Made by a program: the position numbers and the translations under genes. Of a DNA stretch of 64,000 nucleotides, positions 1-64,000 are shown in pieces. Source of the stretch: an uncultured Pelagibacteraceae bacterium. Its GTDB lineage: Bacteria; Pseudomonadota; Alphaproteobacteria; Pelagibacterales; Pelagibacteraceae. The notes under the pieces were generated by a model. It was not told where the DNA came from. It made no database searches and saw only the letters and a list, made by a program, of their open reading frames with translations. The DNA lies in contig CACMRM010000002.1 of the NCBI GenBank assembly GCA_902616145.1, positions 1 to 64,000 on the forward strand. Direction: 5' to 3'. How positions within the stretch are numbered: the stretch's first letter is position 1; each line of letters begins with the position of its first letter.

Positions 1-41
1 TTTCTACTATTTACATATTAAAACAAAAATAATATAAGACT

Positions 42-161
42 GTGCCTGGTGATTATTGCGAAGGGGTTACACCCGATCCCATTCCGAACTCGGAAGTTAA
101 GTCCTTCAGCGCCGATGGTACTTTGTCTTAAGATACGGGAGAGTAGGACGTTGCCAGGCTC
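42..161 (+). rRNA. rrf: 5S ribosomal RNA
   Basis: GCCTGGTGATTATTGCG...ACACCCGATCCCATTCCGAACTCGGAAGTTAAG...GCCAGGC; terminal GCCTGG/CCAGGC pairing and the conserved 5S core. Ends approximate. Confidence 0.93.
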
Positions 162-168
162 AAATATT

Positions 169-294
169 ATGAAAGTAGCTAGTTCATTAAAATCGTTAAA
201 AAAAAGAGATTTAAACTCTAAGCTAGTAAAGCGCAGAGGAAAGCTTTACGTTATCAACAAAAAAAATCCTAAATTTAAAGCTCGTCAAGGCTAG
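169..294 (+). CDS. rpmJ: 50S ribosomal protein L36, Cys-less type
   Basis: [41 protein letters not shown]; the longer ORF 49..294 runs through 5S and is spurious upstream. Confidence 0.92.
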
Positions 295-297
295 TTC

Positions 298-408
298 ATG
301 AGCGAAAACGACTTTAAAAAAACTTATAATGGTTTTACCAAATTTGTATTATGGGGAACAGTTGTAGTAATATTTATATTGGTAATATTAGCAGTTACTT
401 TGCTTTAA
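298..408 (+). CDS. small membrane protein resembling aa3-type cytochrome c oxidase subunit IV (COX4_pro_2-like)
   Basis: MSENDFKKTYNGFTKFVLWGTVVVIFILVILAVTLL: short N-terminus with TYxGF then one TM helix; not in the ORF track (36 aa). Confidence 0.65.
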   Translation: MSENDFKKTYNGFTKFVLWGTVVVIFILVILAVTLL

Positions 409-427
409 AATCAAAAAGAAAAATTAA

Positions 428-1522
428 ATGATAATTGGTTCAATAAAAGAAGATTTAACATTAGAAAAAAGAGTTTCGATTACTCCTGAGTCAGCAAAAA
501 ATATAATAGGTTTAGGATTAAAAGTGTGTATTGAAAAGAATTATGCTAGTCATTTAGGCATCTCAGATAGTGATTATGAAAAAGTTGGAGTTGAAATCAA
601 AGATTCGACCATTGAAGTTATGAATTCAAGTAATTTAATTATCAAAGTCAATTGCCCTTCAGACAATGAGATAAATACATTTAAGGAAAAGACTATTTTA
701 ATTGGAATGCTTAATCCATCAAAAAATAAAAATCAAATAACTAAAATTATTAAAAAAAATATTAAAATTTTTTCACTTGAGTTACTTCCTCGTATTACAC
801 GTGCACAATCAATGGACGTATTATCTTCTCAATCAAATTTAGCTGGTTACAGAGCAGTAGTTGACTGTGTTGCTGAATTTGAAAAAGCTGTACCAATGAT
901 GATGACAGCTGCAGGCACAGTGCCAGCCGCTAAGATTCTTATAATTGGAGCTGGTGTTGCAGGTTTACAAGCAATTGCAACTGCTAAAAGATTGGGTGCA
1001 ATTGTTTCAGCTACAGACGTTAGAGCAGCATCTAAAGAGCAAGTTGAAAGCTTAGGTGGAAAATTTTTGACCGTTGAACAGACTGAAGATATGGAGACGG
1101 CAGGAGGATATGCAAAAGAAGCGTCAGAGGATTATAAAAAAAAACAAGCTGAGATGATGAAAGATGCTTTGAAAAAAAATGATATTGTAATTTGCACTGC
1201 ATTGATCCCTGGTAAACCTGCCCCAAGAATTTTAACTGAGGATTTAGTAAAATCAATGAAACCTGGATCTATTATTTATGATTTGGCTGCTGAACAAGGA
1301 GGGAATTCAGCTTTCTCAGAGTCCGGTAAAATAAATATAGTTCAAGGAATAAAGGTAATAGGAGTGAAAAATTTAATGAATAGTTTACCTCTTACTGCTT
1401 CAAGTTTATATGCTAAAAACTTGTTCAGTTTCATAAGAAATTTGTACAGTAGAGACAAAAAAGATTTTAATGTTAATTTAGAAGACGAGATAATCTTAAA
1501 ATCACTAATAAAAGAGGTTTAA
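428..1522 (+). CDS. pntAA: NAD(P) transhydrogenase subunit alpha part 1
   Basis: GAGVAGLQAIATAKRLGAIVSATDVR NAD-binding motif; followed by pntAB and pntB. Confidence 0.95.
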   Translation: MIIGSIKEDLTLEKRVSITPESAKNIIGLGLKVCIEKNYASHLGISDSDYEKVGVEIKDSTIEVMNSSNLIIKVNCPSDNEINTFKEKTILIGMLNPSKNKNQITKIIKKNIKIFSLELLPRITRAQSMDVLSSQSNLAGYRAVVDCVAEFEKAVPMMMTAAGTVPAAKILIIGAGVAGLQAIATAKRLGAIVSATDVRAASKEQVESLGGKFLTVEQTEDMETAGGYAKEASEDYKKKQAEMMKDALKKNDIVICTALIPGKPAPRILTEDLVKSMKPGSIIYDLAAEQGGNSAFSESGKINIVQGIKVIGVKNLMNSLPLTASSLYAKNLFSFIRNLYSRDKKDFNVNLEDEIILKSLIKEV

Positions 1523-1524
1523 TT

Positions 1525-1836
1525 ATGGAAATAGATCCGTTTATATTTAGGTTAAGCATATTTATTTTGTCAATTTTTATAGGATATTATGTTGTATGGA
1601 GTGTAACACCATCTCTTCATACTCCTTTAATGTCTGTAACTAACGCAATTTCCTCAGTTATAATTGTAGGCGCGATAATAGCTGCACTTGCTGGGTCCTC
1701 AAGCAATGTTTTTGATATATCAAGTATTTTTGGATTTTTAGCTATTGTGCTAGCCGCCATAAACATCTTTGGAGGATTTTTAGTTACTCAAAGAATGCTT
1801 CAAATGTACAAAAAAAAGAAAGAAAAAAATAAATAA
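1525..1836 (+). CDS. pntAB: NAD(P) transhydrogenase subunit alpha part 2 (membrane)
   Basis: 103-aa hydrophobic protein with PLMSVTNAISSVIIVGA motif. Confidence 0.93.
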   Translation: MEIDPFIFRLSIFILSIFIGYYVVWSVTPSLHTPLMSVTNAISSVIIVGAIIAALAGSSSNVFDISSIFGFLAIVLAAINIFGGFLVTQRMLQMYKKKKEKNK

Positions 1837-3239
1837 TGATAACTCCAAATTTGTCAGCAATTTTTTATTTAATTTCAGGCATTCTTTTTATACTTGCTCT
1901 GAGGGGATTATCATCACCAGATACATCGAGGCAAGGAAATTATTTTGGGATCGCAGGAATGATAATCGCGATTGTTGTAACTTTTTTATCTATTGGCAGC
2001 TTTTCTACATCTTTAGCTTATGTTGTAATTTTTTTAATAATTGGCGGAGCAATTGGAGCATTTATTGCCTTTAAAATTCCAATGACAGCTATGCCAGAAC
2101 TGGTAGCAGGCTTCCATAGTTTAGTTGGTTTAGCTGCAGTTTTTGTCGCTATAGCAGCATTTTTAAATCCGGAATCCTTTAATTTAGGAGTGATAGGAGG
2201 CATTAAATTAGCTAGCCTAATTGAAATGTCTATTGGCGCAGCAGTAGGAGCGATAACTTTTTCTGGTTCTATAATAGCTTTTTTAAAATTAAGAGGAATA
2301 ATGTCTGGTTCTCCAATTATTTTTACTGGTCAACATTTTTTAAATTTAACATTAGGAATAGGAATTTTTATTTTAATCTTTTATTTATGTAAAACTCAGT
2401 CAGCAAATATTTTTTGGACTGTAATAATCATTTCTTTTTTGGTTGGTATTTTATTAATTATACCAATCGGCGGCGCTGACATGCCGGTAGTAATTTCTAT
2501 GCTTAACTCATACTCAGGTTGGGCAGCAGCAGGTATTGGATTTACATTGGAAAATACCGCTTTAATCATTACTGGCGCTCTAGTAGGTTCATCTGGAGCA
2601 ATTCTTTCTTACATAATGTGTAAGGCTATGAATAGATCTTTTGTGAGTGTAATACTTGGCGGTTTTGGTGCAGATAGCTCCGCTGAAGATAAGAAAGAAG
2701 AGAAAGATCAAAAACCCGTAAAAAGTGGAAATGCTGAAGATGCAGCTTTTTTAATGAAAAATGCTTCATCTGTTATCATTGTTCCAGGTTATGGAATGGC
2801 AGTAGCTCAAGCTCAACACGCATTAAGAGAGATGGTAGATAAATTAAAAAAAAATGATATCAAGGTTACATACGCTATCCATCCAGTTGCTGGCAGGATG
2901 CCTGGGCATATGAACGTTCTTTTGGCAGAAGCAAACGTACCTTATGATGAAGTTTTCGAGTTAGAGGATATAAATAATGATTTTGCAAATTCCGATGTTG
3001 CATTTGTTATTGGAGCAAATGACGTAACAAATCCTGTTGCCAAAACAGATCCGAAAAGTCCAATTTTCGGTATGCCAGTGTTAGATGTTGAAAAATGCAA
3101 ATCCGTTTTGTTTGTTAAAAGAAGTTTATCGCCAGGATATGCAGGAATAGATAATGAATTATTTTATAAAGAAAATACATTAATGCTGTTTGCTGATGCT
3201 AAAAAGATGACAGAGGATATTGTTAAAAATTTAGACTAA
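1836..3239 (+). CDS. pntB: NAD(P) transhydrogenase subunit beta
   Basis: GADMPVVISMLNSYSGWAAAGIGFTL and VIGANDVTNPVAKTDPKSPIFGMPVLDVEK motifs. Confidence 0.96.
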   Translation: MITPNLSAIFYLISGILFILALRGLSSPDTSRQGNYFGIAGMIIAIVVTFLSIGSFSTSLAYVVIFLIIGGAIGAFIAFKIPMTAMPELVAGFHSLVGLAAVFVAIAAFLNPESFNLGVIGGIKLASLIEMSIGAAVGAITFSGSIIAFLKLRGIMSGSPIIFTGQHFLNLTLGIGIFILIFYLCKTQSANIFWTVIIISFLVGILLIIPIGGADMPVVISMLNSYSGWAAAGIGFTLENTALIITGALVGSSGAILSYIMCKAMNRSFVSVILGGFGADSSAEDKKEEKDQKPVKSGNAEDAAFLMKNASSVIIVPGYGMAVAQAQHALREMVDKLKKNDIKVTYAIHPVAGRMPGHMNVLLAEANVPYDEVFELEDINNDFANSDVAFVIGANDVTNPVAKTDPKSPIFGMPVLDVEKCKSVLFVKRSLSPGYAGIDNELFYKENTLMLFADAKKMTEDIVKNLD

Positions 3240-3937
3240 TGAAAACAAAAATATTCTGTGATATAGCTGACTTTAAAATAATTAAATATTTCAATAATAA
3301 ATCTTTTGTCGATGGATTTACGACTAATCCTAGTTTAATGAGATTAGCTGGAGCTAAAAATTATAAAAATTATTCTTTAAAAATTTTAAAAATTTGTAAA
3401 AAAAAACCAATTTCCTTTGAGGTATTTGCTGACAATTTTGAGGATATGCTCAAACAAGCCTATGAAATAAATTCTTGGGGAGAAAACGTTTATGTCAAAA
3501 TCCCGGTTGTTAATTCTAAAGGAGTATTTACTGGATCAGTAATCAAGGAATTAAGTGTTAAAGGAGTAAAATTGAATATAACTGCGGTCTATACATTTGA
3601 ACAAACTCGAAAAATTTATGAAAAATTGAGCAAAAAAACAAAATCTATTATATCTATATTTGCTGGACGAATGGCGGACAAAGGTAAAGATCCAATTCCA
3701 ATATTCAAAAAAAGTATCTCTTTAACAAAAAAAAATCAAAATATTGAAATACTTTGGGCTAGCACTAGAGAGGCATATAATTTCATCCAAGCCAAACAGT
3801 TAAACTGTAATATAATTACAATGCCTCCAAAGGTAATAAATCAAATAAATAATTTTGGAAAAAGCTTTAATGATATGACAATTGATACTGTTAGAGGTTT
3901 TTTAAAAGACAGCAAAAAATCAAATTTTAAATTATAA
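3239..3937 (+). CDS. transaldolase family protein
   Basis: DGFTTNPSLM, VKIPV, NITAVYT motifs of the transaldolase/FSA family. Confidence 0.85.
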   Translation: MKTKIFCDIADFKIIKYFNNKSFVDGFTTNPSLMRLAGAKNYKNYSLKILKICKKKPISFEVFADNFEDMLKQAYEINSWGENVYVKIPVVNSKGVFTGSVIKELSVKGVKLNITAVYTFEQTRKIYEKLSKKTKSIISIFAGRMADKGKDPIPIFKKSISLTKKNQNIEILWASTREAYNFIQAKQLNCNIITMPPKVINQINNFGKSFNDMTIDTVRGFLKDSKKSNFKL

Positions 3938-3938
3938 A

Positions 3939-4015
<77 letters not shown>

Positions 4016-4020
4016 ATAAA

Positions 4021-4224
4021 TTATTTTTTTTTTATGTTTATTGCTTGTAGTTTGTCTTTTTCCTCTTTTATATCGTAACAGATTACTTGCTCTTCCTTAA
4101 GAACTCTTAACTTTGACTCTTCAAGCGCAGAAACATGTAAAAAAATATCCTTTTTTGTTTTATCATCTGTTATAAATCCATATCCTTTTTTAGCATTGAA
4201 CCACTTCACTTTACCAGACGGCAT
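4021..4224 (-). CDS. cold-shock domain protein
   Basis: MPSGKVKWFNAKKGYGFITDDKTKKDIFLHVSAL; start placed at ATG 4224, preceded by AGAGGA, rather than track start 4239. Confidence 0.93.
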   Translation of the reverse strand: MPSGKVKWFNAKKGYGFITDDKTKKDIFLHVSALEESKLRVLKEEQVICYDIKEEKDKLQAINIKKK

Positions 4225-4257
4225 TTTAAATCCTCTCATTTTAATTAAATCTAATAT

Positions 4258-4452
4258 TTAATATCTATTTTTAAGTTTTTGGAGTTTTTTAATTCTCTTT
4301 AGATTCTCTGTTTGAACTCTCTTTTTCCTCTCTGAGGGTTTTTCATAAGTGCTTTTCATTTTCATTATTTTAAAAAAACCTTCTTTTTGAAGTTTCCTTT
4401 TAAGAACTCTTATTGCTTGTTCAACATTATTATCTTTAACGTCTATTTTAAT
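4258..4452 (-). CDS. rpsU: 30S ribosomal protein S21 (probable ATT start)
   Basis: (M)KIDVKDNNVEQAIRVLKRKLQKEGFFKIMKMKSTYEKPSERKKRVQTENLKRIKKLQKLKNRY; preceded by GGAGG-TTTTT-ATT; no ATG/GTG/TTG between the upstream in-frame TAA and the conserved body. Confidence 0.88.
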   Translation of the reverse strand: MKIDVKDNNVEQAIRVLKRKLQKEGFFKIMKMKSTYEKPSERKKRVQTENLKRIKKLQKLKNRY

Positions 4453-4502
4453 AAAAACCTCCAGTCGTTTTGATGCTTGTTATCATTTGAATCTTAATTT
4501 GT

Positions 4503-5087
4503 CTATAGTGATGCCGCTTGCGCCTTTTTTTCTTCTCTTATTTTAGCTTTTTTCTCTCTTTCAACTCTTCTTTTAGCTTTATCTAAACTTTTTTGAAAAG
4601 CTTCTTGAGAACATAAAGCTAAAATTACTGGGTCTCTGGGCTTTAAATTTGAAAAATTCCAATAACTTCTTTTCCTAATTAATGAAACTGTTCCTTTTGT
4701 ACTGCCTACAAGCTTAGAAATCTGGCCATCTGTTAATTCAGACGCATTTTTACAAAGCCATAAAATTGCATCAGGCCTATCTTGTCTTTTAGATAAAGGA
4801 GTATATTTTGGTTTCTTTCTCTCTTTGAGTTGGACTTCATCTAGTTTTTTTATCAAATTTAATTTTTTTGTAGGATCTTTAGAGCAAGTCTCTATTTCAC
4901 TTCTAGATAATTGGCCAGCTAAGATTGGATTATAAGCTTTAATACCTTTTGCTACATCTCCGTCTGCAATGCCTTTAACCTCTAGCTCATGCAAATTACA
5001 AAATTCAGCGATTTGCTTGAAAGTTAAAGTAGTATTTTCAACTAACCAAACAGCTGTAGCTTTTGGCATGAATGGCGCATCTGGCAT
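4503..5087 (-). CDS. DUF1013 / TrcR-type cell cycle regulator
   Basis: MPDAPFMPKATAVWLVENTTLTFKQIAEFCNLHELEVKGIADG matches the alphaproteobacterial DUF1013 family. Confidence 0.85.
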   Translation of the reverse strand: MPDAPFMPKATAVWLVENTTLTFKQIAEFCNLHELEVKGIADGDVAKGIKAYNPILAGQLSRSEIETCSKDPTKKLNLIKKLDEVQLKERKKPKYTPLSKRQDRPDAILWLCKNASELTDGQISKLVGSTKGTVSLIRKRSYWNFSNLKPRDPVILALCSQEAFQKSLDKAKRRVEREKKAKIREEKKAQAASL

Positions 5088-5090
5088 AAA

Positions 5091-5315
5091 TTATTTTTTT
5101 GATCTCAGGTTACTAAATTTTTTATTATATTTACTCACTCGACCTTTATCTAATATTTTTTGTGATCCACCAGTCCAGGCATAATGAGACTTTGGATCTA
5201 TATCTAATTTTAAAGTATCGTTTTCTTTACCCCAAGTAGAACGTGTCTCAAACTCAGTCCCATCAGTCATGACTACTTTTATTTTATGATATTTTGGGTG
5301 AATATTTTTTTTCAT
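5091..5315 (-). CDS. rpmE: 50S ribosomal protein L31, Cys-less type
   Basis: [50 protein letters not shown]. Confidence 0.94.
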
Positions 5316-5342
5316 GACAAATTTTTATATTAATAATTGTTT

Positions 5343-6149
5343 CTACTCAATATCTTTTTTTATGACTAAGTCTTGTAATTCTCTATGAATCATCGAATTC
5401 GTGGCTATTACATTCTTTTTACTAGACAAACTTTTATCTTCATCAAAAAAGTCGAAAAATCCTCCAGCCTCTCTTAAAATAATCGACCCTGCTGCATAAT
5501 CCCAATAACTAAGTTCTCTGTGCCAGCAACCGTCAAATCTGCCGCACGCTACATAAGCAATATCTAAAGCTGCGCTTCCAAATTTTCTTATTGGAAAATG
5601 TACTGTCTTTGAAACATCAACATATTCTGAAAAAATTTTTTCCTTTATTTTACTTGAGTGCTTGGGACCTCCTGTTACTAGAAATGAATCTTTTAATTTT
5701 TTTTTATTCGACACTCTAATTCTTGAGTTATTTAGATAAGCACCATTACCCTTTTCAGCTAAAAACATTTCATTTTTTATAGGATCAAAAATCACTCCAC
5801 ATTTGATTTCTTTTTCTTCTTCATAACCTATAGAAATCGCGAATTGGGGAAGTCCATTTAAAAAATTTGATGTACCATCTATAGGATCAATAATCCATTT
5901 ATTTTTTTCGTTCGATTTATTAATTATTCCAGCTTCCTCAGTAACAAACCCATAATCTGGATGAGCTTTTTGCAATTCGTTAATTATTATTTTTTCAGTT
6001 CTTTTATCTGCTGATGATACAAAATCACCTGGTCCCTTCGAAGATACTTGTAAATTCTCTATTTCACCGAAATCTCTAATTAAAGATTTAGAGGCTTTCA
6101 TACATGCTTTAACTATTAAATTAATTTGTGGTGAGTTTAACCTCATCAA
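5343..6149 (-). CDS. suhB: inositol monophosphatase family protein
   Basis: IIDPIDGTSNFLNGLPQFAISIG and WDYAAGSIILREAGG motifs. Confidence 0.9.
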   Translation of the reverse strand: MMRLNSPQINLIVKACMKASKSLIRDFGEIENLQVSSKGPGDFVSSADKRTEKIIINELQKAHPDYGFVTEEAGIINKSNEKNKWIIDPIDGTSNFLNGLPQFAISIGYEEEKEIKCGVIFDPIKNEMFLAEKGNGAYLNNSRIRVSNKKKLKDSFLVTGGPKHSSKIKEKIFSEYVDVSKTVHFPIRKFGSAALDIAYVACGRFDGCWHRELSYWDYAAGSIILREAGGFFDFFDEDKSLSSKKNVIATNSMIHRELQDLVIKKDIE

Positions 6150-6709
6150 CCAACTCTCTTTACATATTCTAAAGTTCGAGTGTCAATTATGACCTTCTCT
6201 CCACTTTCTATAAACGGAGGTACGTTTATTTTGATTCCACAATCTAATAAGGCAGGCTTATATGATGAAGAAGCTGTTTGATTTTTAATTGCAGCATCAG
6301 TTGTCTTAATTAAACACTCAACATTTTTTGGAAGTTCAATTGAAATTGGTTTATCTTCCATGAAAGAAATATTTACCTCTAAATTTTCCTTTAAAAGTTT
6401 AAACTGTTCTCCAATAATAAGATTTGGAATTTCTACTTGTTCAAAAGTTTTATTATCCATAAAATGACAGTTATCTCCATCTATATATAAAAAATTAAAT
6501 TTTTTTTCAGCTACCTCTGCTTTTTCCACTGTTTCACTAGATCTAAACCGCTCATTTAATTTTGTCCCCTTTATCACACTTTTGAGTTCAACTTGATTAA
6601 AAGCGCCACCCTTACCTGGTTTAACATGTTGAATTTTTAAGACATTCCAATAATCGTTTTTATGTTCGATTATCATTCCGGGTTTTATTTCATTAGCAGT
6701 TATTTTCAT
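6146..6709 (-). CDS. efp: elongation factor P
   Basis: MKITANEIKPGMIIEHKNDYWNVLKIQHVKPGKGGAFNQVELK. Confidence 0.95.
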   Translation of the reverse strand: MKITANEIKPGMIIEHKNDYWNVLKIQHVKPGKGGAFNQVELKSVIKGTKLNERFRSSETVEKAEVAEKKFNFLYIDGDNCHFMDNKTFEQVEIPNLIIGEQFKLLKENLEVNISFMEDKPISIELPKNVECLIKTTDAAIKNQTASSSYKPALLDCGIKINVPPFIESGEKVIIDTRTLEYVKRVG

Positions 6710-7308
6710 TTAAATTTACCAATCGCCTGTTCGGGTTTTAATTTTGGGTTATCCCAAATAAAACTTGATAATGCAATATATTTTGCACCAGCGTGCATCA
6801 ATTTTTTATAATTGAGGTTATTAATACCACCAATTACAACAATTGGTTTTTTAATATTTTTTTTTGCCCATTTTAAAATATGTAAATTTGCTTTTTTAGC
6901 ATTAGGTTTTAATCTTGACTTAAAAAAGGATCCAAAGGCAATATAATCCGCCTTATTCTCAATGGCATTATTTGCAAGGATTTTTGAATTATGACATGTA
7001 ATTCCTAAAATTTTCTTTTTGAGTTTTTTTCTTGCAACTTTAAAAGATCCATCAACTTGACCCATATGACACCCATCAGCTTTAATTTTAGAGGCTAAAC
7101 TAAAATAATCATTAATGATAAATTTCACTTTATGTTTAGTGGTAATTTTTTTTATTTTTTTAGAGATAAATAAAATTTTTTTTTGACTCGTATTTTTTAC
7201 TCTTAATTGAAAAAATTTTACATTTTTAAGCGACAATACTCTATCTAAACTAATGTAGAAACCCTGATTAATTTTATTTGGTGAAATTAAGTATACTAAT
7301 CTTTTCAA
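6706..7308 (-). CDS. thiE: thiamine phosphate synthase family protein
   Basis: FQLRVKN, FIINDYFSLASKIKADGCHMGQVDG, GITCHN, YIAFGSFF, VVIGGINN: TMP synthase-like TIM barrel. Confidence 0.8.
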   Translation of the reverse strand: MKRLVYLISPNKINQGFYISLDRVLSLKNVKFFQLRVKNTSQKKILFISKKIKKITTKHKVKFIINDYFSLASKIKADGCHMGQVDGSFKVARKKLKKKILGITCHNSKILANNAIENKADYIAFGSFFKSRLKPNAKKANLHILKWAKKNIKKPIVVIGGINNLNYKKLMHAGAKYIALSSFIWDNPKLKPEQAIGKFK

Positions 7309-7313
7309 AGGAA

Positions 7314-8330
7314 TTAGGCCGCAAACTCTTTCTCTAATTCTTCAGACCACTCCCCTTTAGATGAAAGACCATTCATTTTAGCCCTATGGTTAAAAGCTTT
7401 TTGGATATTTTCTATATTCTCTTGATTTTTCCCAAACTCTTTCAGCGCGCTTGCTTGCAATCCTCTTCCATAAGAGAAAGTGATTAAAAAATTACTATTA
7501 TTTATTTTGTTTATTTCATTTAAGTTTTTACTAGCTTCAATTTCTGACTGCCCACCTGACAAAAAAGCTATGCCAGGGACCTCGATTGGTACATTTTTTT
7601 TCAAACAATCTAAAGTTTTTTTAGCAATTTCTTCAGCGCTAGATTTATCTTTGCATTCTGAGCCAGGTATTATCATATTAGGTTTAAGAACAGTGCCTTT
7701 TAAATCAACTTTATGTAATTCAATTTCATTATAACACTCATTAAGCACATCTGTAGTAACTCGATAACATTCGTCAATATTGTGAGAACCATCCATCAAA
7801 ACTTCTGGTTCAACTATCGGTACCATTTTAGCTTCTTGCACTAAAGCAGCGTATCTTGCTAATGCGTGCGCATTAGACTTAATAGATTGGGCAGATGGAA
7901 ATTTATCTGAAATCTTATAAACAGCTCTCCATTTCGTAAATCTCGCGCCTAAATCATAATACTCTTTTAATCTTTCGCGTAAACCATCTAAACCCTCTGT
8001 TACAGTTTCATCGCTAGATCCAGCAAGAGGTTTAGCACCTTTATCAACTTTTATTCCTGGTACAGCTCCATGTTTAGAAATTAATTCTGGGATAGATGGA
8101 CCCAAGGTAGTTTTCTGTCTTATTGTTTCATCAAACAAAATCACTCCACCAATATAATTTTTCATTGCGCTCGAATTAAAAAGAGTTTGTCTAAAGTTCA
8201 ATCTATTTTTTTCAATGTTTTCTACATTTATACTTTTAAATCTCTTGGCGATTGTTCCAGTGCTCTCATCTGCAGCAAGAATACCTTTGCCTTTAGAGCA
8301 CATTTTTTTAGCAATTTCATTTAACGTCAT
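7314..8330 (-). CDS. class I fructose-bisphosphate aldolase
   Basis: GKGILAADESTGTIAKRF, FTKWRAVYKI, VEPEVLMDGSHNI, FLSGGQSEIEAS. Confidence 0.96.
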   Translation of the reverse strand: MTLNEIAKKMCSKGKGILAADESTGTIAKRFKSINVENIEKNRLNFRQTLFNSSAMKNYIGGVILFDETIRQKTTLGPSIPELISKHGAVPGIKVDKGAKPLAGSSDETVTEGLDGLRERLKEYYDLGARFTKWRAVYKISDKFPSAQSIKSNAHALARYAALVQEAKMVPIVEPEVLMDGSHNIDECYRVTTDVLNECYNEIELHKVDLKGTVLKPNMIIPGSECKDKSSAEEIAKKTLDCLKKNVPIEVPGIAFLSGGQSEIEASKNLNEINKINNSNFLITFSYGRGLQASALKEFGKNQENIENIQKAFNHRAKMNGLSSKGEWSEELEKEFAA

Positions 8331-8339
8331 AGCGATTAT

Positions 8340-9530
8340 TTATTTTAAAACACTTATACCAGGCAAGTCTTTTCCTTCTAAGTACTCTAAAAATGCCCCT
8401 CCTGCTGTTGATAAGTGAGAGAAAGTAAGTTTGTCATTACATTTGTTTATTGCTGCTAGAGTGTCTCCACCTCCAAGTACAGATATTAAAGATTTTTCTA
8501 AAGTATTCTTTGAGATGTTTTCAGCAATCGACATAGTTCCTCTTGAAAAATTTTCATTTTCAAAATACCCGGCTGGTCCATTCCACAGAACAGTATTTGA
8601 CTCATTAATCTTTTTTTTAATTTTTTTGATTGTATTGAAGCCAATATCTAAAATTATTTCATTTTCTTTAATCTCATTAAGATTTTTATTTTCACCAGTT
8701 CCCTCAAAGTCTGTTCCTACCATGCAATCTTCAGGTATAAATATTTTACAATTATGTACTTCTGCTTTCTTATAAATATTTGCTATTATTTCTTCTGTAT
8801 TTTTTTCAATTAAAGATTTACCAACTTTTAAATTTTTATGAACGAAAAAATTATTAGCCATTGCACCAACAATTACTATATTGTTTACTTTTTTAACAAG
8901 ATTAGTAATAACATTAATCTTTGTAGAGATTTTTGATCCTCCGATAATGCAAGTTACTGGTTCTTTTTTATTTTTTATTACAAGATTTATTGCGGTTATT
9001 TCTTTTTTTAATAATGGCCCAGCATAACTTTTTTTTACAAATTTTGTTATACTATGTACAGAAGCTTGTTTTCTATGAGAGCATGAAAATGCATCATTAA
9101 TATAAATATCTCCAAGTTCACCTAACTTTTTTGAAAAATCTTGGCCATCTTCGGTTTCCTCTTTAAAAAATCTTATATTCTCAATTAATATTACTTCACC
9201 CCCTTTTAGGTGAGAAAATTTTTCTTTGGTTTCACTGTCAAAAGTTCCCCTAAAAAAATAAACATTAGTTTTAAGCACATCTTTAAGATATTTGTAGACG
9301 GGTATTAAAGACAGGCTAGAGATATTAATTCCTTTTGGTCGACCTAAATGACTAATAATTATAATTTTTGCTTTTTTTTCTATAAGTCTATTTATAAAAG
9401 GTAAACATAAACTTATTCTTGTATCATCTTTTATAACTTTATCTTTAATTGGAACATTTAAATCTAATCTAAGAATTACCTTTTGATCTTTGATTTCTAA
9501 ATCGTCAGGAAAGAAATTTATTTCATCCAT
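8340..9530 (-). CDS. pgk: phosphoglycerate kinase
   Basis: VILRLDLNVPIKD, ISHLGRPKG, LWNGPAGYFE, SVLGGGDTLAAI. Confidence 0.97.
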   Translation of the reverse strand: MDEINFFPDDLEIKDQKVILRLDLNVPIKDKVIKDDTRISLCLPFINRLIEKKAKIIIISHLGRPKGINISSLSLIPVYKYLKDVLKTNVYFFRGTFDSETKEKFSHLKGGEVILIENIRFFKEETEDGQDFSKKLGELGDIYINDAFSCSHRKQASVHSITKFVKKSYAGPLLKKEITAINLVIKNKKEPVTCIIGGSKISTKINVITNLVKKVNNIVIVGAMANNFFVHKNLKVGKSLIEKNTEEIIANIYKKAEVHNCKIFIPEDCMVGTDFEGTGENKNLNEIKENEIILDIGFNTIKKIKKKINESNTVLWNGPAGYFENENFSRGTMSIAENISKNTLEKSLISVLGGGDTLAAINKCNDKLTFSHLSTAGGAFLEYLEGKDLPGISVLK

Positions 9531-9539
9531 CGACTTTTG

Positions 9540-11522
9540 TTACTTTCTCAATTTTTTTTGAATAAAATTTGTTATATCTTCCTCTGATAATTTAAAATGT
9601 TTGTAAACTTCTTTATATGGCGCACTCTCACCAAATTTATCTATACCTAAATTTACACCTCTATCTTTTATATATTTTTGCCAAGACATAATACTCCCAG
9701 CTTCTAATGTTATGATTAATGAATCTTCTTCTAATATATCTTTGCGGTATTCTTCAGGCTGTTTGTCAAAAAGCTCCATACAAGGCATAGAGACGACTTT
9801 TGAGTGAATATTATTTTCTTTAAGTTTATCTTGAACTTTTAAGGCTAGCTCCACTTCGGTGCCCGAAGCTACTAATGTTACTTTGCTTTCGTGTGAAGTT
9901 AGATTTACAGTATAAGCTCCTTTTTCACACTTATTAATTTTAGGGTTGTTAGGATTTATGTAGGGAACTTTTTGCCTAGATAAAGCAATAGCACTTGGGG
10001 TATTATTACTTTTTAAAGCTATCTCCCAACATTCAAGAGTTTCATTAATATCTGCAGGTCTAAATACATTTAGATTTGGAATAGCTCTCAAACCAGCAAG
10101 TTGTTCAATGGGTTGATGAGTTGGACCATCTTCACCAAGACCAATAGAGTCATGGGAAAATATATAAATTACTCTTAAACCCATCAAAGCAGAAAGTCTA
10201 ATAGATGGTTTACAATAATCTGAGAATATTAAAAATGTTCCTCCGTAAGGTATTAATCCACCATAAAGTGCTAAACCGTTCATAATGGCGGCCATACCGT
10301 GTTCCCTAACACCGTAATGAATATAGTTACCATTAAAATTTTTACTGTTAATAATTTTAGAATTATTTGTTTTTGTATTATTAGAGCCACTCAAATCTGC
10401 TGAACCACCTATTAACTGTGGGAGAAAAGTTGAGATTTTTTCTATAGCGGCCATTGAACATTGTCGTGTTGCTAAACTAGGCTTAGCTTCATAATGTATC
10501 TCTTTTTCATCAAAAATTAACTTTTCCAAACCTGCAAAATCAAAATTTTCAGAAACTTTGTTAATTTCACTTTTAACTTTAGGATTTTTTTTATTTAATA
10601 TTTCAAGCCATTTTATTTCTAATTGATCGCCTCTTTTTCCTATTTCTCTCCACTCATCAAAGATTTCTTTAGGAATTTCAAATGGTTGACTACTCCACTT
10701 AAGCTTTTTTCTCACTAAAGATATTTCATCATCACCTAAAGGAGAACCGTGAGAAGAAGCTTTACCAGATTTATTTGGTGAACCGAAACCTATTATAGTT
10801 TTACAAGATATTATTGTTGGTTTTTTAGATTTTGATGCTTTTGTAATTGCTTTAGATATTTGTTTTTCATTATGACCATTAATTTCTTGAAAATTCCAAC
10901 CATAGGACTCAAATCTTTTTTTGTAATTATCTGAGACACTTAATGAGGTTGAGCCATCAATTGAAATTTTATTATTATCAAAAAATACTATCAAATTTTT
11001 TAATTTTAGATGACCAGCTAAACTCATTGCCTCGTGACTTATTCCCTCCATTAAATCTCCATCACTCGCGAAAACATATGTCTTATTATTAATAACTGCT
11101 TGACCAAACTTTTTTCTAAATATTTCTTCGGCGATTGCCATTCCAACTGCATTACCTAATCCTTGCCCTAACGGACCAGTTGTTGTCTCAATCCCAGTTC
11201 CTTTTTTATACTCAGGGTGTCCAGCGCAAATGGAATTCAATTGCCTAAAATTTTTTATGTCATCAATTGAAATACTTTTATAACCAGTTAGGTAAAGGAG
11301 AGAGTAAAGCAACATCGAACCATGGCCAGCAGATAAAATAAATCTATCTCTGTTAATCCAATTAGGATTTTTTGGATTAAACCTCAGGTGGTATTTAAAT
11401 AATACAGTTGCAACATCTGCCATACCCATTGGCATTCCCGGATGACCAGAGTTTGCCTTTTGCACAGCATCAATCGACAGAAATCTTACTGCATTAGATA
11501 ATTGATTAAAATTAACACTCAC
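9540..11522 (-). CDS. tkt: transketolase
   Basis: VNFNQLSNAVRFLSIDAVQKANSGHPGMPMGMADVA; GTG start at 11522 preferred over the track start 11594, which adds a 24-aa non-homologous leader. Confidence 0.95.
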   Translation of the reverse strand: MSVNFNQLSNAVRFLSIDAVQKANSGHPGMPMGMADVATVLFKYHLRFNPKNPNWINRDRFILSAGHGSMLLYSLLYLTGYKSISIDDIKNFRQLNSICAGHPEYKKGTGIETTTGPLGQGLGNAVGMAIAEEIFRKKFGQAVINNKTYVFASDGDLMEGISHEAMSLAGHLKLKNLIVFFDNNKISIDGSTSLSVSDNYKKRFESYGWNFQEINGHNEKQISKAITKASKSKKPTIISCKTIIGFGSPNKSGKASSHGSPLGDDEISLVRKKLKWSSQPFEIPKEIFDEWREIGKRGDQLEIKWLEILNKKNPKVKSEINKVSENFDFAGLEKLIFDEKEIHYEAKPSLATRQCSMAAIEKISTFLPQLIGGSADLSGSNNTKTNNSKIINSKNFNGNYIHYGVREHGMAAIMNGLALYGGLIPYGGTFLIFSDYCKPSIRLSALMGLRVIYIFSHDSIGLGEDGPTHQPIEQLAGLRAIPNLNVFRPADINETLECWEIALKSNNTPSAIALSRQKVPYINPNNPKINKCEKGAYTVNLTSHESKVTLVASGTEVELALKVQDKLKENNIHSKVVSMPCMELFDKQPEEYRKDILEEDSLIITLEAGSIMSWQKYIKDRGVNLGIDKFGESAPYKEVYKHFKLSEEDITNFIQKKLRK

Positions 11523-11579
11523 GTTTAATAACCTATATAGACTTAAACTAAGTATATCAATAATATGATATAATATTTT

Positions 11580-11903
11580 ATGAGTATAATTCAAAAAAAA
11601 GAAAAAAATTTAAATCTATTAATTAATAAACTGAATTCCTTAACTTTAACTTATTCACAACCAACTTATGAAGTAGAAAAAATTAAGTCAGAAAAAAATG
11701 AAATTTTGAGGCAAAAAAAAGAATTGGAAAAAAAAAACCAAGAACTGTTCAGAGAACATAAGTATTTAAAAGAAAAAATTCATAATTTGCAACAAGATGT
11801 TAAAAAAAAATCTGAATTTGAAAATAACTTTAATCAAGAAATAGAGGAATTAAGTCAAGAAACAGAAAATTTAGTATCCGAAATTGAAAAATGGCAAACG
11901 TAA
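11580..11903 (+). CDS. small coiled-coil protein (DUF4164/ZauP-like candidate)
   Basis: K/E/N/Q-rich heptad pattern; immediately upstream of and overlapping zapA. Confidence 0.7.
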   Translation: MSIIQKKEKNLNLLINKLNSLTLTYSQPTYEVEKIKSEKNEILRQKKELEKKNQELFREHKYLKEKIHNLQQDVKKKSEFENNFNQEIEELSQETENLVSEIEKWQT

Positions 11904-12337
11904 ATATTAAATTTAATAATAAAGATTATCTTTTATCGTGTGACGATGGACAAGAAGAGTCCTTGAAACAACTGACTAAATTTTTAGACAAAAAATACTC
12001 AGAGCTTAAAGATAAGCTTGGCAATATTGGCGAAAATAAACTTCTTCTAATTACAACAATTCAATTAATTGATGAATACTTTGATTTGAAAAAAAAAGTG
12101 AGTTTACAAAAAACGAAGTTGGATGATATATCTGACAAATTTAAAGAGATCAGATCATTAGCTATTGATTATAAAAAGAATAAGGATAGTGAAATTCGAT
12201 CGCTCAACTTAGAATTAGATAAATTAAAAAAAACGATAGAAGAAAATAATAGCCTCTACGAGACAATGCTTGACAAAACTACACAATCACTTGAAAAAAT
12301 TATATCTAATACTGAATTACTATCCAAAATACAATAA
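11891..12337 (+). CDS. zapA: cell division protein ZapA-like
   Basis: NVNIKFNNKDYLLSCDDGQEESLKQLTKFLDKKYSELKDKLGNIGENKLLLITTIQLIDEYFDLKK. Confidence 0.85.
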   Translation: MANVNIKFNNKDYLLSCDDGQEESLKQLTKFLDKKYSELKDKLGNIGENKLLLITTIQLIDEYFDLKKKVSLQKTKLDDISDKFKEIRSLAIDYKKNKDSEIRSLNLELDKLKKTIEENNSLYETMLDKTTQSLEKIISNTELLSKIQ

Positions 12338-12889
12338 ATGGATCATAAAAAATTTATTAGGATTAAGAGTCTAAATAAAAGAAAAAGAAATTATTTTGAT
12401 GTAAATAATAATTTTTTTTTACCTTTAGCTAAGCTAGTAAAAAAAAAATTTAGAAATAATAAATTAATCATATCTATTTATTATCCAGGACTACATGAGC
12501 TAAACGTATTAAAAATTATGGATAATGAATTTTTTAAAAAATCAGACTTTCTTTTGCCAGTAATTGAAAATAATAATAATATGAACTTCTACAAATGGAA
12601 CAAAAGTGACATTTTAAACATAAATAAATTTGGAATATTAGAACCTTTAAAATCAAATAAAGTTTTACCAGATATTATATTGGTTCCTTTACTAGCCTTT
12701 GATAATAATAAAAATCGATTAGGATATGGTAAAGGCTTCTACGATAAATATCTAAACAAATTTGTGAGAAAATATAAAAAAATTCTTACAGTCGGTGTTG
12801 CATTTTCATTTCAAAAATACCATAACCTGCCAGTAAATAAGAATGATTATAAATTAGACCATATAATCACAGAAAAAGGTATTTTATAA
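12338..12889 (+). CDS. 5-formyltetrahydrofolate cyclo-ligase
   Basis: PDIILVPLLAFDNNKNRLGYGKGFYDKYL motif. Confidence 0.9.
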   Translation: MDHKKFIRIKSLNKRKRNYFDVNNNFFLPLAKLVKKKFRNNKLIISIYYPGLHELNVLKIMDNEFFKKSDFLLPVIENNNNMNFYKWNKSDILNINKFGILEPLKSNKVLPDIILVPLLAFDNNKNRLGYGKGFYDKYLNKFVRKYKKILTVGVAFSFQKYHNLPVNKNDYKLDHIITEKGIL

Positions 12890-13695
12890 TGAAAATTTTA
12901 GTTCTTGGAGACGTAATGGGTTTGTCAGGAAGAAAAGTACTTAAAAAGAATTTAGCAAATATTATTAAAGAAAATGAAATCGATTTTTCAATAATTAACG
13001 GCGAAAATGCAGCCGATGATGGCAAGGGAATAACTCAAAAAATAGCTGAGGAATTCTTCTCAAATGGTATTGACGTAATTACCTCAGGAAATCACATTTG
13101 GGATAAACAGGAAACTACAAAATTTATTGAAAAAGAAAAAAGACTACTTAGACCAGCAAATTTAGTTGCAGGTTCACCGGGTAACGGTTACGGAATATAT
13201 TTATCAAAAAATCAAAAATATAAAGTTGGTGTAATAAATTTAATGGGAAATGTTTTTATGAAAAAAACTGATGACGTTTTTAAATCTGCTAGAGAATTAT
13301 TAAAAAAATTAATTTTAAAGAATAATGTTGATTTTTTAGTGGTGGATTTTCATGGAGAAATTACGAGCGAAAAAATGGCCATAGGACATTTTTTAGATGG
13401 TAGTGTCACTTGTATAGTTGGTACACACACTCATGTTCCTACTGCCGATACAAGAGTTTTAGAAAAAGGGACAGCTTATCAAACTGACATAGGAATGTGT
13501 GGAGATTACAACTCAGTGATTGGAATGAATAAAGAAAATTCTTTAAAAAGATTTTTCAAAGATAAAGACGCGATTAAACATTTTCCCTCAGATGGTGAGG
13601 GAACCATTTCTGGTGTAATTATTGAGGCAGATCAACAAACTGGTTTAGCTAATAGAATATCAAGAATAATCAAAGGTGGAGTTTTAGAAAATTAG
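12889..13695 (+). CDS. YmdB-family metallophosphoesterase (TIGR00282-like)
   Basis: LGDVMGLSGRKVLKKNL, INGENAADDGKGIT, SGNHIWDK, VDFHGEITSEKMA, GTHTHVPTAD. Confidence 0.92.
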   Translation: MKILVLGDVMGLSGRKVLKKNLANIIKENEIDFSIINGENAADDGKGITQKIAEEFFSNGIDVITSGNHIWDKQETTKFIEKEKRLLRPANLVAGSPGNGYGIYLSKNQKYKVGVINLMGNVFMKKTDDVFKSARELLKKLILKNNVDFLVVDFHGEITSEKMAIGHFLDGSVTCIVGTHTHVPTADTRVLEKGTAYQTDIGMCGDYNSVIGMNKENSLKRFFKDKDAIKHFPSDGEGTISGVIIEADQQTGLANRISRIIKGGVLEN

Positions 13696-13697
13696 TC

Positions 13698-14426
13698 ATG
13701 GCGGGACACTCACATTGGGCAGGTATCAAACATAAAAAAGGTAGGGCCGATAAAGAAAGATCAAAAATTTTTTCAAAACTTTCAAGAGAGATCACAGTAG
13801 CGGCTAAGCTTGGTGATAAAAATCCAGAAATGAATCCAAGACTTCGAACAGCTATTCAAGCTGCTAAACAAGCAAATATGCCAAAGGACAATATCTTTAG
13901 AGCTATTTCTAAGTCAGAAATGAGTAGTAACAAAAATTATGAAAACTTAAGATATGAAGGATTTGGTCCATTTAACACAGCTATTGTAATTGAAACTTTA
14001 ACTGACAATAAAAATAGATCAGCTTCTAGCATTCGAACGGTTTTACAAAAAAGCGGTGGAAGGTTGGCGGAAACAGGATCAGCAACGCATATGTTCAATA
14101 GTTGTGGGATAATTCACATTGATAAGAATAAGATTACTGAGGAAGACGCATTCGAAATTGCTATTAACGCTGGCGCAAAAGATTGTTTAAATATCAATAA
14201 TTTCATTGAGATAATAACTAAAAAGGAGGACTTTTATAAAATAAAAACTGACTTAGAAAAGAAAATTGATAGTTTATCTTATTCAGCGATAGAGTGGAGG
14301 GCAATTAATTCACTAAACCTTGATGAAGAAAAAAGTAAAAAAATGATTGAAGTTTTAAATGCATTAGAAGATTTAGATGATGTACAAAATATTTTTACTA
14401 ATGCGAGCTTAAAAATTAAACAATGA
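13698..14426 (+). CDS. YebC/PmpR family transcriptional regulator
   Basis: MAGHSHWAGIKHKKGRADKERSKIFSKLSREITVAAKLG. Confidence 0.96.
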   Translation: MAGHSHWAGIKHKKGRADKERSKIFSKLSREITVAAKLGDKNPEMNPRLRTAIQAAKQANMPKDNIFRAISKSEMSSNKNYENLRYEGFGPFNTAIVIETLTDNKNRSASSIRTVLQKSGGRLAETGSATHMFNSCGIIHIDKNKITEEDAFEIAINAGAKDCLNINNFIEIITKKEDFYKIKTDLEKKIDSLSYSAIEWRAINSLNLDEEKSKKMIEVLNALEDLDDVQNIFTNASLKIKQ

Positions 14427-14917
14427 AAATTATTGGTATTGACCCAGGCCTAAGTGGCGCCATAGCAGTTTTAGAGGATAAAAGAGTTCTCTCAATTTTT
14501 GATATGCCTGTAATGGCAGAGGGAAAAAAAAATAAAAAACAATTAAATAGTGCACAACTAGTTAATATATTAAAGGAAAATACAAAAATTTCAGAGGATG
14601 TTGCTGTTGTTGTAGAGCAAGTAAACGCAATGCCCGGCCAAGGGGTTACCAGTATGTTTAATTTTGGCCAAACTTTTGGAGCCATCAAAGGAGTGTGTGC
14701 AGCGCTTTCTTTACCTATATTTTTTGTAAGACCATCAAAATGGAAAAAACATTTTGAGCTTATCAACTCTGCTAAGGATGCCAGTAGAACAAAAGTAATT
14801 GAAATGTATCCCTCTTTATCTAATCAGCTGACTAAAAAAAGAGATGTAAACAAATCTGATGCTATCTTAATTGCAAGATTTTATAGTGAGACAAGATTAA
14901 AAGAGTCAAATTCTTAA
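14423..14917 (+). CDS. RuvC-like Holliday junction resolvase superfamily protein (non-canonical type)
   Basis: KIIGIDPGLSGAIAVLED; VVEQVNAMPGQGVTSMFNFGQTFGAIKG; C-terminal KSDAILIARF. Confidence 0.85.
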   Translation: MKIIGIDPGLSGAIAVLEDKRVLSIFDMPVMAEGKKNKKQLNSAQLVNILKENTKISEDVAVVVEQVNAMPGQGVTSMFNFGQTFGAIKGVCAALSLPIFFVRPSKWKKHFELINSAKDASRTKVIEMYPSLSNQLTKKRDVNKSDAILIARFYSETRLKESNS

Positions 14918-14972
14918 TGATTATATTCAAAAACGCCAAATTCATGACACATTCTAAAAGTATCTAATTTCA

Positions 14973-15653
14973 ATGGAACAAGATATAGCTACTCAAGTTG
15001 TTGGTTTAGGTGGTGCTTCAGATTTTTCATTACTAAGCTTGTTTTTACGAGCTGACTTCGTAGTGAAATTTGTAATTATTCTTTTAATTGCTAGCTCCAT
15101 TTTTTCTTGGGCTTTAATTTTTGATAAATTTAAATTATTTAAATCAATAAATAAATCTACAACTGATTTTGAGAAAAAGTTTTGGAAAGCAAAATCAGCT
15201 GAAAGTTTTAATAGCAACTTACCAGTAAATTCAAAAGATCCGGCAACGCTAATTTTTAAAGCGGCTATGGCTGAACTTATTAAGACTAAAAGACAATCAT
15301 CCGCAGTACAGTCTGCTAGAGTTGAGAGAATACTAGAAATTGCAATTGATAACGAAATAAAAAAAGTCGAAAAAAATTTTACATTTCTTGCTACTATCGG
15401 ATCCACTGCTCCTTTCATTGGTTTATTTGGAACTGTTTGGGGAATAATGAACTCTTTTCAATCAATAGCTATTTCAAGAAATACTAGTTTAGCTATAGTA
15501 GCCCCAGGTATTGCAGAAGCTTTATTTGCGACAGCTCTGGGATTATTAGCTGCAATACCGGCAGTAGTAGCTTATAATAAATTTAATAGCGATTCTAGGA
15601 GATACTTTTCAAAAATAGATAATTTTTCAAAAAGATTTTTATCGATAATTTAG
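14973..15653 (+). CDS. tolQ: TolQ
   Basis: TIGSTAPFIGLFGTVWGIMNSFQSIA; tol operon context. Confidence 0.96.
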   Translation: MEQDIATQVVGLGGASDFSLLSLFLRADFVVKFVIILLIASSIFSWALIFDKFKLFKSINKSTTDFEKKFWKAKSAESFNSNLPVNSKDPATLIFKAAMAELIKTKRQSSAVQSARVERILEIAIDNEIKKVEKNFTFLATIGSTAPFIGLFGTVWGIMNSFQSIAISRNTSLAIVAPGIAEALFATALGLLAAIPAVVAYNKFNSDSRRYFSKIDNFSKRFLSII

Positions 15654-15655
15654 TA

Positions 15656-16069
15656 ATGGCTTTAAATTTAAACCGCTCTAGAAATGAACCAATGAGTGAA
15701 ATTAATGTTACTCCATTTGTTGATGTCATGCTTGTACTATTAATTATTTTCATGGTTACTGCTCCATTGTTAACCGTAGGCGTTCAAGTAGATTTACCTG
15801 AGTCGTCCGCCGACTCTCTTCCAGACGATCAAGAGCCTTTAACAATTAGCATAAATTCAAAAGGAGAAATTTATATTCAGGAACATCAAGTAAACTATCA
15901 AAAGATGGTACCTAAATTATTGGCAATAGCAAAAAATAGGACTGACACTAGAATCTATGTCAGGGGTGATAAAAATATAAATTATGGAAGAGTACTAGAA
16001 GTTATGGGAACGTTATCTGGAGCAGGTTTTTCAAAAGTAGCTTTAATTTCAGAGCCTTACAAAAATTAA
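15656..16069 (+). CDS. tolR: TolR
   Basis: MSEINVTPFVDVMLVLLIIFMVTAPLL. Confidence 0.96.
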   Translation: MALNLNRSRNEPMSEINVTPFVDVMLVLLIIFMVTAPLLTVGVQVDLPESSADSLPDDQEPLTISINSKGEIYIQEHQVNYQKMVPKLLAIAKNRTDTRIYVRGDKNINYGRVLEVMGTLSGAGFSKVALISEPYKN

Positions 16070-16082
16070 CTTAGGATGATAG

Positions 16083-16889
16083 ATGGTAAGAAGTTTATTT
16101 TATTCAATTACTTTTCACTCAGCAATGATCTTTTTGACTGTTTTAAGCTTGCCATTTATGCTTAGAGAACCTATAGAATTGCCACCAATTGTATCAGTAG
16201 AATTAATACAAATTTCTGACAAAACCAATATTCCATATGCACCAAAAGCAAGAAAGATAATTGAGGAAACCAAAAAAAAGGAGGAAAGAGTTGTATCAGA
16301 GCAGGCTCCGCCAGCGGCAAAAGCAAAAGAAAAACCAGATAGAATTCCACTTCCAAAAGAAAAAGAAGAGGAAAAAAAATTGGTCAAAAAGAAACAAAAC
16401 CCAGAGGAGATAAAACCACAAATAAGACAGTCCTCTGAATTTGAAAAAAAAGAATTAGTTGACACTAATCAAATAGCCGCTTTAATAGATAAAGCAAAGG
16501 AGGTAGAAGCGGTAAAAAATAAAGATACCAATAAAATTACGCAGAGTAATCAAAAAAATAGTTTTGCTACAGGACTTACTCTTTCAGAAGAGGACGCTTT
16601 AAGAGCGCAAATTTTTGGATGTTGGAGTGTGCCACTAGGACTTCCATACGATCAGGATCTACTTGTGAGAATTAAGCTACAATTGAAAAAGGACGGAACA
16701 ATTATGAAGTCTGAAATTTTAGACCATGAGCGAATGAATAGGCCAGGGCAAAAATTTTACAAGGTTTTGGCTGAGAGTGCGCTAAGAGCAGTAAGACTTT
16801 GTCAGCCATTAAAAGTACCACCTACTGGATATGATAAATGGAAAGATTTACAATTAAACTTTAATCCTACAGAGATGTTAAAAGGTTAA
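16083..16889 (+). CDS. tolA: TolA-like energy-transducing protein
   Basis: N-terminal TM, K/E/P-rich middle, C-terminal domain; between tolR and tolB. Confidence 0.85.
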
Positions 16890-16890
16890 A

Positions 16891-18228
16891 ATGAAAAAAT
16901 TTATAGCAACTCTTATACTTAGTATTTTTTTAAATAATAACTTAAATGCTCTAATAGAAGTAGATATTACACGCGGAAATTTAGACCCATTACCAATAGC
17001 CGTTTCTCCTTTGCACGTTGATATCAAATCTGAAAAAATAGAAGGTCTAGAAGTGAGAGTCTTAGGCGAAAAAATTTCAGAAATTATTGAGAAAAATTTT
17101 AAAAATACCGGTCTATTTAATCCTCTACAAAAAGATGCTTTTGTTCAAAAACCCGATATCGCTCACTTGAAACCTAGATTTGAGGATTGGAGATTAATAA
17201 AAGCACAGGCTTTAATAACTGGAAAAATTTTAGTGAAAGACAACAAGCTTAAGGTTGAGTTTAGGCTTTGGGATTTGACAGCAGCACAAGAGATGATTGC
17301 GTTAGCTTTTACTACCACACCTTCTAATTGGAGAAGAGTAGCTCACATAATCTCTGATAAAATATATGAAAGATTAACAGGAGAAGAAGGATATTTTGAT
17401 ACTAGAATAATTTATGTAGCTGAAAGTGGACCCAAAAATCAAAGAGTAAAAAAATTAGCTATAATGGATCAAGATGGTAAAAATACTAAATATCTTACTT
17501 TAGGTAATGAATTAGTTTTGACACCTAGGTTTAACCCAACAAATCAAATGGTAACTTATATGTCCTACTTTAGAAACATGCCGCGTGTATATTTATTAGA
17601 TATTGAAACAGGCACGCAAGAAATAGTTGGCAATTTTCCAGGGATGACCTTTGCACCGAGATTTTCTCCAGATGGAAAAAAAATAATAATGAGTTTTGCA
17701 AAAGATGGAAATTCAGACATATATACAATGGAACTAGACTCACGATTAGTAGAAAGAATTACAGAGCATTCTTCGATTGATACTTCACCGTCTTTTTCAC
17801 CTGACGGAAAATTTATAGCGTTCAATTCAGATAGAAGCGGTTTACAACAAATTTATGTAATGAGAAGTGATGGAAGCAATGTTAAAAGAATTACTTTTGG
17901 GAAAGGAATATACGGAACTCCAGTCTGGTCACCAAGAGGAGATTTAATAGCGTTCACAAAAATGCATAAAGGTAAATTTTTTATTGGAGTGATGAGAACT
18001 GATGGAACTGGAGAAAGACTATTGACAGAGAATTACTATCAGGAGGCCCCATCGTGGTCCCCAAATGGTAGAGTGCTAGTATTTTATCGAGAAACAAAAG
18101 CAGGTGATAAAGGTAAAGGATTTTCTGCAAAATTATGGTCAATAGATATAACAGGCTATAACGAAAGGAAACTACCTACTAAAACTGATGCTTCAGACCC
18201 ATCTTGGTCTTCATTATTATCTAAGTGA
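16891..18228 (+). CDS. tolB: TolB beta-propeller protein
   Basis: Signal peptide; repeated [14 protein letters not shown] motifs. Confidence 0.95.
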
Positions 18229-18303
18229 GGTTGAAAATTATGTAAAATATACTTGAATAACTTCAAATAATTTGAAATAAACACATTAAACCTAGGGGAA
18301 AAA

Positions 18304-18780
18304 ATGAAATTAGAAAAGAATTTAAAAAACATATTATTGATATTTTTTACGACATTAATTCTTAGCGCCTGTTCAACTGCTAAGAAAACAGGCGACATAG
18401 ACGGAGATGTCTATACTGGAAAAGAAACTGTTGAATATTTAGCTTCCGGTGTTCCTGACAGAGTATTTTTCGCTACTAATAAATCTTCTTTAACATCTGC
18501 TTCGAGAGCTACTTTAAGAAAGCAAGCTACATTTTTAAGGAAAAACAAAAATCTAAATGTTACAATTGAAGGCCATGCAGATGAAAGAGGAACTAGAGAA
18601 TATAACTTAGCGCTTGGCGAAAGAAGAGCGAATGCTGCAAAAGATTATCTGATGACTTATGGAATATCTGGTAAAAGGATTTCGGTAATCAGTTACGGGA
18701 AAGAAAAGCCAGTAAATCCAAAATCATCACCAATTGCCTGGTCGCAAAACAGAAGATCTGTTACTGTAAAAGTTAATTAA
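18304..18780 (+). CDS. pal: peptidoglycan-associated lipoprotein Pal
   Basis: LSAC lipobox; NVTIEGHADERGTREYNLALGERRANAAKDYL. Confidence 0.96.
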   Translation: MKLEKNLKNILLIFFTTLILSACSTAKKTGDIDGDVYTGKETVEYLASGVPDRVFFATNKSSLTSASRATLRKQATFLRKNKNLNVTIEGHADERGTREYNLALGERRANAAKDYLMTYGISGKRISVISYGKEKPVNPKSSPIAWSQNRRSVTVKVN

Positions 18781-18795
18781 ACTTAATTTAATTTT

Positions 18796-18835
18796 AAAGA
18801 CCCTTTAATTATAGAAATTAAAGGGTCTTTTTTTT
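18796..18835 (+). terminator. intrinsic terminator downstream of pal
   Basis: AAAGACCCTTTAATT-ATAGA-AATTAAAGGGTCTTT (15-bp perfect stem) followed by T run. Confidence 0.9.
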
Positions 18836-18861
18836 GCCATTTTATAGAAATAAAAAGAATC

Positions 18862-19824
18862 ATGTTTAGAAAACTTAGGTTTTTAAAAATTATAGTTTTA
18901 GCTACTTCTTTGATTATGTTTTCATTTTTGTCCGCTGAAGAAGAAGAAATTTATTTAAAATCTATATCTGATCAAATTCAAGTAATTACTAAAGATATTA
19001 AAACTTTAGAAAAAGCAGTTTATCAAAAATCAAATATATCAACTTCTGTTAATGCAAGCTCTTTAAAATCTGATGGTTTAAGTGAAGATGTTCTTACAAA
19101 ACATCTTTTAAAACTAAATGAAATAGAAGATCAATTTAGACAACTCACAAATAAGTTTGAAGAAGTGAATTTTAAATTAGATAAGCTATCTTCAAGAGTT
19201 ACTAAAATTCAATCAGATACTCAATTAAGATTTTCTGATTTAGAGGGCGGAGTATCAACAATCAAAAAACAGGATAAAGCCAGTTTACCAGGTACAAGTA
19301 AACCACAAGACTTCGGTGCTAACCCGGGCTATCAAACTTCTAATTTACCGACACAACAAACTATCAATTCTGTTGAGAGTGCTCAAACTGTTATAACTGA
19401 GAAACCAGAAAAGAAAGAATCATTATTACCGAATAAACCAACTAAAGAGCAATATGAGTTTGCTGTTAGTTTTATGAAGGTTGGTGATTATGAGACTGCA
19501 GAATTTGCTCTTAGAGAATTTATAGATAAAAATAAAGATCACGACTTAGCTGGAAGCGCTCAGTACTGGTACGGTGAAACTTTTAGAATTAGGCAATTGT
19601 ATTCTGATGCTGCAACAGCATATTTGGATGGCTATCAAAATTATCCAAAAAGTAAAAAAGCTCCAGATAATCTTTTAAAACTTGGTATCACTATGGTTCA
19701 ACTTGGTGAAAAAGACCAGGGATGTAAAATGATCTCTGGATTAAAAAAAGAATACCCAAAAGCAAGCAAGTCTGTGTTACAAAAAGCTCAGTATGAGCAA
19801 AAAAAATTCAAATGTAAATCTTAA
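18862..19824 (+). CDS. cpoB: tol-pal system protein YbgF/CpoB
   Basis: Signal peptide, coiled coil, C-terminal TPR; downstream of pal. Confidence 0.88.
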   Translation: MFRKLRFLKIIVLATSLIMFSFLSAEEEEIYLKSISDQIQVITKDIKTLEKAVYQKSNISTSVNASSLKSDGLSEDVLTKHLLKLNEIEDQFRQLTNKFEEVNFKLDKLSSRVTKIQSDTQLRFSDLEGGVSTIKKQDKASLPGTSKPQDFGANPGYQTSNLPTQQTINSVESAQTVITEKPEKKESLLPNKPTKEQYEFAVSFMKVGDYETAEFALREFIDKNKDHDLAGSAQYWYGETFRIRQLYSDAATAYLDGYQNYPKSKKAPDNLLKLGITMVQLGEKDQGCKMISGLKKEYPKASKSVLQKAQYEQKKFKCKS

Positions 19825-20809
19825 AAGTACCTTTAAGAATAATAAAGAATTACTTAATATTTATCTTAATTTTAAAAAAAAAATAGATAAAATTAAAAAT
19901 AAAAGATTTTTATTAGCAATATCAGGAGGACCAGATAGTTTGGCCCTTGCAGCTTTAGCTAGAGCATATAATTTAGAAAAAAAGGCAAAATTTTATTTTG
20001 CACTTGTTAATCATAATATAAGAACTGAGTCTGCCGAAGAGGCAAAAAAAACAAAAAAATTACTTAAAAAACATAAGATCAATCTTTCCATTTTAACAAT
20101 AAAAGAGAAGATCATTAAAGATATTCAAAACCAGGCAAGAAAAAAAAGATATGAAATATTAAAAAAATTTTGTTTGAAAAAGAATATTAAAGTCATATTA
20201 ACTGCGCATAATTTAGAAGATCAAGTAGAAACATTCTTAATAAGGCTATCAAGAGGGAGTGGTCTAACCGGTTTATCTTCTATGGAACAAATTAGCAATA
20301 TCACTAGAAAAATTAAACTTTTAAGGCCCTTGCTAGATGTTAAAAAAAAAGATTTAATCAAAATTTCAAAAGTAGTATTTGGCACCTATGTTAAGGATCC
20401 ATCAAATAAGAATAAGAAATACTTAAGGTCAAAAATTAGAAGTTTAAGAAGACCTCTTCACAATAGCGGCATCAATTACGATCAAATAATTAAATCGATA
20501 AATAATTTAGCATCGAGTAAAGCTACTTTAGATAATTACTTTAAGAGAATATTTAAAGAAAGCATAAAAAAAAACAAAGGGGAAATTTTTATTAATTTTA
20601 AAAGATTTAAAACGTACAACAACGAAATTAAAATAGGATTAATCAACAAATGTATTAAAGATCTTAAAAAGAATTATTACAATTTGAGAGCTAAAAAAGT
20701 AGTTTCTTTAATAAACAGAATCGAAAAAAAAGGTTTCAAGAAATCATCACTTGGTAAATGTGTTTTTTTTGTAAAAAAAGGTAATTTGTGCCTTAAAAAA
20801 GAAAAATAG
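19793..20809 (+). CDS. tilS: tRNA(Ile)-lysidine synthase
   Basis: LLAISGGPDSLALAALA, VNHNIR, LTAHNLEDQVETFLIRLSRGSGLTGLSSM. Confidence 0.93.
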   Translation: MSKKNSNVNLKSTFKNNKELLNIYLNFKKKIDKIKNKRFLLAISGGPDSLALAALARAYNLEKKAKFYFALVNHNIRTESAEEAKKTKKLLKKHKINLSILTIKEKIIKDIQNQARKKRYEILKKFCLKKNIKVILTAHNLEDQVETFLIRLSRGSGLTGLSSMEQISNITRKIKLLRPLLDVKKKDLIKISKVVFGTYVKDPSNKNKKYLRSKIRSLRRPLHNSGINYDQIIKSINNLASSKATLDNYFKRIFKESIKKNKGEIFINFKRFKTYNNEIKIGLINKCIKDLKKNYYNLRAKKVVSLINRIEKKGFKKSSLGKCVFFVKKGNLCLKKEK

Positions 20810-20909
20810 CACTAAATTCTCATAATTTTGGATATATTTTGTCTTATTTACAACCGAATTACATTTAAAATATACTTGTTTATATTAAATTAATGATTAT
20901 TTAAAAACT

Positions 20910-22805
20910 ATGAATTTAAAGAACTTAATAATGTGGGTCGTAATAGTCCTATTGTCAGTAGGTCTGTTTAATATGTTTCAAGATCCAAATAGAGCAAATT
21001 TAGAGAAAAACTCACTTCCATTTTCAAACTTTTTGAGCGAAGTTGAGGCTGGCCGAGTTGTAGAGGTTAAAATTCAAGGCAACAATATTTCCGGAGTTAT
21101 GGCAAATGGTAAAAATTTTAGTACATACTCACCTAATTACCCTGAATTAGTTGATAAGCTTTCAGAAAAAGGTGTAAGTATTGTAGCTTCACCACAAGAA
21201 GATAAAATGCCATCGTTGCTAGGAATTCTTTTATCTTGGTTCCCTATGCTCTTATTAATTGGCGTATGGATATTTTTTATGCGTCAAATGCAAGGAGGTA
21301 AAGGCGGTGCTATGGGCTTTGGAAGGTCTAAAGCTAAGTTATTAAATGAAGCTCAAGGCAAAGTGACATTTAACGATGTAGCTGGAGTTGAGGAAGCTAA
21401 AGAGGAAGTAGAAGAAATAGTAGAGTTTTTAAAAGATCCAAAAAAATTTAGTCGATTAGGAGGTAAAATTCCTAAAGGAGCTTTATTAATTGGGCCTCCA
21501 GGAACAGGTAAAACATTATTGGCGAAAGCTATAGCCGGAGAAGCAAATGTTCCATTTTTTTCTATTTCAGGTTCAGACTTTGTTGAAATGTTTGTTGGGG
21601 TTGGGGCTTCAAGAGTTAGAGATATGTTTGAACAAGGGAAAAAACATTCTCCGTGTATTATTTTTATTGATGAAATTGATGCTGTTGGGAGAAGCAGAGG
21701 GGCAGGCTTAGGCGGAGGAAATGATGAGAGAGAACAAACTCTTAACCAATTATTAGTTGAGATGGATGGATTTGATACCAATGAGGGCATTATTTTGATT
21801 GCAGCAACCAACAGACCTGATGTTTTAGACCCAGCTCTTTTGAGACCAGGAAGATTTGATCGTCAAGTTGTTGTAGGGAATCCAGATATTATAGGTAGGG
21901 AAGCAATTCTTAAAGTACATGTTAAAAAGATAAATATTGGTCCAGATGTTAAACTAAGAACAATAGCTAGAGGAACTCCAGGTTTTTCTGGCGCAGACCT
22001 AGCAAATTTAATTAACGAGTCAGCACTTTTAGCAGCTAGAAAAAATAAAAGAGTTGTTACAATGTCGGATATTGAAGAAGCAAAAGATAAAGTGATGATG
22101 GGGGCCGAGAGAAGGTCAATGGTAATGTCAGAAGATGAGAAAAAACTTACTGCATACCATGAGGGAGGTCATGCGATCGTTGCACTAAATGAAAAAGCGT
22201 CTGATCCTATTCACAAAGCTACAATAATTCCAAGAGGAAGAGCACTTGGTATGGTAATGAGATTACCCGAAAGAGACCAGTTGTCAGTTTCGAGGGAAAA
22301 AATGCACGCTGATATAGCTGTTGCAATGGGAGGAAGGATTGCCGAAGAAATAATCTTTGGTCACGATAAAGTAACATCTGGAGCCTCTTCAGATATAGAA
22401 ATGGTGACTAAAATGGCCAAGAATATGGTTACCAAATACGGCATGACTTCAGAACTTGGTACAATAGCTTATGGAGAAAATGAGGAGGAAGTTTTTCTTG
22501 GAAGATCAGTTACAAGACAGCAAAATGTTTCTGAAGAAACAGCAAAAAAAATAGATGCAGAAGTAAAAAAAATTGTAGATAAAGGTTACGAGAGAGCAAG
22601 AAAAGTTCTTACCGATAAATTAGACGATCTGCACAAGATCGCTAAGGCATTGTTAATTTACGAAACTTTATCTGGAGATGAGATTAGAGATCTTATACTT
22701 AAAGATATAAAACCAACAAGGTCTTTTAAAGAAGATGAAAATGATGATGGCAAAGCCTCATCTGCTCTAGGATCATTGGGACTTAAGCCAAAACCAGCTA
22801 TATAA
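20910..22805 (+). CDS. ftsH: ATP-dependent zinc metalloprotease FtsH
   Basis: [51 protein letters not shown]. Confidence 0.98.
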
Positions 22806-22822
22806 TAGGATAGGTAAAAACC

Positions 22823-23884
22823 ATGATAAAATATTACACTCGTGCGTGTAATTTTTACTATGGCACGCAAGCCAAACATTTAATAAAACAAAAAAAAGCT
22901 TTACCGCTTTGTGGAAATAAAAATATTGCTTTTGACAAAATTGAATTGTTTATAAGAAAAGATGATAATATAAGAAGTAAGTACATAAATTTAAAAAACG
23001 TTAAAAAATTAAGTAAAGACTTACAAAAAAAAATAAAGTGCGATTTAAAAATAATTTCAACTAAAAGAAAAAATTTTCTAAAATATTTAAATTTTTCTCA
23101 ACCATGTATTATGGGTATATTAAATTTAACTCCAGATAGCTTTTCTGATGGGGGAAAATTTATTAGTAAAAAAAAATCGTTTAAACAAATAGAAAATATG
23201 ATTAATTCAGGAGCAAACATAATAGATATAGGAGGAGAATCTACACGTCCAGGATCAAAGACAATAAATAGTAAAATTGAGTTAAAAAGATTGTCATATG
23301 TTTTAAAAAAATTTAAAAGAAAATTTAAAAAAATTTGCTTGTCCCTTGACACAAGAAAATCTGATGTAATGATCGAAGGAATTAAATATGGAGTTGACCT
23401 AATTAATGATGTTTCTGGTTTTAATTTTGATAAAAATGCAATTAAAAAAATAAGTAAATTTAAAACTTCAAAAGTTCTTCATCATATGCAAGGCACTCCA
23501 AATACAATGCAAAAAAATCCAAAATATAAAAATGTTTTACTAGACATATATGATTTTTTTGAGAATAATTTACAAAAAAAGCTTAGAGGACGTAATATAA
23601 TATTAGACCCAGGTATCGGTTTCGGTAAAACTTTGAAACATAATTTGAGTTTAATTTCTAAAATTTCTTTGTTTCATAGCCTTGGTTTTCCGATTTTAAT
23701 CGGAACATCAAGAAAAAGGTTTATAAGTCAAATATCAGATATATATGATAGCAAGGAAAGAATTGGAGGGACTTTGGCATCAATTCTTTATTTATTATTA
23801 CAAGGAGTTCAGGTATTCAGGGTGCACAACGTAAGAGAGGTTAAACAAGGTATTTTAGTATTTAATAAAATAGTAAATGAATAA
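22823..23884 (+). CDS. folP: dihydropteroate synthase
   Basis: IMGILNLTPDSFSDGGKF, DIGGESTRPGS, ILDPGIGFGKT; N-terminal extension of about 90 aa. Confidence 0.94.
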   Translation: MIKYYTRACNFYYGTQAKHLIKQKKALPLCGNKNIAFDKIELFIRKDDNIRSKYINLKNVKKLSKDLQKKIKCDLKIISTKRKNFLKYLNFSQPCIMGILNLTPDSFSDGGKFISKKKSFKQIENMINSGANIIDIGGESTRPGSKTINSKIELKRLSYVLKKFKRKFKKICLSLDTRKSDVMIEGIKYGVDLINDVSGFNFDKNAIKKISKFKTSKVLHHMQGTPNTMQKNPKYKNVLLDIYDFFENNLQKKLRGRNIILDPGIGFGKTLKHNLSLISKISLFHSLGFPILIGTSRKRFISQISDIYDSKERIGGTLASILYLLLQGVQVFRVHNVREVKQGILVFNKIVNE

Positions 23885-25211
23885 AAATAAATATTTTGGA
23901 ACAGATGGCATTAGAGGAACCGTCAATAGTGGAAATATTACAGGTGAAAAGTTTTTTAAGTTTGGTTTAGCATCAGGCACATATTTTAAAAATCAAAAAA
24001 AAAATAGGCAAATTGCAATTATCGCAAAAGATACTAGGCTCTCTGGTTATACTTTAGAGCCTGCATTAGTATCTGGCTTAGTTTCAGGAGGTATGAATGT
24101 ATTTACATTAGGGCCATTACCCACAAATGGACTTGCCATGTTAACAAAATCAATGAAAGCAAATATGGGTATTATGATTACAGCATCCCATAACCCTTTT
24201 TATGATAATGGCCTTAAACTTTTTGGTCCAGATGGAATGAAGTTGTCGGACAAAATTGAGAAAAGAATAGAGAAACTTATAGACGCTAAAAATACTAAGC
24301 AACTTACAAATCCAAGATTATTAGGAAGAGTAAAGAGGTTAGAAGATGGAAATGAAAAATATATTGCGATACTTAAGAAAAATTTCCCAAAAAGTTTTAA
24401 TTTGAAAGGTATTAAAATAGTTCTAGATTGTGCTAATGGAGCTTGCTACAAGGCGGCCCCGAAACTTTTAAAAGATCTGGGCGCGAAGGTTTCGACTATT
24501 GGAATTGATCCTAATGGTTTAAATATAAATTATAAATGTGGATCAACTCATCCATGGAAGATTCAATATGAAGTAAAAAAAACTAAGGCACATGTAGGAA
24601 TATCGTTTGATGGAGACGCAGATAGAGTAATTATGTGTGATGAAAATGGGAAAATAATAGATGGAGATCAAATTATCGCAATGCTTGCAAAAAGATGGAA
24701 AACAAAAAATATTCTTAAAGGTGGCGTAGTTGGCACTTTAATGTCTAACTATGGTCTGGAAAGATTTTTAAAAAAAGAAAAGATAAATTTTATTAGATCT
24801 AAAGTTGGAGATAGATATGTAAAAGAAAAAATGAAAAAAATGAATTTTAATTTAGGTGGAGAACAATCTGGACATATAATTCTTGGTAAATTTGCAACAA
24901 CTGGAGATGGTTTGCTTGTTGCTCTAGAGGTTTTATTTTCTTTGAGAAAAAACAAAAAAGCTAGTAAATTATTAAATGTTTTTAAACCTTTACCCCAAGT
25001 TCTGGAAAATATTGTGGTCAAAGATAAAAGAATAGTTGATAAATCTGAATGTAAGATAGCTATTAAAAAAGCAAATAAATTAATGGGTAACAAAGGAAGA
25101 ATTCTAGTAAGAAAATCAGGTACTGAGCCAAAAATAAGAATTATGGCTGAGTCAAATGACAAAAGCCTTATTACAAAGTGTATAAAATTAATAAAAAAAA
25201 AAATCAAATAA
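23877..25211 (+). CDS. glmM: phosphoglucosamine mutase
   Basis: YFGTDGIRGTVN, ITASHNPFYDNGLKLFG, SFDGDADRVIMCDENG. Confidence 0.97.
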   Translation: MNKNKYFGTDGIRGTVNSGNITGEKFFKFGLASGTYFKNQKKNRQIAIIAKDTRLSGYTLEPALVSGLVSGGMNVFTLGPLPTNGLAMLTKSMKANMGIMITASHNPFYDNGLKLFGPDGMKLSDKIEKRIEKLIDAKNTKQLTNPRLLGRVKRLEDGNEKYIAILKKNFPKSFNLKGIKIVLDCANGACYKAAPKLLKDLGAKVSTIGIDPNGLNINYKCGSTHPWKIQYEVKKTKAHVGISFDGDADRVIMCDENGKIIDGDQIIAMLAKRWKTKNILKGGVVGTLMSNYGLERFLKKEKINFIRSKVGDRYVKEKMKKMNFNLGGEQSGHIILGKFATTGDGLLVALEVLFSLRKNKKASKLLNVFKPLPQVLENIVVKDKRIVDKSECKIAIKKANKLMGNKGRILVRKSGTEPKIRIMAESNDKSLITKCIKLIKKKIK

Positions 25212-25212
25212 A

Positions 25213-26025
25213 TTGAAGCCAAAATCAAAAATTTTAATCATCGCTGGTTCCGATTCATCAGGTGGTGCTGGTATTCAAGCAGATATTAAGACTGTGACTT
25301 CATTGGGGAGCTATGCGATGACAGCTATCACAACAATAACTTCTCAAAACACTACTGGGGTTTTTTCTGTGCTTCCGATAAATCCAAAAGAAATTGAAAA
25401 GCAAATTTTTTTTACTTGTAAAGACATAAAACCTGACGCTATAAAGATTGGCATGCTTCACTCTTCAAGAGTGATAAATTCAGTTAGTAAAGTATTAAAC
25501 AAAGTAAATTTAAAAAAAATAATTCTAGACCCAGTTATGATAGCCAAGGGGGGGACTAAACTTATTAATAACTCTGCAATAAAAACTCTTAAAAAAAAAC
25601 TTTTCAATAAAACTTTTTTATTAACACCAAATATCCCTGAAGCAGAAATTTTAACTGAAACCAGAATTAAAAATACCTCTGATATGATTAAGTCTGCTAA
25701 AATATTGCTAAAGCTTGGAGTAAAAAATGTTTTAATAAAAGGTGGTCATACCAAAACAGAGAATATCGAAGACGTTCTTTTTACCAAAAAAGGTATTAAA
25801 ATTTACAAAAATAAAAAAATTAAAACCCAAAATACTCATGGAACTGGATGCACTTTATCCTCAGCCATAGCAACATTTTTATCATGTGGAAAACCTTTAA
25901 ACAAATCTTGTGAGTTAGGAATTAAATATGTTAACCAAGCTATAAGGTCTACACATAATTATGGGAAAGGACATGGTCCAATAAATCATCTTAATTCGAT
26001 AAAACTAGAGAACATATTTAAATAA
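25213..26025 (+). CDS. thiD: hydroxymethylpyrimidine/phosphomethylpyrimidine kinase
   Basis: TTG start; [39 protein letters not shown]. Confidence 0.94.
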
Positions 26026-27317
26026 TGAAAAATGTAGTTGTAGTTGGTTCACAATGGGGAGACGAGGGCAAAGGTAAAATCGTAGATTGGCTCTCTAGCG
26101 AAGCTGATGTAGTTGTTAGATTTCAAGGGGGGCACAATGCAGGCCATACATTAGTAATAGATAAAAAAGTATTTAAATTAAGACTTTTGCCATCTGGAAT
26201 AGTTAGAAGTGGGAAAATTTCTATTTTAGGGAATGGGGTTGTGATTGACCCCTGGGCGCTTCTGGATGAAATAAAAGAAATAAAAAAACAGGGAGTAGAT
26301 GTTACTCCCGAAAACTTCATGATTTCAGAGTCAGCATCACTCATTTTACCTTTTCACCAAGAAATGGATGAAATAAGGGAAGACGCAGCAGGAAAGGGAA
26401 AAATTGGAACTACAAGAAGAGGCATTGGTCCGTGTTACGAGGATAAAGTTGGCAGAAGATCAATTAGAGTTATGGATTTAAGGTCTGAAAGCAACTTAGA
26501 TAGTAGATTAAAAAATGTTTTATTGCATCACAATGCCATAAGAAAAGGACTAAAAAAAAAAATTTTTAAAAAAGATGAACTAAAAAAAAAATTGTTAAAA
26601 ATTGGACCAGATATTTTAAAATTTGCTAAACCAATTTGGCTTAAGCTTGACAATTTTAAAAAGGAAAGAAAAAAAATTTTATTTGAAGGTGCTCAAGGTA
26701 TTTTATTAGACGTTGATCATGGAACATATCCATTTGTAACATCCTCAAATACTGTTCCAGCTACGGCTGCTACTGGGTCTGGTACAGGCCCTGATAAGAT
26801 TGGTTATATTTTGGGTATCACGAAAGCTTACACAACTAGGGTAGGAAGTGGTCCTTTCCCAACGGAGTTAAAAAATAAAATTGGTGAGTCTCTTGGTAAA
26901 AGAGGAAAGGAATTTGGCACAGTAACTGCTAGGAAAAGAAGGTGCGGATGGTTTGATGGAGTTTTGGTGCGTCAATCAATAAAAATTTCAGGAATTAATG
27001 GTATTGCTTTGACCAAACTAGATGTTTTAGATGAACTGGAGGAAATAAAAATTTGTATTGCTTATGACCTTAATGGTAAAAAAATTGATTATTTGCCCGC
27101 AGCATCAGAGGATCAATTCAATATAAAACCAATTTATAAAGTTTACCCTGGTTGGAAATCTAAAACTCAAGGAATAAGAAATATTAAGGATTTACCTGAA
27201 AATGCAAAAAAGTATATTTATGCTTTAGAAGATTTTATAGGCGCCAAAATCTCGAGTATTTCGACAAGTCCGGAGAGAGACGACACAATTTTAATCGAGG
27301 ACCCCTTCAAGATTTAA
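26025..27317 (+). CDS. purA: adenylosuccinate synthetase
   Basis: [45 protein letters not shown]. Confidence 0.98.
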
Positions 27318-28210
27318 TTTGCTGGCAGTAAATTCTTGGACTTGTTTGCATTTATCATAGATTTTTGTAATTTTTCGAAAGCCTTTGTTTCAATTTGCCT
27401 TATTCTCTCTCTACTAATTTTATATTTTTTACTTAAATCTTCTAATGTGGTAGGAGTTTCAGATAATCTTCTTGCGGTTATAATCTCCTTTTCTCTCTCA
27501 TTGAGTATATTCATTGCACTTTTTAATAATTCCTTTTTATCATCATACTCTTGCTTTTGTGAGATAAGAAGCTCTTGATCTAAACTTTCGTCTACTAACC
27601 AATCTTGCCATTCATCCACTTCACCACTTTTGATAGGATCATTTAGAGATTTTTCTTGACCCATCATTCTTCTATTCATATTTATAACTTCATCTGAGTC
27701 CACATCTAGCCTTTTGGATATTTCTTTGATCTGTTCATCCCTTAAATCCCCATCTTGATCTGGCGCTATCTGATTTTTAATTTTTCTTAAATTAAAAAAT
27801 AATTTTTTTTGAGCAGTGGTTGTACCCATTTTTACTAAACTCCATGATCTTAAAACATACTCTTGAATAGCTGCTTTTATCCACCACATTGCATATGTTG
27901 CCAACCTAAAACCTTTATCAGGATCGAATTTTTTAACTGCTTGCATTAATCCAATATTTCCCTCTGATATAAGCTCGTTTACTGGCAAACCATAGCCGCG
28001 GTAACCCATTGCAATTTTTGCTACTAATCTTAAATGACTGGTAACAAGTTTATGAGCTGACTGAAGATTACCATTTTCTCTCCAATTTTTAGCCAACATA
28101 TACTCCTCTTCAGCGTCTAACATTGGAAATTTTTTTATTTGAGCTAGATATATCGATAGTCCTCCAGTTGAAGGAACAGGAAAATTACTTAAATATTTTT
28201 TATCACTCAT
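27314..28210 (-). CDS. rpoH: RNA polymerase sigma-32 (RpoH)
   Basis: [54 protein letters not shown]. Confidence 0.95.
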
Positions 28211-28240
28211 TACATGGATTTATACATCATTTTAGTAATT

Positions 28241-29221
28241 TCAACTATCAACATTATTTAGGAAACTAAGCATTTTTTTAAAGTCCTCTGGTAATTCAGA
28301 TTTAAATTTAATCCATTTGTTTTTAGTTGGATGAATAAACTCTAAAGTTTCGGCATGCAGCAACTGGCCTTGAAGATTTTTTAATAAAGTAGACAATTCT
28401 TTATTTATCTTTTTAAATTTTAACATCCTCTTTCCATACTGTTTATCCCCTATTATTGAAATACCTTTATAATTTAAATGAACTCTTATTTGATGCGTTC
28501 TTCCGGTTTCTAATTCACATTCCATTAAACTTATTTTAGGAATATCTTTTTTAAAAAAAGTCCTGATAGTTTTATAATTTGTAATAGCCCTCTTTCCAGA
28601 TATCTCATTTACAGTCATAAGTTGTCTATTTCTTTTGCTTCTAGAAATTAATGTATCAATTTTTCCATTAAGCGGCCTTAAGATACCCCAAACTAAACAT
28701 TTATATTTTCTTTTAATAGTATGTTCACTAAACTGTTTTCCTAGTATCGAATGGGAGGTATTATTTTTTGCCACAACTAGCAACCCACTTGTATCTTTAT
28801 CGATCCTATGAATTATGCCAGGTCTCAATTTTCCGTTTATATTAGATAAATTATTTTTATATTTATAAGCTAAAGCATTTGCTAGAGTATCTTTAGAGTT
28901 TCCAGCGCCCGGATGTACTACGAGTCCTTTTTGTTTATTAATTATTAAAATGTCTTTATCTTCATAGGTGACATTTATTTTAATATTTTTAGGAGTTAAC
29001 TTTTGTTCCTGATTATAAATTACTGTTATTTCAACATTATCATTTTTTTTTAATTTAATTGAGGGTGAATTAATTATTTTATCATTAACTTTGAGTAAAT
29101 TTTTTTTAATGAGTTTTTTTAAGAAAGATCGAGTTAAATTTTTAACTTTTTTTGATAAAAAAATGTCAGCTCTTTCACCATTATCATTATTCTTAACTAA
29201 AAATTTTATTGTATTATTCAT
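28241..29221 (-). CDS. rluD: RluA/RluD family pseudouridine synthase
   Basis: S4 domain; NKQKGLVVHPGAGN, GIIHRIDKDTSGLLVVAKN. Confidence 0.93.
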   Translation of the reverse strand: MNNTIKFLVKNNDNGERADIFLSKKVKNLTRSFLKKLIKKNLLKVNDKIINSPSIKLKKNDNVEITVIYNQEQKLTPKNIKINVTYEDKDILIINKQKGLVVHPGAGNSKDTLANALAYKYKNNLSNINGKLRPGIIHRIDKDTSGLLVVAKNNTSHSILGKQFSEHTIKRKYKCLVWGILRPLNGKIDTLISRSKRNRQLMTVNEISGKRAITNYKTIRTFFKKDIPKISLMECELETGRTHQIRVHLNYKGISIIGDKQYGKRMLKFKKINKELSTLLKNLQGQLLHAETLEFIHPTKNKWIKFKSELPEDFKKMLSFLNNVDS

Positions 29222-29245
29222 AAATTAATTTAAAGTCTTAATAAT

Positions 29246-29323
29246 GCGCCGGTAGCTTCAACTGGATAGAGCGCCGGATTTCGGCTCCGGAGGTTATGGG
29301 TTCGACTCCTATCCGGCGCACCA
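29246..29323 (+). tRNA. tRNA-Arg (TCG), CCA encoded
   Basis: GCGCCGG...CCGGATTTCGGCTCCGG...CCGGCGCACCA cloverleaf; anticodon loop TTTCGGC. Confidence 0.93.
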
Positions 29324-29325
29324 AG

Positions 29326-30126
29326 CTAAATTATCCACTTTAAAAACTCATCTTTATTTTCTAAAACATAACTTGGAAAAGTCTCATCTAAATTTACTTT
29401 TCTAAGAACATTATTCCTGTCAAAAATGTCTTTATTATTTATAATTTTTTCCTCAATTTTTTTTATATCAATATCATTATTATTAAATTCTCCATGAGAG
29501 AATGATTTTATCTTTTCCAATATTTGATCAGGCGCTTGTAAAAAAGAAAAGTGCCATCCCCCTTTAATAATTTGAAGCTCTTTTTTATCAAATCTCCAAA
29601 AAGGATAGTCTTTAAATTTTAAGTCTCTGAGAGATTGCATATTTTTTAAATATTTTTTTTTTGTAATTTTTGATCCAATCCAATTGCTCTCATTAATGTT
29701 TTGAAGGTTTAGTTTATACATAAACATTTTTTGTGAAAAAGCTATAAACTTTTTACCTTTTTTAATTTCGCCTAATTTACTTAAGTCAGGTATTTCATCC
29801 GAGTCTGACAAAATTATAATGTCATCTGGTTGCGCATTTTTCAAACCTTTTACTAAAGAGTTTCTCTGATGTTGCTCAATTGGTGACTCTCCACCAGTAT
29901 GATTTTTGAAATTTATTTCTTGACTATATTCTGCAACAATAAAAATTATCTTGTCCTTAAATTTTGAAAAATTATTTATATTAAAATTAATTTTTTTATC
30001 TTTGCCTTGGTGTGTTTTATTTGACTCCGAAATTATGAAATAGTCTACATGCTCATTAAGAATATTCATACGTAAATCAACTATATGATCCTCATTAAAA
30101 TATTGAAAACAGTCGTATATTGCCAT
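29326..30126 (-). CDS. glycosyltransferase family 17-like protein
   Basis: MAIYDCFQYFNEDHIVDLRMNILNEHVDYFIISESNKTHQGK; ILSDSDEIPD; GWHFSFL. Confidence 0.85.
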   Translation of the reverse strand: MAIYDCFQYFNEDHIVDLRMNILNEHVDYFIISESNKTHQGKDKKINFNINNFSKFKDKIIFIVAEYSQEINFKNHTGGESPIEQHQRNSLVKGLKNAQPDDIIILSDSDEIPDLSKLGEIKKGKKFIAFSQKMFMYKLNLQNINESNWIGSKITKKKYLKNMQSLRDLKFKDYPFWRFDKKELQIIKGGWHFSFLQAPDQILEKIKSFSHGEFNNNDIDIKKIEEKIINNKDIFDRNNVLRKVNLDETFPSYVLENKDEFLKWII

Positions 30127-31073
30127 TAATTAAAATATAAATCTTCAAACTTATCTAAACTGTTCATATGAATTTTTAATCTTTTCATTATTAATTTTAG
30201 AATATTTAATTGCCCAAAAATTAATAATAAAGAGATAAATTTTTCTTGATTTTCTCTTATCTTTTTTTCACCCTCTTTAGTATAAAAGTTTGGAATAAAT
30301 ATCATTTCCATTTCTGCTGGCATTCTAGATTTATGTCTTCCAATTCCCTTCCAGTCAATTATTAAGTAGTTCATTTCATATAAATAATTTACTAATTTAT
30401 TCCACTCAGGGACACCTTTATACATTGAGTAAATATGAGCTTCAATTTTAATTAATTGTGGGCGATAACTACCTATTCCTTTTAAAATTTCAAGTTCAGA
30501 TCCCTGCGTATCAATCTTAAGATAATCTAAACTTTTAAATTCTAGTTTTTTTAATGAATTATCTATAGTATCACAATCTACTTTTATAGTTCGCGTAACT
30601 TTAAAATTATCAAATTCATTAATATTTATGTCATGCATGTCAAACTTGCCGACATCAGGTTCAAACATTGATGAACTGCCAAGTCTATTATCTAAAATAA
30701 AGATATCTTTTTTAACTTTTGAGCTCCAAAGAGCGTTATCAATTACAAACTTATTGTCATTTAGCTTTTTAGCCTCAGAGTTAATAGGCTCAACTAAAAT
30801 AGGTTCAAAAAAAATATTATATTTTTTTGAGAAGAAATTATCTGAATTAAAACCTCCCTGAGCCCCAACATCTAAAGCTATTAATTTTTCTGACTTTAAA
30901 AGTTTACGTATTATACCTGAAAAGTCATACTTTTGATTCCCAAAATAGCTTTTATCTTGGAGATAACTTATAACCCTTCTGTTGATTTTAAATTTTATTA
31001 AAATTTTAAAAATTAATGGCAAGAAAATTTTTATTATACTTCTTGATATTTTTAATAATTTTTTCTTTAACAT
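30126..31073 (-). CDS. FkbM family methyltransferase
   Basis: LIALDVGAQGGFNSDNFF, LDYLKIDTQGSELEILKG. Confidence 0.88.
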   Translation of the reverse strand: MLKKKLLKISRSIIKIFLPLIFKILIKFKINRRVISYLQDKSYFGNQKYDFSGIIRKLLKSEKLIALDVGAQGGFNSDNFFSKKYNIFFEPILVEPINSEAKKLNDNKFVIDNALWSSKVKKDIFILDNRLGSSSMFEPDVGKFDMHDININEFDNFKVTRTIKVDCDTIDNSLKKLEFKSLDYLKIDTQGSELEILKGIGSYRPQLIKIEAHIYSMYKGVPEWNKLVNYLYEMNYLIIDWKGIGRHKSRMPAEMEMIFIPNFYTKEGEKKIRENQEKFISLLLIFGQLNILKLIMKRLKIHMNSLDKFEDLYFN

Positions 31074-31084
31074 TAAGTTTAAAA

Positions 31085-31792
31085 TTATCTTTTTGTAAAA
31101 GTTGCAATACCTATTTTTTTTCCTTCAATTACAGAGGATGAGCAATGCAGATGACTTCTATCAAATATTAACATTGAACCCACTTCCCATTCATAAATTA
31201 ATTCTACTTCTAAACCTTTTAAATTTTCAATCCTTTCGTGTTGTAAATATTTTTTATGTATTTCAGTATCAAAAGGTTTATCCCCATATAATTTTAAATG
31301 GATATCTGATCTTTTGTTTTGGCCATATTTTAAATCTTTTTTTTTTAATTCCTCTGGATCTTGTGTAAAACTTGTCGAGCCATCATAAAATCTATTTTTA
31401 AAAATTACAGTGCTTCCAACAGAGGAGAGTGGAATTAAAGTTTGTTTATAAATTTGACTATTTAGTTCAAATCCTGCATCCACATGCAATCCAATAGGGT
31501 TATAGCTTTCTTGAATTAATCCAAAAATATCTTTACCATTTTCATCTTTTAGATTATCCATTTGGAAATTTCCAATTTCTTTTTTTAATCTATTACAAAA
31601 AATCGTTTCTAATTTAGAGTCATACCCTTGCAACCATCTCTTTTTTATAACATTTTGTTTTTTATTATGTATTGTAACAGGTAAATTTTTGTATAGATTT
31701 AAAAAACTAATTATTTCATCTTTGTCAAAAATATTTTTGATAATTTTAGGAGGGCTCTCAAGTTTTTTTATATTATCGATTTTTAAATTCAT
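31085..31792 (-). CDS. putative 2OG-Fe(II) oxygenase-like protein
   Basis: GLHVDAGF (HxD) with a distal histidine region (FDRSHLHCSSSVIEGKKIGIATFTKR), consistent with a double-stranded beta-helix fold; family not certain. Confidence 0.5.
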   Translation of the reverse strand: MNLKIDNIKKLESPPKIIKNIFDKDEIISFLNLYKNLPVTIHNKKQNVIKKRWLQGYDSKLETIFCNRLKKEIGNFQMDNLKDENGKDIFGLIQESYNPIGLHVDAGFELNSQIYKQTLIPLSSVGSTVIFKNRFYDGSTSFTQDPEELKKKDLKYGQNKRSDIHLKLYGDKPFDTEIHKKYLQHERIENLKGLEVELIYEWEVGSMLIFDRSHLHCSSSVIEGKKIGIATFTKR

Positions 31793-31795
31793 TAT

Positions 31796-32587
31796 TTATT
31801 CACCCATATTAATTAAGGTTCCTCTTTTTTTTGCACCAAAATATGAAAAGTAAAAAACTATAACACCAAAAATAAAATATACTACAGATATGGAAATAGA
31901 TTTAAAAATATTAAAGTAGTTTACTGAATTATTTATTAAAATATTTCGCATTTCTTCAAAAATGTGAACTAAAGGAAGACCCTTTGCAATAATTTGTAGG
32001 AAATCTGGTAAAATATCTATAGGATAATAAATACACCCTAATGGAGCTAAGAAAAACAAACTTGCCCAAGCAATATTTTCAAAAGAAGGACCATATCTTA
32101 GTAGACCTGAAGTTACTAATAGACCTAAGGTAATACCAAAAAGATATAATCCAATCAGTAAAAATATTAATGGCAATCCAAGGTGTAGTACAGAAACACC
32201 GAAAAGAGGTATTGCTATAATTACTGCAGGCACTAATCCAATCAGTGTTCTTATAATTGCTGTTAAAGTCAGAGCAGCTATTATTTCTCTTATTTTAATA
32301 GGAGCTATAAATAAATTCGTAAAATTTCTACTCCATATTTCCTCAAGAAACATCATATTAAAACTTATACTAGCCCTAAAGAGAAAATCATATAAAATTG
32401 CTGCAGTAAGTATCACACCAACAGTATTGTTGTAATATTCAGAGTTAAGTGTAAAAAACTTTGATATAAATCCCCACAAAAAAATTTGAACAGTAGGCCA
32501 GTATATTAAATCCAAAACTCTTGGAAATGAATTCATTACCAAATAAAGATGCCTTAAACCTAGAGCATAAATCTTATTAAAATTCAT
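31796..32587 (-). CDS. ABC-2 type transporter permease
   Basis: Polytopic protein; translationally overlapped with the upstream ABC ATPase. Confidence 0.85.
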   Translation of the reverse strand: MNFNKIYALGLRHLYLVMNSFPRVLDLIYWPTVQIFLWGFISKFFTLNSEYYNNTVGVILTAAILYDFLFRASISFNMMFLEEIWSRNFTNLFIAPIKIREIIAALTLTAIIRTLIGLVPAVIIAIPLFGVSVLHLGLPLIFLLIGLYLFGITLGLLVTSGLLRYGPSFENIAWASLFFLAPLGCIYYPIDILPDFLQIIAKGLPLVHIFEEMRNILINNSVNYFNIFKSISISVVYFIFGVIVFYFSYFGAKKRGTLINMGE

Positions 32588-33308
32588 CTTTGCTCCTCGC
32601 TAATTTTAAAAAAGTTTCCTCTAAATTATTTCTACCGTGTTTTTCTATTAAATTATTACAAGTTCCTTTGTCTATAATTTTACCTTTTCTCATCATTATA
32701 ATGCTATCGCAAAGTCTCTCTACCTCATTCATATTATGGGAAGCTAGTAAAACTGTTACTTTATTTTTTGACTTATATTCCTGAATGTAGCCTCTTATGA
32801 AATCACCTATATCTGGATCCAAACTTGCTGTTGGTTCATCAAGAAGTAGAATTTCTGGTTTGTTAATTAAAGATTTAGCAAGAGAAACTCTATTTTTTTG
32901 GCCTGATGAAAGTTCTCCAGTCTTTCTTTCAAAAAATTCTTTTATCTCTAAGTCATTTGAAATTTCATTTATTCTTTTTTTTAAATCTTTAATTCCGTAT
33001 AACCTTCCATAAATTTCAAGGTTTTGTCTTACTGTTAATTTTTTCGGTAACTCAACGTAGGGAGAAGCAAAATTAAATCTTTTTAATATCTCGTCTCTTC
33101 CAAAAGAGTTCAAATTTTTATTTTCAATTAAAATTTCACCACTTGATGGAGTAACAAGTCCTAACATCATTCCAATAGTAGTAGTTTTTCCACAACCATT
33201 AGGTCCCAACAACCCAATAGTTTTATTTTTTTCTAAATGGAAGTTAATTTTATCTACCGCTAGGTATTTATTATAAATTTTACTTAAATTCTTAATTTTA
33301 ATGAACAT
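32577..33308 (-). CDS. ABC transporter ATP-binding protein
   Basis: GLLGPNGCGKTTTIGMMLGLV, LSSGQKNRVSLAKSLINKPEILLLDEPTASLDP. Confidence 0.95.
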   Translation of the reverse strand: MFIKIKNLSKIYNKYLAVDKINFHLEKNKTIGLLGPNGCGKTTTIGMMLGLVTPSSGEILIENKNLNSFGRDEILKRFNFASPYVELPKKLTVRQNLEIYGRLYGIKDLKKRINEISNDLEIKEFFERKTGELSSGQKNRVSLAKSLINKPEILLLDEPTASLDPDIGDFIRGYIQEYKSKNKVTVLLASHNMNEVERLCDSIIMMRKGKIIDKGTCNNLIEKHGRNNLEETFLKLARSKDEF

Positions 33309-34255
33309 TATTTTGATGCTCTTATTAGCCTATCATTAATAGCTAATCCCGAACCTCGATTAGGTATTTTCGCTACAAAAATTTTTTTAAAACCTCTTTT
33401 TTTAATTTTTCTTAATATTTTATATAAATTAGCTGCTGCTTCTTTCAAGTTGGCATTTTTGCTTAAATTAAAATTATTAGGGTTTTTTTTGAATTTTTTT
33501 CCAAATACGAGATAGGCATGGTTTGGTTTAGAAGGTTTACCAACAAAAACGATTGGTATTCCCGGCGAGTAATGTTTTTTCATCATACCTGGAGATTTAA
33601 TTTTAAAATTTTTTTTTGCTAAAGATACTTTCAAAAAAGGTTTAATTTCGCTTGAACTTATTATCCCTGGTCTGAGTATTTTTGGCTTCCCTGTCAAATC
33701 AATTACAGTTGACTCAATACCAATTTTAGGTTTACCGCCGTTTATTATAATTTTTAATTTTTTTTTAAAATCTTCAAATACGTCATTTGCACTAACTGGA
33801 CTTACGCCAGACGAAATATTTGCACTAGGCATGGCCAAAGGAAAATTTAAAAATTTAAGGACTGTTTTGATTATTCTATTACTTGGAAACCTTATTGCCA
33901 CAGTATTAAGATTTGCTGTTACTATAGAGTGGATTTTTGATTTTGTATTTTTTTTTAAAATAAAAGTTAAAGGCCCTGGGCAAAATTTTTTGTAAAGTTT
34001 ATAGAAATTCTTATTTGGGATGACATCTTTATTTGCATCTTTGAAATTATTATAATGAACAATTAATGGGTTGATTTTTGGTCTTTTTTTTAATTTAAAA
34101 ATCTTTTTTACTGCCTTTCCTGAATAAGCATTTCCAGCTAAACCATAAACTGTTTCTGTTGGCAATCCCACTAAATTACCTTGTTTTAAAGATTTTATTG
34201 TTTTTTTAAGGCTCTTTGAGTTGAAAGAATATATATTTGAATAGATGTTTTTCAT
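33308..34255 (-). CDS. L-threonylcarbamoyladenylate synthase (Sua5/YciO/YrdC)
   Basis: GNLVGLPTETVYGLAGNA, FKLKKRPKINPLIVHY, PSANISSGVSPVSA, STVIDLTG. Confidence 0.94.
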   Translation of the reverse strand: MKNIYSNIYSFNSKSLKKTIKSLKQGNLVGLPTETVYGLAGNAYSGKAVKKIFKLKKRPKINPLIVHYNNFKDANKDVIPNKNFYKLYKKFCPGPLTFILKKNTKSKIHSIVTANLNTVAIRFPSNRIIKTVLKFLNFPLAMPSANISSGVSPVSANDVFEDFKKKLKIIINGGKPKIGIESTVIDLTGKPKILRPGIISSSEIKPFLKVSLAKKNFKIKSPGMMKKHYSPGIPIVFVGKPSKPNHAYLVFGKKFKKNPNNFNLSKNANLKEAAANLYKILRKIKKRGFKKIFVAKIPNRGSGLAINDRLIRASK

Positions 34256-34276
34256 AATGTAATTATTATTTAGTTT

Positions 34277-34480
34277 ATGAAAATGGAAAATATTCCAGCT
34301 GAAATCAAAAGTAAATCATTAAAAGAGGCTCGAGATGAAATAAATGAAATTCTTATAAAACTCGAGAGTGACAATTTTGATTTAAAAAGTGCTGAAAATA
34401 TTTATAAAAGACTAATTTACTTAAACAAACATGTAGAAAACCTATTTAAAATAAAATCTAAAGAGATATCTAAATCCTAA
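34277..34480 (+). CDS. xseB: exodeoxyribonuclease VII small subunit
   Basis: Short acidic/helical protein LKEARDEINEILIKLESDNFDLKSAENIYKRLIYLNKHVENLF, directly upstream of ispA-dxs. Confidence 0.75.
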   Translation: MKMENIPAEIKSKSLKEARDEINEILIKLESDNFDLKSAENIYKRLIYLNKHVENLFKIKSKEISKS

Positions 34481-34491
34481 AAATTGCTTGA

Positions 34492-35367
34492 ATGATAAAT
34501 ATAAAATTAAAAAGAAACGCTAAAAAAGTTGATAAATTTTTGATAAATTTTATCAATAGTCAGAAAAAATCTTTATTAGTAGCCCCTATGAAATACGGGG
34601 TAATTTCTGGAGGTAAAAAAATAAGGTCTACGATAATTTTTGATGTGGGAAGATTATTTAAGATCAAAGAAAAAAAACTTATTCATATTTGCGCAGCTGT
34701 CGAATGTATTCATTCTTACTCTTTGATACATGACGATCTCCCTTGTATGGACAATGACTTTTACAGGAGAGGAAAGCCTTCAACTCATAAAAAATATGGC
34801 GAGGCCACTGCAGTACTCGCAGGAAATTCATTACTTACTTTAGCATTTGAGATAATTTCTGATAAAAGAAATTTACTAAATAATAATCAAAAAAATGAAA
34901 TTATACGACTTTTATCAAATTTTTCTGGTCATACAGGTATAGCTGGAGGGCAAGAGTTAGATTTAAAATTTGAAAATAAAAGAAAAAAAATCAGTCAAAT
35001 AATAGATATGCAGAGGAAAAAGACAGGCAAACTTTTTAATTTTTGCTTTCAATCAGTCGCTATAGTCGCTAAAAAAAACAAAAGGACAAATATTTTCTAT
35101 GGAAAACTAGGAGAAGATATTGGCTTATTATTTCAATTAGCTGATGATTTTTTAGACGTCAAAGGTTCAAAAAAATTAGTAGGCAAACCAATAAAAAAAG
35201 ATAAAAAAAAAGGAAAATCGACTTTAATTCATTTGCTTGGTTATAAAAATACAATCAATTATGCTGATAAATTACAGAAAAAAATATTGCTTAAATTAAA
35301 AAAACATGGAAAAAATGCAGACGAGTTAAAAAAAACTGTTAGATTTATTTTAGAAAGAAGTTTTTAA
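34492..35367 (+). CDS. ispA: farnesyl diphosphate synthase (polyprenyl synthetase)
   Basis: [58 protein letters not shown]. Confidence 0.94.
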
Positions 35368-37286
35368 TGACAAGATTAATAAAACAAATAAATTTTCCAT
35401 CTGATCTAAGAAGATTTAAAAAAGAAAATTTAAAACAAATTTCCGATGAATTAAGAGATGAATTGATTGATGTAGTATCTGAAACCGGCGGACATCTTGG
35501 CGCTGGTTTAGGAGTAGTAGAACTTACTGTAGCCTTACACTATGTTTTTGATACTCCTAAAGATAAACTTGTTTGGGATGTAAGCCATCAGTGTTACCCG
35601 CACAAAATTATAACTGGAAGAAGGGATAGAATAAAAACTTTGAGAAAGGGTGGGGGATTATCCGGGTTTACAAAAAGATCAGAAAGCGAATATGACCCGT
35701 TTGGTGCTGCTCACAGTTCAACATCTATCTCATCTACTCTAGGAATGTCAGTAGCAAAAAAATTATCTAATAATAGAAATAATGTAATTGCAGTAATAGG
35801 CGATGGAGCAATGAGCGCAGGAATGGCGTACGAGGCAATGAATAATGCAGGGGCACTAAAGTCAAATTTAATTGTAGTTTTGAATGATAATGATATGTCA
35901 ATAGCAAGACCAGTTGGAGCTATGAGCAAATATTTGGCTAACCTCTTATCTGGAAAACTATATTTTAGTTTAAGAGAAACTATCAAAATGATTATTTCTG
36001 CATTTTCAAAAAGATTTAGTCAAAAAGCTGGTAAAGCAGAAGACATGTTAAGAAATATGGTTACTGGAGGTACATTATTCAGTGAGTTAGGATTTTATTA
36101 TATTGGGCCAATTGACGGACACGATGTAGAGAACTTGGTGCAAATATTTGAGAATGTTAAAAAATCTAGTCATCAAGGACCAGTACTAATACATGTAAGA
36201 ACTCAAAAAGGAAAAGGTTACAAACCAGCAGAGGAATCTGGCGATAAGTATCATGGTGTATCAAAATTTAATATTTCGACAGGAGAACAGTCGAAATCAA
36301 AATCAAATAAACCATCTTATACAAAAGTTTTTGCAGAAACTTTGATTAAACATGCTGAACAGGATACAAAAATAGTAGGGATAACAGGCGCAATGCCATC
36401 AGGTACTGGACTTAATTTATTTGAAAAAAAGTTTCCAGATAGAACATTTGATGTGGGAATAGCAGAACAACATGCAGTAACTTTTGCAGCAGGATTAGCT
36501 ACCGAGGGATATAAACCTTATGCAGCGATATACTCTACGTTTTTACAAAGAGCTTATGATCAAGTAGTTCACGATGTTGCTCTACAATCTTTGCCTGTAA
36601 GATTTGCAATAGATAGAGCAGGACTTGTTGGCGCAGACGGACCAACACACGCAGGTTCTTTTGACATAACTTACTTATCTACTTTACCTAATTTTGTAGT
36701 AATGGCCGCAAGTGATGAAGCAGAACTTGTAAAAATGATTAATACTTCAGTCGAAATTAATGATAGACCCTCAGCTTTTAGGTATCCTAGAGGAAACGGT
36801 ATTGGAGTGGAGCTACCCTCAATAAAAGAAAAATTAGTAATCGGAAAAGCAAGGATTATTAAAGAGGGTAAAAAAGTTGCTTTACTAAATTTTGGCACAA
36901 GGCTCGAAGAATGTAAAAAGGCAGCAAAACAACTTTCTCTAAAAGGTATCGACTGTACAATAATAGACGCAAGATTTGCTAAACCTTTAGACGAAAAATT
37001 AATTATGGAAGTTGCGACTAATCATGAGGTTTTAATAACATTAGAAGAAGGCTCAGTGGGCGGCTTTGGATCACATGTTATGCAACTTTTATCTGAACGA
37101 GGTGTTTTTGATACTGGCTTAAAATTTAGATCAATGATTTTACCAGATATTTTTATTGACCAAGATATCCCTGATAAAATGTACGAGGTAGCTGGTTTAG
37201 ATAATCTTTCAATTATAAAAAAAGTGGAAGAAACTTTAAACTCTAATGTAATTTTAGCTAAAAATAAAAATAAGATACCTAGCTAA
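35367..37286 (+). CDS. dxs: 1-deoxy-D-xylulose-5-phosphate synthase
   Basis: [59 protein letters not shown]. Confidence 0.98.
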
Positions 37287-38365
37287 CCGCATTGCGCTCT
37301 GTTAATTAAAAAATGATCTAATAAAACACAATTAACCATTGCTTCACCTATCGGCACAGCTCTTATGCCTACACAAGGATCATGTCTTCCTTTAACAGAA
37401 ATTTTTGTATTTTTACCTTTTTTATCTATTGTATTTCTACTAGTTAAAATTGATGATGTAGGTTTAACAGCAAAAGACGCTACAATGCTCTGCCCTGAAG
37501 AAATTCCACCTAAAATTCCCCCAGCTTGATTAGATTTAAATTTTACTTTACCTGAGCTTTTATTCATTTCATCGGAGTTTTCCTCTCCACTTAATAAAGC
37601 GGCGTTCATACCTGCTCCAATATTAACTCCCTTTACTGCATTAATACTCATTAAAGCTGCAGCTATATCAGTATCTAATTTTGAGTAAATTGGAGCGCCT
37701 AAACCAACTGGAACACCAGTCGCTCTTAATTCAATAATCGCACCACATGAAGAACCAGCTTTTCTTACAGCTAAAAGATATTTTTCCCAGAGTTTAACAG
37801 AATTTTTGTCAGGGCAGAAAAAAGGATTTTTTCTTATCTCACTATCTTTCCACTTTGTTTTATCGCATGACATTAACCCTAGCTGAGTAACAGCACCTAT
37901 TACATTAAATTTTTGTCCAATTACTTTTTTTAATACAACTTTTGCCACAGCACCTGCTGCAACTCTACAAGCTGTCTCTCTTGCAGATTGTCTTCCACCC
38001 CCTCTAAAATCTCTTATTCCGTATTTTTTGAAATATGTATAATCAGCATGACCAGGTCTGAATTTATTTTTTATTGTTTCATAGTCCCTAGATCTTTTGT
38101 CTTCATTATGTATTATGATAGATATTGGTGTGCCAGTTGTTTTTCCTTCAAAAACTCCAGATAAAATTATAGCTTTATCCGATTCTTTTCTTTGTGTTGT
38201 AAATTTTGACTGCCCGGGCCTTCTTCTATCCATATCTCTTTGAATATCTTTCTCAGATATAGGTATATTTGGGGGGCAACCATCGATAACACAGCCAATT
38301 GCTGGCCCATGAGATTCTCCCCATGTGGTAAACCTAAAAATTTTTCCAAAAGTATTAAAAGACAT
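37283..38365 (-). CDS. aroC: chorismate synthase
   Basis: [51 protein letters not shown]. Confidence 0.98.
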
Positions 38366-38399
38366 AGATAATTAATGTATAAATTATTTTATAGAAATT

Positions 38400-39032
38400 A
38401 TGAATCAAAAAAATGGCAAAAATTCACTGGGTTTAGATATTATCTTTGAAGATGTAGATAATCCTATAGAATTGTTCAAAAAATGGTTTTCAAAGGCAGA
38501 GGAGAGTGAAATTAATGACCCGAACGCTGTTGCTATTGCAACTTCAAACAAAAATAATCAACCAAATGTAAGGATGGTTCTTTTAAAAGGTTTGAGCGAC
38601 AAAGGATTCGTTTTTTATACAAATTTTAACAGCAAAAAAGGAAATGAACTAAAAGAAAATCAAAAAGCCTCAATGTGCTTTCATTGGAAAAGTTTAAGAC
38701 GTCAAGTAAGAGCTTTAGGAAAAGTAGAGGAAGTTTCAACTAAAGAGGCAGACGATTATTTTAACTCGCGACCATACAAAAATAGAATTAGCGCATGGGC
38801 TTCTTCACAATCAGCAATTCTAGACCAAAGAGAAACATTTACTAATAAAATAAAACAATTTGAAAAAAAATTTCCTAATCAAAAAAATGTACCAAGACCT
38901 CCCCACTGGTCTGGATGGAGATTGTTACCTGAAGAAATAGAATTTTGGTTAGATGGCGAAGGCAGGATTCACGAGAGATTAAACTATAGAAAAAAAAATG
39001 GTAGCTGGGAGAAAGAACTTCTCTATCCTTAA
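38400..39032 (+). CDS. pdxH: pyridoxamine 5'-phosphate oxidase
   Basis: PNVRMVLLKGLSDKGFVFYTNFNSKKGNEL, WSGWRLLPEEIEFWLDGEGRIHERL. Confidence 0.96.
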   Translation: MNQKNGKNSLGLDIIFEDVDNPIELFKKWFSKAEESEINDPNAVAIATSNKNNQPNVRMVLLKGLSDKGFVFYTNFNSKKGNELKENQKASMCFHWKSLRRQVRALGKVEEVSTKEADDYFNSRPYKNRISAWASSQSAILDQRETFTNKIKQFEKKFPNQKNVPRPPHWSGWRLLPEEIEFWLDGEGRIHERLNYRKKNGSWEKELLYP

Positions 39033-40042
39033 AAAGATCTATTGAGACTAAAGCTAGTCAAATTTTGTAAGATTTTTTTATCTTCGTTATCAGGAAAAAT
39101 TGCTAATGCATCATAAGAAACGTTTACGAAGTATTCTGCTTTTTTGAAAGTAGCTTCAACTGCTTTATATTTGTTTATAAGAGACAATGTATTACTAAAA
39201 TCTTGTTCAGTTCTTTTTTCTTTTCTCATAATTTCATGTAGAAAATTTTTTTCTTCTTTATTTCCTTTTTGAAAAATAATAATCATAGGAAGAGTAACTT
39301 TTCCTTCAAAAAAATCCTTACCTATTTCTTTACCAAATAATTTTTCTTTAGCATAAAAGTCAAGGGCGTCGTCTGCAATTTGAAAAGCTAACCCTAAGTT
39401 TCTTCCGTATGATTCTAAAGCTTTTTTTTCTTTTTCATTACTTCCTGATAAACAAGCTCCTGTTTTAGTTGCAGCAGAAAAAAGTGAAGCTGTTTTTAAA
39501 TTGATTATATCTATGTATGTTTCCTCTAGCAGGTCAGCCTCACCTTTATGTTGAAGTTGAAGAACCTCACCCTGAGCTATTTTTGAGGATGTAGAGGATA
39601 ATAATTTTAAAACTTCTAAATCACCATCTTCAACCATCATCTCAAAACATCTACTTAGCAAATAATCACCTACCAAAATAGATGATTGATTACCCCAAAC
39701 AGAATTTGTAGTTTTTACACCTCTCCTTAATTCACTTTCATCAATCACGTCATCATGTAAAAGAGTTGCAGAATGTATTAATTCAACACAGGCAGCTAAA
39801 TTTATATCTCTTTTATCTTCTTTATATCCTGTTAATTTTGCAGACTCTAAAGTAAGGAGTGCTCTTAATCTTTTGCCGCCTGACCTCAAATGATGATTGC
39901 TCATCTTCTGAATTAGATTTACATCACTTCTTAATTTTTCTTGGATTAAACTTTCAACTTTTTGTAATTTATCACCAAGAAGGTTCCTAAGTTCTAGATA
40001 AGCAGAATTTACCGATTTTTTTAGAGGTACAACTGATCCCAT
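39029..40042 (-). CDS. ispB: octaprenyl/all-trans-polyprenyl diphosphate synthase
   Basis: GGKRLRALLTLESAKL, ELIHSATLLHDDVIDESELRRG, QIADDALDF. Confidence 0.92.
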   Translation of the reverse strand: MGSVVPLKKSVNSAYLELRNLLGDKLQKVESLIQEKLRSDVNLIQKMSNHHLRSGGKRLRALLTLESAKLTGYKEDKRDINLAACVELIHSATLLHDDVIDESELRRGVKTTNSVWGNQSSILVGDYLLSRCFEMMVEDGDLEVLKLLSSTSSKIAQGEVLQLQHKGEADLLEETYIDIINLKTASLFSAATKTGACLSGSNEKEKKALESYGRNLGLAFQIADDALDFYAKEKLFGKEIGKDFFEGKVTLPMIIIFQKGNKEEKNFLHEIMRKEKRTEQDFSNTLSLINKYKAVEATFKKAEYFVNVSYDALAIFPDNEDKKILQNLTSFSLNRSF

Positions 40043-40189
40043 TTACAATGTTTATATTTGTTTTTAGCCAATAATAAATTTTTAAATGGACCCGTGGTGA
40101 CGCACCCCATAATTCAACTATAAGTAGCGTAATTATTAATTAAAATTTAATTTTTTACTGTTATAAGAATATAATTAATCATCAAAAAT

Positions 40190-41002
40190 ATGTTTTCAAT
40201 TTTTAAGAAAAAAAAAGTGGTTCCGCATGTCAGACTTACAGGCATCATAGGTTCAGCGGGAAAATTTAAACAAGGCATGGAATTAGCCAATCAGAGAGAT
40301 GTTTTGAAGAAAGCTTTTGCAGTAAAAAAAATTTCTCATGTTGCAATTTCAATCAATTCCCCTGGTGGATCACCAGTTCAGTCACATTTAATATACAGTT
40401 ATATACGGCAGCTGGCTGAAAAACATAAAGTAAAAGTTATTATATTTGCCGAAGACGTTGCAGCATCAGGTGGATATTTTATTGCATGCGCGGGAGATGA
40501 AATTTATGCAAACTCAAGTTCAATCATTGGTTCAATAGGAGTAATTTCTGCATCCTTTGGTTTTAAAGACCTAATTCAAAAGATTGGAGTTGAAAGAAGA
40601 GTTTATACAGCTGGAAAAAATAAAAGCACTTTAGATCCATTTAAAGAAGAAAAAGAGGAGGACATTAAAAGATTAAAAACTATACAACTTGAATTACATG
40701 AAGACTTTATAAAAGTTGTCCAAAATAGCAGGGGGTCAAAACTAAAGGATCCCGAAAAAAATAATATTTTTACTGGAGAATTTTGGACTGGAAAAACATC
40801 ATTAAAGCTTGGTCTTATTGACGGTATTGGAAACGCTGACCAAGTGCTTAAAGAAAAATTTGGAGAAAAAGTAATTATTAAAACATTTGAAAAACCTAAA
40901 GGTTTTATTGCAAGAAAACTTTCTTCATCTGTTCAAGACCCAGTTGAAAAACTAGTTAATTTAATTGAAGAGAAATCGATGTGGCAAAAATTTGGTTTAT
41001 AG
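40190..41002 (+). CDS. S49 family (SppA/SohB-like) signal peptide peptidase
   Basis: AISINSPGGSPVQSHLIY, AEDVAASGGYFIACAGDEIYANSSSIIGSIGVI. Confidence 0.93.
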   Translation: MFSIFKKKKVVPHVRLTGIIGSAGKFKQGMELANQRDVLKKAFAVKKISHVAISINSPGGSPVQSHLIYSYIRQLAEKHKVKVIIFAEDVAASGGYFIACAGDEIYANSSSIIGSIGVISASFGFKDLIQKIGVERRVYTAGKNKSTLDPFKEEKEEDIKRLKTIQLELHEDFIKVVQNSRGSKLKDPEKNNIFTGEFWTGKTSLKLGLIDGIGNADQVLKEKFGEKVIIKTFEKPKGFIARKLSSSVQDPVEKLVNLIEEKSMWQKFGL

Positions 41003-41887
41003 ATGCCAGCTAAAAAAAAAGTTAAAAAAAAAATTAATTCTCTTTCTTTTCAAGACATAATAATGAGTCTTCAAAAATTTTGGGGAAGAAATGGCTGTAT
41101 AATTTTACAACCATACGATTTAGAGGTTGGTGCCGGGACTTTTCATCCTGCAACTACGTTAAGATCTCTAGGCCCTAAACCATGGAAAGCTGCTTATGTT
41201 CAACCTTCAAGAAGACCAACAGATGGCAGATACGGTGAAAACCCAAATCGTTTACAACACTATTATCAATATCAAGTAATTATTAAACCATCCCCGAATA
41301 ACATTAAACAAACATATTTAAAAAGCTTAGCGGCTATTGGTATAGATGTTAAAAATCATGACATCCGTTTTGTTGAAGATGATTGGGAAAGTCCAACCTT
41401 AGGGGCAGCAGGATTAGGATGGGAAGTCTGGTGTGATGGAATGGAGATTACCCAATTTACTTATTTTCAACAAATGACAGGTATAGAATGTAAACCTGTT
41501 CCAGTTGAAATTACTTATGGTCTTGAAAGGCTATGTATGTTTGTTCAAGAAAAAAATAATGTTTTTGATCTAGATTGGAATAATGAAGGTGTAAAATATA
41601 AAGAAGTTTTTTTTCAAGCTGAAAAAGAATTCTCTGCTTATAATTTTGAGTTTGCGAACACTAAGGCTTTACTTAAGAGTTTTGAAAATACCGAAAATGA
41701 ATGTAAATCTTTACTTGAAAAAAAACTTTCTTTACCAGCTTATGATCAATGTTTAAAAGCAAGCCATATCTTTAACTTGTTAGATGCTCGTGGCGTGATT
41801 GGTGTTGCAGAAAGAACTGGTTATATTACTAGGATTAGGGAGCTCGCAAAAGGTTGCGGGGCCTTATGGCTAAGCTCACAAAGTTAA
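41003..41887 (+). CDS. glyQ: glycyl-tRNA synthetase alpha subunit
   Basis: [58 protein letters not shown]. Confidence 0.98.
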
Positions 41888-41890
41888 ATT

Positions 41891-43945
41891 ATGGCGGAAC
41901 TCTTATTGGAATTATATAGTGAGGAAATTCCACCACAATTACAAATAGCAGCAAGGTCTCAAATAAAACGATTTATTGAAAACTCTTTTGAAGAAGACAG
42001 TATAAAGTATAAAGAATTATTAGTTTACTCTTCACCAACAAGACTAATGGTGCTCATAAAAAATCTTGCTGAGAAAATTAAAATAGAGCCTAAAGAGCTC
42101 AAAGGACCTAAAGTAGATTCACCCGATCAAGTATTACGAGGTTTTATAAAAGCCAAAAATGTCAATGAGAAAGACTTAATAAAAAAAGATACCGATAAAG
42201 GAAAATTTTATTTTATAAAAACAGAATCTCAATCAATTTTAGTTGAAGATTTACTAATTAAAATTCTTCCAAAGGCGATAGGTTCAATTAATTGGAAAAA
42301 ATCAATGAAATGGTCAGACCATAATTTGATGTGGGGCAGGCCACTTAGGTCAATTTTTGCAAAATTTAACAATAAAAAATTATCGTTCAAATTTGAACAT
42401 CTTGATACTACTGATAATGTAATTATTGAACAAGACTTAATTACAAAAACTAAAAAAATAAAAGATTTTAAAGATTATATAAATTTTTTAAAAAGTAGAA
42501 AAATAATCGTTGATCATCAGGAAAGAGAAGAGATTATTATAAAAAAAATCACTTCATTTACTCAATCTAAACAATATAAAGTGACCCAAAATCCAAAGCT
42601 TTTAGAAGAAGTAGTTAACATTGTGGAGGACCCAAATCTGCTTCATATTAGTTTTAGTAAAGACTATCTAGAAATACCCAAAGAAATTATAATCTCTACT
42701 TTAGAGAAACATCAGAGATATTTTCCAATTTTTGATAGTAGAAATCGATTAACAAATTATTTTTTTGTTGTAGCCAATAAAAAAGATGAAAAAAAATTAA
42801 TTACTCAAGGTAACAAAAGAGTTGTAGAAGCAAGACTAGCAGATGCCAAGTTTTTTTGGGATAAAGATCGATCTAAAAATTTGATTAAACAAATAGCTAA
42901 TCTTAAATCAGTAACTTTCTTTGAAAAATTAGGAACTGTTTATGACAAAACACAAAGATTAAGACAGTTGGCTGGCTTATTATCCGACGATTTAAATATC
43001 AATAAAGAAAAAGTTCAAATTGCAGCCTCTATTTCTAAATCTGACTTATGTTCAGACTTAGTTGGAGAATATCCAGAGCTTCAAGGTGTAATGGGAAAAT
43101 ATTTTGCATTAGCACAAGGATTTGACGAAGATATTGCTAATTCAGTAAGCGATCATTACTTACCAATCGGTCTTACATCGGTCTTACCTAAAAAGCCTTT
43201 CAGCTATTCTATTTCAATAGTAGATAAAATAGATACATTAGTTGGCTTTTTTGTTATAAATGAAAAACCAACAAGTTCAAAAGATCCTTTTGCTTTAAGA
43301 AGAGCCGCGATTGGATTATTAAGAATAATTATTGAAAACAAATTATCATTTAAACTAAGAGATTTAATTAATTATGCTTTAAGACTTTATCAAGAACAAG
43401 GTGTTGAAATTAAAAACGAAAAAACAGCACAAGAAGTTCTAGAATTTATCAAAGAAAGAATGCGTAATGTTTTAAAATTAAAAAATATTAAGAATGATAT
43501 TATTGAGGCATCAATTAGTTCACATGCTGGAGATAATTTCTTAGCTCTTTATACAAAAACAATTTTAATGAATAAATACAAAAATAAAGGGATTGGTCTT
43601 AATGCAGTCAGCTCTTATAAAAGAGCCTCAAACATTTTAGATAAATCCGAAAAGGAAATCACCGGAAGACCCGATGCTGTATTATTTAGAAAAAATGAAG
43701 AAAAAATACTTCATGAAAAAATAAATGAGATACGGAAAGCTTTTACAGTGAAAGATGATAACAAAGATTACGAAAGCTTGTTGATAAAGCTTTCTGATAC
43801 TAAAGAGTATACAGATAATTTTTTTGACAATGTTGTTGTAAATGATGAAAATCAGGATATTAAAAATAATCGATTAGAGTTATTAAAAATGTTTTGTAAT
43901 ACTTTTGATAACTTTATTGATTTTTCAAAATTAGAGAGTCAATAA
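41891..43945 (+). CDS. glyS: glycyl-tRNA synthetase beta subunit
   Basis: LLLELYSEEIPPQLQ, LEKHQRYFPIFD, KPTSSKDPFALRRAAIGLLRII. Confidence 0.96.
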   Translation: MAELLLELYSEEIPPQLQIAARSQIKRFIENSFEEDSIKYKELLVYSSPTRLMVLIKNLAEKIKIEPKELKGPKVDSPDQVLRGFIKAKNVNEKDLIKKDTDKGKFYFIKTESQSILVEDLLIKILPKAIGSINWKKSMKWSDHNLMWGRPLRSIFAKFNNKKLSFKFEHLDTTDNVIIEQDLITKTKKIKDFKDYINFLKSRKIIVDHQEREEIIIKKITSFTQSKQYKVTQNPKLLEEVVNIVEDPNLLHISFSKDYLEIPKEIIISTLEKHQRYFPIFDSRNRLTNYFFVVANKKDEKKLITQGNKRVVEARLADAKFFWDKDRSKNLIKQIANLKSVTFFEKLGTVYDKTQRLRQLAGLLSDDLNINKEKVQIAASISKSDLCSDLVGEYPELQGVMGKYFALAQGFDEDIANSVSDHYLPIGLTSVLPKKPFSYSISIVDKIDTLVGFFVINEKPTSSKDPFALRRAAIGLLRIIIENKLSFKLRDLINYALRLYQEQGVEIKNEKTAQEVLEFIKERMRNVLKLKNIKNDIIEASISSHAGDNFLALYTKTILMNKYKNKGIGLNAVSSYKRASNILDKSEKEITGRPDAVLFRKNEEKILHEKINEIRKAFTVKDDNKDYESLLIKLSDTKEYTDNFFDNVVVNDENQDIKNNRLELLKMFCNTFDNFIDFSKLESQ

Positions 43946-46605
43946 TGGCAAAAATTATATTTAGTTTTGATGATAAATCCGCCAAAAAATTAAAAAATAA
44001 AAGAAATGTTTTAGGCGGAAAAGGAGCAAACCTTGGTGAAATGGGTAGATTAGGTCTGCCTGTTCCTCCTGGATTTACTATTACAACAGATGTTTGTGAT
44101 TTATTTTACAAAAATAAAAAAAAATTACCTAAAAAAGTAATACAAAATATTGAGTCAGAGCTGAAGAATATTGAAAAAAAAACTAAAAAGAAATTCGGTG
44201 ATCTTAAAAATCCATTATTAGTATCGGTCAGATCAGGAGCTAGAATTTCAATGCCAGGCATGATGGACACAATTTTAAATCTTGGTCTTAATGATAAAAC
44301 TGTTGAGTCATTGAAAAAGAAAACATCTAACGGAAGATTTGCCAAAGATTGTTATAGAAGATTTATACAAATGTATAGCAATGTAGTTTTGGGAGTAGAA
44401 GGACATTTGTTTGAAGAGCTAATTGATAATTATAAGTTAACTAAAGGAGTTTTATTAGACACAGATCTAGACGAGAGTGATTGGGATGGTTTAATTTTAA
44501 ATTTTAAAGAATTAGTAAAAAAAGAAAAAAAAATTAATTTTCCACAAGATGTAAAGGAGCAATTATTAGGAGCAATAAATGCTGTATTTTTATCTTGGGA
44601 TAGTCAAAGAGCAAAAACTTATAGAAAACTAAATCAAATTCCTGATCATTGGGGAACAGCTGTTAATGTCCAAGCTATGGTTTTTGGAAATATGGGTGAT
44701 GGTTGTTCTACAGGAGTTGCTTTTACAAGAAATCCTTCGACAGGAGAAAACTCTTTCTTTGGAGAATTTCTAATTAATGCACAAGGTGAAGATGTTGTAG
44801 CGGGTACTAGAACTCCTCAACACATCACTAAAAAAGCAAAAAAAAATTCAGGATCTAAAGATCCTTCAATGGAAGAGGCTATGCCCAAAGTTTATAAAGA
44901 GCTTGCAAAGGTATTCCTTAAGCTAGAAAGGCATTATAGAGATATGCAAGACATTGAGTTTACAGTTGAAAATAATAAACTTTGGATGTTGCAAACAAGA
45001 TCTGGAAAAAGAACAGCTAAAGCTGCAATTAAAATTGCAGTGGATATGGTTAAAGAGAAATTAATTTCAAAAAAAGAAGCAATTAGAAGAATTGATCCAA
45101 ATACTTTAGATACTTTACTACATCCTACTTTAGACGAAAAAGCTGAGAAAGAGGTAATTGCTTCGGGATTACCGGCATCTCCAGGAGCTGCAAGTGGTAA
45201 AGTTGTTTTCACTGCTGATGAAGCACAGAAATTAAACGGGATGATGCAAGATACAATATTAGTGAGGTTAGAAACTTCACCAGAGGATATACATGGAATG
45301 CATGCAGCTAAAGGAATTCTTACTGCAAGAGGCGGCATGACTAGTCATGCTGCGGTGGTAGCACGAGGAATGGGTAGACCATGTGTTTCAGGATCAAGTG
45401 AAATTACAATTGATTATGAGTTAAATCAATTTAAAGCTGGGAATCTAATTATTAAAGAGGGAGATATAATTACTATCGACGGTGGAAGTGGAAAAGTAAT
45501 GAAAGGATTAGTTCCTACTGTTCAACCAGAAATATCTGGATACTTCTCTACGATAATGAAATGGGCTGATGAGTTTAGGAAATTAAAAGTAAGAACAAAC
45601 GCTGAAACAGAGGCAGATAGCAAAACAGCTAGAGATTTCGGAGCTGAAGGAATTGGCCTATGTAGAACAGAACATATGTTCTTTGATGAAGAAAGAATTT
45701 TATCTGTTAGACAAATGATTTTGTCTAAATCAAAAGATGATAGAAGTAGCGCGCTAGATAAACTTCTTCCCCATCAAAAAGAAGACTTTAAAAAAATATT
45801 TAAAGTAATGTCAGGCTTACCTGTTACGGTAAGATTACTAGATCCACCACTTCATGAGTTTTTACCAAAAGCTGACAAGGACATAGATGAAGTAGCAAGA
45901 TCTTTAAATCTATCATCAAAAGAGGTTAAAGACAGAATTGCAGAGCTCCATGAGGAAAATCCCATGCTTGGGCATAGAGGCTGTAGACTTGGTATTTCTT
46001 TTCCAGAGATTTATGAGATGCAATGTAGAGCAATATTTGAAGCTATAGTCGAATTAAAAAAACAAAAAGTAAAAGCAGCTTTTGTAGAAATAATGATACC
46101 TTTAGTATCTAGTGAGTCTGAATTAAAAATTTTAAGAACTTTAGTTAATAAAATTGCTCAAGAAATAGAAAAAGAAAATAAATTAAAACTTGAATATATA
46201 GTTGGTACTATGATTGAATTACCACGTGCTGCTTTACAAGCAAAGTATATTTCAAAACATGCTGATTTTTTTAGCTTTGGAACTAATGATTTAACTCAAA
46301 CTACTTTTGGAATAAGCCGGGACGATTCAGGAAAATTTTTAAACGATTATATTGATAATAAAATTTTTGATGTAGATCCATTTGTAAGTATTGATCAAAA
46401 TGGAGTAGGCGAGCTAGTAGAAATAGCTTCTTTCAGAGGAAGAAAGACAAATAAAAATATAAAGTTAGGAATTTGTGGCGAACACGGTGGTGATCCAAAA
46501 AGCATTGAATTTTGTTCTAGAACAGGTCTTAACTATGTTTCCTGTTCTCCATTCAGAGTTCCAGTGGCAAGATTAGCTGCTGCTCAAGCAGAATTATCTA
46601 AATAA
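43945..46605 (+). CDS. ppdK: pyruvate, phosphate dikinase
   Basis: GGKGANLGEMGRLGLPVPPGFTITT, GGMTSHAAVVARGMGRPCVSG, GICGEHGGDPKSIEFC. Confidence 0.98.
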   Translation: MAKIIFSFDDKSAKKLKNKRNVLGGKGANLGEMGRLGLPVPPGFTITTDVCDLFYKNKKKLPKKVIQNIESELKNIEKKTKKKFGDLKNPLLVSVRSGARISMPGMMDTILNLGLNDKTVESLKKKTSNGRFAKDCYRRFIQMYSNVVLGVEGHLFEELIDNYKLTKGVLLDTDLDESDWDGLILNFKELVKKEKKINFPQDVKEQLLGAINAVFLSWDSQRAKTYRKLNQIPDHWGTAVNVQAMVFGNMGDGCSTGVAFTRNPSTGENSFFGEFLINAQGEDVVAGTRTPQHITKKAKKNSGSKDPSMEEAMPKVYKELAKVFLKLERHYRDMQDIEFTVENNKLWMLQTRSGKRTAKAAIKIAVDMVKEKLISKKEAIRRIDPNTLDTLLHPTLDEKAEKEVIASGLPASPGAASGKVVFTADEAQKLNGMMQDTILVRLETSPEDIHGMHAAKGILTARGGMTSHAAVVARGMGRPCVSGSSEITIDYELNQFKAGNLIIKEGDIITIDGGSGKVMKGLVPTVQPEISGYFSTIMKWADEFRKLKVRTNAETEADSKTARDFGAEGIGLCRTEHMFFDEERILSVRQMILSKSKDDRSSALDKLLPHQKEDFKKIFKVMSGLPVTVRLLDPPLHEFLPKADKDIDEVARSLNLSSKEVKDRIAELHEENPMLGHRGCRLGISFPEIYEMQCRAIFEAIVELKKQKVKAAFVEIMIPLVSSESELKILRTLVNKIAQEIEKENKLKLEYIVGTMIELPRAALQAKYISKHADFFSFGTNDLTQTTFGISRDDSGKFLNDYIDNKIFDVDPFVSIDQNGVGELVEIASFRGRKTNKNIKLGICGEHGGDPKSIEFCSRTGLNYVSCSPFRVPVARLAAAQAELSK

Positions 46606-47424
46606 TAAAGTCGTATCAAATGATTTGACGCTATGAGTAATCGCACCAACTGAAATTCTATTTACACCTGTTTTTGATATTTGTTTAATATTTTTTAAAG
46701 TAGCATTTCCGGAGTACTCTGTTTCATATTTATTTTTGCAAAGTTTTAAGCAATTTTTTAATTGTGAGGAGTTCATATTATCAAAAAGGATTCTTTTAAA
46801 TTTTAAGCCTAAAATTTGTTTAAGCTGATTTATATTTTCAACTTCAACTGTAACAATTTTTTTTGTTTTTATAGCTTTTTTAACTAATTCTCTAAGATTA
46901 TTAGATGTACTAATGTGGTTATCTTTAATAAGAATTTCATCGCTTAAATTATATCTGTGATTATGACCACCACCTTTTTTGACAGCATATTTTTCTAGTG
47001 TTCTTAAATTAGGTGTAGTTTTTCTCGTACAACAGATCTTAGTTTTTTTACCAATTTTTTTTACGAATTGATTTGTTATTGTTGCGACTCCTGAGGCATG
47101 ATTTAGAAAATTTAAAGCAGTTCTTTCAGCTGTTAAGATTGTTTTTGTTTTGGCCTTTATATTAGCGATTATCTTATTTTTTCTTATTTTTTTTCCATCA
47201 GAGACTTTCTTTATAAAAATACTTTCTCTTCCAATTAACTTAAAAGCTGCTTTACAAAATTCTAAACCAGCTATTACTCCATCTTGTTTAGCTATTATCC
47301 TAGCTTTAATAATTTTATTTTTTGCACTTACGATATTTGTAGTGATATCACCTCTAGGCTTCAGGTCTTCCTCTAGAGCCTTTCTTACAACTGATTTAAT
47401 ATAAAATTGAGTTAATACTTGCAC
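46594..47424 (-). CDS. nadC: nicotinate-nucleotide diphosphorylase (carboxylating)
   Basis: EDLKPRGDITT, NFLNHASGVATITNQFV, CTRKTTPNLRTLEKYAVKKGGGHNHRYNLSDEILIKDNH. Confidence 0.96.
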   Translation of the reverse strand: MQVLTQFYIKSVVRKALEEDLKPRGDITTNIVSAKNKIIKARIIAKQDGVIAGLEFCKAAFKLIGRESIFIKKVSDGKKIRKNKIIANIKAKTKTILTAERTALNFLNHASGVATITNQFVKKIGKKTKICCTRKTTPNLRTLEKYAVKKGGGHNHRYNLSDEILIKDNHISTSNNLRELVKKAIKTKKIVTVEVENINQLKQILGLKFKRILFDNMNSSQLKNCLKLCKNKYETEYSGNATLKNIKQISKTGVNRISVGAITHSVKSFDTTLLFR

Positions 47425-47428
47425 TGAT

Positions 47429-48415
47429 CTAACGACCGATCTCGGTCATTCTTATTACAGACTTTCTCGCGGCCTCTATAGTTTTACTATCTAAAATTAT
47501 CTCGTTAGTTTCATTTTCTAAACAATCTAATATTTTTTTTAAATTAATTTTTTTCATATAAGGACATAAATTACATGGTTTTATAAAAGATACTTTCGGA
47601 TTATCAGCTTCTACGTTATCACTCATTGAACATTCTGTAACTAACATAACTTTTTTAGGTTGCTTATTTTTTACATAATCAATCATTCCAGACGTTGATC
47701 CTGCAAAATCAGAAGCAGCAATTACATCTGGTGGACATTCAGGATGAGCTATTATTTTAATTCCAGGATTTTGGGATTTGATTTCCTCAATTTCTTTTCC
47801 TGTAAACTGCTCATGCACTATACAAGTTCCTTTCCAGGAAATTATTTTGACCTTAGTATTTTTTGCTACATAGTCTGCTAAATATTGGTCAGGTAGAAAA
47901 ATTACTTTATCTACATTTAAAGACTCAACTACTTTTACTGCATTAGCTGAAGTACAGCAAACATCAGTCTCTGCTTTAACGTCTGCAGAAGTATTTACAT
48001 AAGAGACAACAGGAACGCCTGGAAACTTTTGTTTTAGTAATTTTACATCTTTACCTGAAATAGAATTAGACAAAGAACAGCCTGCTTGCATGTCAGGAAG
48101 AAATACTTTTTTTTCTGGACACATTAATTTTGCTGTCTCTGCCATAAAGTGTACCCCACACATAATAATTTTATCGGCTTTAGTTTTAGACGCCTCTACT
48201 GCTAATGCCAATGAGTCGGCAGATATATCTGCTACACCGTGGTAAATTTCCGGAGTTTGGTAGTTATGAGCAAGTATTATTGCATTTTTCTCTTTTTTAA
48301 TTTTATTAATTTTCTCTATCAATGGAGCATGAATTTTCCATTCAGCCTCAGGAACGAATTTAGAGATTTTCTTATAAATCTCTTGAGTAGGGCTCAAATT
48401 TTGTTGTACAGACAT
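47429..48415 (-). CDS. nadA: quinolinate synthase
   Basis: ILAHNYQTPEIYHGVADISADSLALA, GVHFMAETAKLMCPEKKVFLPDMQAGCSLS. Confidence 0.97.
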   Translation of the reverse strand: MSVQQNLSPTQEIYKKISKFVPEAEWKIHAPLIEKINKIKKEKNAIILAHNYQTPEIYHGVADISADSLALAVEASKTKADKIIMCGVHFMAETAKLMCPEKKVFLPDMQAGCSLSNSISGKDVKLLKQKFPGVPVVSYVNTSADVKAETDVCCTSANAVKVVESLNVDKVIFLPDQYLADYVAKNTKVKIISWKGTCIVHEQFTGKEIEEIKSQNPGIKIIAHPECPPDVIAASDFAGSTSGMIDYVKNKQPKKVMLVTECSMSDNVEADNPKVSFIKPCNLCPYMKKINLKKILDCLENETNEIILDSKTIEAARKSVIRMTEIGR

Positions 48416-48476
48416 ACTAATTCTAATTTACCAACTTGAGATTAAATTGTCATTCATTTATTGTCGCATTATTATT

Positions 48477-48560
48477 GCGGTCGTGCTGAAATTGGTAGAC
48501 AGGCACGCTTGAGGGGCGTGTGGGTTTCCCGTGAGAGTTCGAGTCTCTCCGACCGCACCA
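48477..48560 (+). tRNA. tRNA-Leu (GAG), CCA encoded
   Basis: GCGGTCGTGCTGAAATTGGTAGACAGGCACGCTTGAGGGGCGTG...GAGTTCGAGTCTCTCCGACCGCACCA; long variable arm. Confidence 0.94.
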
Positions 48561-48572
48561 AAAAAAGGATTT

Positions 48573-48692
48573 ATGATTGAATATATAAGAAGGCACAAAA
48601 GAATTATATTTATAATTTTAGTTATAGCTTTTATTGAATTGAGCGGATATGGGATACTAGCGTCTTTATCTAGGCTACTAAACGTGCTCTAA
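48573..48692 (+). CDS. short putative membrane peptide
   Basis: 39-aa ORF MIEYIRRHKRIIFIILVIAFIELSGYGILASLSRLLNVL preceded by AAAAAAGGA; positive N-terminus and one TM; not in the ORF track. Confidence 0.45.
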   Translation: MIEYIRRHKRIIFIILVIAFIELSGYGILASLSRLLNVL

Positions 48693-49559
48693 AATTTTAC
48701 ACTCTTTATTATTTGCTAATAATATTTTATCTTCAAAATCTTCAAGATTAGGTTCGAGTACTTTAATTAATCCGAAGGGGTAAGGCTGATCAATAAGTAT
48801 TTTTCCTATTTTAATATTATTAAAAGTAATTTCATCACCGATATTTAATTTTTCTGATGAAGATATGGGTAACAATCTTCTTCTAAGTTTGTTTTTTAAT
48901 TTCATCCTTGCGGTATTCTCTTGCCCAACAAAACACCCTTTTTTGAAATCTATTGCCTGAAGCGTCTCAAAATTTGCTTCTAAACCAAATAATTGATCCT
49001 TTAAATTTAATAATCCCTTTTCAGGCACTCCTAATTTATGAGCAAGAGAAAAATACTCTTTACTATCAATAATAGAAAGATTTAATTTTTTTATTGTTAA
49101 GTAAAGCTTTTCTAGATTTGAAATTATTCTCGCTCCCAATTTTTTATTTCTTGGATCTAAAAAAATAGGAGTATCTCTGTAAGTAATAGTATTTTCATTT
49201 GATTTTAATTCGTCTTGTAATTCTTTGAACTTTGAGTCATTTATTACTCCGATAACGAATTCAGAAGAAAAGTCCTCAATTTTAACTTTTGATCTTAATT
49301 TGTATTTTGATAAATCTTTTATTAGCTCTTTAGTAAAGTTATCGCTACAGTCTAATAAATATCCTTTATTATTCTTAATTACAAAAAATTCATTCAAATA
49401 TTTACCTTGAGGAGTCAACAAAGCTGCAAAAACAGAGTTTTTATTAGAAACTTTATTTATGTCATTTGTAATTATATTTTGGAGAAAGTCTTTTGAATCT
49501 TCACCACTTACTAAGATTACACCTCTTTTTTCCAAAATTACAACTTGATCTTTTTTCAT
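48678..49559 (-). CDS. ygfZ: YgfZ/GcvT-like folate-binding protein
   Basis: FDFKKGCFVGQE-type signature (AIDFKKGCFVGQENTARMKLKNKLRRRLLPI). Confidence 0.92.
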   Translation of the reverse strand: MKKDQVVILEKRGVILVSGEDSKDFLQNIITNDINKVSNKNSVFAALLTPQGKYLNEFFVIKNNKGYLLDCSDNFTKELIKDLSKYKLRSKVKIEDFSSEFVIGVINDSKFKELQDELKSNENTITYRDTPIFLDPRNKKLGARIISNLEKLYLTIKKLNLSIIDSKEYFSLAHKLGVPEKGLLNLKDQLFGLEANFETLQAIDFKKGCFVGQENTARMKLKNKLRRRLLPISSSEKLNIGDEITFNNIKIGKILIDQPYPFGLIKVLEPNLEDFEDKILLANNKECKILEHV

Positions 49560-49595
49560 AATTGTTACTTATACATTATATTATATATAAAAAAT

Positions 49596-50909
49596 ATGTC
49601 TGATAATTATAGTCTTATTATTAAAAATGGTTCCTGTTATATCGATGGGAAATTGATTAAATCTGATATCGGTTTATATGAAAATAAAATTAAGAAAATA
49701 GGCAATATAGAGGAAAATAATTCTAATGTTTATGACGCATCTGGTAAAGTAGTTTTGCCAGGGATCATTGACACCCAAGTACATTTTAGAGAACCTGGAT
49801 CTACCGATGCAGAAGATTTAGAAAGTGGAAGTCGAGCTGCAGTCCTTGGCGGCGTAACCTCTTTGTTTGAAATGCCTAATACCAATCCTCCAACTGCAAA
49901 TTTAGTAGAGTTCGAGAAAAAATTAAAAGCTGCAAAAAATAGAATGCATAGTAATTACGCATTTTATTTTGGAGCAACTCCGCAAAATACAGAACAACTT
50001 GCACAACTTAAAAACGTTGAAGGTTGTTGTGGAGTTAAACTTTTTGCAGGATCTTCGACAGGCAACCTGTTGGTGGACAAAGAGGCGGATATCGAAAAAG
50101 TGATTTCTAGTAGTGACAGGATAGTTTCAATTCATTCTGAAGATGAAGATATTATTAAACTAAGAAAAAAATTTATTAGACAAGGAGATGTTCACTCTCA
50201 TCCTGAATGGAGAAATGTAGAATGCGCGATGTCCTCAACTCGTAGAGTTGTAAAAATTGCAGAGAGATATAATAAAAAAATTCATGTCTTGCATGTCACT
50301 ACCAAAGAAGAGGTGGATTTTTTAGCTATGCATAAAAAAAATGTTACCTTTGAAACTACCCCTCAACATTTAACTTTGTATGCACCAGATTGTTACGATA
50401 AATTAGGCACTTACGCTCAAATGAACCCGCCCTTGAGATCAAAAGATCATTACGATCGTTTGTGGGTTGCTATAAAAAATAATGTTGTGGATGTCCTTGG
50501 GTCAGATCATGCTCCGCATTTAAAAATAAATAAAGATAAAGAATACCCAAATACTCCATCAGGAATGCCAGGTGTTCAAACAATTTTCCCAGTTATGATT
50601 GATCATGTTAACAATGGAAAACTAGAATTAAATCAACTTATAAATTTGATGTGTGAAAATCCATGTAAAATCTTTGGAATTAAAAATAAAGGTTTTATAA
50701 AAGAGGGTTTTGATGCAGATTTGACGATAGTTGATATGGATAAAGAAGTTACTATAAAGAATGAAATGATTGCTAGCAAATGTGGATGGACGCCATTTCA
50801 CAATTATAAAGTAAAAGGTTTCCCCGTAGGCACAATTGTAAACGGTATTTTAGTAATGTCCGAGGGAAAAATATTAGTTGAGTCTAAAGGGCAACCTTTA
50901 AAGTTTTAG
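49596..50909 (+). CDS. pyrC: dihydroorotase (class I type)
   Basis: VVLPGIIDTQVHFREPGSTDAEDLESGSRAAVLGGVTSLFEMPNTNP, VLGSDHAPH; start at MSDNYSL (49596) preferred over track start 49545. Confidence 0.93.
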   Translation: MSDNYSLIIKNGSCYIDGKLIKSDIGLYENKIKKIGNIEENNSNVYDASGKVVLPGIIDTQVHFREPGSTDAEDLESGSRAAVLGGVTSLFEMPNTNPPTANLVEFEKKLKAAKNRMHSNYAFYFGATPQNTEQLAQLKNVEGCCGVKLFAGSSTGNLLVDKEADIEKVISSSDRIVSIHSEDEDIIKLRKKFIRQGDVHSHPEWRNVECAMSSTRRVVKIAERYNKKIHVLHVTTKEEVDFLAMHKKNVTFETTPQHLTLYAPDCYDKLGTYAQMNPPLRSKDHYDRLWVAIKNNVVDVLGSDHAPHLKINKDKEYPNTPSGMPGVQTIFPVMIDHVNNGKLELNQLINLMCENPCKIFGIKNKGFIKEGFDADLTIVDMDKEVTIKNEMIASKCGWTPFHNYKVKGFPVGTIVNGILVMSEGKILVESKGQPLKF

Positions 50910-52796
50910 AATATTATTATCTTTTAAGTCTTGTTTTATTTCATCTAAAATAGCAGGATCGTCTATAGTTGCTGGCATTTTATAAGGTTCATTATCCGCA
51001 ATTTTTCTAACAGTTCCTCTAAGCACTTTCCCTGATCTAGTTTTAGGTAATCTCTTGACTACAATTGCTATTTTGAATGCTGCGACAGGTCCAACTTTTT
51101 CCCTAACCATTTTTACACATTCACTAATAATTTCTTTTTTATCTTTGGTTACCCCTGCTTTAAGTGCAAGCAAACCGATAGGTATTTGACCTTTAAGTTT
51201 ATCAGCAATTCCTATTACTGCGCACTCCGCAACATTTGTATGTTCTGCTAAAACTTCTTCAATTGCTCCGGTTGATAATCTATGACCTGCAACATTAATT
51301 ATATCGTCTGTTCTAGACATGATCCAAACATAACCATCTTCATCAATGTGTCCCGCATCATAAGTTTGATAATATCCTGGGTAAGTAGTCATATAATTCT
51401 CCTTATATCTTTTATCCGCTCCCCAAAGAGTTGGAAAAGTTCCTGGCGGAAGAGGGAGCTTGACAACAATATCGCCCATCTTCCCTGGACCTACTTCTTT
51501 ACCTTCAGAATTTAAAACTTTAAGGTCATAACCCGGCACCGGTTTAAAAGCTGATCCGTATTTTACAGGAAAATTTTCTATTCCAGTGCAACTTGATGTT
51601 ATTGCCCAACTTGTTTCAGTTTGCCACCAATGATCGATTACAGGTGAGTTAGAAAGTTTTTCAAACCATTTTATTGTATCAGGGTCGGCTCTCTCACCTG
51701 CAAGAAATAGTTTATCAAACTTACTTAAATCGTATTTTTTAAAAAATTCTCCGTTAGGATCCTCTTTTTTTATAGCTCTAATTGCTGTCGGTGCAGTAAA
51801 AAGAGATTTTACTTTATGCTCTGAAATTACTCTCCAAAAAACTCCTGCATCAGGAGTTCCCACCGGTTTTCCCTCAAACAAAACTGTCGTACAACCATAA
51901 AATAATGGACCATATACTATATAAGAGTGTCCAACTATCCAACCAATATCACTAGCAGACCACCACACATCCTCTGGTTTGATATTGTAAATATTTTTCA
52001 TAGTCCATTTTAATGCAACTATGTGTCCACCTATATCACGAACTATTCCTTTCGGAAGACCCGTAGTTCCTGATGTGTAAAGAATATAAGCGTAATCATT
52101 TGCATTCATTTTTTCACATTCTGCAGGCTTTACATCTTTGTGAGCATCATCCCAGGTAATATCAATCGCAGGATTTAATTCTGCTTTATCCTTTTCTCTT
52201 TGAAAAATTATACACTTTTTAATTTTATGATTTGCTAATTCTAATGATTTATTAACTAAAGGTTTGTAATGAACAGTTCGTCCAGGCTCATAGCCGCAAG
52301 AGGCGGTAACAAGTATTTTAGCTTTAGAGTCATCAATTCTGCTTGCTAGTTCGTTTGCAGCAAAACCTCCGAATACAACTGAGTGAACTGCACCAATTCT
52401 CCCACAGGCTAGCATAGCTACTACTGCCTCTGGTATCATAGGCATATAAATTATGACTCTGTCTCCTTTGCTCACTCCTTGTTTTTTTAAAGCTCCAGCA
52501 AACAAAGCGACTTTTTCTTTCAACTGATTATAAGTTATATTCTCTTTTGAACCTGTTATGGGACTATCATAAATAATCGCAAGCTTTTTACCTTTACCTT
52601 GGTCGACATGAAGATCTAAAGCGTTATAACATGTATTTGTTACTCCATCTTCGAACCACTTATAAAACGGAGGATTTTGGGAATTTAAAATTTTTGTAGG
52701 TTTTTTGTACCAAAATATATTATTAGAGATTTCTTTCCAAAAATCCTCTCGATTTTTGATAGATTTTTGATAAATTTCGTTATATTTTTGAGTCAA
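50898..52796 (-). CDS. prpE: propionyl-CoA synthetase (acyl-CoA synthetase)
   Basis: YILYTSGTTGLPKGIVRDIGGH, SASDIGWIVGHSYIVYGPL, DDIINVAGHRLSTGAIEE, KTRSGKVLRGT. Confidence 0.9.
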   Translation of the reverse strand: MTQKYNEIYQKSIKNREDFWKEISNNIFWYKKPTKILNSQNPPFYKWFEDGVTNTCYNALDLHVDQGKGKKLAIIYDSPITGSKENITYNQLKEKVALFAGALKKQGVSKGDRVIIYMPMIPEAVVAMLACGRIGAVHSVVFGGFAANELASRIDDSKAKILVTASCGYEPGRTVHYKPLVNKSLELANHKIKKCIIFQREKDKAELNPAIDITWDDAHKDVKPAECEKMNANDYAYILYTSGTTGLPKGIVRDIGGHIVALKWTMKNIYNIKPEDVWWSASDIGWIVGHSYIVYGPLFYGCTTVLFEGKPVGTPDAGVFWRVISEHKVKSLFTAPTAIRAIKKEDPNGEFFKKYDLSKFDKLFLAGERADPDTIKWFEKLSNSPVIDHWWQTETSWAITSSCTGIENFPVKYGSAFKPVPGYDLKVLNSEGKEVGPGKMGDIVVKLPLPPGTFPTLWGADKRYKENYMTTYPGYYQTYDAGHIDEDGYVWIMSRTDDIINVAGHRLSTGAIEEVLAEHTNVAECAVIGIADKLKGQIPIGLLALKAGVTKDKKEIISECVKMVREKVGPVAAFKIAIVVKRLPKTRSGKVLRGTVRKIADNEPYKMPATIDDPAILDEIKQDLKDNNILKL

Positions 52797-52975
52797 TTTT
52801 AACTCCCGGAATTTCTTTCATTTTTAAGAGTATTTCATAAATATCCCCAAAAAAAAATAGAAAATCCAATAAATATGCGGCTTTTTTGCAAAAAAAACAC
52901 TTCACTGTAACTTTGTTTTTTACTAAGGTCCCCACATATTATTCGGTGGTGAGTTTATTTATCACTCGTCCGAGT

Positions 52976-52991
52976 AGTTTATATATAAACT
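52976..52991. promoter_or_regulatory. 16-bp perfect palindrome in proteorhodopsin leader
   Basis: AGTTTATATATAAACT is identical to its reverse complement; preceded by ACTCG-TC-CGAGT (52964..52975). Confidence 0.5.
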
Positions 52992-53023
52992 AAACGAAAA
53001 CTAAACAAACGAGGGAGGTTTTC

Positions 53024-53794
53024 ATGAGAAAATTAGGTCTTCTTGCTTTAGCAGCTGTTGCCTTTTTAGGTATAACAAGCTCGGCTAACGCAGCGACTGC
53101 CATGCTACAAACAAATGATTTCGTTGGAATATCATTTTGGCTTGTATCAATGGGAATGATAGCGACAACTGTATTTTTCTTTGCAGAAAGAGGAACTGTT
53201 GCAGCATCATGGAGAACATCTTTAACTGTAGCTGGACTTGTAACAGGTGTTGCATTTCTTCACTACATATATATGAGAGAAGTTTGGGTGAGCACAGGTG
53301 ACTCGCCAACGGTATATAGATATATCGATTGGTTAATTACTGTACCTCTTCAAATGATCGAATTCTATCTAATCTTGGCAGCTGTAAGAAAGGTGCCAAC
53401 TTCTATATTCTGGAAGCTATTAATTGGTTCATTAGTAATGTTAATCGGTGGATACTTAGGTGAGGCCGGTTATATTCAACCATTTGTAGGTTTCGTAATA
53501 GGAATGGCTGGATGGATTTACATCTTGTTTGAAATATTCTCTGGTGAAGCTGGAACAATGGCAGCTAAAGCTGGTAACAAAGCTATGGCAACTGCTTTCA
53601 GCGCTATGAGAATAATCGTAACAATTGGTTGGGCAATTTATCCTTTAGGATATATTTTTGGTTACCTAACTGGCGGTGTCGATGCAAATGCTTTAAACGT
53701 AATATACAACTTAGCTGACTTTGTTAACAAGATCGCTTTTGGTCTAGTTATCTGGGCAGCAGCAATGCAAAACACAAGATTAGCATCTAGATAA
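53024..53794 (+). CDS. proteorhodopsin, predicted blue-absorbing proton pump
   Basis: RYIDWLITVPLQMIEFYLIL (D97, Q105, E108 by family numbering) and ADFVNKIAFG (retinal Lys); signal peptide; GGGAGG RBS. Confidence 0.98.
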   Translation: MRKLGLLALAAVAFLGITSSANAATAMLQTNDFVGISFWLVSMGMIATTVFFFAERGTVAASWRTSLTVAGLVTGVAFLHYIYMREVWVSTGDSPTVYRYIDWLITVPLQMIEFYLILAAVRKVPTSIFWKLLIGSLVMLIGGYLGEAGYIQPFVGFVIGMAGWIYILFEIFSGEAGTMAAKAGNKAMATAFSAMRIIVTIGWAIYPLGYIFGYLTGGVDANALNVIYNLADFVNKIAFGLVIWAAAMQNTRLASR

Positions 53795-53811
53795 TAGGTA
53801 AAACTTAATTA

Positions 53812-53846
53812 AAAGGGCGGGTACATTATGTGTACTTGCCCTTTTT
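53812..53846 (+). terminator. intrinsic terminator/hairpin downstream of proteorhodopsin
   Basis: AAAGGGCGGGTACA-TTATG-TGTACTTGCCCTTT (about 14 bp with G-U pairs) plus T run. Confidence 0.8.
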
Positions 53847-53870
53847 CATTAGATCCTTATATTAATATTT

Positions 53871-54005
53871 ATGGAACTTTCTAAGCCGTATAAAGGAAAA
53901 GGAAAGCGTAAACTAAAAAAACTACCTTTCACAGTTAAAGGCTATATTTTATATTATGCTTTTTTCTGGGTAGTAATTATTTCGATCTATTTTGGTTACT
54001 ATTAA
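53871..54005 (+). CDS. small basic single-TM membrane protein
   Basis: 44-aa ORF MELSKPYKGKGKRKLKKLPFTVKGYILYYAFFWVVIISIYFGYY between proteorhodopsin and ferredoxin; absent from the ORF track. Confidence 0.65.
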   Translation: MELSKPYKGKGKRKLKKLPFTVKGYILYYAFFWVVIISIYFGYY

Positions 54006-54008
54006 TTA

Positions 54009-54329
54009 ATGCCTAAAATTACTTATAAGGATTACCAAGGAACTTCAAAAATTATTGAAGTAAAAAGTGGTTTGTCAGTAATGGAAGGCGCAATACAAAA
54101 AGAGATACCTGGTATTGATGCTGACTGCGGTGGATCTATGGCTTGTGCTACATGCCATGTTTATGTTGATGATAAATGGCTTGACAAGATTCCAAAAGCA
54201 GAAGATGCGGAAATCGATATGATTGATATGGCATTTGAACCAAAAAAAAATAGTAGACTTAGCTGTCAAATAATAGTTAACGAAGAATTAGATGGATTAG
54301 AGGTAACTACACCGGAGAAACAAACCTAA
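54009..54329 (+). CDS. 2Fe-2S ferredoxin (adrenodoxin/FdxB-like)
   Basis: DADCGGSMACATCHVYVDDKW ... RLSCQI cysteine pattern. Confidence 0.95.
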   Translation: MPKITYKDYQGTSKIIEVKSGLSVMEGAIQKEIPGIDADCGGSMACATCHVYVDDKWLDKIPKAEDAEIDMIDMAFEPKKNSRLSCQIIVNEELDGLEVTTPEKQT

Positions 54330-55342
54330 TGAAAAAAACTGACGTTATAATTATTGGTGCAGGCCCAGTAGGTCTTTTTGCAGTACATCAACTAGGTATA
54401 AAAGGTCTTAAGGCTGTAGTAATTGATAACCTTGATAAAGTTGGTGGACAGTGTATTGAACTTTATCCAGATAAACCTATTTACGATATTCCAGCAGTGC
54501 CGGAATGTACGGGGGAGCAATTAACCACTAGATTACTTGAGCAAATAAAACCATTTAATACTGAACTATTTTTAAATGAAAGAGTTGATGAAGTTAAGCA
54601 GGAAAAAGATAATTGGTTTGTGAAAACAAATAATAAAAACGAATTTACAGCACCAAATATTATTATTGCTGGCGGAGTAGGTTCATTTGAACCCAGAAAA
54701 ATTTCTTTAAAAGAAGCTGAAAAACTTGAAGGGAAGTCCGTATTTTATGCTGTTAAAAATAAAGAACATTTTCAAAATAAAAAAATTTCAATTTTTGGGG
54801 GTGGAGATTCAGCTTTAGACTGGGCTCTAGAGCTCTCAAAATATTCAAAAATAACACTGATACATAGAAGAAATGAGTTTAGAGGAGCTCAAAACACTCT
54901 TTCAGAATTAAGAAAATTAGAGAAAGAAGGAAGAGTTTCAATCAAAACACCTTGCCAAATTGTGTCTTTAGATAACGAAAAAGAATTAAGATCTATTAAT
55001 ATTAAATTTGATGATGGAAAAACAGAAAAAATTCAAACAGATGTAATTTTAGGATTTTTTGGTTTAATAATGAAACTAGGCCCAATTGCTGAATGGGGGC
55101 TGAATATGGACAAAAAAACTATTGAGGTAAATTCAGAAAATTTCGAAACGAATAAAAAAGGTATATTTGCTGCAGGGGATATTTGTTCCTATCCTGGAAA
55201 ATTAAAATTAATCCTCTCGGGATTTCATGAAGTCGCCCTAGCTTCTGTAGAATGTTTTAAAAGAGCCAGACCTGATGAAAAATATCGATTTGAATTTACT
55301 ACTTCCTCTAAAAAAATTCACGATAGATTAGGAAAAAAATGA
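54329..55342 (+). CDS. ferredoxin-NADP reductase (thioredoxin reductase-like type)
   Basis: VIIIGAGPVGLFAVHQLGIKGLKAVVIDNLDKVGGQCIELYPDKPIYDIPA, FGGGDSALDWA, AAGDICSYPGKLKLILSGFHEVALA. Confidence 0.94.
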   Translation: MKKTDVIIIGAGPVGLFAVHQLGIKGLKAVVIDNLDKVGGQCIELYPDKPIYDIPAVPECTGEQLTTRLLEQIKPFNTELFLNERVDEVKQEKDNWFVKTNNKNEFTAPNIIIAGGVGSFEPRKISLKEAEKLEGKSVFYAVKNKEHFQNKKISIFGGGDSALDWALELSKYSKITLIHRRNEFRGAQNTLSELRKLEKEGRVSIKTPCQIVSLDNEKELRSINIKFDDGKTEKIQTDVILGFFGLIMKLGPIAEWGLNMDKKTIEVNSENFETNKKGIFAAGDICSYPGKLKLILSGFHEVALASVECFKRARPDEKYRFEFTTSSKKIHDRLGKK

Positions 55343-55965
55343 TAGAGTTGCTTACCGCTAATACTCCAAACGGTAAGAAAATAACAATCATGCTTGAAGA
55401 GATAAACTTTGAGTATAAAGTTACAAAAATCAATATTAATGAAAATGAGCAATTTAGACCAGAATTTATTAAGTTAAGCCCTTTTAGAAAGACACCAGTG
55501 ATCATTGATCATGCAAATAACGAAACGTTGTTTGAGTCTGGAGCAATTTTAATCTACTTAGGTCTAAAAAGTGGTAAATTTTACAAAAAACATGAGAGAA
55601 TGATTATTAACCAATGGTTAATGGGACAAATGGCTTATGTAGGTCCAATGTTAGGACAACACCATCAATTTCATCATTATAACCCAGGTAAAAGCAAGTT
55701 TGGCGAAGACAGATATTTTAAAATTTCAGAGAAAATTTATAATGAACTTGACGAGCGTTTATCTTCATCAAAATATTTAGCCAATAATAATTATACCATA
55801 GCAGATATTGCAACTTTTCCTTGGATAGCAAGGCACGAATGGCATGATATAGGTTTGAAAAAGTTTAAAAACTTAGCAAGATGGTATAACGAAATCGCGA
55901 ATAGAGAAGCTGTGATAAAGGGTTACGACTTACTAAAAAAAGGTGAGAAAATTCCCTTGGTTTAG
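55339..55965 (+). CDS. glutathione S-transferase family protein
   Basis: MIELLTANTPNGKKITIMLEEINFEYKVTKININ..FRKTPVIID; C-terminal GST domain. Confidence 0.93.
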   Translation: MIELLTANTPNGKKITIMLEEINFEYKVTKININENEQFRPEFIKLSPFRKTPVIIDHANNETLFESGAILIYLGLKSGKFYKKHERMIINQWLMGQMAYVGPMLGQHHQFHHYNPGKSKFGEDRYFKISEKIYNELDERLSSSKYLANNNYTIADIATFPWIARHEWHDIGLKKFKNLARWYNEIANREAVIKGYDLLKKGEKIPLV

Positions 55966-56384
55966 TCCTCTATAAAAATTTTTTCATCTCTTTCATGCCT
56001 TTCTTGTGCTTCGATTGAAAGAGTAGCTACTGGTCTTGCCATTAATCTTTTCAGCCCGATAGGCTCTCCAGTTTCCTCACAATACCCATAAGTTCCATCT
56101 TTAATTCTTTGTAATGCAGCATTTATCTTAGAAATTAGTTTTCTACTTCTATTCAAAGCTTTCATTTCAACGGATTTATCAGTGTAAGAAGATGCTTGGT
56201 CTACAATATCAGCTGATGAAACATTATCGTCAGAGGAATTTAGTAAGTTGCCTAAATTATTTGCTTTAATAATATCTTTTTTCCAATTAACAAGCTCCTC
56301 TGTAAAAAATTTTTTATGTTTAGCACACATATACTTCTCTTTAGAATTTGGAGTATACTTTTTTTTAGCTACAGTTTTAGGCAT
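55962..56384 (-). CDS. dksA: DksA/TraR family RNA polymerase-binding protein
   Basis: INAALQRIKDGTYGYCEETGEPIGLKRLMARPVATLSIEAQERHE. Confidence 0.93.
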   Translation of the reverse strand: MPKTVAKKKYTPNSKEKYMCAKHKKFFTEELVNWKKDIIKANNLGNLLNSSDDNVSSADIVDQASSYTDKSVEMKALNRSRKLISKINAALQRIKDGTYGYCEETGEPIGLKRLMARPVATLSIEAQERHERDEKIFIED

Positions 56385-56456
56385 AATATGAATTTGGGGA
56401 GTATATGTTTGATTTTTCTCGTGTCAATAGCTTATAAATAGTATTAATTTCAATAA

Positions 56457-57827
56457 ATGATTGAGAAAAAAAATATAAATAAATTTTATCTTTTATTTCT
56501 TTTCAGCCATGTTGCTGTTTGGACTTTAATACCATCTCTGACAAATTTAAATCTTCCTTTAGATACAATTGAAGCTCTTGCCTGGAGCAGCGATCTTAAA
56601 TGGGGTTATAGCAAACATCCACCATTCAGTGCTTTAGCGGTAGAAATTTTTTACCAATTTTTTGGTCGGCAGGACTGGGCATACTATTTTTTAAGTCAAA
56701 TATTTGTAGTTATATCTTTCATAATAATTTTTAAACTTGCAGAAGAATTCTTCAATAACAAAAATTTAGCTTTTTTATCTGTTTTACTGCTAGAGGGTAT
56801 TTATTTCTATAATTTTACTTCTCCCGAGTTTAATGTAAATATTTCACAGCTTCCTTTTTGGTCTTTGAGTATATATTTTGCATGGCGTTGTATTAAAAAT
56901 GATAAATTTTTTGACTATGTAATTTTAGGAATATCTATAAGTTTAGGAATTTTATCCAAATATTTATTTTTATTCTTGGTATTAGGTATAAAATTTCTAT
57001 TTATTTATTTAATATATAAAAAGAAAATCAAATCGTTAAATTTTTTGATAACAAGCTTCATAGTTTTGGTTTTTGTTCTTCCGCACTTATTTTGGCTCGT
57101 TGAAAATGAATTCGCTACTTTGACTTATAGTTTTAAAAGAACAGGGGGAATTGGGAATTTTTCAGATCATATAGTTTTTCCGTTTTTATTTTTAGTAAAA
57201 CAAATAGCAATTTTAATTCCGACTTTTATAATGGCTATTTTTCTTATCAAAAAGTTAAAATTTAAAAAACTGGTAAAAAATGAAAAATTAGTTTTTCTGT
57301 TTTTTACTTGTATAATTCCTTTTTTGGGAATATTTTTTACTTCACTTCTATTTGGTATAAAAATTCGAACAATGTGGATGACACCTTTTTATTTATTAAC
57401 AGGAATTTTCTTAATAGAGATTTTTAATAAAAATTTAAATTTGAATAACTTAAAAAGATTTTATGCAACCTTCTTTTTTTTCTTCATTTTGTCACCTATG
57501 GGTTACCTGATAATCTCCGAGACTAACGAGTTTAAAAGAACAGATTATCCCGGTAAAGAAATTGCTAGACTTGTTCAAAATAAATGGGATGATAATTTTA
57601 AAAATGACATTAAATTAGTTGTTGGCGATGAGTGGTTTGCCGGTAATTTATCTTATCATTTACCATCAAGGCCAATTTGGACAAGTGAATTAAAAAATAA
57701 ATTAAAAGATTTAAATGATAATGATGGAATAGTTTACACAGGAAACCCTAAAGTATTAAAAAATATATGCCCCGGTGTTTACGGGACTATTAAACCAGTT
57801 GGTTATTGCATGATTGGAGTAAGATGA
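56457..57827 (+). CDS. glycosyltransferase family 39-like membrane protein
   Basis: LTNLNLPLDTIEALAWSSDLKWGYSKHPPFSALAVEIFYQFFGRQDWAYYFLSQ; multiple TM helices. Confidence 0.85.
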   Translation: MIEKKNINKFYLLFLFSHVAVWTLIPSLTNLNLPLDTIEALAWSSDLKWGYSKHPPFSALAVEIFYQFFGRQDWAYYFLSQIFVVISFIIIFKLAEEFFNNKNLAFLSVLLLEGIYFYNFTSPEFNVNISQLPFWSLSIYFAWRCIKNDKFFDYVILGISISLGILSKYLFLFLVLGIKFLFIYLIYKKKIKSLNFLITSFIVLVFVLPHLFWLVENEFATLTYSFKRTGGIGNFSDHIVFPFLFLVKQIAILIPTFIMAIFLIKKLKFKKLVKNEKLVFLFFTCIIPFLGIFFTSLLFGIKIRTMWMTPFYLLTGIFLIEIFNKNLNLNNLKRFYATFFFFFILSPMGYLIISETNEFKRTDYPGKEIARLVQNKWDDNFKNDIKLVVGDEWFAGNLSYHLPSRPIWTSELKNKLKDLNDNDGIVYTGNPKVLKNICPGVYGTIKPVGYCMIGVR

Positions 57828-58693
57828 AAAAAGTAATAATCATGATACCAGTCTTCAATGATTGGGTATCTTTAACAAAACTATTAGGTGAAATTAATAA
57901 AACAATAGACCATTTTAACAAAATAGAGTTTGAATGCTTAATTTTAAATGACGCATCTACAATTGAACCAGCAAAAATATTTAAACCGCAAAATATTAAA
58001 TCTTTAAGGATATTAAATATAAAAAAAAATCAGGGACATGCTAGATGTAATGCTTTTGGAATTAGGTTTGTACTACAAAATGAAAAATTTGATTACTTAT
58101 TACTTATGGATGGTGATGGAGAAGATAGGCCAGAGGAAATTAATGATTTGATAAATAAAGTTTTAAAAGATCCCAGTTTGTCAGTGGTTGCTAAAAGAGT
58201 AAAAAGATCTGAAGGTCCCTTTTTTCAGTTACTATATAAAATTCATAAATTAATAACCTTTATTTTTACGGGAAAAAAAATTAATTTTGGAAATTACAGC
58301 TTACTGACCAAAAAAGATGCCGAGATTATCTCAAAACAACCAAGCCTATGGAGTAGTTATTCAGGAACGCTTAAAAAATATATATCTTTTTTCAATGAAA
58401 TAAATTCTTTGCGAGGCATACGATATTTTGGTCCCTCAAAAATGTCTTTATTTAAATTATTAATTCACTCTTTTTCTATAATTGCTGTTTTCAAATTTAC
58501 AGTTTTTTTAAGATCAACAATAATTATTGTTTTTTTAGCTTTTTTCTTAAAAACTTTAGGCTTAATAATTTTCACTATTCAACTAATTATAATTTTATTT
58601 TGCTTATTGATATTTTTTACTTCTTTGAGAGAAAAAAAAGATGAACTAGACAATAGTCATCAAAATTTAAAAGATATTTTAACGATACACTAA
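57806..58693 (+). CDS. glycosyltransferase family 2 protein
   Basis: IMIPVFNDWVSLTKLLGEI, KNQGHARCNAFGIRF, LLMDGDGEDRPEEI; C-terminal TMs. Confidence 0.92.
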   Translation: MHDWSKMKKVIIMIPVFNDWVSLTKLLGEINKTIDHFNKIEFECLILNDASTIEPAKIFKPQNIKSLRILNIKKNQGHARCNAFGIRFVLQNEKFDYLLLMDGDGEDRPEEINDLINKVLKDPSLSVVAKRVKRSEGPFFQLLYKIHKLITFIFTGKKINFGNYSLLTKKDAEIISKQPSLWSSYSGTLKKYISFFNEINSLRGIRYFGPSKMSLFKLLIHSFSIIAVFKFTVFLRSTIIIVFLAFFLKTLGLIIFTIQLIIILFCLLIFFTSLREKKDELDNSHQNLKDILTIH

Positions 58694-58812
58694 ATAATTG
58701 AAATTGGAGTCTTTAATAGAATCAAAAAGGAATCAAAAGGTGAACATTTGAAGGTGATTTTGATGACTTGTGAGTATGGTTAAATACGCGTAATGTATTT
58801 TTAATTTAAATT

Positions 58813-59415
58813 ATGAAAGTAGAATATTATTACAGTATTGCATCACCTTTCTCGTATTTAGCCTTAGAAAGATTTTTGTCTCTGGTAAAAAAATACAACC
58901 TCGAAATTGAAGAAAAACCTTTTGATCTAGTAGGCGAAATTTTTTCAAATACAGGAGGTTTACCAGTTCCTAAAAGACACCCTTCAAGACAAAAGTACAG
59001 ACTTATAGAAATAGATAGAATTGCAAAAAAATTTAATGTTAATATAAATAAACAGCCAAAATTTTTTCCTCCTTCGGACCCCCACCTGCCTGCAAAATTT
59101 GTTATAGCAGCTTGCAAAAAAGGAGATAAATTGAGATTTGGTAAGATGTGTTTAGAGTATATTTGGTCATTAGAAAAAAATATTTCAGATTACAAAATTC
59201 TAAAGGAAATTTGCGAAAAATTAAAATTAAATTTTGAAGAAATAAAAAATTTAGCATTATCAGATGAAATTGATTTTAAGTATAAAAAAAATTCAAAAGA
59301 CGCAATAGATCAAAATGTATTTGGAGCACCATCTTATGTTCTCGAAAATGAAATTTTTTGGGGTCAAGATAGACTTGAGTATCTAGAAGATGCTATAAAA
59401 AAAACTACTAATTAA
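58813..59415 (+). CDS. 2-hydroxychromene-2-carboxylate isomerase / DsbA family protein
   Basis: EYYYSIASPFSYLALERF; DQNVFGAPSYVLENEIFWGQDRLEYLE. Confidence 0.92.
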   Translation: MKVEYYYSIASPFSYLALERFLSLVKKYNLEIEEKPFDLVGEIFSNTGGLPVPKRHPSRQKYRLIEIDRIAKKFNVNINKQPKFFPPSDPHLPAKFVIAACKKGDKLRFGKMCLEYIWSLEKNISDYKILKEICEKLKLNFEEIKNLALSDEIDFKYKKNSKDAIDQNVFGAPSYVLENEIFWGQDRLEYLEDAIKKTTN

Positions 59416-59424
59416 AATTAAAAT

Positions 59425-60342
59425 ATGAAATTTAGTAGTTTGAAATATCAGAAAATTAAGAAAAAATATTTACGTTTTCTCAAATCTCAGGAGGTAACAT
59501 CAGAGCCATTCAGGAATAAAATTAGCCAATTAAATAATTTTTATTTACCTTTAAGCGAATTTATCCACAGAAATTACTCAATAAATAAAAAAACAAAAAT
59601 TATAGGTTTAACCGGAGGTCAAGGATCAGGAAAATCTACAATATCAAATATTCTTAAGATACTACTAAAAGAAGCCTATGGTTTAAATACAATAACTTTT
59701 TCAATTGATGACTTTTATAAAACTTATAAAGAGCGAAAAAAAATGTCAGAAAAAGTAAGCCCATTATTTCTAACAAGAGGAGTTCCTGGTACTCATGATA
59801 CTAATTTATTATTTACCTGTTTAAAAAAAATAAAAAAATCAAAATTTAGTAAAATTTTAATTCCAAAATTTGATAAATCTATCGATGATAGATTACCAAA
59901 AAAAAAATGGCAAAAAGTAGAAAAAAAACAAGATATAGTTATATTTGAAGGTTGGTGCGTCGGAGTAACACCGCAAAAAGAAAAAGATTTAATAGTACCT
60001 ATAAATGAATTAGAAAAAGATAAAGACAATAAAAGAATTTGGAGAACAAAAGTAAATACAGAATTAAAAAATAAATATAAAAATATTTTTAAGCTAATTA
60101 ATATATCTATTTTTTTGAAAGTTCCTAGTTTTTCACATGTATTTAAGTGGAGATTATTACAAGAAAAAAAACTAAGCGCTACATCAAAAGGAAAAAAAAT
60201 AATGAATAAAACCCAAATAAAAAATTTTATAATGTTTTATGAAAGACTTACTAAGCACATGTTAAAAAACTTTGGTAAAAGTGCGGACTCTATTATTAAA
60301 ATAGACGAAAAGCACAGACTCAAGTCAATTAGGTTTAATTAG
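59425..60342 (+). CDS. D-glycerate 3-kinase-like P-loop kinase
   Basis: IIGLTGGQGSGKSTIS, FSIDDFYKTYKER, TRGVPGTHD, IFEGWCVG. Confidence 0.85.
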   Translation: MKFSSLKYQKIKKKYLRFLKSQEVTSEPFRNKISQLNNFYLPLSEFIHRNYSINKKTKIIGLTGGQGSGKSTISNILKILLKEAYGLNTITFSIDDFYKTYKERKKMSEKVSPLFLTRGVPGTHDTNLLFTCLKKIKKSKFSKILIPKFDKSIDDRLPKKKWQKVEKKQDIVIFEGWCVGVTPQKEKDLIVPINELEKDKDNKRIWRTKVNTELKNKYKNIFKLINISIFLKVPSFSHVFKWRLLQEKKLSATSKGKKIMNKTQIKNFIMFYERLTKHMLKNFGKSADSIIKIDEKHRLKSIRFN

Positions 60343-61632
60343 ATGAAAAAAATATTTGTTATATTTTTTCAATTTTTTTATTTTTCAAGTTTAAATGCAG
60401 ATATTAATTTTAATTACTATCTAAACAAGGCAATGGAAAATAATCTTCAACTTAACGCAGAAAGAAAAAATTTAGAGTCAGCCAAACAGAGTAAAAATAT
60501 TTCTAGAAGTGAATTTTTACCAAGTATTAGTATTTCTGGAAATCAGACTAGTACTTCCTCAACTAATCAAGTCAATAAAAGCGGCACAAACTTAGCAGAC
60601 TCAAATTTAGACTCCGAAAGTAAAACTATAACATTGGAGCAAAAAATTTTTTCAGGTTTTAAGGGTATAAATACATTTAAAAAAACTGAATTAGAAAACC
60701 AAAAAGCCATTTTAGTACTAAGACAAACTGAACAACAAACCATATTAGATACTGCTGATGCTTATTTTGATTTTATATACAAATCTAAAAATGAGAATTT
60801 TAATAATTCAAACGTTAATTTATTTGAGAGACAAGTTGAGTCAGATAACGCAAGATTGCAAAAAGGAGAAATAACTCTTACTGATCTAGCTCAATCAGAA
60901 TCTTCTTTAGCAGGCGCTCGCGCTAAACTAATTAAAGCAAAGACAGAATTACTTTCTTCTAAAACTAACTTTCAAAGGGTCACTAGTGAAAACGCACCAG
61001 ATTATGAAAGTTTAGATCAGAGCGTCATCTTGGATTTACCTAATTCCCTAGATTCTGCTTTAAAATTAGCTGATTTAAATAATTTGAGACTTTTAATTTC
61101 CAAATTAGATTACGAAATATCACGTAAGAAATTAAATATTGAAAAAGCCAGACTTTCACCTTCAGCCTCAATAAAAGTTTCAAAATCTGAAAATAAAGAT
61201 TTTAGTTCAACAATAGACGAAAGAGATGATGAAACTGTAAAAGCAACTATTACCTGGCCTTTAATAAAAGGAGGAGAAAATGTTTCTTCTATTAAAAAAT
61301 CCTCTTATGATCAACAACGCTCACAACTACTTTTTCAAGACACTAAAAATTTAATAAATATAGAGACCTCTAACGCTTGGTCTCAATTTCAGTCTTCAAA
61401 AAGTGTTCTTGAAGCAACTAGAGCACAGCTTAAAGCTGCAGAAATTGCAAATGAGGGTATTACTTTAGAGTATGACTCTGGTAATACTAGAACAACTCTA
61501 GAAGTCATCCAATCTAGAAGTCTTCTATTGGATGCTAGAATATCATTTGCTCGCGCTGAAAGGGACTTTGTAGTCTCTCAATTTGAACTTGCCAAAAAAA
61601 TAGGGACGCTGTCTGCAAAATCCCTTAAATAA
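60343..61632 (+). CDS. tolC: TolC family outer membrane protein
   Basis: Signal peptide, SRSEFLPSISISGNQ, GNTRTTLEVIQSRSLLLDARISFARAERDFVVSQFELAKKIG. Confidence 0.9.
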   Translation: MKKIFVIFFQFFYFSSLNADINFNYYLNKAMENNLQLNAERKNLESAKQSKNISRSEFLPSISISGNQTSTSSTNQVNKSGTNLADSNLDSESKTITLEQKIFSGFKGINTFKKTELENQKAILVLRQTEQQTILDTADAYFDFIYKSKNENFNNSNVNLFERQVESDNARLQKGEITLTDLAQSESSLAGARAKLIKAKTELLSSKTNFQRVTSENAPDYESLDQSVILDLPNSLDSALKLADLNNLRLLISKLDYEISRKKLNIEKARLSPSASIKVSKSENKDFSSTIDERDDETVKATITWPLIKGGENVSSIKKSSYDQQRSQLLFQDTKNLINIETSNAWSQFQSSKSVLEATRAQLKAAEIANEGITLEYDSGNTRTTLEVIQSRSLLLDARISFARAERDFVVSQFELAKKIGTLSAKSLK

Positions 61633-61658
61633 ACGCTTTTTTTAAGGATATATTTTAA

Positions 61659-61676
61659 GTTCTTGATAAAAAGAAC
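61659..61676. promoter_or_regulatory. inverted repeat upstream of recA, candidate operator
   Basis: GTTCTT-GATAAA-AAGAAC, overlapping a possible -35 (TTGATA). Confidence 0.45.
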
Positions 61677-61724
61677 AAAATGTGTACATTTAATATAACG
61701 ATTCGAACAAAAAAAAGGATAAAA

Positions 61725-62828
61725 ATGACAAAAAATAACTTAAAAGTCGTGAAAACTGACAACAAAAAACAACAACAATTAAAGGAAAAAAATAAATCTT
61801 TAGAGGCTGCAATTAGCCAAATAGACCAAAACTTTGGAAAAGGCTCAGTAATGAGACTTGGACAGCAGCAAGCCTTAGACGTAGAAGCAATTTCAACAGG
61901 ATCGCTGAGTTTAGATTTAGCGCTAGGAATTGGTGGTTTACCAAAAGGAAGAATAATTGAAATATATGGACCAGAATCTTCTGGTAAAACAACGTTAGCT
62001 TTACAAGTTGTTGCCGAAGCCCAGAAAGCTGGAGGAATATGTGCATTCGTTGATGCCGAGCATGCAATGGATCCAGTTTATGCAAAAAAATTAGGTGTAA
62101 AAACTGAGGAATTATTAATCTCTCAACCTGATACAGGTGAACAGGCTCTGGAAATAACTGACACACTAATAAAATCGGGATCAATTTCTGTTTTAGTTGT
62201 GGACTCAGTAGCAGCCTTAACCCCAAAAGCCGAGTTAGAAGGTGAAATGGGAGACCATCATGTTGGATTACAATCTAGATTAATGAGTCAAGCACTAAGA
62301 AAAATAACTGGCTCAGTATCCAAATCTAACACAATGGTGATATTCATTAATCAAATAAGAATGAAGATAGGTGTAATGTTTGGTAATCCAGAAACAACTT
62401 CTGGAGGTAATGCTCTGAAATTTTATTCATCAGTAAGAATGGATATTAGAAGAATTGGAGCTATTAAGGAAAAAGATCAAATTATTGGAAACTCTACTAG
62501 AGTAAAAGTAATTAAAAATAAAGTTGCTCCACCATTCAAAGTTGTTGAATTTGATTTGATGTATGGAAAAGGAATAAGCAAACTTGGTGAGCTTATTGAT
62601 TTGGGTACAAAAGCAGGCGTTGTAGAAAAATCAGGTGCTTGGTATGCATATAAAGGTGAAAAAATAGGACAAGGTAGAGAAAATGCTAAAATATACCTTC
62701 AAAAAAATCCAAATATTGCTGCAGAAATAGAAAAAATTATAAGGGATGAAGCTTCAGCGATTAGTAAAGAGCTAGAGGGCAATCCTTCAGCAAACGAAAA
62801 AATTAGCGATAAGGAAGAAGAAAAATAA
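61725..62828 (+). CDS. recA: recombinase RecA
   Basis: [51 protein letters not shown]; start MTKNNLK at 61725. Confidence 0.98.
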
Positions 62829-62846
62829 ATCTTCTGCCATCATTTC

Positions 62847-62873
62847 AACGGGAGGTTTAACTTAAACCTCCCG
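62847..62873 (+). terminator. strong hairpin downstream of recA, candidate terminator
   Basis: ACGGGAGGTTTAA-C-TTAAACCTCCCGT 13-bp perfect arms; only a short T tail. Confidence 0.7.
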
Positions 62874-63002
62874 TTTCTCATGAAACCTCAACTTAAAATT
62901 GATTTAATCAATATTTAGTAGCTAAAAATTTCGTGTCAAAAATAAATGTGTACAATTTAGTCCGTATTGGTTTTAATTAGTAGCTAAAAAAAAGGGGGAA
63001 AA

Positions 63003-64000
63003 ATGAGTACACAACAATCAAAAAACTCGAACGTGTCTTCAGCTTTAGATACCTCTCATTTAAAAGTTAAATTTCCATTTAAAGCAAAATACGGCAACTT
63101 TATTAATGGTAAATTTGTAGAACCAAAGTCAGGCAAATATTTTGATAATGTTAGCCCGATAAATAATGAGAAAATCTGTTCAGTTGCAAGATCGAATGAA
63201 AAAGACGTAGAGGCTGCATTAGACGCAGCTCATGCGGCTTTCGTTGAATGGGGAAAAACGGACATCACTACTAGGTCAAATATTTTGTACAAAATAGCTG
63301 ATGTGCTTGAAAAAAATCTAAATTTATTAGCCACTGCTGAGTGTTTAGATAATGGTAAACCAATTAGAGAATGTATGGCAGCAGATTTGCCTTTAGTGAT
63401 AGATCATTGGAGATATTTTGCTGGAGTAATAAGAGCCGAAGAGGGTTCAGTGGCTGAAATAAGCAACTCTCAATACTCTTATAATATACCAGAACCTCTA
63501 GGGGTGGTTGGCCAAATAGTTCCATGGAATTTTCCATTATTAATGGCGACATGGAAACTTGCACCAGCTTTGGCTGCAGGAAACTGTTCAGTTCTTAAAC
63601 CAGCTGAACAAACACCAGCATCAATCATGGTAATGATGGAACTTATTGGAGACTTATTACCTCCAGGAGTAGTAAACATCGTAAGTGGTTATGGTTTAGA
63701 AGCAGGTAAGCCTTTAGCATCATCAAAAAGGGTTGCTAAAGTTGCTTTTACAGGTGAAACAACAACTGGAAGATTAATAATGCAGTATGCTGCACAAAAC
63801 ATAATTCCAATTACCTTGGAATTAGGCGGCAAATCTCCAAACATATTTTTTGAAGACATTATGAATAAAGATGATGATTTCTTAGATAAATGTGTTGAAG
63901 GTTTTGTAATGTTTAATCTAAACCAAGGTGAGGTATGTACTTGCCCAAGCAGAGCGTTAGTTCAAGAATCTATCTATGATAAATTTATGGAAAGATGTAT
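63003..64000 (+). CDS. aldehyde dehydrogenase family protein, partial at window end
   Basis: Open frame from ATG 63003: [38 protein letters not shown]...[39 protein letters not shown]...[10 protein letters not shown]...[13 protein letters not shown]; no stop before 64000. Confidence 0.95.

Follow-up and report, generated by a model that had tools for sequence, protein, structure and literature searches.

Comparative evidence for an AUU start codon paired with a strong Shine-Dalgarno sequence at the ribosomal protein gene rpsU of SAR11 bacteria

Introduction

AUU, AUC and AUA (together AUH) form the class of start codons disfavoured by initiation factor IF3, as described for infC of E. coli, and GTG and TTG starts are discriminated far less by this factor. 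AUH starts with a strong Shine-Dalgarno sequence (SD) and rpsU genes with a regulatory SD are both kinds of arrangement already known. The best-described case of the latter is rpsU of Flavobacterium johnsoniae, whose strong-SD mRNA is translated better by ribosomes lacking the encoded protein bS21, so that a feedback loop is formed (McNutt 2023, PMC9976891); Tyr54 of the Flavobacterium bS21 contributes to sequestration of the anti-SD. For E. coli, bS21 is described in another paper (PMC13009471) as hindering extended SD pairing.

The rpsU locus of SAR11 bacteria (Pelagibacteraceae) described here resembles that of F. johnsoniae (PMC9976891) in its exceptionally strong SD, in the SD-poor genome around it and in the intact anti-SD CCUCC, but it belongs to another lineage, starts at AUU, AUA or AUC, exchanges this codon jointly with the SD, and encodes a protein in which Tyr54 is not evident. 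Like infC genes with AUU or AUA starts, it serves the translation machinery and has a clear SD before a codon of the class that IF3 discriminates against; the gene concerned, however, is rpsU, and infC of the same genome has a different start. Conserved non-canonical starts with a strong (extended) SD have also been described for cvfC1 (AUU) and ccpN (AUA) of Staphylococcus aureus (PMC13009471); these are other genes in another phylum, and the available part of that paper describes no natural exchange of both elements. The conserved GTC start of Streptomyces sigR, which is repressed by IF3 (PMC5472188), differs in codon, gene and lineage. Homologous bS21 proteins are encoded by phages, including SAR11 phages such as HTVC008M (PMC9723584, PMC6375957), but the viral genes start at ATG, TTG or GTG, and the AUH start belongs to the host. 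Neither a conserved AUH start with SD on rpsU in SAR11, with its natural exchange, nor any relevant report of AUU or GTG starts at rpsU or of AUU starts in SAR11 was found in the open-access literature searched.

Results

Start codon of rpsU

The window, by which we mean the whole 64,000-nucleotide stretch of Pelagibacteraceae DNA analysed, contains a bS21 reading frame with the following features.

4258..4452, minus strand: rpsU, ribosomal protein bS21, 64 aa, stop within the coordinates; reads MKIDVKDNNVEQAIRV...KNRY
4450..4452, minus strand: ATT, almost certain start codon of rpsU; this codon is ATT, ATC or ATA in 110/121 distinct leaders and ATG in the other 11
4458..4462, minus strand: Shine-Dalgarno GGAGG of rpsU, 5 nt before ATT; its pairing energy would rank about 9th against 954 genes
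4480..4485, minus strand: tandem in-frame stops TGA TAA before S21, by which an upstream start is excluded

The protein matched the S21 profile in a Pfam search (PF01165, E 1.4e-14, 54 bits against a curated cut-off of 27); the frame 4258-4452 encodes the sole S21 of the genome, and the protein is conserved across Pelagibacteraceae. On the minus strand the frame reads TGA (4485-4483) TAA (4482-4480) CAA GCA TCA AAA CGA CTG GAG GTT TTT ATT (4452-4450) and continues AAA ATA GAC GTT AAA GAT AAT AAT. Re-reading this strand confirmed the sequence-only reading, which had described an S21 frame without a canonical start and with ATT 5 nt after GGAGG: ATG, GTG and TTG are absent between the in-frame stop and the conserved body. 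Two marks of infC-type AUH genes, the lack of a usable AUG, GUG or UUG and a strong SD at normal spacing, were thus found at rpsU. The span first given for the gene, 4258-4480, was correct at the gene end (4258), but 4480 belongs to the upstream in-frame stop, the start codon lying at 4450-4452. The gene had also been described as absent from the supplied ORF track, and the standard ORF list indeed contains just a 35-aa internal ORF at this locus; rpsU is therefore missed unless ATT is permitted as a start.

The start was compared among 121 distinct leaders of the family. All named members of this sample are Pelagibacteraceae (SAR11), and single-cell genomes of Candidatus Pelagibacter ubique are among them. 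ATT was found in 107 of them, ATC in 2, ATA in 1 and ATG in 11. A pattern search of 197 genomes of the order gave 128 matches to the AUH form (126 ATT, 2 ATC), all in Pelagibacteraceae, and the ATG form was found 11 times in a search of 397. The sister family has ATA at its rpsU start (ATC once among 30 loci), behind AAGGAGG. Since ATG stands at exactly the ATT position in 11 relatives, this position is the real start, and a start there gives an N-terminus equal in length to the common alphaproteobacterial form xQVxVRDNN. The proposal of ATT as the start of rpsU is strongly supported by the 121 leaders of the family, and we regard it as almost certain that SAR11 rpsU is translated from this codon. 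A record titled Rhodospirillaceae (NZXH01000013.1) carries a typical SAR11 rpsU locus and is probably mislabelled.

Joint exchange of the SD and the start codon

Family comparison revealed an SD in 110/110 AUH leaders and in 0/11 ATG leaders. The SD of the AUH leaders has the form GGRGG, at a spacing of 5 nt in 95/110 and of 4-9 nt in 109/110. Median pairing energy with the 16S tail was -11.4 kcal/mol for ATT leaders versus about +1.4 for ATG leaders; these energies come from another program than those of PMC9976891, and the limit of -13 kcal/mol used in that paper is not applicable to them. An ATG leader without SD is exemplified by ttaaaaaaatatATGAAAATAGAA. Leaders with AUU have the SD as well, whereas one group has neither and starts at AUG without SD. 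Relatives carrying ATG had been named beforehand as evidence that would speak against an ATT start; such relatives do exist (11 genomes), but as all of them are without SD, they fix the start position and show a linked exchange, and ATT is not refuted. The 11 ATG genes encode a nearly identical protein, and their nearest coding sequence also has ATG in 10/11; the near identity of the protein suggests that the ATG group without SD may go back to a single evolutionary event. As judged from these leaders, the pairing of SD and start codon points to an evolved switch that may control how S21 is made. Most Pelagibacter-type leaders have an in-frame TTG at codon -4, inside the SD. Automatic annotation may pick this TTG in Pelagibacter and so give the protein a false N-terminus (MEV...).

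The background was surveyed over the whole genome (1,037,790 bases; 954 long ORFs with an early ATG, the start calls being crude). GGAGG or AGGAG is correctly placed before the first ATG in 29 of the 954 genes (5 at the control position), and 673 do not have even a 3-base SD match, though the 16S tail retains CCTCC, an intact anti-SD. The pairing energy of the rpsU SD would rank about 9th against these 954 genes, so that one of the strongest SDs of the genome stands before one of its weakest start codons. A scan for other AUH genes (strong SD and ATH, no earlier canonical start) gave 41 candidates in the genome, of which four were translated and the rest judged by eye, homologues not being used; none was as convincing as rpsU, and others may exist. 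The infC gene of this genome, near position 38006 of contig C4, starts with GTG and has no SD; in the sister family infC has ATA or ATC behind AAGGAG.

Promoter-like element and neighbouring genes

Upstream and downstream of rpsU the window contains further features on the same strand.

4503..5087, minus strand: trcR, upstream neighbour of rpsU (Pfam PF06242, 9.7e-56)
4500..4505, minus strand: -35-like element TAGACA, overlapping the trcR stop codon
4477..4485, minus strand: extended -10-like element TGATAACAA, its hexamer 17 nt after TAGACA
4021..4224, minus strand: csp, cold-shock-domain protein (MPSGKVKWF..., PF00313 1.2e-22), between rpsU and tRNA-fMet in the genus
3939..4015, minus strand: initiator tRNA-fMet, anticodon CAT (ARAGORN), the sole initiator tRNA gene of the genome

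The element T[AG]GAC[AT]-N14-TGnTA is present upstream of rpsU in 121/121 family leaders, in which the end of the -10-like hexamer lies 18-27 nt (in one case 31 nt) from the start codon, and similar elements of the form TGGACA-N14-TGnTA precede rpsU in several other Alphaproteobacteria. We infer that this is a putative rpsU promoter, with a predicted transcript start at ~4470 and a leader of roughly 18 nt. The stricter form T[AG]GACA-N14-TGnTA has one occurrence in this genome, and a generic promoter of the genome was rejected on this ground.

Genes rpsU, csp and tRNA-fMet form a compact minus-strand cluster (window 3939-4452). The tRNA-fMet gene lies downstream of rpsU on the same strand in every Pelagibacteraceae locus with a long enough flank, either 3-18 nt directly after the rpsU stop, as in roughly half of the remaining loci of the family, or at about 235-243 nt with csp between. 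It was not found within 1.5 kb of rpsU in the sister family, and the link was absent within the stretches examined of other Alphaproteobacteria. From this arrangement, rpsU and the initiator tRNA gene probably share a transcript. Three G-C pairs in the anticodon stem mark tRNA-fMet of E. coli. The stem of the tRNA-fMet in the window (3939-4015, minus strand) is TCAGG/CCTGA, an A-U pair replacing one of the three, and two relatives (L024, L110) have CAAGG/CCTTG. Such an A-U pair might relax start-codon selection. A special initiator tRNA for AUU was not seen among the three CAT tRNAs of the genome, one of which is the initiator.

rpsU in other Alphaproteobacteria and in phages

Automatic reading of 60 other alphaproteobacterial rpsU genes, a sample composed partly of best-scoring matches and partly of hand-chosen genes, gave 34 GTG, 12 TTG, 10 ATG and 4 ATC or ATA starts; in two of these 34 genes (L170, L266) the GTG called overlaps the SD, and the more probable start of both is ATC or ATA. 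The control gene for bS20 in the same class had ATG in all 17 genes recognised, and rpsU at non-alphaproteobacterial loci of the phylum sample had ATG in 23/24 and TTG in one. Avoidance of AUG at rpsU is, as read from these starts, an alphaproteobacterial trait with SAR11 as its extreme. Among the 60 genes, weaker codons (GTG, TTG) do not come with a stronger SD than ATG; the coupling seen in SAR11 is hence not class-wide.

S21 genes on viral contigs start with ATG (57), TTG (21) or GTG (1), all 79 being complete, and one further gene is incomplete. Among named SAR11 phages, HTVC008M, Aegir and Kolga have ATG and Mosig has TTG. According to these predicted starts, phage S21 genes are without the AUH start of the host; a benefit of this to the phage is a matter of speculation.

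Discussion

Our preferred reading, to which we give a rough probability of 0.42, is that the rpsU start of SAR11 acts as an SD-obligate site, at which S21 would be made only by way of SD pairing; the 30S subunits involved would plausibly be those without bS21, as in Flavobacterium. Most SAR11 genes combine an AUG start with a weak or absent SD, and an AUG at rpsU could accordingly be read by any 30S subunit. Replacement of AUG by AUU would close this SD-independent route, so that initiation would then need pairing with the 16S tail. As bS21 adjoins the helix formed by the SD and the 16S tail, subunits without bS21 would pair best with the rpsU SD; bS21-free subunits would thus make bS21, and synthesis would stop as subunits become complete. 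With the locus, and probably the transcript, held in common with the initiator tRNA, S21 output would perhaps be set at the level of translation rather than of the transcript. In an SD-poor genome, strict SD dependence would require removal of AUG, which would explain why AUU and SD occur in the same leaders and are missing from the same leaders.

The linked exchange, the SD-poor genome, the class-wide avoidance of AUG, the link to tRNA-fMet and the Flavobacterium precedent speak for the SD-obligate reading. Against it count the ATG group without SD, which lives without the arrangement, the tRNA link missing, within the stretches examined, from the sister family and from other Alphaproteobacteria, and the GTG and TTG rpsU genes of other Alphaproteobacteria, whose SDs are not stronger than those of ATG genes. 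Furthermore, by a rough positional match Tyr54 of the Flavobacterium bS21, involved in hiding the anti-SD, is apparently not conserved (position 54 of 7jil_z stands opposite Arg53 if the alignment, known from match ranges only, is ungapped); the anti-SD pocket of Flavobacterium may therefore not exist here.

An alternative, which we hold to be unlikely though the strongest of those considered, is IF3-sensed control as at infC: AUU would be rejected by IF3, S21 would rise when 30S subunits outnumber IF3 and fall at other times, and the strong SD would merely compensate for the weak codon. Codon changes in the family mostly stay within the AUH class (107 ATT, 2 ATC, 1 ATA), in keeping with this alternative, and the ATA and ATC starts of infC in the sister family, the IF3-repressed GTC start of Streptomyces sigR (PMC5472188) and the AUU and AUA starts of S. 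aureus, which with extended SDs give about 10% of AUG output (PMC13009471), point the same way. However, the classical form of IF3 feedback is absent here, and the analogy with infC is weakened, because infC of this genome starts at GTG without SD; many other Alphaproteobacteria, moreover, have at rpsU the codons GTG and TTG. The suggestion, originally made by analogy with infC, that AUU holds S21 low or makes its synthesis sensitive to IF3 is a possible one, and the comparative data fit dependence on SD pairing at least as well as sensitivity to IF3.

Less probable still is a constant throttle, by which an abundant transcript needed for the sole initiator tRNA would carry a poor start codon that keeps S21 low without regulation. 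In its favour, the rpsU genes of the family, some of them followed by csp, precede tRNA-fMet by 3-18 or about 235-243 nt, one shared promoter-like element lies upstream, and this genome has a single fMet gene. Retention of the SD in 110/110 AUH leaders counts against it, since a throttle could do without a strong SD, and so do the AUH starts of the sister family, in which no tRNA-fMet was found within 1.5 kb. In addition, genes of this SAR11 genome by default begin with AUG and have no SD, so that throttling of the ATG group is not obvious.

A start elsewhere is very improbable, whether at CTG or TTG at codon -4, at codon 3 (ATA) or through a frameshift from an upstream ATG. Codon -4 is TTG in 51/110 and CTG in 24/110 AUH leaders, codon 3 is ATA in 117/121, and there is an ATG (or GTG) farther upstream that is out of frame. 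Codon -4, however, belongs to the SD and is CAG, CCG, CGG, TCG or a stop in other relatives; an upstream CTG start, which had been raised as an objection to ATT, is contradicted by this variation, and TTG or CTG at codon -4 was rejected as not conserved. In the 11 ATG genomes it is codon 1 and never codon 3 that is replaced, and the ATA codon is far from the SD. The upstream ATG or GTG is made up of A or G and the TG of the promoter-like TGnTA element and is found in each of the three frames with respect to S21 (69/35/6), and a leader peptide or frameshift from it was rejected since the frame is not kept. Sequencing error or gene decay has a negligible chance: ATT is found in >100 independent genomes, including single-contig ones, which excludes the error at ATT considered beforehand, the protein is conserved and the only S21 copy, and no support for either was found.

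Extension of the SD-obligate reading to a bS21 loop throughout SAR11, and in weaker form in Alphaproteobacteria at large, joined in Pelagibacteraceae with the initiator tRNA and accompanied by SAR11 phages free of the AUH start, is doubtful as a whole on present comparisons. SAR11 are among the commonest bacteria of the ocean, and an order-wide conserved AUU or AUA at a ribosomal protein gene is unexpected; standard gene finders would miss rpsU or give it a wrong start. Because AUU with SD and AUG without SD both occur naturally, SAR11 offers a ready test of the trade-off between SD and start codon in SD-poor genomes, and autoregulation by bS21 becomes testable outside Bacteroidota. Attention is also drawn to how AUG is avoided as the rpsU start across Alphaproteobacteria, and the finding bears on the reason for the presence of S21 genes in SAR11 phages. 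If the loop is true, AUU would block SD-independent initiation, and bS21-free 30S subunits would selectively translate rpsU; in Pelagibacteraceae, a transcript shared with the sole initiator tRNA would then couple two determinants of initiation.
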